In this document: positions 1 to 30,176 of the stretch, piece by piece
Layout of the letters: each line of letters begins with the position of its first letter
Numbering within the stretch: position 1 is the stretch's first letter
IMG/VR virus record: IMGVR_UViG_3300009180_000147
Location: 1 to 30,176 of that record
From: a virus
Length of the DNA stretch: 30,176 nucleotides
Reading direction: 5' to 3' (one strand)
Made by a program: the position numbers and the translations under genes
Notes under the pieces: model-generated
The model's database searches: none
What the model was told of the DNA's origin: nothing
Seen by the model: the letters and a program-made list of their open reading frames with translations, nothing else

Positions 1-333
1 GTAGCCCGGTGCAAAGTTCAGCACCAGGCTGCCGGCCGTGGTGACCGGGGAGTTGGCGATGCTGAATCCAAGGGGGGCGCTCAGGCCAACGCTGGTGACC
101 GATCCGTTGCCAGAGTCTCTGATCTGGGCGGCCAGGGCGTCGGTGACGGCGGGCTGCACCGCAGTGCTAGCCAGGGAGTAGGCCGTGTCCCACAGGCCCT
201 GCTTGGCGATTGTCGGGAGGCTGTAGCCCGGTGCAAAGTTCAGCACCAGGCTGCCGGCCGTGATGACCGGGGAGTTGATGACGGCAAACCCAAGGGGGGC
301 GCTCAGGCCAACGCTGGTGACCGATCCGTTGCC
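1..333 (-). repeat. Tandem 222-bp in-frame repeat in the tail protein
   Basis: Positions 1-111 and 223-333 are nearly identical (a few substitutions near 40, 56-62 and 66-68), giving a period of 222 bp or 74 codons. Each copy encodes SVTSVGLSAPLGF followed by SPV(T/I)TAGSLVLNFAPGY. The 111 bp between them encode LPTIAKQGLWDTAYSLA and a short helical stretch. The left copy is cut by the window edge, so more copies may follow. The near-identity at DNA level suggests recent duplication or ongoing recombination. Confidence 0.9.
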
Positions 334-1050
334 CATGGCGTCAGGTGTTGATGGTGGGTAATTGATTGCAGGGGATCTCCCCCGGTGGGCCGCGGCGCCC
401 CAGATCGTGTAGCCGCCGCCAGCGCGTCGGCCTAGGCCCATGAACGGCCGGAACGTGGCCCAGGTCTCCTCGCCTGTGACGGCATTGGGCTGGCCCTGCT
501 CGGTGTCCACCCGCAGCAGATCAGCCCAAGCCTGGTTCTCGTCTTCCTGGGTCAGCTGGTAGGTCGTCGTGTTGCCGACCGCACGGTTGCTGAACACCCG
601 CGCCGCACGGATGTTCGCCCAACGGTTAAACACCTCGGGGCAGTCGTCCCACGGCAGCAACGAAACGATGTCCGCCGCGATCGAGGCAACGTCCTCAGGG
701 ATCGCGTAGGTCCGCGCTTCGCTGTCGTAGACCCTGCTCCCCCTGGCCTGAAAGCGGTTGTTCCACTCCAGCCGGCTGGGGGCCCACTTCACCACGCTGG
801 GCGGGATCAGCACCTCCCCCGAATTGGCATCCCGGTAGAAGGCCACGCCCCACTCACGGTTCCAGCTCCAGCCGCGGGTCTGGCCTTCCTTGTGGTACTC
901 CAGCAGCGTGCGTTCAGCCTGCGCCGCCTCGCCAACCTGCTGGGTTTCCAGCGTGTTGACGGGTGCCTCGCCAATCACGGCCAGGCAAATGTTCACGGCC
1001 TCCAGCAGGCTGGTCCGTCCAGGGGTCAGCGCTTGGTTGGCCAGGCCCAT
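1..1050 (-). CDS. Tail tubular protein A (T7 gp11-like) with C-terminal fibre-type repeats, partial
   Basis: The ATG at 1050 opens a frame that stays open to the left edge (350 codons, 3' end missing). Residues 1 to about 200 look like the T7 gp11 family, the ring protein joining the portal to the tail: the N-terminal part has SLLEAVNICLAVIGEAPVNTL, followed by YHKEGQTRGWSWNREWG and AIPEDVASIAADIV. T7 gp11 is about 196 residues and should end soon after. Here the chain continues through a glycine-rich linker into repeats of the type GNGSVTSVGLSAPLGF...TAGSLVLNFAPGY, which I know from phage tail fibres. The gene follows the capsid gene, as in T7, but a strong terminator lies between them and a TGCAGGCGTGCAG element sits 7 bp upstream of the ATG, so it may have its own promoter. 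No clear Shine-Dalgarno is seen. The family call is good; the role of the extension is inferred. Confidence 0.85.
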   Translation of the reverse strand, partial: MGLANQALTPGRTSLLEAVNICLAVIGEAPVNTLETQQVGEAAQAERTLLEYHKEGQTRGWSWNREWGVAFYRDANSGEVLIPPSVVKWAPSRLEWNNRFQARGSRVYDSEARTYAIPEDVASIAADIVSLLPWDDCPEVFNRWANIRAARVFSNRAVGNTTTYQLTQEDENQAWADLLRVDTEQGQPNAVTGEETWATFRPFMGLGRRAGGGYTIWGAAAHRGRSPAINYPPSTPDAMGNGSVTSVGLSAPLGFAVINSPVITAGSLVLNFAPGYSLPTIAKQGLWDTAYSLASTAVQPAVTDALAAQIRDSGNGSVTSVGLSAPLGFSIANSPVTTAGSLVLNFAPGY

Positions 1051-1057
1051 GGAAGGC

Positions 1058-1070
1058 TGCAGGCGTGCAG
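1058..1070 (-). promoter_or_regulatory. Class II element TGCAGGCGTGCAG before tail protein
   Basis: This is a variant of the TGCAGGGNTGCAG element found at six other places in the window. It ends 7 bp before the ATG of the tail tubular protein and lies just downstream of the capsid terminator, a sensible place for a new transcription start. Function is inferred from recurrence and placement. Confidence 0.4.
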
Positions 1071-1091
1071 ATCAATCCTACCGACACGCGC

Positions 1092-1126
1092 AAAAAAAAG
1101 ACCCCTGGGGCAGCTTCCCAAGGGTC
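1092..1126 (-). terminator. Rho-independent terminator after the capsid gene
   Basis: On the minus strand a GC-rich stem (GACCCTTGGG paired with CCCAGGGGTC, bases 1100-1126) is followed directly by eight T residues (1092-1099). It lies about 20 bp after the capsid stop codon. T7 has its main terminator (T-phi) at the same place, after gene 10, so it probably limits read-through from the capsid into the tail genes. Confidence 0.88.
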
Positions 1127-1144
1127 CAGTTCCCCTCGGACAGG

Positions 1145-2161
1145 TTAGGGGGTAACGATCGCTCCAGCGCACTCAGGGCTGAGCTTGCCCATGCCAATGG
1201 CCATGGAGGCTACCAGCAGCTGGCTCTGGTACACCACGTTGTAGTCGCCGCCGGAAGCGGTCATCTGCAACTTGGGCTGCCGCAGGTTCAGGATCCCCAT
1301 GGCGTCCCGGTGGTAGATCAGTGCCTGGCACTTGCTCAGATCCTGGGCGTACTCCGAGTTGGCGTTGTCGCCAGTCTGGAGAGTGTATGCAGCCTGGTTC
1401 ACGAAATTGGACCAGTACACGGGCACGCCATAGATCATGCCGGCAAACACCTCACGGACAGTGCCGTTGGCGCCAGTGCCACCGTTGAAGTCGGCGTTGA
1501 TGATGCGCTTGCTGTCCTGAAGCCAGCCGCAGACATCAGGGGTGACCACGCACGACATCCCGCTGGTGGGGATGTGCTTCTTCTGCTTGGCAACCACCAT
1601 CGCCTTGATGGCGGCGTAAAGCTCGTCACCTTTGGCCTCGTTGGTTGCAGCCGCAAAGCCAGCGGACAAGGTGATCTTGTCGCCCGTACGGCCAGTGTTG
1701 ATGGACTTGGCCAGTGGCTCGGTGGTGGTGTTGGCTGCGGCGAACAGGATGCGTGCAACCCGCGCTTCCCGCTCATCGGAAAGGGCCTCACCAAGCTGGT
1801 GCATGATTTCCGCCCGTTGAGCCGGGTACTCCTTGAGTTCGTCAAGGTCGTAGATCGACTCGTCAGCGACCATCAGGCCGTCGAGGTAGAGGATCCGGGA
1901 GTTGTTGTCGGACGGGTTGTTGGTGGTGCCGTCAATCGGAGTCCCAGGGACGTGATAGCCGGCCTTGCGGCGGCCGGTTAGCAAGAAGCGCATGGAGCGC
2001 CCGCCCTTGATGGTCTGGGATTTGACCGTAGAGCTGAGAATCTTTTTCTTGTCGTAGGCGGTGAGCAGTTCGTCACTGCCCAGATCGAGAAACAGGGCAT
2101 CGACGGAGCCGGTGCCTTTGACCTGCCCTAATCTGGACAGCGCGAGAGCGTCTGCGGACAT
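1145..2161 (-). CDS. Major capsid protein (T7 gp10-like)
   Basis: The product of 338 residues forms the icosahedral head shell. The N-terminal part LFLDLGSDELLTAYDKKKI, followed by GGRSMRFLLTGRRKAGYHVPG, is typical of the T7 gp10 major capsid family. So is the segment around YDLDELKEYPAQRAEIMHQ, and the length is close to T7 gp10A (about 345). I chose the ATG at 2161 (MSADALALS). The frame extends to a TTG at 2218, which is a less likely start. The gene lies between scaffold and tail tubular protein A in the T7 order and is closed by a strong terminator. No frameshift signal for a second capsid form was recognised. Confidence 0.95.
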   Translation of the reverse strand: MSADALALSRLGQVKGTGSVDALFLDLGSDELLTAYDKKKILSSTVKSQTIKGGRSMRFLLTGRRKAGYHVPGTPIDGTTNNPSDNNSRILYLDGLMVADESIYDLDELKEYPAQRAEIMHQLGEALSDEREARVARILFAAANTTTEPLAKSINTGRTGDKITLSAGFAAATNEAKGDELYAAIKAMVVAKQKKHIPTSGMSCVVTPDVCGWLQDSKRIINADFNGGTGANGTVREVFAGMIYGVPVYWSNFVNQAAYTLQTGDNANSEYAQDLSKCQALIYHRDAMGILNLRQPKLQMTASGGDYNVVYQSQLLVASMAIGMGKLSPECAGAIVTP

Positions 2162-2254
2162 GATTGATAAAGCGGTGGAGAGTTCTGTGTTTGGAACCCA
2201 ACGCCTCCCGCCTACCAAGGGTTATCGCCCGCAGGCGGCCCTGATGACTACAAG

Positions 2255-2270
2255 GGTGGAACGATCCACC
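2255..2270. other. Small perfect hairpin between scaffold and capsid genes
   Basis: GGTGGA and TCCACC form a 6-bp stem with a 4-base loop just downstream of the capsid upstream region and 7 bp from the scaffold stop. There is no T-run, so it is not a typical terminator. It could be an mRNA processing or stability element in the scaffold-capsid transcript. The rest of the 115-bp gap holds no recognised promoter. Confidence 0.35.
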
Positions 2271-2276
2271 TAAAAG

Positions 2277-3218
2277 CTACCACTTCCCTGCGCGTTTTGA
2301 CCGCTGGTGTTTGGCATCTACCCGACGCTGGTACGACTCATCCTTCGCATAAAGCTCGTTGCCGTTGTCGTCTGTGGCGTAGCGCTCCTTCTGCCAGTCG
2401 CTGCGGGATTCGTAGGCATCGACCGGCTCGCTGGTCTGAGCACCGCCACCCAGGAAGTCGGGCTCGGCCTTGATCCCGGTGGCCCGTGCCTGCATGGCCC
2501 GCAGCGCCCACTGCGCGGCCAGCACGTTGCCACTGTCCACGGCAGCCTGATAGTCGGTCTTCTCGGCATCGCTGAGATTCGTGGCAGCCCAGCGGGATAG
2601 CTGCTCGAACGCGGCATCACCGCCAACCGATTGGCGGAGCGCAGCCACGGCCTCGGGGTTGTCGTTCAGGCTCACAGCCTCAGCCTCAGCAGCAGCAGTC
2701 GGGGCCTGCGGCTTTACCCCAGCCAGGTACGTCTCCACCAGGGCCCTGGGCAGTCCGCCCTTCTCCACCAACGCATCGACATAGGTGGCCACGTCCTCGC
2801 CGGCCTCCAGCTTCGCTGCCATCTCGAACGGGTTGATCTCGGCTGCCTCGATTGCGGTCGCCACGGTTTCGCCATAGACCTCCACGCCCCGCTCCGGGGT
2901 GTAGGCCTCGGGCAGAGCGGCCGGCTCCTCGGGTGGTGCAACCTGCTCGGCCTTCTGGCCCAGCTTGCGCTCCAGCTCCTGGTACGCCTTGGCCAGCTGC
3001 TCAGGTGACTCGAACTTGCCCAGCAGCTTCTCGCCCTTGGCGGCCTCCTCCTCCGGTGCTGGTGCCGGGGGGGCATCGGGGATCCCCAGATCGTTGAGGA
3101 ACTGATCGAGGATCGCGGCCTGCCGTGGGCTGGCCGGATCCACCATCTGCTTCAGCTCGGCGGGCGCCTCGATCTGATCGACGGTTTTGGCTTCTGGTGC
3201 CGGGGCTTCGGTGGTCAT
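2277..3218 (-). CDS. Capsid assembly (scaffolding) protein, T7 gp9-like
   Basis: The protein of 313 residues is highly acidic and alanine/glutamate rich, as scaffolds are. It acts inside the prohead during assembly and is then lost. After a proline-rich, disordered N-terminus it has the short segment GKFESPEQLAKAYQELERKL (about residues 68-87), which recurs in T7-type scaffolds. A basic C-terminus follows (SYQRRVDAKHQRSKRAGKW), consistent with a capsid-binding tail. It starts at ATG 3218, overlapping the portal stop by 4 bp (ATGA), which suggests coupled translation. Its position between portal and capsid is the T7 order. Confidence 0.92.
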   Translation of the reverse strand: MTTEAPAPEAKTVDQIEAPAELKQMVDPASPRQAAILDQFLNDLGIPDAPPAPAPEEEAAKGEKLLGKFESPEQLAKAYQELERKLGQKAEQVAPPEEPAALPEAYTPERGVEVYGETVATAIEAAEINPFEMAAKLEAGEDVATYVDALVEKGGLPRALVETYLAGVKPQAPTAAAEAEAVSLNDNPEAVAALRQSVGGDAAFEQLSRWAATNLSDAEKTDYQAAVDSGNVLAAQWALRAMQARATGIKAEPDFLGGGAQTSEPVDAYESRSDWQKERYATDDNGNELYAKDESYQRRVDAKHQRSKRAGKW

Positions 3219-4891
3219 TGGGGTTGGGGTTCAGTGTCGGGTTGTGGGTTGGACATCTGTTGCACCGCCATGGCGGCGTTGCCCAGCTTCTGGGGATCGC
3301 CCATGCCGGCCTGGATCAGCTGCTGCTGCTGCTGCGCTTGGGCCGCGGCAGCCTGCTCCTCCTGGATCCGCTTGTCGGACTTCACCAGCAATGGGTTCAC
3401 ACCCATGGCGGTGCAGAACTCACGCAGCCAGGCAGCTGGATCGACCAGCTGGCCGAACTGCTGCGGCAGCGCCTGCCCGCCTTGCATGGCGAAGGCTGAC
3501 AGCTTTTCGGCATCGGACTGGCGTCCCAGGGCGGCGAGGCCCACGGAGATCACCGGCTCGATGTCCTTCAGCTCCGGCAGTCGGTTGGCCTTGGTCATTA
3601 CCGACAGCACCCTCTTGATGTACGGATACTGGAACTCAACGGTGAGGATCGAATAGATGGAGCCCAGCATCTGCTCGATCTGCCGGATCTGCAGTTTCAC
3701 TTCCTCGGCCGTGGTGCGCTCGGAGTCGCGGATGTCTGGCAGCAGGAAGATCCGGCCCAGTCGTTGCTCCAGCCGGGTCATGGCCTGGTACGCCACCCCC
3801 AGATCGCGCACATCAGCCGTACTGATCGGGAAGAAATCATCGGGCTGCGCGTCAATCACCGCCCCGTTGGGAGCTTTGGCAAACACCTCCTTGCTGGTGA
3901 TGGCACTGCCCTTCCGGCCGGTCAGCTGTCGGGCGGCCTGCATGGACCCCTCGGTGACGGCCTTGTTCAGCGAATCGTTGCTCAGCAAATCGGCCATGGC
4001 CGTCCACTCGACATAGCCGGGTCCGTAGCTGTCGCCATCCATGCGGAAAAGGCGCAGCGGGATCCAGGGGCTGGCATCGGCGGTGGTGCTGCCGTCCGAT
4101 TCAGGCACCTTGGCGCCGCCAATCTCCTGATACCAAGTGACCCGATCGCTACTCCATTTGATGTGAGTGAAGACCTTGATCTGCCGGGAGTCGCGCCTGG
4201 CGTTGTCCTCCTGCCACCGACCAGCCTCCGCGTCTACCTCGTCCAGTACCGCCTTCAGCTTCTTGTCCAGGGAGGCGTACAGGTACCTCTCGCACGTCAC
4301 TCCCTCGACAGGGGAGCCCATCGGGTCACGCAACAGGACATGCTTGTTCAGGTGGAAGACCTTCATCCCCTTGGGCCGGCGGTAGAGCAGCACCGCACCG
4401 CCGACGATCAGGTGAATCAAGGCTTCGAACAGGGCCACCCGGTCGTTGCACGTCTCGATCTCCCTGCTGACCGCCCGCTCCAGGGTGGCCAAGCCGCGCT
4501 CGATCTCCTGCTTCAGGGATGCGATGTCAGCCTCGGTGGCACCGCGCTGCACCAGATCGGCCTCCGCCATGGCCGACGCCAGCTCGTCGCCGGTCAGCCG
4601 GAAGAAGCCCCCGGTGGGGGGCAGCAGGGCCAGCAGCAGCCTGGCCGCCAGGTTGTTGACGCCCTGGGCGCCGATGCCGCTCCACGGATGCGGCTGCTCC
4701 TCGGTCGTCTCCGGCAGGATGTCGTCGCTGGGAGGGATCAGGTACGGCAGCGTGAGCTTCGCGGAACGGCGAGCCCGGTCCAGCCACACATCCCGGTAGC
4801 CCCGCAGCTGGTTGTACCGCTGCTGGGCCTTGCCCCGCTGCAGCCCCTGGCCCTCGGGGGAAACAACGATGTCACCTGCGCCGCGTTCCAT
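3215..4891 (-). CDS. Portal / head-to-tail connector protein (T7 gp8-like)
   Basis: The protein of 558 residues should form the dodecameric ring at the packaging vertex. The N-terminal region is typical of the T7-type connector family: a tyrosine/arginine-rich helix (RYNQLRGYRDVWLDRARRSA), then TLPYLIPPS and GIGAQGVNNLAARLLLALLPP (split here by comma: GIGAQGVNNLAARLL, LALLPP). The length is close to T7 gp8 (536). The C-terminus is glutamine-rich (a run near residues 510-530 with QQQQQ), as in other podoviral portals. The ATG at 4891 overlaps the stop of the preceding gene by one base (TGATG), and the stop overlaps the scaffold start, so portal and scaffold look translationally coupled. Confidence 0.95.
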   Translation of the reverse strand: MERGAGDIVVSPEGQGLQRGKAQQRYNQLRGYRDVWLDRARRSAKLTLPYLIPPSDDILPETTEEQPHPWSGIGAQGVNNLAARLLLALLPPTGGFFRLTGDELASAMAEADLVQRGATEADIASLKQEIERGLATLERAVSREIETCNDRVALFEALIHLIVGGAVLLYRRPKGMKVFHLNKHVLLRDPMGSPVEGVTCERYLYASLDKKLKAVLDEVDAEAGRWQEDNARRDSRQIKVFTHIKWSSDRVTWYQEIGGAKVPESDGSTTADASPWIPLRLFRMDGDSYGPGYVEWTAMADLLSNDSLNKAVTEGSMQAARQLTGRKGSAITSKEVFAKAPNGAVIDAQPDDFFPISTADVRDLGVAYQAMTRLEQRLGRIFLLPDIRDSERTTAEEVKLQIRQIEQMLGSIYSILTVEFQYPYIKRVLSVMTKANRLPELKDIEPVISVGLAALGRQSDAEKLSAFAMQGGQALPQQFGQLVDPAAWLREFCTAMGVNPLLVKSDKRIQEEQAAAAQAQQQQQLIQAGMGDPQKLGNAAMAVQQMSNPQPDTEPQPQ

Positions 4892-5280
4892 CAGCCGACT
4901 CCAATGTTGATGCCGACGCCAGGCAGGCTGATGTCGGCGCTGTTGATCTGCAGGCTTGGCTTGCCCTTCTTGCGGGGGGCAGCCGGTGCCGTGGTCTGCT
5001 CCTGAGCGGCGCCGGCCGTGCCCTGGGCGGTGGTGACGGCGTAGGGGTTGGTGTTGGCGACGGTCTGCTGCGGCGCCGAAGGGGCAGCCAGCTCAGCAGT
5101 GCGCTTGGCAGTCTCCGCGGCCATGGCATTGGCCTGCTCCTGCAGCTGCTGTACCAGGGCGGCGTTCTGCTCCTGGATCTGGGTCTGTGCCTGCTGCTGC
5201 TGCTGCATCTGGGCGCTGTAGTCGGGCTGGGCTGGCGCCTGCTGCACCACCTTCGGTGCCTTGGGTCGTCCTCCGCACAT
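4891..5280 (-). CDS. MCGG-type small virion-region protein, copy 2
   Basis: A hypothetical protein of 129 residues. It starts MCGGRPKAPK, then QPDYSAQ and a glutamine-rich stretch likely to form a coiled coil (about 24-60). A proline/alanine/threonine-rich segment and a C-terminus ending GVGINIGVG follow. The neighbouring gene 5284-5667 has the same plan (MCGGG, QPDYSAH, C-terminal GGLNIGA), so the two look like diverged duplicates. A Shine-Dalgarno (GGAG) precedes ATG 5280 and the stop overlaps the portal ATG. Small proteins next to the portal in T7-like phages are often minor head or tail components, and a virion role is inferred from that. There is no signal peptide, and the MCGG start is not a lipobox. 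Confidence 0.8.
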   Translation of the reverse strand: MCGGRPKAPKVVQQAPAQPDYSAQMQQQQQAQTQIQEQNAALVQQLQEQANAMAAETAKRTAELAAPSAPQQTVANTNPYAVTTAQGTAGAAQEQTTAPAAPRKKGKPSLQINSADISLPGVGINIGVG

Positions 5281-5283
5281 GGT

Positions 5284-5667
5284 TCAGGCTCCGATGTTGA
5301 GGCCGCCAGTGGCGGCAGGTTGTAGATCGACTCGCAGGCCTTTCCGGCCTGTTGGCCTGGTCATGCCCGCCCTGTTGGCGGCCAGCACCGGAGCCCTGGC
5401 CGTCTTGTCAGGCGGCGGTGTGCCGATCAGCGCAGCCAGCCGGCTGGCGGTGGCCGACGTGTCCTGAGCTTCTGCGGTGCGGCGTGCTGCCAGATCGGTC
5501 AGAACACCTTGCTGCCGCAGCGTCTCAGCCTGGAGGCCCTGCTGGGCGGCCAGGACAGCGGGCGACTGCGCCATCTGCATGGTCTGCAGCTGGGCATCGG
5601 CCAGCCGGTTGTGGGCGCTGTAGTCGGGCTGGATGATCGTGGACCGTGGAGCACCGCCACCGCACAT
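5284..5667 (-). CDS. MCGG-type small virion-region protein, copy 1
   Basis: A hypothetical protein of 127 residues that starts MCGGGAPRSTIIQPDYSAHN. A helical, glutamine/alanine-rich centre follows (LADAQLQTMQMAQSPAVLAA), and it ends in GGLNIGA. I chose ATG 5667, which overlaps the stop of the upstream gene (TGATG) and has a good Shine-Dalgarno (GGGAGGTG). A GTG one codon earlier is possible. It is a paralogue in outline of the next gene (4891-5280), three bases away. Function unknown; a head or connector role is inferred from its position before the portal gene. Confidence 0.8.
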   Translation of the reverse strand: MCGGGAPRSTIIQPDYSAHNRLADAQLQTMQMAQSPAVLAAQQGLQAETLRQQGVLTDLAARRTAEAQDTSATASRLAALIGTPPPDKTARAPVLAANRAGMTRPTGRKGLRVDLQPAATGGLNIGA

Positions 5668-5849
5668 CACTGCACCTCCCGAAACGGATCCTGGTCGGCG
5701 TGCCAGTTCTGCAGCACTTGAATCACCCGCTGCTCCCCGATGGCCTGGTGGATTCGCTCCGACGGATAGGAAGCCATCCCAACAATGTCCGCGGGAAATG
5801 TTTCCTGCAGACGCTTGAGCAAGGCTTCGGAGACGAGAGGGGTAAGCAC
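5667..5849 (-). CDS. Small hypothetical protein at the start of the head operon
   Basis: A protein of 60 residues (MLTPLVSEALLKRLQETFPADIVGM at its start, split as MLTPLVSEALLKRL and QETFPADIVGM), rich in helix and ending HADQDPFREVQ. The start is GTG 5849, which lies inside the right arm of a palindromic class II element. No Shine-Dalgarno is possible upstream in the usual place. The stop overlaps the next ATG (TGATG). It is the first gene of the block leading to portal, scaffold and capsid. I do not recognise the family; the corresponding place in T7 holds small genes 6.5-7.3, some of which encode host-range or tail proteins. Confidence 0.7.
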   Translation of the reverse strand: MLTPLVSEALLKRLQETFPADIVGMASYPSERIHQAIGEQRVIQVLQNWHADQDPFREVQ

Positions 5850-5863
5850 TGCAGGGCTGCAGT
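5848..5863 (-). promoter_or_regulatory. Class II palindromic element, head operon
   Basis: ACTGCAGGGCTGCAGT is an inverted repeat with 7-bp arms and a 2-bp centre. It lies at the boundary between the exonuclease gene and the head genes and overlaps the GTG start of 5667-5849. The same core occurs at 23048 and 25150 and, with one or two changes, at 1058, 13354, 19352 and 19395. It is a candidate promoter or operator for the late genes. Confidence 0.5.
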
Positions 5864-5871
5864 TATCGCTC

Positions 5872-6612
5872 TCAGATTACCGGAGGCTGCCAGAGGATTG
5901 GTTGCTGACGGCTGTGGTCGTACTCACCGGGCCGCAGGATGCGGGCGCAGCGGGCCTGCACCAGGGCGGCTTGGGGGGTGAGGCCCGCCTTCTGGTAGGC
6001 GCCAACAACAGTCGCCCACATTGCCGCCTCGGTCTTGAGGCCGGCCAGCAGCTTCTCGGCACCCTTCTCCCCTACCCCAGGACAGCCGGGGTAGTGGTCG
6101 GAGCGGTCACCAATCAGTGCCTGGGAGAAAAAAGCCAGGTTGGCGTCGTGCAGGGACTGGCTCACCAATGCTCCACCCCTGTAGTGCTGGCCAGGCACGG
6201 TCAACAGATCCTTGTCGATGGAAACGATCACGTCGTTGGGGCCAGCCAGGATGCCCAGCACGTCGTCGGCTTCCACGTTGGGCAGGCGGGCGATCGCCCA
6301 GCCGCTGCTGAGAGCCAGCTGCTCGACGCTGGCCACCAGGGCTGGCCAGCCTGCCACCTTCGACTCCTTCTTGCGGTTGGCCTTGTAGGCGGGAAAGATC
6401 CCAGCCCGGTAGGTGGTGCGATCACCCATGGCCAGCACGGGCTGGTGGCCGGGGTGCTGGGCCAGCACATCCACCACCGACTCCTGGAAATAGGCCAGGG
6501 CATCGCCATGACGGCACACCTTCTGCCAGTCACCCGGCTGCCACTCGATGTCGTACTCGGCGGACTTGGCGGCCGGGACGAGGAAGCCCTCGGTATCAAT
6601 CAGCAGTTTCAT
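5872..6612 (-). CDS. 5'-3' exonuclease, FEN/T7 gp6-like
   Basis: The product (246 residues) should degrade DNA from 5' ends and remove RNA primers or process host DNA, as T7 gp6 does. Family landmarks are visible: the N-terminal LLIDTEGF with D6, MGDRTTYR (about 62-69), the basic arch YKANRKK (76-82), the acidic EADD (114-117), SIDKD (131-135) and the helix-three-turn-helix GDRSDHYPGCPGVGEKGAE (168-186). Together they supply the metal-binding acidic cluster. The chosen start is ATG 6612 with GAGG upstream; the frame is open to 6657 with a less likely start. As in T7, it is the last metabolism gene before the head genes. T7 gp6 is longer (about 300). Confidence 0.93.
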   Translation of the reverse strand: MKLLIDTEGFLVPAAKSAEYDIEWQPGDWQKVCRHGDALAYFQESVVDVLAQHPGHQPVLAMGDRTTYRAGIFPAYKANRKKESKVAGWPALVASVEQLALSSGWAIARLPNVEADDVLGILAGPNDVIVSIDKDLLTVPGQHYRGGALVSQSLHDANLAFFSQALIGDRSDHYPGCPGVGEKGAEKLLAGLKTEAAMWATVVGAYQKAGLTPQAALVQARCARILRPGEYDHSRQQPILWQPPVI

Positions 6613-6638
6613 TGATCCTCTGGATTTTTTGTAGGGTT

Positions 6639-6899
6639 TCAATGGCGCCAGCGGCATGGAGCGACGTGGACTCCCACGGCTGCGCGGCCTCCGCCTGCCG
6701 GTCCATCGGTCCTGTTCCTCAAGTTGCCAAATCTTGCGGTTAATCGCTTGCCTGATCTTTGGTCAGGCATCTGCGTCCACAAACCACGCGGAATAAATGA
6801 ACGTAGCCGCCGCAAACATCCCCAGGAGCCCAGGATGAAAGACGTTTGCCGCGTAAACATGATCACTCCGCACAGTAAAGAGAACTGTTTGCTGTTCAT
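6639..6899 (-). CDS. Doubtful small ORF overlapping upstream gene stop
   Basis: An 86-codon frame starting MNSKQFSLLCGVIMFTRQTS. Its ATG overlaps the stop of 6896-7246 (ATGA), and a strong GGAGG-type Shine-Dalgarno sits in the end of that gene, so translation is likely to begin here. The second half is arginine-rich and looks like non-coding sequence read in frame. A different frame in the middle (6763-6873) gives a better hydrophobic peptide. Either the real product is short, or a frameshift joins the two frames. No function is proposed. Confidence 0.35.
   Translation of the reverse strand: MNSKQFSLLCGVIMFTRQTSFILGSWGCLRRLRSFIPRGLWTQMPDQRSGKRLTARFGNLRNRTDGPAGGGRAAVGVHVAPCRWRH
6763..6873 (-). 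CDS. Possible tiny membrane peptide (alternative frame)
   Basis: From a GTG at 6873 this frame encodes 36 residues with a hydrophobic stretch LLGMFAAATFIYSAWFV and a short acidic end (DADA). It overlaps the ORF 6639-6899 in another frame. A -1 shift after MNSKQFSLLCGVIMF of that ORF would fuse a normal-looking N-terminus to this membrane segment. Only the sequence character supports it. Confidence 0.25.
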   Translation of the reverse strand: MRSDHVYAANVFHPGLLGMFAAATFIYSAWFVDADA

Positions 6900-7246
6900 C
6901 CCTCCACCTCCCCCGCCTCCGGCGCTGGCGGCGTGACGGGGCGGCCCCAGCGGGCGAGGGCGGCGGTGATCATGTCGTGCAAAATCTCAATTGATTCGCC
7001 GTCGTCACAGTTGAAACTGTGTTCCTCGCACAGATCGCCAATATCGGCAGGGCTCGGCCCCTCCCCCTCCACCGGCAGACGCTCACTCAGCGCCACCGGC
7101 CCCTCCCTCACCGGCTCAGCTAGGGCGGCGCGGGCGGCGGCAATGGCGTCGGACCATGCCTGCATCCAGCCGGGCGACGTTTCATTCAGATGCCCGTCTA
7201 GCTCAACCAGCCGCTCCAAGGCGGCGCGGATTGCGGGGGTGGTCAT
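6896..7246 (-). CDS. Hypothetical small protein, ALARWGRP-type
   Basis: A protein of 116 residues: a helical N-terminus (AIRAALERLVELDGHL), then WSDAIAAARAALAEP, a proline-rich linker, an acidic middle and an end with ITAALARWGRPVTPP. Proteins with the LARWGRP tail and this alanine-rich plan are, as I recall, common in phages of picocyanobacteria; their role is unknown. Its ATG overlaps the stop of the gene before it (ATGA), so it is part of a coupled chain. The related neighbour 7243-7845 ends its central domain with EALEHWGRS, so the two may be diverged relatives. Confidence 0.75.
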   Translation of the reverse strand: MTTPAIRAALERLVELDGHLNETSPGWMQAWSDAIAAARAALAEPVREGPVALSERLPVEGEGPSPADIGDLCEEHSFNCDDGESIEILHDMITAALARWGRPVTPPAPEAGEVEG

Positions 7247-7845
7247 CGGTCGGACTCCTCACGTAGCAGCAGCGAGCAACCGTGCTGGCCCTGCTGATCA
7301 AACCACGCCGCCACCTCGCGGATCGCGGCGCGGGCTTCAGGTGTCCAGTCTTCGATGTTGCCGTTGCCTTCTGCCGTAAAAATCGCGTCCGCCACCCTCT
7401 CCACCAACCCCCCGGCAGGCGCGACCGGTGGGGCGGGCTGGGCGGCGGAGCGGCCCCAATGCTCCAGCGCCTCGCCGATCAGCGCAGTTAATTGGCACTG
7501 GGTCACGGCAAGCCAACCGTTGGGCCAATCAGGGCGGCTATCAATCCACCGGTCGATTGCACCATCGCCGTCGTCTGTTTCCGGCACTGGCGGGGCGGCC
7601 TCGGGGGTGGGGGCAATTCGGTCAGCGATCTTTGAAGCCCACCACAGCTGGGCGGCTTCGTACTGGCGGCCCAGGTTGTAGACGGCGCGGATGGCGGGGC
7701 CAAAGTCACGTCCTGGAGCGTCGTTGTAGACCTTGCACAGCTCCTCATCCGTGGCCACCGGGGCGGCCTCGGGGGTGGGGGCAATTCGGTCATCAACGGC
7801 GGCGGACTGGCGCAGCCAGGCCAGGTTCTGGGGAGTGATGCTCAT
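7243..7845 (-). CDS. Hypothetical protein with duplicated IAPTPEAAP linker
   Basis: A protein of 200 residues in modules separated by proline/alanine linkers. The linker DRIAPTPEAAP occurs twice, backed by a 33-bp DNA repeat. Modules include TDEELCKVYNDAPGRDFG with AIRAVYNLGRQYEAAQLW, a segment with LTALIGEALEHWGRS, and a C-terminal part (LVERVADAIFTAEGNGNIEDW) followed by a charged end. I chose ATG 7845 because it overlaps the stop of 7842-8006 (ATGA) and follows AGGTGA; the frame stays open further upstream. It seems to be assembled from small exchangeable modules. Function unknown. Confidence 0.75.
   Translation of the reverse strand: MSITPQNLAWLRQSAAVDDRIAPTPEAAPVATDEELCKVYNDAPGRDFGPAIRAVYNLGRQYEAAQLWWASKIADRIAPTPEAAPPVPETDDGDGAIDRWIDSRPDWPNGWLAVTQCQLTALIGEALEHWGRSAAQPAPPVAPAGGLVERVADAIFTAEGNGNIEDWTPEARAAIREVAAWFDQQGQHGCSLLLREESDR
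7592..7792 (-). repeat. 33-bp direct repeat inside the linker gene
   Basis: Positions 7592-7624 and 7760-7792 are identical over 33 bp and encode the linker TDRIAPTPEAAP in the same frame, 168 bp (56 codons) apart. Exact identity at DNA level suggests that modules between the linkers can be duplicated or lost by recombination. Confidence 0.85.
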
Positions 7846-8006
7846 GGCTTCACCTGGCAGCGCTGCAGCGCAGGGGCCACATCGCGTTGATGCAGTCGCT
7901 TCTGCGCCTCGTCTAGCATCGCAATGGCATAGGCCAGCAGTACCACCCCAAGAAGGCACAGGACGAACTGGACGGTGGCTGCAGGTCGGTCAGGTCGGTA
8001 AGTCAT
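7842..8006 (-). CDS. Small single-span membrane protein
   Basis: A protein of 54 residues with one clear membrane helix near residues 11-30 (VQFVLCLLGVVLLAYAIAML) and a charged C-terminus (DEAQKRLHQRDV). The chosen start is ATG 8006 (MTYRPDRP), just inside the end of the upstream gene (17-bp overlap). It lacks a clear Shine-Dalgarno. The stop overlaps the next ATG (ATGA). It could be a spanin- or superinfection-related protein, but nothing specific supports that. Confidence 0.65.
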   Translation of the reverse strand: MTYRPDRPAATVQFVLCLLGVVLLAYAIAMLDEAQKRLHQRDVAPALQRCQVKP

Positions 8007-8547
8007 GGGAGTCTTCGAGTAGCGGTGTTTCGTCGCCTGGTTCAAAGCGCATCTGGCTGCCATTGGCGGCAGTCCAGCGCTTCAGTTCCTCAGGCGTTTG
8101 CCAGTAGGAATGGGACGGATCGGTGCTGCTCAGCAGGGACTGGGCCTGCATGGGCAGCAGCTGCAGTTGCTGCGGTGTCGGCTGCAGAAACGGCGGCAGA
8201 TCGGGCTTGAACCCCCAGGAGCGGTTGGCCAGGCCCGCCTCGGCCCGGTACAGCGGGGCCACCAGCTCGCGCCAGGGCGGCACGGTGCGGAACCCATTGC
8301 CGGTGGCGGCCTGCACCCACTGCTCACAGCACCAAAGGAACTGCCGATCGGACACCTCGGGGAAGGCGTCGGTGAAGCTGGCCAACTTGACCAGGGCGAC
8401 ACCTTCACTCCAGCGATCCGACTCCTTCAGGCGCAGGTGAGAGAACAGGATCTCGCACCCCATGAAGAAGGCCTCGGGACGGAGCATGGCGACTGGCTTC
8501 TGCGGCTCCGGTGCGCGACCGATGCCGGCAAGGTCAAGCCGATCCAC
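7990..8547 (-). CDS. Hypothetical protein in metabolism block
   Basis: A protein of 185 residues. I chose the GTG at 8547 because an AAGGAGG Shine-Dalgarno lies 10 bp upstream in the end of the preceding gene; ATG 8487 (MLRPEAFFMG) is an alternative. Visible segments are FSHLRLKESDRWSEG, FPEVSDRQFLWCCEQWV (about 64-80), PPWRELVAPLYRAEAGL and WGFKPDLPPFLQ, then a glutamine/leucine-rich end. The tryptophan-rich WRELVxPLYRAEAGLANRSWG is reminiscent of phage or plasmid replication-associated proteins, though I cannot name a family. Being next to the zinc-ribbon protein, it might take part in replication, which otherwise lacks enzymes here. Confidence 0.75.
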   Translation of the reverse strand: MDRLDLAGIGRAPEPQKPVAMLRPEAFFMGCEILFSHLRLKESDRWSEGVALVKLASFTDAFPEVSDRQFLWCCEQWVQAATGNGFRTVPPWRELVAPLYRAEAGLANRSWGFKPDLPPFLQPTPQQLQLLPMQAQSLLSSTDPSHSYWQTPEELKRWTAANGSQMRFEPGDETPLLEDSHDLPT

Positions 8548-9160
8548 AGTTCCCTCCTCCTTGGAGAATCGCCAGGGCCCCGGCCAGCCCCTGGCTCTGC
8601 GGCTGGAATCCGCCTTGTCGTGGTGGCTTGGCCAGCAAGTCCTTGCAGTAATTGGGGTTGAGGGCCTGCCAGCCGTGCTCGATGCCGGCATTGGTCAGCA
8701 CCACTTGCTGCCAGTGCGGCAGCTTCTTCACCCGTTCTGCCGAATTGGTGAAGGCCCGCTCGGTCCAGGCTGCAGCGGTGCCGTGCTTGGAGCGCCGGCT
8801 GTTGTTCCACCATTCGAGCAGCAGCTGGCATACGTCCGGGGGGATCCCCAGGAGCTGGTCGGCCACCTGCTCCAGGGTTATGGGGTGAAACCTTGAAGCT
8901 GCCGGCCTGGCCCGCTGCGGACGTTGTTCCGTCGTGCGAACAACGGCCGGGCCGGGAACATTGGGCAGCTCGGGCCCAGCGTGTCCCGTCCATTCCCGCA
9001 GTTCGTTGTCAAACCTGTCGATTCGCTCCGTGGTTGTCCATCTGGTGGCGCAGTTCTTGCAAACACGCCGCCGTTTGAGCGAGTCCTCGTTGGTCGTTAC
9101 CGTGCAGCGCTTTGTTTCGATGATGAAATTGCTGGTCAAATTGCACTTGGGGCAGCGCAT
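8534..9160 (-). CDS. Zinc-ribbon (NrdR-type) DNA-associated protein
   Basis: A protein of 208 residues. Residues 1-45 form a zinc ribbon with C3, C6, C34 and C37 in the arrangement MRCPKC...LKRRRVCKNCATRWTTTE. This closely resembles the N-terminal ribbon of the regulator NrdR, but no ATP-cone follows. After a proline/arginine linker the C-terminal part (about 100-180) has LLEWWNNSRRSKHG, AERVKKLPHWQQVVL and AGIEHGWQALNPNYCKDLL, a helical domain I cannot name. Start ATG 9160 overlaps the upstream stop (TGATG). Lying with SSB, resolvase and exonuclease, it may be a DNA-binding replication or transcription factor; this is inference. Confidence 0.75.
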   Translation of the reverse strand: MRCPKCNLTSNFIIETKRCTVTTNEDSLKRRRVCKNCATRWTTTERIDRFDNELREWTGHAGPELPNVPGPAVVRTTEQRPQRARPAASRFHPITLEQVADQLLGIPPDVCQLLLEWWNNSRRSKHGTAAAWTERAFTNSAERVKKLPHWQQVVLTNAGIEHGWQALNPNYCKDLLAKPPRQGGFQPQSQGLAGALAILQGGGNCGSA

Positions 9161-9516
9161 CAGATCCTCCAGATCAACTTCAGGTATCGGGCCCATTGGC
9201 CCAGGGTGAGCACCACCACCCACTTGCCACCGCGGAAACGGACGAGGGTGGCGCTGTGGTTGACGCCAAGGTTCTGAGCCTGCTGCTCGGCCTCGGCCGG
9301 CTTGGTGCGGGCAGCTGCAGCGGCGTCGTTCCAGGAGGCGATCTGGATCGCGTGATCCGGCACCCCCTCGATGTCGCCCGTGTCGCCCCCGGCTGCCGTG
9401 GTGCGGCCGGCCCCCAGCTTCCGGCGAGCCGGCGGGTTGAGGCCCAGCAGATCCGTTAGCAGCTGAGCAGCGCTGCGCTCAGCGGCGTCACCTTTGATTT
9501 TCTGCGGGTTGGTCAC
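9160..9516 (-). CDS. Holliday junction resolvase-like nuclease (PD-(D/E)XK type), tentative
   Basis: A protein of 118 residues. The plan fits small Hjc/RecU-like phage resolvases: an N-terminal helix with a glutamate (KGDAAERSAAQLL), a basic glycine-rich loop (ARRKLGAGRTTAAGGDTGDI), then GDIEGVPDHAIQIASW where the metal-binding strand should be. The usual E-x-K is replaced by Q-I-A, so catalytic identity is uncertain; a variant active site is known in this superfamily. T7 has its own resolvase (gp3) at a similar place, after the ssDNA-binding protein. ATG 9516 overlaps the upstream stop (ATGA). Confidence 0.6.
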   Translation of the reverse strand: MTNPQKIKGDAAERSAAQLLTDLLGLNPPARRKLGAGRTTAAGGDTGDIEGVPDHAIQIASWNDAAAAARTKPAEAEQQAQNLGVNHSATLVRFRGGKWVVVLTLGQWARYLKLIWRI

Positions 9517-9854
9517 GTCTCCTCCTTCTCCAAGAGGGAGAACAGGAAGGCGTGAACCACCTCGGCCGATGGGCCAGCCAGCTGCCGTGCCGCCTCCCGT
9601 GCTTCAGCCAGGGTTGGCGGTGGCGGTGGCGGGCTGTGGAGGTTGTCGGCGATGGCGGCGAGAGCCTGCCAAGTGGATAGGCCGCGATCATGAGGCCGGT
9701 ATGACGCCTGCTTCATCGCTTCCCGCAAGAAGGCGGCCATTTGCTTGCGATCGTGCAGGTAGCAGGTGTCCTTAGGAAAACCAACCGCCCACAGGCCAAC
9801 TTCAACGGCTGATTTGGCTTCTGCTGAAAGCTCGGGATATTCAACGTGCTGCAC
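9513..9854 (-). CDS. Hypothetical protein
   Basis: A protein of 113 residues starting at a GTG (9854) with GGAGG six bases upstream. It overlaps the preceding gene by 14 bp and the next by 4 bp. Segments seen: GLWAVGFPKDTCYLHDRKQM, then AAFLREAMKQASYRPHDRGL (together about residues 20-58), a run of six prolines, and a helical C-terminus ending LFSLLEKEET. No family recognised. It is part of the tightly coupled chain from SSB to exonuclease. Confidence 0.72.
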   Translation of the reverse strand: MQHVEYPELSAEAKSAVEVGLWAVGFPKDTCYLHDRKQMAAFLREAMKQASYRPHDRGLSTWQALAAIADNLHSPPPPPPTLAEAREAARQLAGPSAEVVHAFLFSLLEKEET

Positions 9855-10170
9855 AGGGCGCCTCCAGCTGGTACGCCTTCTCCATCAGGTCTTCGTAACG
9901 GTCCCTTGCGGCCGTCAGTTGACCCTGCAGCTCCTCCATCAGCTCGCTTTTCGCTTCGTGGAAACTGTGAAACGTGCAAAGCGCACGTTTTTGCCTCTGG
10001 ACTGGCTGATAGGGGCGGCCAGCTCGGTTGAACTCTTGGGCCGGCTTCAGCCATAGGCAGTGCTCGCTCTCGGCCACCACCGTTACAGGGAAGACCGATG
10101 GGGTGGCTGCCTCAAAGGCCCAGTAGGTGCGGGGCTCCTCGTACTTGGTGACGCTGGATTTCCGTGGCAT
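9841..10170 (-). CDS. Hypothetical protein with C-terminal coiled coil
   Basis: A protein of 109 residues. The N-terminal half is basic/aromatic (YEEPRTYWAFEAATPSVFPV). The C-terminal half is a likely coiled coil (SFHEAKSELMEELQGQLTAA followed by RDRYEDLMEKAYQLE). ATG 10170 overlaps the stop of the ssDNA-binding protein (TGATG), so it is made with it. It might be an SSB partner; there is no direct evidence. Confidence 0.72.
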   Translation of the reverse strand: MPRKSSVTKYEEPRTYWAFEAATPSVFPVTVVAESEHCLWLKPAQEFNRAGRPYQPVQRQKRALCTFHSFHEAKSELMEELQGQLTAARDRYEDLMEKAYQLEAPCAAR

Positions 10171-10802
10171 CAGAAGGGGATCTCCTCGCTACCACCAAAC
10201 AAGTCGGCCTGGGGCTCGCTGGCCTGGAGGGTGCTGGCATCCACGCCAGCCTCGGGGGCGCCAAACACGTCGCTGCTGACGCTGCCGACGTTGTAGGGAA
10301 CGTGGGCCAACACCCGCACCCCCAGCAGGTTCAGGCTGATGCCCTTGCCACCATCAACGTTGTCCCAGAGGTAGTGGCTGTAGGCGATGCGGCACACGCT
10401 GCCGTTGCCGATCGCCATGTTGATGGGCCAGGGGTTGCCTCGGCTGTCCTGCACGATCGGGGTCGGCAGCTCCATGCCGCTGCGGGTCACGGTGTCCCTG
10501 GTGAAGCTGATGCGGGTGAGGCCGGTGGCCTCCTCAGTGCCATCCAGGAGGGTGATGACCTCCTTCTTCCAGGGCCGGCCGTTGGCCCCGTATTTGGCGT
10601 TGCCGCCGAACCGCTCCATGAACGCCTTGTGCAGGCTGCCAATAAAGGCCCTGGCATCGGGGTCTGTTTCGGGGTCGGCCTGCAGCAGCACGATCCCGTA
10701 CTGCATCTTCTCGTTGTTCTTGCCCTGGTTGACGGTCTTGGGCTTGAGGACGTTGGCGAAGATCACCTCGCCAGGCGGGGTGATGAGTGACTCGGTGGCC
10801 AT
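10170..10802 (-). CDS. Single-stranded DNA-binding protein (T7 gp2.5 role, DUF2815-like)
   Basis: A protein of 210 residues. The N-terminal half has ITPPGEVIFANVLKPKTVNQ and QYGIVLLQADPET, a pattern I recognise from phage ssDNA-binding proteins of the DUF2815 type (an OB fold). The C-terminus is an acidic tail ending DLFGGSEEIPF. SSB proteins use this kind of EIPF/DIPF tip to recruit partner proteins. Of several in-frame starts I chose ATG 10802 (MATESLITPP), because the conserved class I element ends directly before it; the frame remains open to 10889. It follows the RNA polymerase gene, as gene 2.5 lies in the T7 early-to-middle region. It heads the coupled gene chain down to the exonuclease. 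Confidence 0.82.
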   Translation of the reverse strand: MATESLITPPGEVIFANVLKPKTVNQGKNNEKMQYGIVLLQADPETDPDARAFIGSLHKAFMERFGGNAKYGANGRPWKKEVITLLDGTEEATGLTRISFTRDTVTRSGMELPTPIVQDSRGNPWPINMAIGNGSVCRIAYSHYLWDNVDGGKGISLNLLGVRVLAHVPYNVGSVSSDVFGAPEAGVDASTLQASEPQADLFGGSEEIPF

Positions 10803-10815
10803 GTGGTCGGGTGAA
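10803..10815 (-). promoter_or_regulatory. Class I element TTCACCCGACCAC
   Basis: A one-base variant of the repeated element TCACCCGACACC, ending directly at the ATG of the ssDNA-binding protein. It is the only copy found in the metabolism block and lies right after the RNA polymerase gene. A further inverted repeat (TGCCCCA 10825-10831 and TGGGGCA 10846-10852) lies upstream of it. Confidence 0.5.
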
Positions 10816-10895
10816 GGTTGGATGTGCCCCATGGATGCAGTGATCTGGGGCATGCCTAGGAACCTACCTACGCAGCGTCGAAGCGTCAACCTGCA

Positions 10896-13256
10896 TCAGC
10901 TGAACGCATAGGGGTTGGTCCCGATCTCCCCCACCGCCAGCTTCCCGACTATCGGAGGCTTTGGCACCTCAACCCCTGACGTGGACTGGATTTCTCGCTG
11001 CAACTTGCCCAGCCAGTTGGGCTGATACATCGCCGCCAGTTCCTCGTGCAGCAGCTTGTGCAACTGGCCGGCCCTGCAGGGGATAGCGGCAAAGCAGTCG
11101 TGATTTGTCAGCACCTGAAACCTCTGCTCACCAGCTCTGCAGATGATCCGCTGGCAGTAGCTCGCGTCAAAACTGTGGATCAGGTTGGCCGTGATTCCCC
11201 TGCTGGTCACCCGTGCCGACAGCTCCCCCGGCGTGGCCCTGGTCGCTGCCCATCGCCGGTTCCCGCTGACCGCCGTTCGCACCGCTGCCCGTTGCTGTTG
11301 CTCGGCCCCCAGCTGCACCGGGAACCCGGTCGGCGTCGTCCACTGCACCGGCTGCTGGGTCTGCACCACCAGGCGGCCAACCTCCCGCAGCCAGGCCTGC
11401 ACTTTTAGGCAGCTGGCCAGCTCCAGCTTCAGCACGGCGTTGATGTGACGGGCCAGGTACTGCGAGGGCTGCACCAGCTCCCGCTCGTACCGGGCCGGGG
11501 AGACATCCTTGGCCGCCTCCAGCTGCAGCGCCAAACCATCGGCCACGCTCCAGAAGCCAGCCCCGTAGATGGTGGTCATGGTGGGCCCCTTCAGTGTCGA
11601 GCGGGTGACCCCCTGCTCCAGCCATTGGGCCGCCTGCCGCTGGTGATGGGGCGGCCCAGCCTCCAGGTCCAGCCGGAGGCGATCCACCACCTTCTCCGCC
11701 ATCAACCCGTACAGATCGGCTGGGGTGTCCCCCGTCAGCCGGGTCATGGCGCCCAGTTTCCCGTCCCTGGTCAGGGCGGCCAGGATCGCCATGCCGGAGG
11801 CATGCTGATCGAGGCGAATCGGGCAACCGATCGGCACCCGTGGATCCACCAGCCACTGGCGCACCGCACGGCATAGCTGCAGGAACTGCCAGGGATCCTT
11901 GGCATCCCTCCACAGATCAACCCGATCCAGGGGATGATCGGCCGCAGCGGTGAGCAGATCGAGGTTCTGTTTCCCCCAGGCCAGGCGATCGGCCCAGGTT
12001 CCTCGCTCCCCCCAGTGGCCGGCGGCGGCCTTCAGCATCCACTCAAACCCCTCCTCCCCTGCCGGTTCCCCCTGCAGTTCGATGGCTGCCTTCTCCCAGT
12101 CGGGCCCCTGGTGGGTGGCCTCACGGTTGGCCGTGTACACCCTGCCCCGCCAGTCCAGTTCGTAGGCGAACCAGCAGGGCTGCCCCTGCAATTCCTTCAG
12201 GGCCGCGATGCTGCGCTGCACCCGCAGCCGCAGCGGTGCGTTCTGCTGCCGGTCGATGCGGGCTTCCATGGCCGCCGCATACCACTCCCGCATCCCTTCC
12301 TTGCCGACCTTCTCAGTGGGCCGCGGCGGGGCCTCCAGCGGCTCACGCTTCACGGGGAACACGTTGACGCCGGAATCCCAGGCCTCCTCCTGGATGGCCA
12401 CCATCGAGGGGTTCACCACCATCTGCTGGGCCTGCAGCTGGTTCACCACGGCCAGCTGCATCGGGATCGCGTCGGCCTCCAGGTGCGGGGCACGCACCAC
12501 CAGCGGCTTGGTGTTGCCCAGGTGCCCACCACCATGCAGATCGGTCCATGGCCGTGGCTGCTCCAGCATCGGCAACCGCTTGGTCGGCAGCTGGCGCAGT
12601 GGCGTGGCCTTGATGATCGCCAGGGCCTCGACGGAGGGCCGCACATCCACCACGGGGCGGCCCTTTCGCTGCCGGCCGACCAGCTGCACCAGCCCGGTGC
12701 TGCCGGCCACCAGATCGAGCAGCAGGGCCCCCACCTCGAACCGATCCTGGGCTGACCATTTCCCAGGCTCGATCCCCATGGTCTGCAGCAACCGGGGATC
12801 GGTGATCTCGGCAGTCGTGTACCTGCGCTTCATCAGTCGCAGGGTTCCCGATCGCTTCTCCTTGAGGGTGGCCCCCCGCACCTCGCGCTCCAGGGCGGTG
12901 CCGATGGCCTGGGCCAGCCGTCGATGCGAGCGGGTCTGGCTGATGCCGTCAATCACCAGGGGCAGGGCCACGCTGACGATGGCCGCCGGCCCGCCACGAC
13001 CCGCCAGGTGCAGCAGCAGGGGCAAAGCGCAGTAGTGCGGGCCCGCCATCGACGGCTTGGCAAGCCACTTGGCCAGCAGCAGTTCCAGGGCATCACGCAC
13101 CGGCTCACCGTGCTGCCGAACCATTGCACCCCCGTATGGGGTTCGGGATTCGCGGGCCCCAGATCGCAGCCGCTGGTGCTGGGCCCGACTCGACTCTTTG
13201 GCCCTGGTTTCCTGTGCTCTCTCCCGCATCAGCTGGGCGGCGGACGCGTCCCCCAT
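10896..13256 (-). CDS. T7-type single-subunit DNA-directed RNA polymerase
   Basis: A protein of 786 residues (T7: 883) that should transcribe the phage genes from its own promoters. Palm motifs are intact: DWRGRVYT (368-375), motif A with D483 in RLDQHASGMAILAAL (T7 D537), motif B RSTLKGPTMTTIYGAGF with K556 and Y564 (T7 K631, Y639), and motif C HD at 719-720 in NHDCFAAIP (T7 D812). The C-terminus ends YAFS, similar to the FAFA end of T7. Most of the shortening is in the N-terminal promoter-binding and finger regions, which may mean altered promoter recognition. The start is ATG 13256 with GAGGT upstream; this start lies inside the first TGCAGACC repeat, so repeat-binding factors could affect its expression. 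Confidence 0.96.
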   Translation of the reverse strand: MGDASAAQLMRERAQETRAKESSRAQHQRLRSGARESRTPYGGAMVRQHGEPVRDALELLLAKWLAKPSMAGPHYCALPLLLHLAGRGGPAAIVSVALPLVIDGISQTRSHRRLAQAIGTALEREVRGATLKEKRSGTLRLMKRRYTTAEITDPRLLQTMGIEPGKWSAQDRFEVGALLLDLVAGSTGLVQLVGRQRKGRPVVDVRPSVEALAIIKATPLRQLPTKRLPMLEQPRPWTDLHGGGHLGNTKPLVVRAPHLEADAIPMQLAVVNQLQAQQMVVNPSMVAIQEEAWDSGVNVFPVKREPLEAPPRPTEKVGKEGMREWYAAAMEARIDRQQNAPLRLRVQRSIAALKELQGQPCWFAYELDWRGRVYTANREATHQGPDWEKAAIELQGEPAGEEGFEWMLKAAAGHWGERGTWADRLAWGKQNLDLLTAAADHPLDRVDLWRDAKDPWQFLQLCRAVRQWLVDPRVPIGCPIRLDQHASGMAILAALTRDGKLGAMTRLTGDTPADLYGLMAEKVVDRLRLDLEAGPPHHQRQAAQWLEQGVTRSTLKGPTMTTIYGAGFWSVADGLALQLEAAKDVSPARYERELVQPSQYLARHINAVLKLELASCLKVQAWLREVGRLVVQTQQPVQWTTPTGFPVQLGAEQQQRAAVRTAVSGNRRWAATRATPGELSARVTSRGITANLIHSFDASYCQRIICRAGEQRFQVLTNHDCFAAIPCRAGQLHKLLHEELAAMYQPNWLGKLQREIQSTSGVEVPKPPIVGKLAVGEIGTNPYAFS

Positions 13257-13328
13257 GCAGACCTCGATGCAGACTCGGTGCAGACCTTGGATGTCTACTG
13301 CACCTCTGCAGAGAGCGGCATGCAGACC
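13256..13328. repeat. TGCAGACC repeats upstream of the RNA polymerase gene
   Basis: TGCAGACC occurs at 13256, 13279 and 13321 and as TGCAGACT at 13268, all in one orientation. Four further copies form the nearby palindrome (13448-13493). Single copies lie at 19204 and 19224 in the control region and at 23056. Iterated sites of this sort suit integrase arm sites, a repressor operator or a replication origin. Confidence 0.7.
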
Positions 13329-13353
13329 AGAAACTCAGTTGCCGCAGATGCTC

Positions 13354-13366
13354 TGCAGGGATGCAA
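13354..13366 (-). promoter_or_regulatory. Class II element TGCAGGGATGCAA before RNA polymerase
   Basis: Identical to the copy at 19352-19364 in the control region. It lies 98 bp upstream of the RNA polymerase ATG, between the attP and the TGCAGACC repeats. It could be a promoter for the polymerase gene. Confidence 0.4.
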
Positions 13367-13378
13367 GGTCAAAAAAAA

Positions 13379-13418
13379 GATTTTAAGTCCGCTGCGTATG
13401 CCATTCCGCCATGCCCCC
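13379..13418 (-). other. attP: 40-bp 5' half of tRNA-Leu(UAA)
   Basis: On the minus strand this stretch reads as a tRNA 5' half: acceptor strand GGGGGCA, TG, D arm GCG-GAATGGCATA-CGC, A, anticodon stem GCGGA, loop CTTAAAA (anticodon TAA, leucine) and two bases of the 3' stem. Identity to a tRNA then stops in a run of T. No 3' half follows, so it is not a functional gene. It lies 112 bp past the stop of the integrase, the place where P-SSP7 keeps its tRNA-Leu att site as I recall. The intact site between phage genes means the sequence is the free, not the integrated, form. Confidence 0.88.
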
Positions 13419-13447
13419 TTCAGTCACCGCAACGCTTTTCAAGGATT

Positions 13448-13493
13448 TAGGTCTGCATGGTCTGCATGTTTTCGTGCAGACCATGCAGACCTA
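13448..13493. repeat. Perfect 19-bp-arm palindrome between attP and integrase
   Basis: Arms 13448-13466 and 13475-13493 are exact reverse complements with an 8-base spacer (TGTTTTCG). Each arm contains two TGCAGACC units (inverted in the left arm: 13450, 13459; direct in the right: 13475, 13484). There is no T-run at the exit, so it is unlikely to be just the integrase terminator. Its repeat content links it to the TGCAGACC array; integrase or excisionase binding, or a replication or repressor site, are the best guesses. Confidence 0.85.
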
Positions 13494-13530
13494 GAGGCCT
13501 TTTCAGCGGGCAGGTAGACGCATCCGCATC

Positions 13531-14574
13531 TTATGGGTCTTCAAGCGCCACCACGCAGCTGGCCAAGGCGTCGGTGCCCAGGTGCATGTATCTCTGCACC
13601 GCTGCGAGGCTCCGCCATCCCCCCCAGGCCATCAGCACCCCCTGGCTCACCCCCTTGCTGGCCAGCCTTGAGGCGCAGGTGTGCCTGCAGGTGTGGACCG
13701 TGAAAGCGGGATCGTCGGCCAGTCCCATGGCGCTCTTGGCCCTGCCGAACAGCTGTTGAAACTGGGTGTAGCTGTAGGGCCAAACGCGATGGGACCGCAC
13801 CGCCGGGAGGTGGGGGCGCACCGCATCTTGGGCCCGCCTGGTCAGGGGCACCGATCGGGGCCGGTTCGTTTTGGTTTGCGAGAACGTCACCCGGCTGTTG
13901 GTCAGGTCCACGTCTCCCCCGGCCAGCCCCTCGGCCTCCCCCCAGCGGCAGCCGGTTTCGAGGAGCCACACCAGCAGATCAGCGGCCACCGGCTGGCCCC
14001 ACTGCAGGAACAGCCCGATCATCTGGTCCCGTTCGTGGTCCTCGATCACGCGGTCTTTGAGGTTCCGCAACCGCATCTGCTTGGGCAGCTGGGGCGCCTC
14101 GGCCAGAAAGCCGTGGAGGATCGCATCGGACTGCATGGCCCGCAGCGCAGAGCACTTCTTGTTGATGGTGGCCGGCTGGTTCCCCTTGCGAATCAACTCC
14201 TGCCGCCAGGCTTCCACCAGCGGCGCGTTCACTGCGGACAACTGGGTGGCGGGACCGAACCAATCCACGACTGCCTGGCTGAAAATCTTCGCGGTGCGCT
14301 CGTAGGCGGTGCCTGCCCACCGAATGCGAAGCGAAAGTGTGCGGGCTTCGTTGAGGGTGAAGCCGGGGGAGCTTTTGGGCGCCGCCTTGATGGCAGCCTT
14401 GGCCCTGGCTGGCACGGTGGCGCGTGCCTCCATCTTCTGGCGCAGCCCATCCAGCGCGGCGGCTGCCTCAGCCTTGGTCTTGCGCAGTGCGGTGAGGCGC
14501 CGGCCGCCCTGGGCAATGTCTGCGACCCACCCCTTAGGGGTCTGCCGGATCCTGCCGGTCGTGGTGGTGGTCAT
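13531..14574 (-). CDS. int: Tyrosine site-specific integrase
   Basis: A protein of 347 residues that should recombine the phage attP with a host tRNA-Leu gene. An arm-binding type N-terminus (GRIRQTPKGWVADIAQGGRR) is followed by a SAM-like core-binding region (about 75-165) and the catalytic domain. The active residues are visible: R210 in TGCRWGEAEGL, K235 in TKTNRPRSVPL, H294 and R297 in HTCRH, W320 in place of the second His (allowed in the family) and the nucleophile Y329 in VQRYMHL. It starts MTTTTT at ATG 14574, directly after a class I element. The attP lies downstream of its stop. All key residues are present, so it is probably active. Confidence 0.96.
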   Translation of the reverse strand: MTTTTTGRIRQTPKGWVADIAQGGRRLTALRKTKAEAAAALDGLRQKMEARATVPARAKAAIKAAPKSSPGFTLNEARTLSLRIRWAGTAYERTAKIFSQAVVDWFGPATQLSAVNAPLVEAWRQELIRKGNQPATINKKCSALRAMQSDAILHGFLAEAPQLPKQMRLRNLKDRVIEDHERDQMIGLFLQWGQPVAADLLVWLLETGCRWGEAEGLAGGDVDLTNSRVTFSQTKTNRPRSVPLTRRAQDAVRPHLPAVRSHRVWPYSYTQFQQLFGRAKSAMGLADDPAFTVHTCRHTCASRLASKGVSQGVLMAWGGWRSLAAVQRYMHLGTDALASCVVALEDP

Positions 14575-14587
14575 GGTGTCGGGTGAT
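14575..14587 (-). promoter_or_regulatory. Class I element ATCACCCGACACC before integrase
   Basis: A perfect copy of the class I consensus, ending at the base before the integrase ATG. There is no Shine-Dalgarno. If it is a phage promoter, the mRNA would be leaderless or nearly so. Confidence 0.55.
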
Positions 14588-14590
14588 GGT

Positions 14591-14917
14591 TTAGAGGTTC
14601 TGCAGCTGGCGCAGCAGGGTGCTGCCCTTGGGCGAGAGGGCGACGAGGTTCCGCCGCCCCTCGTCCGGGTCTGGGTAGGTGGTCAGGAGTCCGAGGCCTG
14701 GCCTGCCATTTCGGTGCTCGGCTCCGAGGGCGTTGACGGTCCTGCTGACTGAGCTGTTGTTGAGGCTGAGGGCGTCCTGCAACTGCCTGTAGGTGCAGCG
14801 TCCTCCGAGGCGTCCGACCTCAATAAACAGTCGGAGGTGATGGAGGGGGACGGCGGTGGGGTCGTCGTGCTGAGCGGCGAAAGCGTCAGCTGCAGCTGCC
14901 ACTTGATCCAGGTCCAT
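14591..14917 (-). CDS. MarR-like winged-helix regulator
   Basis: A protein of 108 residues with one winged-helix domain: LHHLRLFIEVGRLGGRC, the recognition part TYRQLQDALSLNNSSVSRTV (about 43-62), and a wing and final helix with YPDPDEGRRNLVALSPKGSTLL, which is typical of MarR-type proteins. It probably binds DNA as a dimer. It lies directly upstream of the integrase (17 bp, separated by a class I element), so control of lysogeny or integration is a fair guess. The ATG at 14917 lies within the longer frame 14683-15192, leaving a 235-bp overlap. Confidence 0.85.
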   Translation of the reverse strand: MDLDQVAAAADAFAAQHDDPTAVPLHHLRLFIEVGRLGGRCTYRQLQDALSLNNSSVSRTVNALGAEHRNGRPGLGLLTTYPDPDEGRRNLVALSPKGSTLLRQLQNL

Positions 14918-15192
14918 GGGATGATGATGAGATGTAGCAGCCTAGGGAGGTGCCTAGGTTGCATGTACCCCTGCAGAGCTAGTCGATCCACAAGCTGAAG
15001 TTCAAGTGTTCGCAGCGCATCTGCTGCAAGCTCCACGGACAGCTCGGCATCGGTCAGCCGCGCTTCTGCGGAGCGCATCTGCAGCAGGATCACCCGATGC
15101 TGTTGCAGTTCCGGGAATTGCTTGAGGCATGGCCCTATCCCCTTGAAATACAGGGTTTCCAGGGCATCGGGCAGGAGCTGTAGCAAATTCAT
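14683..15192 (-). CDS. Hypothetical protein, 3' part overlaps regulator gene
   Basis: The frame has 169 codons. The ATG at 15192 overlaps the stop of the preceding regulator (ATGA), which makes the start credible. The first 90 residues look normal: MNLLQLLPDALETLYFKGIG, then LKQFPELQQHRVILLQMRSA and a leucine-rich helix (ADALRTLELQLVDRLALQGY). After about residue 90 the composition changes to serine/threonine/proline runs that are the out-of-frame reading of 14591-14917. Either the genes really overlap by 235 bp, or the true stop was lost. CCTAGG sites and a CCCCTGCAG stretch lie in the overlap approach. Function unknown. Confidence 0.55.
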   Translation of the reverse strand: MNLLQLLPDALETLYFKGIGPCLKQFPELQQHRVILLQMRSAEARLTDAELSVELAADALRTLELQLVDRLALQGYMQPRHLPRLLHLIIIPWTWIKWQLQLTLSPLSTTTPPPSPSITSDCLLRSDASEDAAPTGSCRTPSASTTAQSAGPSTPSEPSTEMAGQASDS

Positions 15193-15566
15193 GTCCAGTC
15201 GGTTGGGTTGTTGATGTGCAGGCATGGAGCAAGAAGGGCCTCGCCCTCTTGCGTGAGGCGCCACTGAAACCCGCGGCGGTGCGGGTGCCGGCGGTGCTCG
15301 ATCAGCTGAAACGGTGACGAGCGCACGGCGCTGCCCCCTGCTGACGGGCTGTAGCTGGAATCCCTGCCGCTGAGAAAGGCAAGGGCTCGGTGCGTGTGGG
15401 TTCTGCTGCCTCCCGTTGCAACGATCAGATCAGCAACGTGGTCAGTCCCTGCTGCGATGTGCAGCAGCACTTCCACCTCCTGAACCCGGATCGCATGGCC
15501 GGCTGCGAGGGCAGCACGGCGACAGGCTCCGATCGCCTGGGCGAGTCGGGTTGTGTCCTGGCTCAT
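15189..15566 (-). CDS. Second winged-helix regulator
   Basis: A protein of 125 residues. The N-terminal helix (TRLAQAIGACRRAALAAGHA) is followed by a winged-helix pattern: VQEVEVLLHIAAGTDHVADL, a recognition region with GGSRTHTHRALAFL (about 68-81), and the wing SPFQLIEHRRHPHRRGFQWR, ending in LTQEGEALLAPCLH. This parallels the MarR-like gene downstream. ATG 15566 overlaps the upstream stop and its own stop overlaps the next ATG (ATGA in both), so three small genes form one coupled unit. The many histidines and arginines in the wing are unusual. The HTH call is moderately sure. Confidence 0.72.
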   Translation of the reverse strand: MSQDTTRLAQAIGACRRAALAAGHAIRVQEVEVLLHIAAGTDHVADLIVATGGSRTHTHRALAFLSGRDSSYSPSAGGSAVRSSPFQLIEHRRHPHRRGFQWRLTQEGEALLAPCLHINNPTDWT

Positions 15567-15772
15567 GTCGTCTCGATCCGCCGCAGTTTCCTGATGGCGT
15601 CCTCCATGCGGTCGATCGCCAGGCGGGCCTCCACCCATGGCCGTTCCCTCCCCAGCGAGGCGGCCGGGGTCGCTGGGCTCTGGGTTTTCAGGTATTCCCG
15701 GAGGACGGGAAGGTGGGCCTCGGCCAGGCGCCGCAGGGCGCGGGCCTGTAGGCGGCTGAAGCTCTGGTGCAT
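15563..15772 (-). CDS. Small basic helical protein
   Basis: A protein of 69 residues (MHQSFSRLQARALRRLAEAH, then LPVLREYLKTQ). It is strongly helical and basic, with a second helix ARLAIDRMEDAIRKLRRIE. Starts at ATG 15772, immediately after a perfect class I element. Its stop overlaps the next regulator ATG (ATGA). Function unknown; small helical proteins of this kind in early phage regions often bind host proteins. Confidence 0.7.
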   Translation of the reverse strand: MHQSFSRLQARALRRLAEAHLPVLREYLKTQSPATPAASLGRERPWVEARLAIDRMEDAIRKLRRIETT

Positions 15773-15785
15773 GGTGTCGGGTGAG
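15773..15785 (-). promoter_or_regulatory. Class I element CTCACCCGACACC
   Basis: A perfect copy, ending at the base before ATG 15772. It starts the coupled unit 15563-15772, 15189-15566 and 14683-15192. Upstream (15786-15853) a GC-rich stem GTGGCC/GGCCAC is seen on the minus strand, without T-run. Confidence 0.55.
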
Positions 15786-15853
15786 TGTTAAGCAGGCGCA
15801 GCGGTGAGCGCTGCAGGGTGGCCGAGGGTTCCCCCAGGGCCACGGTGCAGCGA

Positions 15854-15991
15854 TCAGGCGTCGGGGTCTTCCTCGTCCTCTGCGTCTCCCCATCCCCCGC
15901 CGGGCCACTCCTTCTGGCATGGGTCCGCCATGCAGTCAGAAGCCAGCCATGGGAAGAGGGTGTCCTCTTGTGCCATCTGTTCAAGGTCCAC
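15854..15991 (-). CDS. Tiny acidic protein
   Basis: A 45-residue frame with a GTG start at 15991 and GGGGGAGG upstream, within the end of the preceding gene. It begins (M)DLEQMAQEDTLFPWL, has two cysteines (SDCMADPC) and tryptophans, and ends in a very acidic tail (GDAEDEEDPDA). It lies 3 bp after the stop of 15995-16201 and so fills an otherwise empty gap. Acidic small phage proteins can be DNA mimics (as T7 Ocr is), which would fit beside ArdC, but this is only a suggestion. Confidence 0.55.
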   Translation of the reverse strand: MDLEQMAQEDTLFPWLASDCMADPCQKEWPGGGWGDAEDEEDPDA

Positions 15992-15994
15992 GGC

Positions 15995-16201
15995 TCAGTC
16001 CTCCCCCGCGTAGGGCGGCAGGTCGAAGCCGTAATCGGCCATTTGTTCGCAGGCGGCAACGAAGCCGGCCAGGTTCTCGGTTGCGTGCCATCGGTTGGCC
16101 AAGGCGCGGATGGCATCGGGGCAGGCGCGAGGATGCCGGGCTATCAGGGCCTCGACCGCGGCGCTGCCGTGGTACTGGGCCCAGGACGTTTCTGAGTTCA
16201 T
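15995..16201 (-). CDS. Small hypothetical protein
   Basis: A protein of 68 residues: SWAQYHGSAAVEALIARHPR, ACPDAIRALANRWHATENLA, then GFVAACEQMADYGFDLPPY and an acidic end. Helical, with regularly spaced Trp and His. It starts 3 bp after the ArdC stop, so it is transcribed with it. Not recognised. Confidence 0.7.
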   Translation of the reverse strand: MNSETSWAQYHGSAAVEALIARHPRACPDAIRALANRWHATENLAGFVAACEQMADYGFDLPPYAGED

Positions 16202-16204
16202 CGC

Positions 16205-17173
16205 TCAGGCCTCCCCTGCGTCGGTGGCTGGGGCCTCCGGTGCGATCAGATCGGCCGCCTGCCTGGCCTCGCTCAGCACCTTGAACAGGGTCCGCGGTCC
16301 TTCCTTCAGAACCTCGATCCAGTTCGCCAGATAGGCGGCGTGGTTCTCGAACTGCGTGCCGATCTCCAGCCGCTGGCACAACAGCAGTGCGCCAAGCTCG
16401 GCCACCAGCTCCTCACGGGCGTAGGCCTTGCTGCCGAAGGTTCCCCCCATCGGCCGCGCCAGCCGGTCAGCGTGGCCGGTGCTGTGGATCTGCTCATGGG
16501 CCCACGTTGAAGCGAAGGCCTCGCGGGACTCGAACGCCTCGGGGTTGGGCATGCTGATTCGATCCAGGCCGGGCACGTAGCAGGGCTGCGCCCCGCCAAA
16601 CGTGGTCAGAACCTCCCAGGCCTCTAGGACCGCTTCCGCAGTCTCCAGCCGGGCAGCGGGCTCCTTGGGTTCCGTCTGGCCGATGGCCACGGCGATCCGC
16701 TGGGCCAGGGCCGCGGCGGTTTCTTCGGTGGCGCCCACCAGGTCGGCGGCATTGAACACCGGGACCACCTTGTAGGAGGTCCAGGCTTTGAGCACGGTTT
16801 CAGGGTTGCCGGTGTCCGGGTTTGTTCCCTCCTCCTCGCGCTTGTTGAGTTGCGGCCGCAGGATCCGGGCCGCGGTACAGCCCTTGCGGGGATACCAGCC
16901 TTCAGCCTTGGCCTGCGCTCCGCCCAGCCATAGGGGCAGGCTGTGGCCGCGCATCAGGCCTCCCAGCTCCAACAGGATGGGATTTCCCCCGCGGTATTCG
17001 GCACCGGTTATCAGGTTGCGATGGCGGCCGGCTTGCCCCTGCCATGGGCGTCGCCATTTTGCGGTCCCCTGCTCCAGCAGGGCCACCAGATCGGCGCACA
17101 GCTTCTCCTCTGGTGTGGGCCCGTCGTAGGCCTTCTTGCCCCTGGTGCGGGGCTTCGTGGTGGTCGTTGTCAT
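16205..17173 (-). CDS. ArdC-like antirestriction protein (ssDNA-binding plus zincin domain)
   Basis: A protein of 322 residues. The N-terminal domain (about 18-140) fits the ArdC N-domain: a helix (EEKLCADLVALLEQGTAKWR) with RPW, then NLITGAEYRGGNPILLELGG, a pattern for ssDNA binding. The C-terminal domain is a zincin metallopeptidase: HEQIH at 226-230, further ligand H234 or the glutamates in AREELVAELGA (252-262). ArdC proteins protect incoming DNA against host restriction; the chemistry of the peptidase half is not settled. Starts MTTTTT at ATG 17173, with a class I element 8 bp upstream. It leads the group with two tiny genes. As a protein that protects DNA on entry it should be expressed early. 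Confidence 0.9.
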   Translation of the reverse strand: MTTTTTKPRTRGKKAYDGPTPEEKLCADLVALLEQGTAKWRRPWQGQAGRHRNLITGAEYRGGNPILLELGGLMRGHSLPLWLGGAQAKAEGWYPRKGCTAARILRPQLNKREEEGTNPDTGNPETVLKAWTSYKVVPVFNAADLVGATEETAAALAQRIAVAIGQTEPKEPAARLETAEAVLEAWEVLTTFGGAQPCYVPGLDRISMPNPEAFESREAFASTWAHEQIHSTGHADRLARPMGGTFGSKAYAREELVAELGALLLCQRLEIGTQFENHAAYLANWIEVLKEGPRTLFKVLSEARQAADLIAPEAPATDAGEA

Positions 17174-17181
17174 CTGTTGGG

Positions 17182-17194
17182 GGTGTCGGGTGAG
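17182..17194 (-). promoter_or_regulatory. Class I element CTCACCCGACACC before ardC-like gene
   Basis: A perfect copy, ending 8 bp before ATG 17173. Just upstream on the minus strand are two hairpins, GCCCCGCGGGGC (near 17218-17229) and GCTGCC-CTC-GGCAGC (17197-17211). These could end transcription of the preceding gene before the new start. Confidence 0.55.
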
Positions 17195-17241
17195 TGCTGC
17201 CGAGGGCAGCAGGGAAGCCCCGCGGGGCCTCCGTGCTGTCG

Positions 17242-17538
17242 TCAGGCGGGGATGATGCGGCGCCCCTCGCGGCGCCAGCGCCGGGGCTGCTGCTGCTGGG
17301 CCGCGGCAGCCGCGTCAACCTCGAACCGGCCATAGAGCCAGCCGCGGCCCTTGCATCCGAAGCACGCACCATCGGCAACGTGCTGGAAATGGGGCAGGTG
17401 GCCGGTGCCGTTACAGCCCCATGGGCATGGGTAGGCGCGGCGGCTACCGGGCCATGGGTTCGGGGCCAGCGGTCGCCACCATGCCGGACGGTCCTCGGCA
17501 TACAGGCGCCACACCGGGTCCGTGGTGGTGGTGGTCAT
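17242..17538 (-). CDS. Small CxxC zinc protein
   Basis: A protein of 98 residues that begins MTTTTTDPVWRLYAEDRP. A tryptophan/proline-rich stretch is followed by a treble-cysteine cluster: CPWGCNGTGHLPHFQHV...CFGCKGRGWLYGR (about 38-70). This matches the CxxCxGxG repeat of DnaJ-type zinc centres, with two CxxC pairs. It starts 3 bp after the sigma factor stop, so it is co-transcribed with it. A zinc chaperone-like or nucleic-acid-binding accessory role is possible; not recognised further. Confidence 0.75.
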   Translation of the reverse strand: MTTTTTDPVWRLYAEDRPAWWRPLAPNPWPGSRRAYPCPWGCNGTGHLPHFQHVADGACFGCKGRGWLYGRFEVDAAAAAQQQQPRRWRREGRRIIPA

Positions 17539-17541
17539 CTG

Positions 17542-18132
17542 TCAGGCCCCCAGCGCGTAGCGGATGGCATCGACGGCGCGATCCCGGCGCCGGCTTGCCG
17601 TCATGGGCGACGTGCCGAGGATGGCCGCGGCCTCCCGGATGCTCCGCCCTTCCATCACCAGCAGGCGCAGCGCGGCAGCATCGGCGGCCGGCAAGCGCTC
17701 CGCCATCTGCGCCACCTCAGCGGCCAGGGCATCGCGGGGAGCCTCCTCCTCCGGCTCTGGTGCCTCCAGCAGATCAAGAAAGGCAGAGCCGCCCTCGATC
17801 ATCGGGGCGTCAAGGGAGGCATGGCCGAGGGGATACTCGCCGGCCTCATGGGCACGGCGAGACACGCGCACCAGTCGGAGCCGGTCGCGCACATAACGGC
17901 GCAGCGCTCCGGCGATGGAGCAGCGGAAATAATGCCGGGGATCGGTGCCAGGGGTGACACGGGCGGCAGCCTGCACCAGGGCCATGCGTGCCTCCTGCTG
18001 TAGGTCTTCGAGTTCGGCCAGGCCTCGCAGCCTGCGGGCCATGGCACGGGCCAGGGCGTCAGCCTCAGGCATGTAGAGACGGGCCAGGCGGTCGCGGGTC
18101 GCCAATGCGGCGGCCTGGGTGGTGGTGGTCAT
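17542..18132 (-). CDS. RNA polymerase sigma-70 family factor
   Basis: A protein of 196 residues that should direct host RNA polymerase to specific promoters. Region 2 is visible: ARRLRGLAELEDLQQEARMA, ALVQAAARVTP, then HYFRCSIAGALRRYVRDRLR (about 32-86) and VRVSRR, as in group 3 sigma factors. Region 4 is a helix-turn-helix: LPAADAAALRLLVMEGRSIR, EAAAILGTSPMTASRRRDRA (147-186). The linker (103-140) is acidic and replaces a full region 3. It begins MTTTT, with a class I element upstream. A sigma factor in a phage with its own single-subunit polymerase is unexpected. It may switch host transcription or serve lysogeny. Confidence 0.87.
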   Translation of the reverse strand: MTTTTQAAALATRDRLARLYMPEADALARAMARRLRGLAELEDLQQEARMALVQAAARVTPGTDPRHYFRCSIAGALRRYVRDRLRLVRVSRRAHEAGEYPLGHASLDAPMIEGGSAFLDLLEAPEPEEEAPRDALAAEVAQMAERLPAADAAALRLLVMEGRSIREAAAILGTSPMTASRRRDRAVDAIRYALGA

Positions 18133-18143
18133 CGGATTAAGGG

Positions 18144-18156
18144 GGTGTCGGGTGAG
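18144..18156 (-). promoter_or_regulatory. Class I element CTCACCCGACACC before sigma factor
   Basis: A perfect copy, ending 11 bp before ATG 18132. It directly follows the CCTAGG inverted repeat (18162-18191). Confidence 0.55.
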
Positions 18157-18161
18157 TGGGT

Positions 18162-18191
18162 GCCTAGGTGCCCACTAGGGAGCACCTAGGC
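18162..18191. repeat. 10-bp-arm inverted repeat with CCTAGG cores
   Basis: GCCTAGGTGC (18162-18171) and GCACCTAGGC (18182-18191) are exact reverse complements with a 10-base spacer, just upstream of the class I element of the sigma gene. GCCTAGG also occurs in the gaps at 10854, 14940 and 14952. This looks like an operator for a dimeric regulator. Confidence 0.6.
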
Positions 18192-18206
18192 GGGTGGTGC
18201 GGATGG

Positions 18207-18521
18207 TCAGCCAGCGACCCGGTAGGCCTCGGCAGCGCCGCGGTCGTGCCCTTCGCGGTAGCCGGTGACATAGCGGGCTTGGCGCTCGTCCCATGCCCAC
18301 AGGGCAAGCGCTGAGAACAGTTCGGCCAGTTCCGGCGGCACGTTGCCGGCTGGCATGGCGCCTTCGATGACCGTGGCGGCCGCTCGGATCGCTTCATCAA
18401 GGCGGCAGGGTTCGCGGTCGTTGTCGGCGCTGGCTGCGTCCGTGTACGCGCCGTGGCGGTCGATGGCTTGGAGCAGGGCTAAGGCCTGCTCGCGTGGTGT
18501 GGTGGTGGTAGCGGTGGGCAT
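18207..18521 (-). CDS. Hypothetical protein
   Basis: A protein of 104 residues, starting MPTATTTTPREQALALLQAI at ATG 18521. It has helical segments RLDEAIRAAATVIEGAM and ELAELFSALALWAWDERQAR, and ends YREGHDRGAAEAYRVAG. The threonine-rich start resembles the MTTTTT starts of its neighbours. A class I element lies 25 bp upstream. No family recognised. Confidence 0.7.
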   Translation of the reverse strand: MPTATTTTPREQALALLQAIDRHGAYTDAASADNDREPCRLDEAIRAAATVIEGAMPAGNVPPELAELFSALALWAWDERQARYVTGYREGHDRGAAEAYRVAG

Positions 18522-18545
18522 GGCTGCGGGTAGCGATGGGGTGAG

Positions 18546-18558
18546 GGTGTCGGGTGAT
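18546..18558 (-). promoter_or_regulatory. Class I element ATCACCCGACACC
   Basis: A perfect copy, ending 25 bp before ATG 18521, with only three bases to the stop of the upstream gene. Spacing to the start codon is longer here than for the others, which argues against a translation-only role. Confidence 0.55.
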
Positions 18559-18561
18559 GGG

Positions 18562-18894
18562 TCAGGCCAGGGCAGCCAGCAGATCAGCCCGGCGGCCGCT
18601 GCGGGCCAGGGCACGGAAGCCAGCCGCACGGGCCTGCAGGCGCAGTTCCCGGACGGTCAAGCAGTCCAGGGGGCGGCCAGCCCAGTCGCGGGCCACGGCT
18701 GCCGGTGCTGGCTGTGCTGCCAGTGCCACCGGTGCGGCGGCTGCAGTGCCTGACCAGGGCCGATGGATCGGCGGCTGCCAGCCAGCCACGGTCAGCACCA
18801 ATGCCACGCAGGGCACCAGCACGGCACGGGCCAGGCGGACGAGGGCAACGGTGCCAACCGCGGCGGCCTCGATGGGATGGGTCGAGCGATTCAT
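18562..18894 (-). CDS. Membrane-anchored SAP-like protein
   Basis: A protein of 110 residues. The N-terminal half has a hydrophobic segment (VALVRLARAVLVPCVALVLT, about 15-34) that should be a membrane helix. After an alanine/proline linker comes LDCLTVRELRLQARAAGFRA followed by RSGRRADLLAAL, which fits the SAP / Rho-N type helix-extended-loop-helix DNA-binding motif. The chosen start is ATG 18894 (MNRSTHP) with a class I variant 5 bp upstream. A GTG at 18945, itself 13 bp after another class I copy, is possible. A protein holding DNA at the membrane could act in early takeover or DNA entry; this is inference. Confidence 0.68.
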   Translation of the reverse strand: MNRSTHPIEAAAVGTVALVRLARAVLVPCVALVLTVAGWQPPIHRPWSGTAAAAPVALAAQPAPAAVARDWAGRPLDCLTVRELRLQARAAGFRALARSGRRADLLAALA

Positions 18895-18899
18895 GGGGA

Positions 18900-18912
18900 T
18901 GCGTCGGGTGAT
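18900..18912 (-). promoter_or_regulatory. Class I element variant ATCACCCGACGCA
   Basis: One change from the consensus; ends 5 bp before ATG 18894. Confidence 0.45.
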
Positions 18913-18958
18913 GGGGAACGGGTTGCCGGTGCCTTGACCTGCCACCGGCTACAGGGAT

Positions 18959-18971
18959 CGTGTCGGGTGAT
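18959..18971 (-). promoter_or_regulatory. Class I element ATCACCCGACACG, first of the leftward block
   Basis: The most upstream copy of the leftward gene block, next to CTGCATGGCTGCAG (a class II-like stretch). It may serve the longer form of the SAP-like gene (GTG 18945). Confidence 0.45.
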
Positions 18972-19075
18972 GGCTGCATGGCTGCAGTTGCCGACAGCAT
19001 GCCATTGCATCGTCTCCATTGGTGGTGCATTGGGGCGCTGGGTTGGCAAACTTCACAATTTTTAAAGGTTTGGCC

Positions 19076-19120
19076 CGATGCAATCGGAGACGGCTGGATT
19101 GCATCGGCTTTGATTGCATC
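19076..19120. repeat. GATTGCATC repeats
   Basis: CGATGCAATC (19076-19085) and GATTGCATCG (19097-19106) are a perfect 10-bp inverted repeat with an 11-base spacer. A third GATTGCATC follows at 19112-19120. It lies beside the only clearly A/T-rich patch of the region (19055-19065), so it may be an operator or origin iterons. Confidence 0.6.
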
Positions 19121-19351
19121 AGCCTGGGCCACCTGCTGCTACCGATCAGCACGGCAGCAGATGGTAAATCTGCTAGCGGCCCAGTGGTAGACAGGGTTCC
19201 AGCTGCAGACCAGCCCAGCAGCATGCAGACCAAGGCACCGGCCAGGCTGCAGGGTGAGAGGAAACGCGCGAGGGGGATGGGGGGGCGCCCCGCTGTCGCA
19301 TAGCGCTCCACTCCCCCACAACATGCGACCCAAAAAGTAGGAAACTGATGC

Positions 19352-19364
19352 TGCAGGGATGCAA
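19352..19364 (-). promoter_or_regulatory. Class II element TGCAGGGATGCAA
   Basis: Identical to the copy upstream of the RNA polymerase gene (13354-13366). A second copy follows at 19395. Confidence 0.4.
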
Positions 19365-19394
19365 TATGAGCATCGACTGAGGGATGCCGATGGG

Positions 19395-19407
19395 TGCAGG
19401 GATGCAG
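19395..19407 (-). promoter_or_regulatory. Class II element TGCAGGGATGCAG
   Basis: Second of a pair in the control region, 43 bp from the first. Confidence 0.4.
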
Positions 19408-19798
19408 GGCATACCGGCTGGGGGATCCCGTTGGCATCGGTGGCCATACCGGCTGGAGCTGCCACCAGGGCCGCAGGTTCCACCTCCCGACATCACCCTG
19501 AGCGGAGCTTCTGCTGAGGCCCTGCCAGCCACCCGCGCAGCGGGCTTGGCCTTGATGCCCGTAGCCAGACTGGCGGTTGGGTTGAGGCGGGAGGTTCGTT
19601 GCCCGCTTCACCCCTCGTGTCGCTCCCGCCTCGGCCCTGCCGACGGTTTGGCGTAGGGGGTCAAGGCTGGCGTCAAACGAAGCAGAGGATTGCCGGCTGT
19701 TGGCTGCCGAGGCTTAGGGGTTGCCGGGGCCAGGGGAACCCTGTCCTTAGAAGAGATTCAACACAACTTCGATCGGCGCCAGTGAGCGAGAGGAGGTA

Positions 19799-19828
19799 TT
19801 GACAGTCTGAACTGCACCCCTGCATAGT
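19799..19828 (+). promoter_or_regulatory. Sigma-70-type promoter for the rightward block
   Basis: A perfect -35 TTGACA (19799-19804) is followed after 18 bp by CATAGT (19823-19828), a fair -10. The predicted start would be near 19835, about 95 bp before the RepL-like gene. This is the best host-type promoter I see in the window, so the rightward genes may be read by the host enzyme. Confidence 0.55.
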
Positions 19829-19930
19829 AGCGGTATCCCAAAAGCCCCTCCACCACTGGCCTCTTCTACAGGTCAGTGGGATCGACAGGGCTATTGGACT
19901 CAACAGGACCTACCCCTATGAACCCAACAG

Positions 19931-20305
19931 ATGAACGTTACCGGAAAAGCCAACACGCCTCGATTTGCCATGTTGGAGTTGAAGGAGACAGAACGAGTCA
20001 CGGAGCTGGTCGGCAAGAGGGACCTACAGCTGCGGGACGTTGCCGTGATCTGGGTCCTGCTGAGCCACACCAGCTCGTACAGCGGTCGGATCCAGGTGAC
20101 TGCAGCTGGAATTGCGCACGACCTTCAGGTCAACGATTCGGAGATCAGGGCCAGCCTTGCCCGATTGAAGAAGCACCACCTGCTGCGGCAGATCAGGGAC
20201 AGGAACACCGGAGAGCGCTACTACCGGTTGAACCCGTGGATGGTGCTGACCAACTCAGGGGGCAGCCTGTTCGGCCTGGCCTGCAAGGAGTTCGGGGAAG
20301 CATGA
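19931..20305 (+). CDS. RepL-like winged-helix protein
   Basis: A protein of 124 residues. The centre is a winged helix: LRDVAVIWVLLSHTS, VTAAGIAHDLQVNDSEIRAS, LARLKKHHLLRQI (about 35-89), with a wing GERYYRLNPWMVLTNSGG. The phrase YYRLNP...G after a helix-turn-helix recalls plasmid replication initiators of the RepL type and similar phage regulators. It is first in the rightward block, after a sigma-70-type promoter and a repeat-rich region, so it could be the replication initiator or a repressor. No Shine-Dalgarno is seen. ATG 19931 is the first in-frame start. Confidence 0.72.
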   Translation: MNVTGKANTPRFAMLELKETERVTELVGKRDLQLRDVAVIWVLLSHTSSYSGRIQVTAAGIAHDLQVNDSEIRASLARLKKHHLLRQIRDRNTGERYYRLNPWMVLTNSGGSLFGLACKEFGEA

Positions 20306-20520
20306 AGCGGGACCCTGTCGTTGAGCTGGAGAAGATGCTGCAAGGGAGGCGCAGCAAGCTGGCCAGGCTCAAGGGCCAGCGGGCATCAGCCGCGGCCATT
20401 GAGGATGCTGAGTCCTGGGTTGAAGCGTTGCGGCAAGATCTTGAGCTAGCCCGCGCTGGGCAGCTGCCTTCTGCCCTGGATGCCCTTAGGGGCAACTGTT
20501 CCAAGCCGCAAGTCCGGTAG
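20302..20520 (+). CDS. Small coiled-coil protein
   Basis: A protein of 72 residues (MKRDPVVELEKMLQGRRSKL, then ARLKGQRASAAAIEDAESWV), highly charged and predicted to be one long helix or coiled coil. ATG 20302 overlaps the stop of the RepL-like gene (ATGA), and AAGGAG lies upstream. It is co-made with that protein and might be its partner. Not recognised. Confidence 0.72.
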   Translation: MKRDPVVELEKMLQGRRSKLARLKGQRASAAAIEDAESWVEALRQDLELARAGQLPSALDALRGNCSKPQVR

Positions 20521-20548
20521 CCTGTGGCCATTGATCTGCACAACTGCA

Positions 20549-20878
20549 ATGGCTGATCTCCTGATGGTCGCTCCCAGTGAGGTGGCGGAACTGGGCCTGT
20601 CTTCAACGCTGGTGGAGCGCGAGGAGTACGACGCTGCGGTGGCACGGAGGGACCAAGGCCCTACTGCTGCTGCGGCCGATGCAGCCCTGTTTGGCGATGG
20701 CCCCCAGGAGGGCCAGGAAGCGGCCTCCGAGGAGCCGGACGTGTCAGTGGAGGCTGGTGTGGCCAAGAAGCCACGGAGGGCCCGTAAACCCGCCCCTGGC
20801 GACGATGCTGGCCAGTTCATCCCCGACGATCCGGCCACCCCGGACGTGAACGAGGCCTACGAGTCGGCTGAGGTCTGA
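20549..20878 (+). CDS. Acidic hypothetical protein upstream of terminase
   Basis: A protein of 109 residues with three parts: a helical start (MADLLMVAPSEVAELGLSST, VEREEYDAAVARRD), an acidic alanine-rich middle, and a basic patch KKPRRARKP before GQFIPDDPATPDVNEAYES. The last phrase recalls C-termini of small podoviral virion proteins (DDPxTPxVNEA). It may be a minor head protein; family uncertain. Start ATG 20549 was chosen; the frame continues upstream to 20480. Confidence 0.68.
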   Translation: MADLLMVAPSEVAELGLSSTLVEREEYDAAVARRDQGPTAAAADAALFGDGPQEGQEAASEEPDVSVEAGVAKKPRRARKPAPGDDAGQFIPDDPATPDVNEAYESAEV

Positions 20879-20886
20879 TACCTTGG

Positions 20887-20911
20887 CAACGGGTGATCCT
20901 TGTCGGGTGAG
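20887..20911 (-). promoter_or_regulatory. Pair of class I-like elements, minus orientation
   Basis: CTCACCCGACAAG (20899-20911) and ATCACCCGTTG (20886-20896) lie side by side in the gap before the large terminase, pointing leftward, opposite to the local genes. If they are promoters they would give antisense RNA over 19.9-20.9 kb or drive the leftward block from far. The second copy (CACCCGTT) is closest to the Syn5-type core. Confidence 0.4.
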
Positions 20912-20950
20912 CCTCGGGGGCCTCTCTGCTGCAGCAGGGGGGCCTTCGCC

Positions 20951-22762
20951 ATGAGTAGCTATCCCAACAGCATCCTGCCGCCGGAGCTGGTGCCGTTCCC
21001 GTACTTCCTGCTGTACGTCATGCGGGAGACGGGATTGATCGGCCCAGAAGACGAACCGACCCGGATGCAGCTGCTGATGGCCGACTGGATGAACGAGGAC
21101 GAGGGTGGCTTCACGATCACCGCCGCGTTCCGGGAAGCCTCGAAGTCGTACATCGCCGGCAACAGGGCGCTGCACCGGCTGTGCCTGGATCCGGTGAACG
21201 AGAAGGTGCTGCTGACTGGTGCCACGGCCAAGAAGCCGCAGGAGGTGAGCGACTGGATGCAGAAAACCATCCAGAGCTTGGATCTATTCGAGCCGTTGCG
21301 GTCGCGGCGGGATCAGCGGCAATCGGTGATCGCCTGGGACGTGGGGCCCGCCTCGATCGACCAGGCGCCCAGCTGCCGGGTGTCTGGCATCCTCAGCCCT
21401 GGCCTGACCGGCAGCCGAGCCACCTTCATCCTCCCGGATGACGTGGAGAACGAGAACAACAGCATTACTCCGCTGAAGCAGCAGCGGCTGGCATCGGCGT
21501 TCAACGAACTGGTGGCCATCCTGAAGGTGCCGGCACCGGGCCAGATGAAGCGGGCCATCCGGGTGCTGGGCACACCGCACATCGAGACGAGCCTGTACCT
21601 GGAGCTGTCCCGGAACCGGAACTACAAGATCCGGTACTTCCCGGCCCGCTACCCCGATCCGACCGACGAGAACGCCTGGGATTGCTACGAAGGCCACCTG
21701 TGCCCGCAGCTGGCGGCGGAGGTGCAGGAGAACCCGTGGCTGGTGGGGATGCCGACCGATCCGGAGCGCTTCCCGGAGGAGGTGCTGGAGGAGAAGGAGC
21801 TGCGGGGCACCAAGGCGTGGGTGCAGCTGCAGTACATGCTCAACTGCCGGGTGAGCACCGCTGAGAAATTCCCCTGCCGCCTGGGGGATCTGATCGTGAT
21901 GGGCCTCGATGGCAAGGCGCTGCCGGAGCTGGTGTCGTGGAGCAGTAGCCAGGAGCAGCGCATCCAGGGCCTGCAATGCGTTGGCCTGGGAAGCGATCGC
22001 TTTTACCACCGGCCGGTGGCCCTGGGGAACTGGTTGCCGCGCACGGAGGTGTGGCGTGTCGCCATGGCGATCGATCCATCAGCCAGGGGCCGCGACGAAA
22101 TGGGCTGGTGCGTGCTGGCGGAGCTGAACGGGAACATGTTCCTCCTCGATTGGGGCGGCACGCAGGCCGGCTTTGAGGACGCAACGCTGGAGGCCCTGTG
22201 CCACAAGGCGAAGCAGTGGAACGTGCAGACGGTGATCCCGGAGCCCAACTACGGCGGTGGCATGTTCAACAAGGTGCTGCTGCCCCACATGCAGCGGATC
22301 TACCCGAACTGCTCGATCCTTGATGCTGACGAGGTGCCATGGAGCACGGCGCAGAAGGAGGTGCGGATCGTCAACACGGTGGCCCCCCTGGTGCAGCAGC
22401 ACCGCTTGGTGGTGAACGAGGCCAGGATCCGCAGCGAATGGGAGGAGGCCGAGAAGGACCAGGAGACGGGGCACCAGCGGAGCCTGATGTTTCAGCTCAG
22501 CAGGGTCACCACGGACCGTGGCTGCCTGTCATGGATCGACCGGCTGGATGCCCTGGCGATCGGCTGCGCGTGGTTTGAGGAATCGGCCGCGCAGGACCAG
22601 CAGAAGGTCAAGACCCAGCGGGACCAGGAGGTGCTGCAGGCCACGATCGACGCGATCTTCGAGGAGACGGGCCGCGGCATCGAGGCCCTGGCCCTGGGCC
22701 TACCGCTCAACGGCTTCATGGGCGGCCGTGCTGTCGGCGGGATCAGCCGAGAGGGCCGGTAA
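20951..22762 (+). CDS. terL: Terminase large subunit (T7 gp19-like)
   Basis: A protein of 603 residues: the packaging motor ATPase and nuclease that fills the prohead through the portal. The N-terminal ATPase has a T7-style divergent Walker A, AFREASKSYIAG (59-70), and Walker B TFILPDDVENENNS (158-171). The C-terminal RNase H-like nuclease begins near residue 372 with MAIDPSARGRDEMGW and continues in VIPEPNYGGGMF. Start ATG 20951 has AGGGGGG upstream; the frame reaches back to TTG 20900. It lies on the opposite strand to all other structural genes and converges with the small terminase, overlapping it by 63 bp. Confidence 0.96.
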   Translation: MSSYPNSILPPELVPFPYFLLYVMRETGLIGPEDEPTRMQLLMADWMNEDEGGFTITAAFREASKSYIAGNRALHRLCLDPVNEKVLLTGATAKKPQEVSDWMQKTIQSLDLFEPLRSRRDQRQSVIAWDVGPASIDQAPSCRVSGILSPGLTGSRATFILPDDVENENNSITPLKQQRLASAFNELVAILKVPAPGQMKRAIRVLGTPHIETSLYLELSRNRNYKIRYFPARYPDPTDENAWDCYEGHLCPQLAAEVQENPWLVGMPTDPERFPEEVLEEKELRGTKAWVQLQYMLNCRVSTAEKFPCRLGDLIVMGLDGKALPELVSWSSSQEQRIQGLQCVGLGSDRFYHRPVALGNWLPRTEVWRVAMAIDPSARGRDEMGWCVLAELNGNMFLLDWGGTQAGFEDATLEALCHKAKQWNVQTVIPEPNYGGGMFNKVLLPHMQRIYPNCSILDADEVPWSTAQKEVRIVNTVAPLVQQHRLVVNEARIRSEWEEAEKDQETGHQRSLMFQLSRVTTDRGCLSWIDRLDALAIGCAWFEESAAQDQQKVKTQRDQEVLQATIDAIFEETGRGIEALALGLPLNGFMGGRAVGGISREGR

Positions 22763-23041
22763 GAGGTGCGGCAGCGCCTTCTGCCTGGCCTCCAGGTGGC
22801 CGGGGGAGATCCGCATGCCCTGCAGCATCTGCTTCATCCGGTCCATGGGGTTGTCGGGGATCGCCGCGGCCGAGATTGAGTTCTGCTTGAGCAGCTGCAT
22901 GGCCACCCGCAGGTCGTCATTGCTGATCGGCACCGGATTGCCTTCGTCGTCCAGCTGTTCGCCCGCGACCTTGCTCAAGCAGAGGTCGGCGACCGCCTCG
23001 TTCAAGCGGTCCAGCTTTTCGCGGAGCGAATCAGCGGCCAT
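22700..23041 (-). CDS. terS: Terminase small subunit (T7 gp18-like)
   Basis: A protein of 113 residues: MAADSLREKLDRLNEAVADL, then PISNDDLRVAMQLLKQNSIS and IPDNPMDRMKQMLQGM. The pattern (helix, then LRVAxQLLKxNxI) is typical of small DNA-recognition subunits of T7-type terminases. Start ATG 23041 follows a class II palindrome by six bases. The gene comes after the tail fibre and lysis-type genes in the leftward direction, as in T7 (17, 17.5, 18). The 3' end runs 63 bp into the terL end on the other strand. Confidence 0.83.
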   Translation of the reverse strand: MAADSLREKLDRLNEAVADLCLSKVAGEQLDDEGNPVPISNDDLRVAMQLLKQNSISAAAIPDNPMDRMKQMLQGMRISPGHLEARQKALPHLLPALSADPADSTAAHEAVER

Positions 23042-23047
23042 AATGGT

Positions 23048-23060
23048 TGCAGGGCTGCAG
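23048..23060. promoter_or_regulatory. Class II element TGCAGGGCTGCAG between divergent genes
   Basis: It lies in the 30-bp gap between terS (leftward) and the C39-type gene (rightward). The near-palindrome could serve both directions. A TGCAGACC copy overlaps it at 23056-23063. Confidence 0.5.
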
Positions 23061-23071
23061 ACCTTCCCATC

Positions 23072-23665
23072 ATGGCCGATGCTTTCCCCAATCCTTTGCC
23101 GGTGAAGTGGCAGAGCCAGCTGGATAACGCCTCTGGCACAGGCTACAGAGAGTGTTTCAGCTCCAGTTGCGCCATGTTGGCCATGTATTGGGGGCGAATC
23201 AAGGACGACGACGCCTATAACCGGATCCGATCCATGTATGGGGACTCGACCAACGCTGAGGCACAGCTTCGGGCGTTGCGATTGCTCAAATTGGACGCCT
23301 ATTTCCGCACCGATGGGCGGCCGGAGGACATCGAACGCGAGATTGACGCTGGCAGGCCCGTTGCCGTGGGCTGGTTGCACAAGGGATCATCCTCCAACCC
23401 GTTCGGAGGGGGCCACTGGACGGTCATTAAGGGTTACAACGACACCCACTGGATCCACAACGACCCAAACGGGGAGGCAATGCTGGCCTCGGGTGGGTAC
23501 ACGACCAGCCGAAACGGTGCCGGGGTGGCCTACAGCCGGCGCAACTGGAACCCCAGGTGGATGCCGGGGGGCACAGGGGGCTGGATGCTGACCTGCAGCA
23601 AACCACCGCTCATGCTGGAGGGGCTGGCGGCTCGGCCACAGCGGGCTTCCGGCGGCGCTGCGTGA
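23072..23665 (+). CDS. C39-like cysteine peptidase, possible lysis enzyme
   Basis: A protein of 197 residues with a papain-like (C39_2) fold pattern: YRECFSSSCAMLAMYWG with C28 as nucleophile, GGGHWTVIKGY with H115, and HNDPNGE with N130/D131. The segment GDSTNAEAQLRALRLLKLDA and the DIEREIDAGRPVAVGWLHKG that follows are typical of phage members. Phages use such proteins in lysis or cell-wall opening, but the substrate is not proven. The gene is divergent from terS and convergent with two small membrane proteins that may form the rest of the lysis set. No signal peptide. Confidence 0.82.
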   Translation: MADAFPNPLPVKWQSQLDNASGTGYRECFSSSCAMLAMYWGRIKDDDAYNRIRSMYGDSTNAEAQLRALRLLKLDAYFRTDGRPEDIEREIDAGRPVAVGWLHKGSSSNPFGGGHWTVIKGYNDTHWIHNDPNGEAMLASGGYTTSRNGAGVAYSRRNWNPRWMPGGTGGWMLTCSKPPLMLEGLAARPQRASGGAA

Positions 23666-23813
23666 TGAGCTTGGCCACGGCCGGCAATGGGCTCGGCACC
23701 AGCACGCCCAGGGCCCAGTTCCAACGGGAGTCGCACGTCTGCCAGGGAGTTGGAGCGCGAAACTCGCAGATCCCGATGTAGGAGCCAACCAGGGCAGCGG
23801 TGAACCAGGCCAT
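23610..23813 (-). CDS. Small membrane protein, lysis-type (holin or spanin candidate)
   Basis: A protein of 67 residues with two hydrophobic stretches, MAWFTAALVGSYIGICEF and WNWALGVLVPSPLPAVAKLI, and a basic, proline-rich tail (TQRRRKPAVAEPPAPPA). ATG 23813 overlaps the stop of the neighbour (TGATG). The 3' end overlaps the peptidase gene by 56 bp on the opposite strand. Its place between tail fibre and terS equals T7 17.5 (holin). A pair of cysteines (C16, C27) may form a bond. Confidence 0.66.
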   Translation of the reverse strand: MAWFTAALVGSYIGICEFRAPTPWQTCDSRWNWALGVLVPSPLPAVAKLITQRRRKPAVAEPPAPPA

Positions 23814-24010
23814 CAGAGCTTCCCCGCCCGCAACCGTTCTTCGTGGTCCTCCAGGGTGCCCTCATGGCGTGACAGCACCTCCATGATCTTGCCCTCGAAG
23901 GCGCCCAGCCCCTTGGAAATGGCCCATAGTGCCTTGACGCCGGATCCGAGGATCGTCAGGCCGACGCCGATCAGCGCGATTGATTCAGCGACACCCACTG
24001 CTGCAGCCAT
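23813..24010 (-). CDS. Small one-span membrane protein with coiled coil
   Basis: A protein of 65 residues: a hydrophobic N-terminal segment VAESIALIGVGLTILGSGVK (about 7-26) and a charged helical end (IMEVLSRHEGTLEDHEERLR). The layout fits small holins or class II-type proteins next to the tail fibre gene, like T7 17.5. Starts at ATG 24010 without a clear Shine-Dalgarno. Its stop overlaps the next membrane protein, so they are co-made. Confidence 0.7.
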   Translation of the reverse strand: MAAAVGVAESIALIGVGLTILGSGVKALWAISKGLGAFEGKIMEVLSRHEGTLEDHEERLRAGKL

Positions 24011-24045
24011 GGAGAGCTGAAGGAATCATAGGCCTGCCGGCAACC

Positions 24046-25140
24046 TCAGGTTTTGATGCAGTACAGCAGTGCCACGTTGCGGGGGCGAGTCTCGGTGCCG
24101 CCTGCTGCTGCCGTGGGAGCCCCGCCAGTGGTGCTCACTGCAACCCTGTTCGTGAAAAAGCCAGAAGTGGCGGTTCCCTGCCCGCTTGTTTCGTTGCTTG
24201 TGGCGTACCAGCCTGATGGATGCGTGTGGCTCTTGTAGTCATCAGCCTGGGCGCTGCCTATTGCTCGCCCGGTATCAACACCACGGCCATCATCCCAGCC
24301 CCGCACAAACTCACCACGCAAATCAGGCAAGGCAAACGTGGTACTGCCATTGCCAGCTCCGTAGATTGTACCAATCGCAGCGAATAGGCCCGCGTAGGTT
24401 GTGCGACTGACCAGCTGGCCATTGGCCTTCAGCCATCCAGTTGGAGCAGTATTGCCAGCGAATGGGAGAATAAAACCGGCTGGCAAGACTGCTGCTGTTG
24501 CCATGGCAGGCGTGGCGTAGCGGCTATCAGGATCCACGGGCCTGTAGTCCACCCACTTCCAGGTGTTCCCGGTGGTGGTGTAAACCAGCCTCACGGTCAC
24601 ATCGGATGCGCCAACGAACCCAGAAGGCCTGCCGGTCAGTGGCGAGAACGACTGGATGCCGGTGCTGTTGCTGATCTCGATGCGCTGCTCATTGGTCGGT
24701 GCCGCCGGTATCGCCGCGACCGTGCCGATCGGGTCGTAGCCCAGGGCGGCGCCAACTTGCGCCAGCGCTGATCCAGCGTTTGCCAGGGCCAGCGTGCTGG
24801 CGTCCTCCTGTTCCTGCACGGCATAGAAGTTCTGCCGATCCGCTGTCAGCAGATCATCCATGTCCACGTTCGAGCCATCAGTCCAACCAACCAGCAGGTC
24901 GGTGGTCGGGGTCTTGCGCTTCAGGGTGACCGTTGATCCGGTGGTGGCCGTGAGCAGCGTGATCGACGCATCATTGACCCAGTTGTAATTAGTGCCCTCG
25001 ACCAGTAGGGCGCTGTAAGTCCCCAACGACGGGTCGTAGTTGGTGTAAAGGCAGACGTGGGCACGCAGCAGGAAGGGGATGCTGACCGCCAGGTTGATGC
25101 CGGCCGCTCCCCCGGCAAACGTCTGGATGCTGTAGGGCAC
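24046..25140 (-). CDS. Tail fibre protein with T7-type N-terminus and collar domain
   Basis: A protein of 364 residues that should bind the host surface. Residues 1-115 match the T7 gp17 N-terminal (tail-attachment) domain in outline: IPFLLRAHVCLYTN, VEGTNYNWVNDASITL, LKRKTPTTDLLVGWTDGS, then VQEQED. A linker leads to a phage tail collar domain (about 222-300): PAGFILPFAGNTAPTGWLKA, LPDLRGEFVRGWDDGRGVD. The C-terminal SHTHPSGW and the final RPRNVALLYCIK are typical of collar-containing fibres. GTG 25140 is the start, 8 bp after a class II element. It is shorter than T7 gp17 (553). Confidence 0.92.
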   Translation of the reverse strand: MPYSIQTFAGGAAGINLAVSIPFLLRAHVCLYTNYDPSLGTYSALLVEGTNYNWVNDASITLLTATTGSTVTLKRKTPTTDLLVGWTDGSNVDMDDLLTADRQNFYAVQEQEDASTLALANAGSALAQVGAALGYDPIGTVAAIPAAPTNEQRIEISNSTGIQSFSPLTGRPSGFVGASDVTVRLVYTTTGNTWKWVDYRPVDPDSRYATPAMATAAVLPAGFILPFAGNTAPTGWLKANGQLVSRTTYAGLFAAIGTIYGAGNGSTTFALPDLRGEFVRGWDDGRGVDTGRAIGSAQADDYKSHTHPSGWYATSNETSGQGTATSGFFTNRVAVSTTGGAPTAAAGGTETRPRNVALLYCIKT

Positions 25141-25147
25141 GGCGATA

Positions 25148-25163
25148 GCTGCAGGGCTGCAGC
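25148..25163 (-). promoter_or_regulatory. Class II palindrome before the tail fibre gene
   Basis: GCTGCAGGGCTGCAGC is a perfect inverted repeat (7-bp arms, 2-bp centre), 8 bp upstream of the GTG of the tail fibre gene and 17 bp past the stop of the virion protein gene. Confidence 0.5.
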
Positions 25164-25180
25164 CATTCTGCCGCCTGTCG

Positions 25181-28100
25181 CTACTGCCCGATCATGCCCT
25201 GGGCCTTGGTGACCTGGGATTCGATGGTCTGCTCGTTCTGCTTTGCCACGCTGGCATCCCGCAACTGGCGCCATTCCGCTGCTGCAGGGGTGTTGCTCAT
25301 TTCCACCTGATGCTGGGCCAAGTGGTCGTAATACTCATGCAGCAGCTTGACCATCCTGGGGCCAGGCAGCGTCATCACTTCCTTCAGCGGTCGGTCAGTG
25401 ACGCGGCGATCAGTGGTGAACGCTGGATCGGCCTCCAGGTTCTTCCACGTTTGGCTGGCGAACAGGCCCCGCAGCGCCTGCTCCAGGGTCTTGCCCTTGG
25501 TTAGCCGGTCCATCAGGCCATTGTTGTTCAGGTCCACCGAGAAGGGGATGGATTCGACGCTGCGCTCACGCCCATCCATCGACACCTCCTTGGCGTTGCG
25601 GCGCCAGGTCAGCTGCTGGCCGAACACCGGGTCGTCACCAATCGCCGCGCCCTTCACGGTGCCGATGTGGTGGTTGTACTCCTTCTCCAGGTCCTCGCCC
25701 ATCAAAACTCCCTGCATCCGGCCGCTGACCAGCGGCGGCGGCGAGTTGAGCATGCCGATGCTGTCGAGGACTGCATGCACCGGGCTGCGGCTGGCACGGC
25801 TGATCGGGGCCCACTTCGGCCAGATCGCTGGCGTGCCGACGCCCATCTTCTCCTGCCACTCCTTGCGGAACATGCCCTCAGGCAGCCGCAGCTTGTAGTT
25901 CAGGTAGTCGGTGTCCTTGATCGGTTGCCCCATGGCCGCGGCCACCGATGGAACCGAGAAGTAGGCAAAGCTCCGCAGGTTGTCGCGGATGGCCTCCAGC
26001 GGATCGTTGGGATCCACCTCGTCCTGCAGCTCCTTGTCCTGCTGGGTCATAATCCGCGCCTGGTACAAGTTGTTGGCGCGAAGGCTGCCGAACCGCTCCA
26101 GGTCGCGCATGGGGCCCGATGCCGGGTTGAGCTGGCCGTTGGCCAGGTAGCCGACGAGCTGCTTCCAGCGCCTCTCCGTGGGATCGACCATCAGCTCCGC
26201 CAGCTGGGCGAACTGGCCCAGGCTGGTCTGGCGCATCAGCTGGCCAACGAACACCTGGCCAATGCCCATGAAGCCGTTGTACTGGTCGTACTTGGTGTAC
26301 TCGCCATTGAGAAAGGAATCCTTGATGTCCTTGTAGAGGAACATGGTCTGGAGCACCGGCAGCGCCCCAAGGCTCAGCAGCGGGATCCCAAAAAGGCTGT
26401 TGGGGATGTGCCCCTCAGCCAGCCACTGCTTCCGCGCTGCGGGCTCCAGGGGGCCATTCCCTTCCACCACGCCGGCAGTCTCCAGGGCGGTGAACATGCC
26501 GGCCATGCCCAGGAAGGTGGTCCAGCCGCCGGCCACCTTCGCCAGTTGCTCCGTGCTTGGCTCCTGCCCCTTGAGCACGTTGAACACGATCTTGGCCGTC
26601 TCCCTGAGTGGCGGCATCGAGTTCTTGAAGGTCCACAGGTACTGGTTGAAGGGGGAGCGCCAGTACGGGAACACTGCATCGACGTAGCGGAAGTTCCGCA
26701 GCCTCATCACACCGTCATCCACCACGCCTGCGAAGCCCTCGGGCCGGTTCTGCAGCCTCGCGTAGCCGCTGAAGTTAAACGCTTCCTTCTGCTGCAACGA
26801 GTTCAGCACCGGCATCCCCACCTTCTCAGCGGCCAGGTAGCTGGCGATCTCGTCGTCGCTGGCATCCTCCATGCCGAACTGCGTCCGCGCATCACGGATG
26901 TTTTGCGGTGTCGGCGTGGCCTGGTACAGCTCGTCATCCAGCTTCCCCCGCACCCAGGCGCGGCGATCTGCCCAGCTCTCGGATGGTTTGGCCTGGATGC
27001 GTTGCAGCATCAGCTCGTTGGCCCTGGTGGTCATGTGGACCCGCAGGCCAGCCCGGTGATCCACGGCGCCCATCATCTGCAGCGCGGAGGTCACCGGCAG
27101 GCGGGCACCCGTCGTCTTCTCGATCAGGTGGTTGGCCATCAGCTTCATGCCGACGAACGCCTTGTCCCGCAGCAGCAACGGCCAATCAACTGGGTTCTCG
27201 TCCCCCAGGGATCCGAAGAAATTGCCCAGGGATGGCTCGTTGGCGCTCGTCATTCGCATGTCAGTGAGCCCGCCTTGACCCTGCTCCTGGTACATGGCCC
27301 GCGCTGTGCGGGTGCCGTCGTCGCCAATGTTCTCCCCGTAGAGCACCTTCAGCGCCGCGTCGTACTGCTCAGCGATCTCCTGCGTCCCCTTGGTGCCCAG
27401 CGTGTCCGGGTTGCCCGCAAACGGGGTGTCAGCCTCCATGAAGTGGTGGCGCAGCGACTCCTTCCAGCTCTGCCGCACCACGTCATGGGCGATGATCCCC
27501 GCCTCCGCGGCCACCCTGTAGCCCTCCAGCGTCTTGTCGGTACTCAGTAGTGTCCGGGTCCACTTGGTCCCGATCGGCTGGCTCAGGTCCATGGCCCGCA
27601 GCCGCACGCCGTTCTCCCCGGCCTTGCGGACCCCCTCGGCCGCGAAAATCAGCTTGCCGCTCAGGTAGTTGTTGACCAGCTGCGTGTTGCCGCTGAACAG
27701 CTGGCTGTCCTTGACGTAGGCCTTGGCATTGCGGCGCCAGTTGTGCTCAAAGTCCGCGTCAGCCGGCGGCGCCATGGGGTCCGCCAGCTCCTCCTCCAGG
27801 GTGTCAGCGATCCTGGCCAGGTCATCCAGGCCATCGACGCCGCGGCTGGAGGCTTCCGCCACCTTGCCGGCCAGGCTGTCGGCGGTCACCAGATCCTTGT
27901 CGCCAAAGATCCGGGTGGCCTGCTCGAAGATGTCGTCCTGGACCCTGCCGATGAAGCCGGTCAGGTCCATGCCTGGATCGCGCTGCAGCTGCTGGAGCAG
28001 CTGACCCGATACCCGGCGAGACAGGGCCGCTGAACGGTGGGCAAACACGGCCTTGCGGTAGGCATCGACAAACTCCTGCTTGACCTCAACCGCTGGCGGC

Positions 28101-28735
28101 AACCCGGTGTCGTTGATCTGCTTGCGGATCAGGGCCAGCTTGCTGCTGAGGTTCACCCGCGTCATGTCGGCAAACACCTGCAGCCGGGTCTGGTTGTCGA
28201 GGATCGAGAGGAACGGCGCCACGTTGGTGGTGATCGCCTGGGCCAGGCTGTCCTTGTTCAGGGCATGACCGGCAAAGGCAAAGCCATCGGCCAGCCGCTG
28301 CGCGAAGGTGTCGTAGTCGTTGACCGCAGTGACGCGGGCAAAATCGACTGGGTTGTTCTTGTCCCAGCTGCCGGTGAAGGTCTGCAGCAGGGCCACCATC
28401 TGCTGGGCATTGTCGAAGCCGAGGCGATCCACCAGCTGGGCAGCATTGATGAACCAGCCCTGATCGCCAGCCGGTCGCAGCTGCTCGCCGGCGGCCCTGG
28501 CAGCGAAGTCCTGCATGGCGTCCGAGTGCGCCATGTTGGCCTCCTTGAACCAGCGGTCAAAGTTGACCTCCACCTCCTCCCCGGTGGTGCGATCCCGCAG
28601 GAACACGGCAGGGATGTCCTCGCCGGCTTCTGCGGCCTGGCCGCCCATGGCCCGCCGGAGTACGTCATACAGCGCCTTGCGGCTCTGCTGCTCGGGCTGC
28701 ATCTCCCCAAAAAAGCCGTCGCAGTTGTCAGCCAT
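25181..28735 (-). CDS. Large internal virion protein
   Basis: A protein of 1184 residues, mostly helical and without recognised enzyme motifs. It is similar in size and place to the T7 internal core proteins (gp15/gp16), which are ejected and form the channel for DNA entry. Segments such as NKDSLAQAITTNVAPFLSIL and MFTALETAGVVEG are visible. I chose ATG 28735 (MADNCDGFF); an in-frame TTG lies six bases upstream. AAGGAGG precedes it in the end of the previous gene. The tail fibre gene follows, as in T7. The identification rests on size, order and composition. Confidence 0.8.
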   Translation of the reverse strand: MADNCDGFFGEMQPEQQSRKALYDVLRRAMGGQAAEAGEDIPAVFLRDRTTGEEVEVNFDRWFKEANMAHSDAMQDFAARAAGEQLRPAGDQGWFINAAQLVDRLGFDNAQQMVALLQTFTGSWDKNNPVDFARVTAVNDYDTFAQRLADGFAFAGHALNKDSLAQAITTNVAPFLSILDNQTRLQVFADMTRVNLSSKLALIRKQINDTGLPPAVEVKQEFVDAYRKAVFAHRSAALSRRVSGQLLQQLQRDPGMDLTGFIGRVQDDIFEQATRIFGDKDLVTADSLAGKVAEASSRGVDGLDDLARIADTLEEELADPMAPPADADFEHNWRRNAKAYVKDSQLFSGNTQLVNNYLSGKLIFAAEGVRKAGENGVRLRAMDLSQPIGTKWTRTLLSTDKTLEGYRVAAEAGIIAHDVVRQSWKESLRHHFMEADTPFAGNPDTLGTKGTQEIAEQYDAALKVLYGENIGDDGTRTARAMYQEQGQGGLTDMRMTSANEPSLGNFFGSLGDENPVDWPLLLRDKAFVGMKLMANHLIEKTTGARLPVTSALQMMGAVDHRAGLRVHMTTRANELMLQRIQAKPSESWADRRAWVRGKLDDELYQATPTPQNIRDARTQFGMEDASDDEIASYLAAEKVGMPVLNSLQQKEAFNFSGYARLQNRPEGFAGVVDDGVMRLRNFRYVDAVFPYWRSPFNQYLWTFKNSMPPLRETAKIVFNVLKGQEPSTEQLAKVAGGWTTFLGMAGMFTALETAGVVEGNGPLEPAARKQWLAEGHIPNSLFGIPLLSLGALPVLQTMFLYKDIKDSFLNGEYTKYDQYNGFMGIGQVFVGQLMRQTSLGQFAQLAELMVDPTERRWKQLVGYLANGQLNPASGPMRDLERFGSLRANNLYQARIMTQQDKELQDEVDPNDPLEAIRDNLRSFAYFSVPSVAAAMGQPIKDTDYLNYKLRLPEGMFRKEWQEKMGVGTPAIWPKWAPISRASRSPVHAVLDSIGMLNSPPPLVSGRMQGVLMGEDLEKEYNHHIGTVKGAAIGDDPVFGQQLTWRRNAKEVSMDGRERSVESIPFSVDLNNNGLMDRLTKGKTLEQALRGLFASQTWKNLEADPAFTTDRRVTDRPLKEVMTLPGPRMVKLLHEYYDHLAQHQVEMSNTPAAAEWRQLRDASVAKQNEQTIESQVTKAQGMIGQ

Positions 28736-28737
28736 GG

Positions 28738-30176
28738 TCAACAGCCCTCCTTGATGGCGCGTTGTTTGATGGACTCGATCTTGTTGTCGATCTCGGCCAG
28801 GCGCCGCTTGGCATAGTCTGTCGCCTCCGCCAAGGCCTGCTCGGGGTCGCCCTTCTCCGCTGCATCCAGGGCCTTCTTGGACACGCCTTTGAGATTGCCG
28901 TTGTCTACTTGGCGCAGGGTTGACGACAGATCCGCAAGCTGCTGCGCCGCTTTGACAGATGGCGGCTCGTCAAAAGGACTACTCTCAATCTTGTCAATGT
29001 CAAATCGACCACGGCCAAGATCGGATAAGTGTATGTCGTATTCTTTGACCATTTTGGCCACAGGGCTGCCATCCCAGGCGAAGTCTTCCATTAGGCCAGT
29101 CTTCCATTTACGCAATGACCCAGCGTCGGAAACTGGAGAAAAGTTCTCGCCATCAAACTTCAGCCTGAGACTTGGGTCCGCGGCTCTCATCTGACCGCTC
29201 GCCGCTTTCTCAAAGACAGTTGAGATTGACTCAAATCCTCTGCCTTGGAACAGGTTGACCGACTTTTCGATAAAGTCGTAAACCTTATTAAGGCCGCCAG
29301 CAACCTGAGTAGCCGCGTCACGGGCCCATTGCGGAATGACTTTTCTTGGATCGGCGGCTTTGAAGATTTCATCAATGATTGCAGCAACGGGATCCAAGTT
29401 GTTATGTCGGGCCACAAACACCCTAGCGGCGGCCTCGGTAACAAGTTCATCATATGCAATCTTGCTGCGCTCAACGCCCCAGTCGTCCATTGCCATTCCG
29501 GCTTTGAGTCTTGCCATTGGTGTATTTATAATTGCAATGTCCTTGCCTGACATCGCCATCCTGACAATCCTGTGGAAAGATTCGTGAAAGCCGTTGCCGA
29601 GCAATTCGCTAAATGTGTACCTGATTGGCCGCCCGCCATCCTTCGCAGGAGCCAGTAGCTGGTAAATGTGGATGGTGTCCTTCCAGTGTTCATACATTCC
29701 GGCAATGTCGCCTAGCTCGTCCCCGTCTCCTCCCCATTGTTCGGACTTTGGAGCTTGCTTGTCTGAGTCAAGCACTCGAATCCGCACGTCGTCGCCAACA
29801 ACTTTGCGCCACGCCTTAATCAGTTCTGGGATCCGGTCTTTGGGGTAAAGCTCAGCGCGGATAGCTTGTGCCCGAGCAAGGTTTCTTTCAAGTTCGGCAT
29901 CTATTTCTTCAAGGCTGCGTCGTGCCATCTGCTGCTGGGCCTTTGGCCTGGATGGTGCAGCACCCTCCGGTGCCTCGATCCCGTACTCGGCCCGCAGCTT
30001 GGCCAGCTGCGCCTGGGTCTTTGTGACCTGCCCGTTGAGCTGGTCGATCAGTTCATCCATCTGCTGGGTGGGCATCCCTTGAGCTGCGAGCTTGTCCCGG
30101 CGGTCGATCGCTGCTGGCAGCCTCACGTCCCTGGAGTTGGTCAGGATCTCCTCCAGCTGCTTGAACTTCTTGGCCA
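28738..30176 (-). CDS. Internal virion protein with HExxH metallopeptidase motif, 5' end outside window
   Basis: The frame is open to the right edge (479 codons seen), so the true start is outside; the GTG at 30126 is not needed. The N-terminal visible part is a coiled coil (KQLEEILTNSRD, QQMDELIDQLNGQVTKTQAQ). The middle has GNGFHESFHRIV with the zinc-site motif HESFH (29572-29586) and a later glutamate in DELVTEAAARVF, which fits a zincin. The C-terminus is helical and charged. Between about 28960 and 29930 the base composition is clearly lower in GC than around it. Position in the late operon suggests an ejected virion protein, perhaps working on wall or host proteins. Confidence 0.78.
   Translation of the reverse strand, partial: AKKFKQLEEILTNSRDVRLPAAIDRRDKLAAQGMPTQQMDELIDQLNGQVTKTQAQLAKLRAEYGIEAPEGAAPSRPKAQQQMARRSLEEIDAELERNLARAQAIRAELYPKDRIPELIKAWRKVVGDDVRIRVLDSDKQAPKSEQWGGDGDELGDIAGMYEHWKDTIHIYQLLAPAKDGGRPIRYTFSELLGNGFHESFHRIVRMAMSGKDIAIINTPMARLKAGMAMDDWGVERSKIAYDELVTEAAARVFVARHNNLDPVAAIIDEIFKAADPRKVIPQWARDAATQVAGGLNKVYDFIEKSVNLFQGRGFESISTVFEKAASGQMRAADPSLRLKFDGENFSPVSDAGSLRKWKTGLMEDFAWDGSPVAKMVKEYDIHLSDLGRGRFDIDKIESSPFDEPPSVKAAQQLADLSSTLRQVDNGNLKGVSKKALDAAEKGDPEQALAEATDYAKRRLAEIDNKIESIKQRAIKEGC

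Follow-up and report, generated by a model that had tools for sequence, protein, structure and literature searches.

Textbooks present T7-type phages as needing nothing beyond the host sigma factor and a polymerase of their own, and sigma factors bind the multisubunit host polymerase, not T7-type enzymes. We know of no T7-type RNA polymerase (RNAP) in phages phiEco32 and 7-11, and both encode sigma factors. These proteins (phiEco32 gp36 and 7-11 gp47) are sigma-70-like and work through the host core RNAP (PMC8948821), as would the protein described here, but a tblastn search of 50,697 phage records with the latter yielded nothing at E ≤ 0.01. Salinivibrio phage CW02 (Zobellviridae) likewise has a small sigma with regions 2 and 4 (gp21) in a podovirus, but its genome has no PF00940 RNAP. 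Sigma-70 factors are also encoded by cyanophages, namely cyanosiphoviruses (S-CBS, S-LBS1; PMC6157547, PMC10452541), which differ in virus type and whose sigmas have no tblastn similarity to the present one at E ≤ 0.01. Phage-encoded sigma factors as such are already known; uncommon is a sigma-70 factor beside a T7-type RNAP.

The record under study was a 30,176-base IMG/VR virus fragment, analyzed at its full length and called the window below. Its closest named relative was the freshwater Synechococcus phage S-SRP02 (RNAP 46% identical), which points to a cyanobacterial host, followed by three Mediterranean fosmid phages (MedDCM) placed in Autographiviridae (RNAP 35–37% identical). These phages share with the window the T7-type RNAP, MarR, integrase, RusA, and an NrdR-like gene, but differ in having neither sigma-70 region 2 nor region 4. 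For comparison we used G001 and G002, each a 42.6-kb record whose ends match, together with several other records, of which G009 and G013 are fragments. Features of the window are collected in Table 1. In addition, a 111-nt direct repeat (positions 1–111 and 223–333, 93% identical) lies within a putative structural gene on the minus strand.

Table 1. Features of the window, with positions, strand, and supporting evidence or remarks
Feature	Position	Strand	Evidence or remark
T7-type single-subunit RNA polymerase	10896..13256	-	PF00940 3.9e-52; phrog_414 1.7e-130, nearly whole length
Tyrosine integrase	13531..14574	-	PF00589 2.8e-20
MarR-like regulator	14591..14917	-	phrog_9665 1.8e-17
ArdC-type antirestriction protein	16205..17173	-	PF18818 5.6e-38, PF08401 8.3e-17
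Small cysteine-rich (DnaJ/anti-TRAP-like zinc) protein	17242..17538	-	between sigma and ardC
Sigma-70-family protein, 196 aa, regions 2 and 4, without region 3	17542..18132	-	Pfam/NCBIfam/PHROG; homologues 88% and 87% identical
Sigma region 4, residues 139–187	17572..17718	-	PF08281; AF2 pLDDT 85–92
Sigma region 2, residues 20–84	17881..18075	-	PF04542 alignment; AF2 pLDDT about 75–92
Region 2.2 core-binding helix (predicted), residues 41–56	17965..18012	-	alignments; helix in both AF2 models
CACCCGACAC start-associated ('class I') element	18145..18154	-	12 nt before sigma ATG
CCTAGG inverted repeat, 12-bp stem, 6-nt loop	18162..18191	-	hairpin, -23.7 kcal/mol, z=-3.8
Small protein, two genes upstream of sigma	18562..18891	-

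The sigma protein and the phage polymerase

The first-pass annotation had placed sigma-70 regions 2 and 4 at 17542–18132, and an open reading frame (ORF) was found exactly there, with both regions above their Pfam gathering scores: Sigma70_r2 (PF04542, E=3.4e-7) with 30.4 bits against 24, and Sigma70_r4_2 (PF08281, E=1e-6) with 28.7 bits against 25.7. Generic helix-turn-helix models, a better match to which would have spoken against a sigma factor, scored lower and stayed under their own cut-offs (HTH_28, 19.6 against 25). The whole protein reached 65.8 bits with NCBIfam TIGR02937 (cut-off 42.9) and matched phrog_351, 'RNA polymerase sigma factor' (1.3e-14). Region 2 was fitted best by SigB/SigF/FliA models (TIGR02980, 3.3e-13; a SigF model, 7.4e-9), but unlike these bacterial group 3 sigmas, the protein has no region 3 and scores far under the cut-offs of those subfamilies (full-length TIGR02980, the SigB/SigF/SigG model, 49.9 bits against 234). 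The ECF-type profile PF07638 was also matched (22.9 against 21.1), with a two-domain layout; region 2 fits SigB/F/FliA better. Where region 3 would be, there is a short linker with an SLDAP motif, which in the alignment likewise precedes region 4 in distant mobile-element-like sigmas.

Positions D403, L404, Q406, E407, L412, and A415 of Escherichia coli RpoD correspond to D43, L44, Q46, E47, L52, and A55 of the sigma and are invariant in the alignment (RpoD numbering checked); D403, Q406, and E407 we take to be residues that contact core RNAP. With seven sequences as input, AlphaFold2 gave a model (mean pLDDT 74.7) in which residues 41–56 form the region 2.2 helix, so that the predicted core-binding helix, on which the annotation had made its reading depend, is present and bears D43, Q46, and E47. 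An earlier model from three sequences was weak for region 4, which improved with seven. At E<0.001 the structure search matched 16 PDB entries, every one a sigma factor, with SigB of Bacillus subtilis and Staphylococcus aureus the best; overall TM-scores were low because a poorly predicted linker joins the two domains, and the matches rest on the domains. Region 4 is intact and is the best-conserved part across the three homologues. Among these, dN/dS was 0.16–0.19, about that of the phage RNAP, and the gene is therefore maintained, evidently under purifying selection. Judged by profiles, alignment, and predicted structure, the ORF encodes a bona fide sigma-70-family protein; it would be a functional sigma, and its binding to core RNAP is predicted.

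That the phage has its own T7-type RNAP, as also annotated, was borne out by the profile matches and by conservation of the T7 catalytic residues D537, K631, Y639, and D812; such an enzyme fits an Autographiviridae-type phage. In G002, the RNAP (L013:12921–15329, minus strand) has F at the position of T7 Y639, with K631 and both catalytic D residues kept; Y639 of T7 RNAP tells ribo- from deoxynucleotides. A family A DNA polymerase of their own is typical of T7 relatives. With PF00476, no such enzyme was detected in either the window fragment or eight relatives (G001, G002, G010, G011, S-SRP02, and MedDCM S31-C1, S37-C6, and S38-C3), while T7 and S-CBP42 were positive, and a search of the same eight for DNA polymerases of families B and C likewise found none. 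S-SRP02 is classified in Autographiviridae despite having no PF00476 match; its 741-base gene called 'DNA polymerase I' is probably a 5'-3' exonuclease alone, and another gene in its record is annotated as Pol III beta-subunit-like. A lineage of T7-type RNAP phages relying on the host replisome would be unusual.

Distribution of the sigma gene

The viral scans turned up homologues of the sigma in G001 (88%) and G002 (87%) alone. Second and third viral scans, which were alignment-based, returned these two real homologues and distant sigmas on contigs without a T7-type RNAP. There was no tblastn match in 72,556 plasmid records, and a genome collection search gave just distant sigma factors of Firmicutes and Bacteroidota. 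Whole-record searches for Sigma70_r2 were negative in the relatives G004, G009, G010, G011, and G013, as well as in 21 named Autographiviridae records (S-SRP02, the three fosmid phages, and 17 others). The 17 were named records with a T7-type RNAP picked across the ranking, including T7, cyanophages, pelagiphages, and several Autographiviridae subfamilies; one had a partial region-4-like helix-turn-helix only. T7-type RNAPs occur in about 2,550 records, of which these 17 are a sample, so they show rarity, not uniqueness.

No sigma-70 in any T7-type phage was found in the literature search; for Q19, a Studiervirinae phage, a sigma54-like protein has been claimed from a weak HHpred match (E=0.67; PMC7693777). 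The combination, which the first reading knew from no described T7-like phage, was thus absent from both the 21 named records and the literature searched. A sigma together with a T7-type polymerase is unusual, and either half is of a known kind. In a different phage group (L024:9809–10357 and the related contigs L023, L072, and L073), a region-2-only sigma-like protein is encoded directly after a terminase-like gene, and region 4 was not detected in it.

Mobility of the gene and its upstream elements

Between G002 and the window, the sigma is 87% identical, as against 40% for RNAP, 47% for the major capsid protein (MCP), and 46% for TerL. Their DNA alignment (85–89% identity) is almost confined to sigma and ardC and runs from the first codons of sigma to just past ardC. 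Conversely, G004, with an RNAP 90% identical to that of the window, has the slot filled by other genes and no sigma, and in G009 the sigma site is empty and the upstream gene adjoins ardC. By this contrast, the sigma is a mobile accessory gene that has been transferred across distantly related members of this lineage. The ardC gene is 90% identical in G002, where the sigma is also found, and occurs without sigma in G011 (73%) and G009. The small zinc-protein gene is absent from G002; a relative of it occurs in sigma-less G004, and an anti-sigma role was rejected on these two observations. A counterpart of the small protein at 18562..18891 lies directly upstream of sigma in G002 and beside ardC in G009. 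Integrase and MarR genes are present also in relatives without sigma.

The sigma gene had been credited with a class I element of its own and, upstream, with a CCTAGG operator-like repeat. Both sequences are there; neither proved to be tied to the sigma. On the minus strand of the window, CACCCGACAC occurs at 14576, 15774, 17183, 18145, 18547, and 18960, often directly after a hairpin. There are 6–8 copies each in the window, G001, and G004, mostly shortly upstream of start codons, 4–5 in G009, G011, and G013, and one each in G010 and G002. The single G002 copy precedes neither sigma nor ardC, whose leaders there bear ACCTACC repeats in place of CACCCGACAC; the hairpin upstream of ardC is nearly unchanged. 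The element is thus present in five sigma-less relatives and unused at the G002 sigma, and therefore follows the phage lineage. As the promoter of the sigma, it is very unlikely and was rejected on its presence and absence across relatives. The stem of the CCTAGG hairpin is kept with altered bases in G001 and G004, in the latter before another gene. Since G004 has no sigma, a gene-specific operator is unsupported; what characterizes the slot is a hairpin followed by a start-associated element. The Rfam search gave no RNA family, and no convincing intergenic block was conserved between the window and G002. Cluster K mycobacteriophages carry start-associated sequences (SAS/ESAS; PMC3203893) that are likewise short, asymmetric, and placed just ahead of start codons, often immediately preceded by an inverted repeat, but the sequence and hosts differ from those of CACCCGACAC, and the likeness is one of arrangement only.

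Likely role of the sigma factor

The sigma of the window probably directs the host's own RNAP, as its conserved region 2.2 suggests. Judging from gene order, it lies in the early block and would be produced early, attach to the host multisubunit core through region 2.2, and redirect that core. The gene has been exchanged between phages that differ in their own polymerase and in their start-associated elements, and its target promoters therefore most likely lie in the genome that they share as a host, that of a cyanobacterium. A sigma that some phages have and their relatives lack would hardly serve as a fixed cascade step unless its promoters move too. Redirection of the host RNAP, perhaps at host promoters, is thus more likely than a fixed step in the phage cascade. 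Some Bacillus phage sigmas act on host genes and are not needed for lytic growth (PMC9429907), and cyanophage sigmas, when expressed, have been reported to alter Synechococcus metabolism (PMC10452541). That the sigma is an accessory host-reprogramming factor standing beside the T7-type polymerase cascade, not fixed within it, we regard as close to an even call, a little on the doubtful side. One phage promoter travelling with the sigma, for example near ardC with its conserved leader hairpin, could also be served.

The main rival to host targets is control of phage promoters, in which the sigma would send host core RNAP to middle or late phage promoters and so bridge early transcription by the host sigma and transcription by the T7-type RNAP. 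The protein is a true sigma by its profiles, the sigma and RNAP genes share a strand with the former upstream, and phiEco32 gp36 and 7-11 gp47 are precedents for middle and late genes (PMC8948821). However, G004, despite its RNAP 90% identical to that of the window, and other relatives are without the sigma, which the core cascade therefore does not require, and the distribution of class I elements does not follow that of the sigma. A search for bipartite motifs upstream of genes that would set the three sigma-bearing genomes apart gave nothing above controls (1 against 0–4 in control triples); no shared candidate promoter emerged from this test, which, with two independent lineages and few upstream regions, was of low power. 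The bridging of early and middle expression proposed in the first-pass annotation is weakened by these results and is kept as an unlikely, though serious, alternative.

The presence of integrase and MarR genes a few kb downstream, and the joint movement of sigma with ardC and its leader hairpin, would suit a sigma that drives its own cassette (e.g. ardC) or the genes of the integrase/MarR region in the prophage state. Against this, ardC occurs without sigma in G011 and G009, sigma-less relatives have the integrase and MarR genes, and no lysogen is known, which makes such control rather improbable. We give similarly little credence to a decoy that occupies the host core, displaces the primary sigma, and, while itself hardly active at promoters, damps host transcription to the advantage of the phage RNAP. 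Its conserved core-binding residues and short length without region 3 would fit, but the intact region 4, most conserved among the three homologues, argues for DNA recognition. A degenerate or repurposed helix-turn-helix protein unable to bind core RNAP could explain the modest per-region scores (about 30 bits) and the few homologues; purifying selection, invariant core-binding residues, and sigma matches across both regions make it very improbable.

Host reprogramming can be framed more fully, and with some more reserve, as two takeover systems in temperate-looking T7-type cyanophages: an exchangeable one, the mobile sigma, which would reprogram host RNAP at host promoters, and a core one, the phage polymerase, which would transcribe the phage. 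If the sigma comes into and drops out of such genomes on its own, possession of an RNAP does not keep a phage from gaining by steering the host polymerase, and near-identical phages with and without the gene offer a natural comparison for what phage sigmas do.
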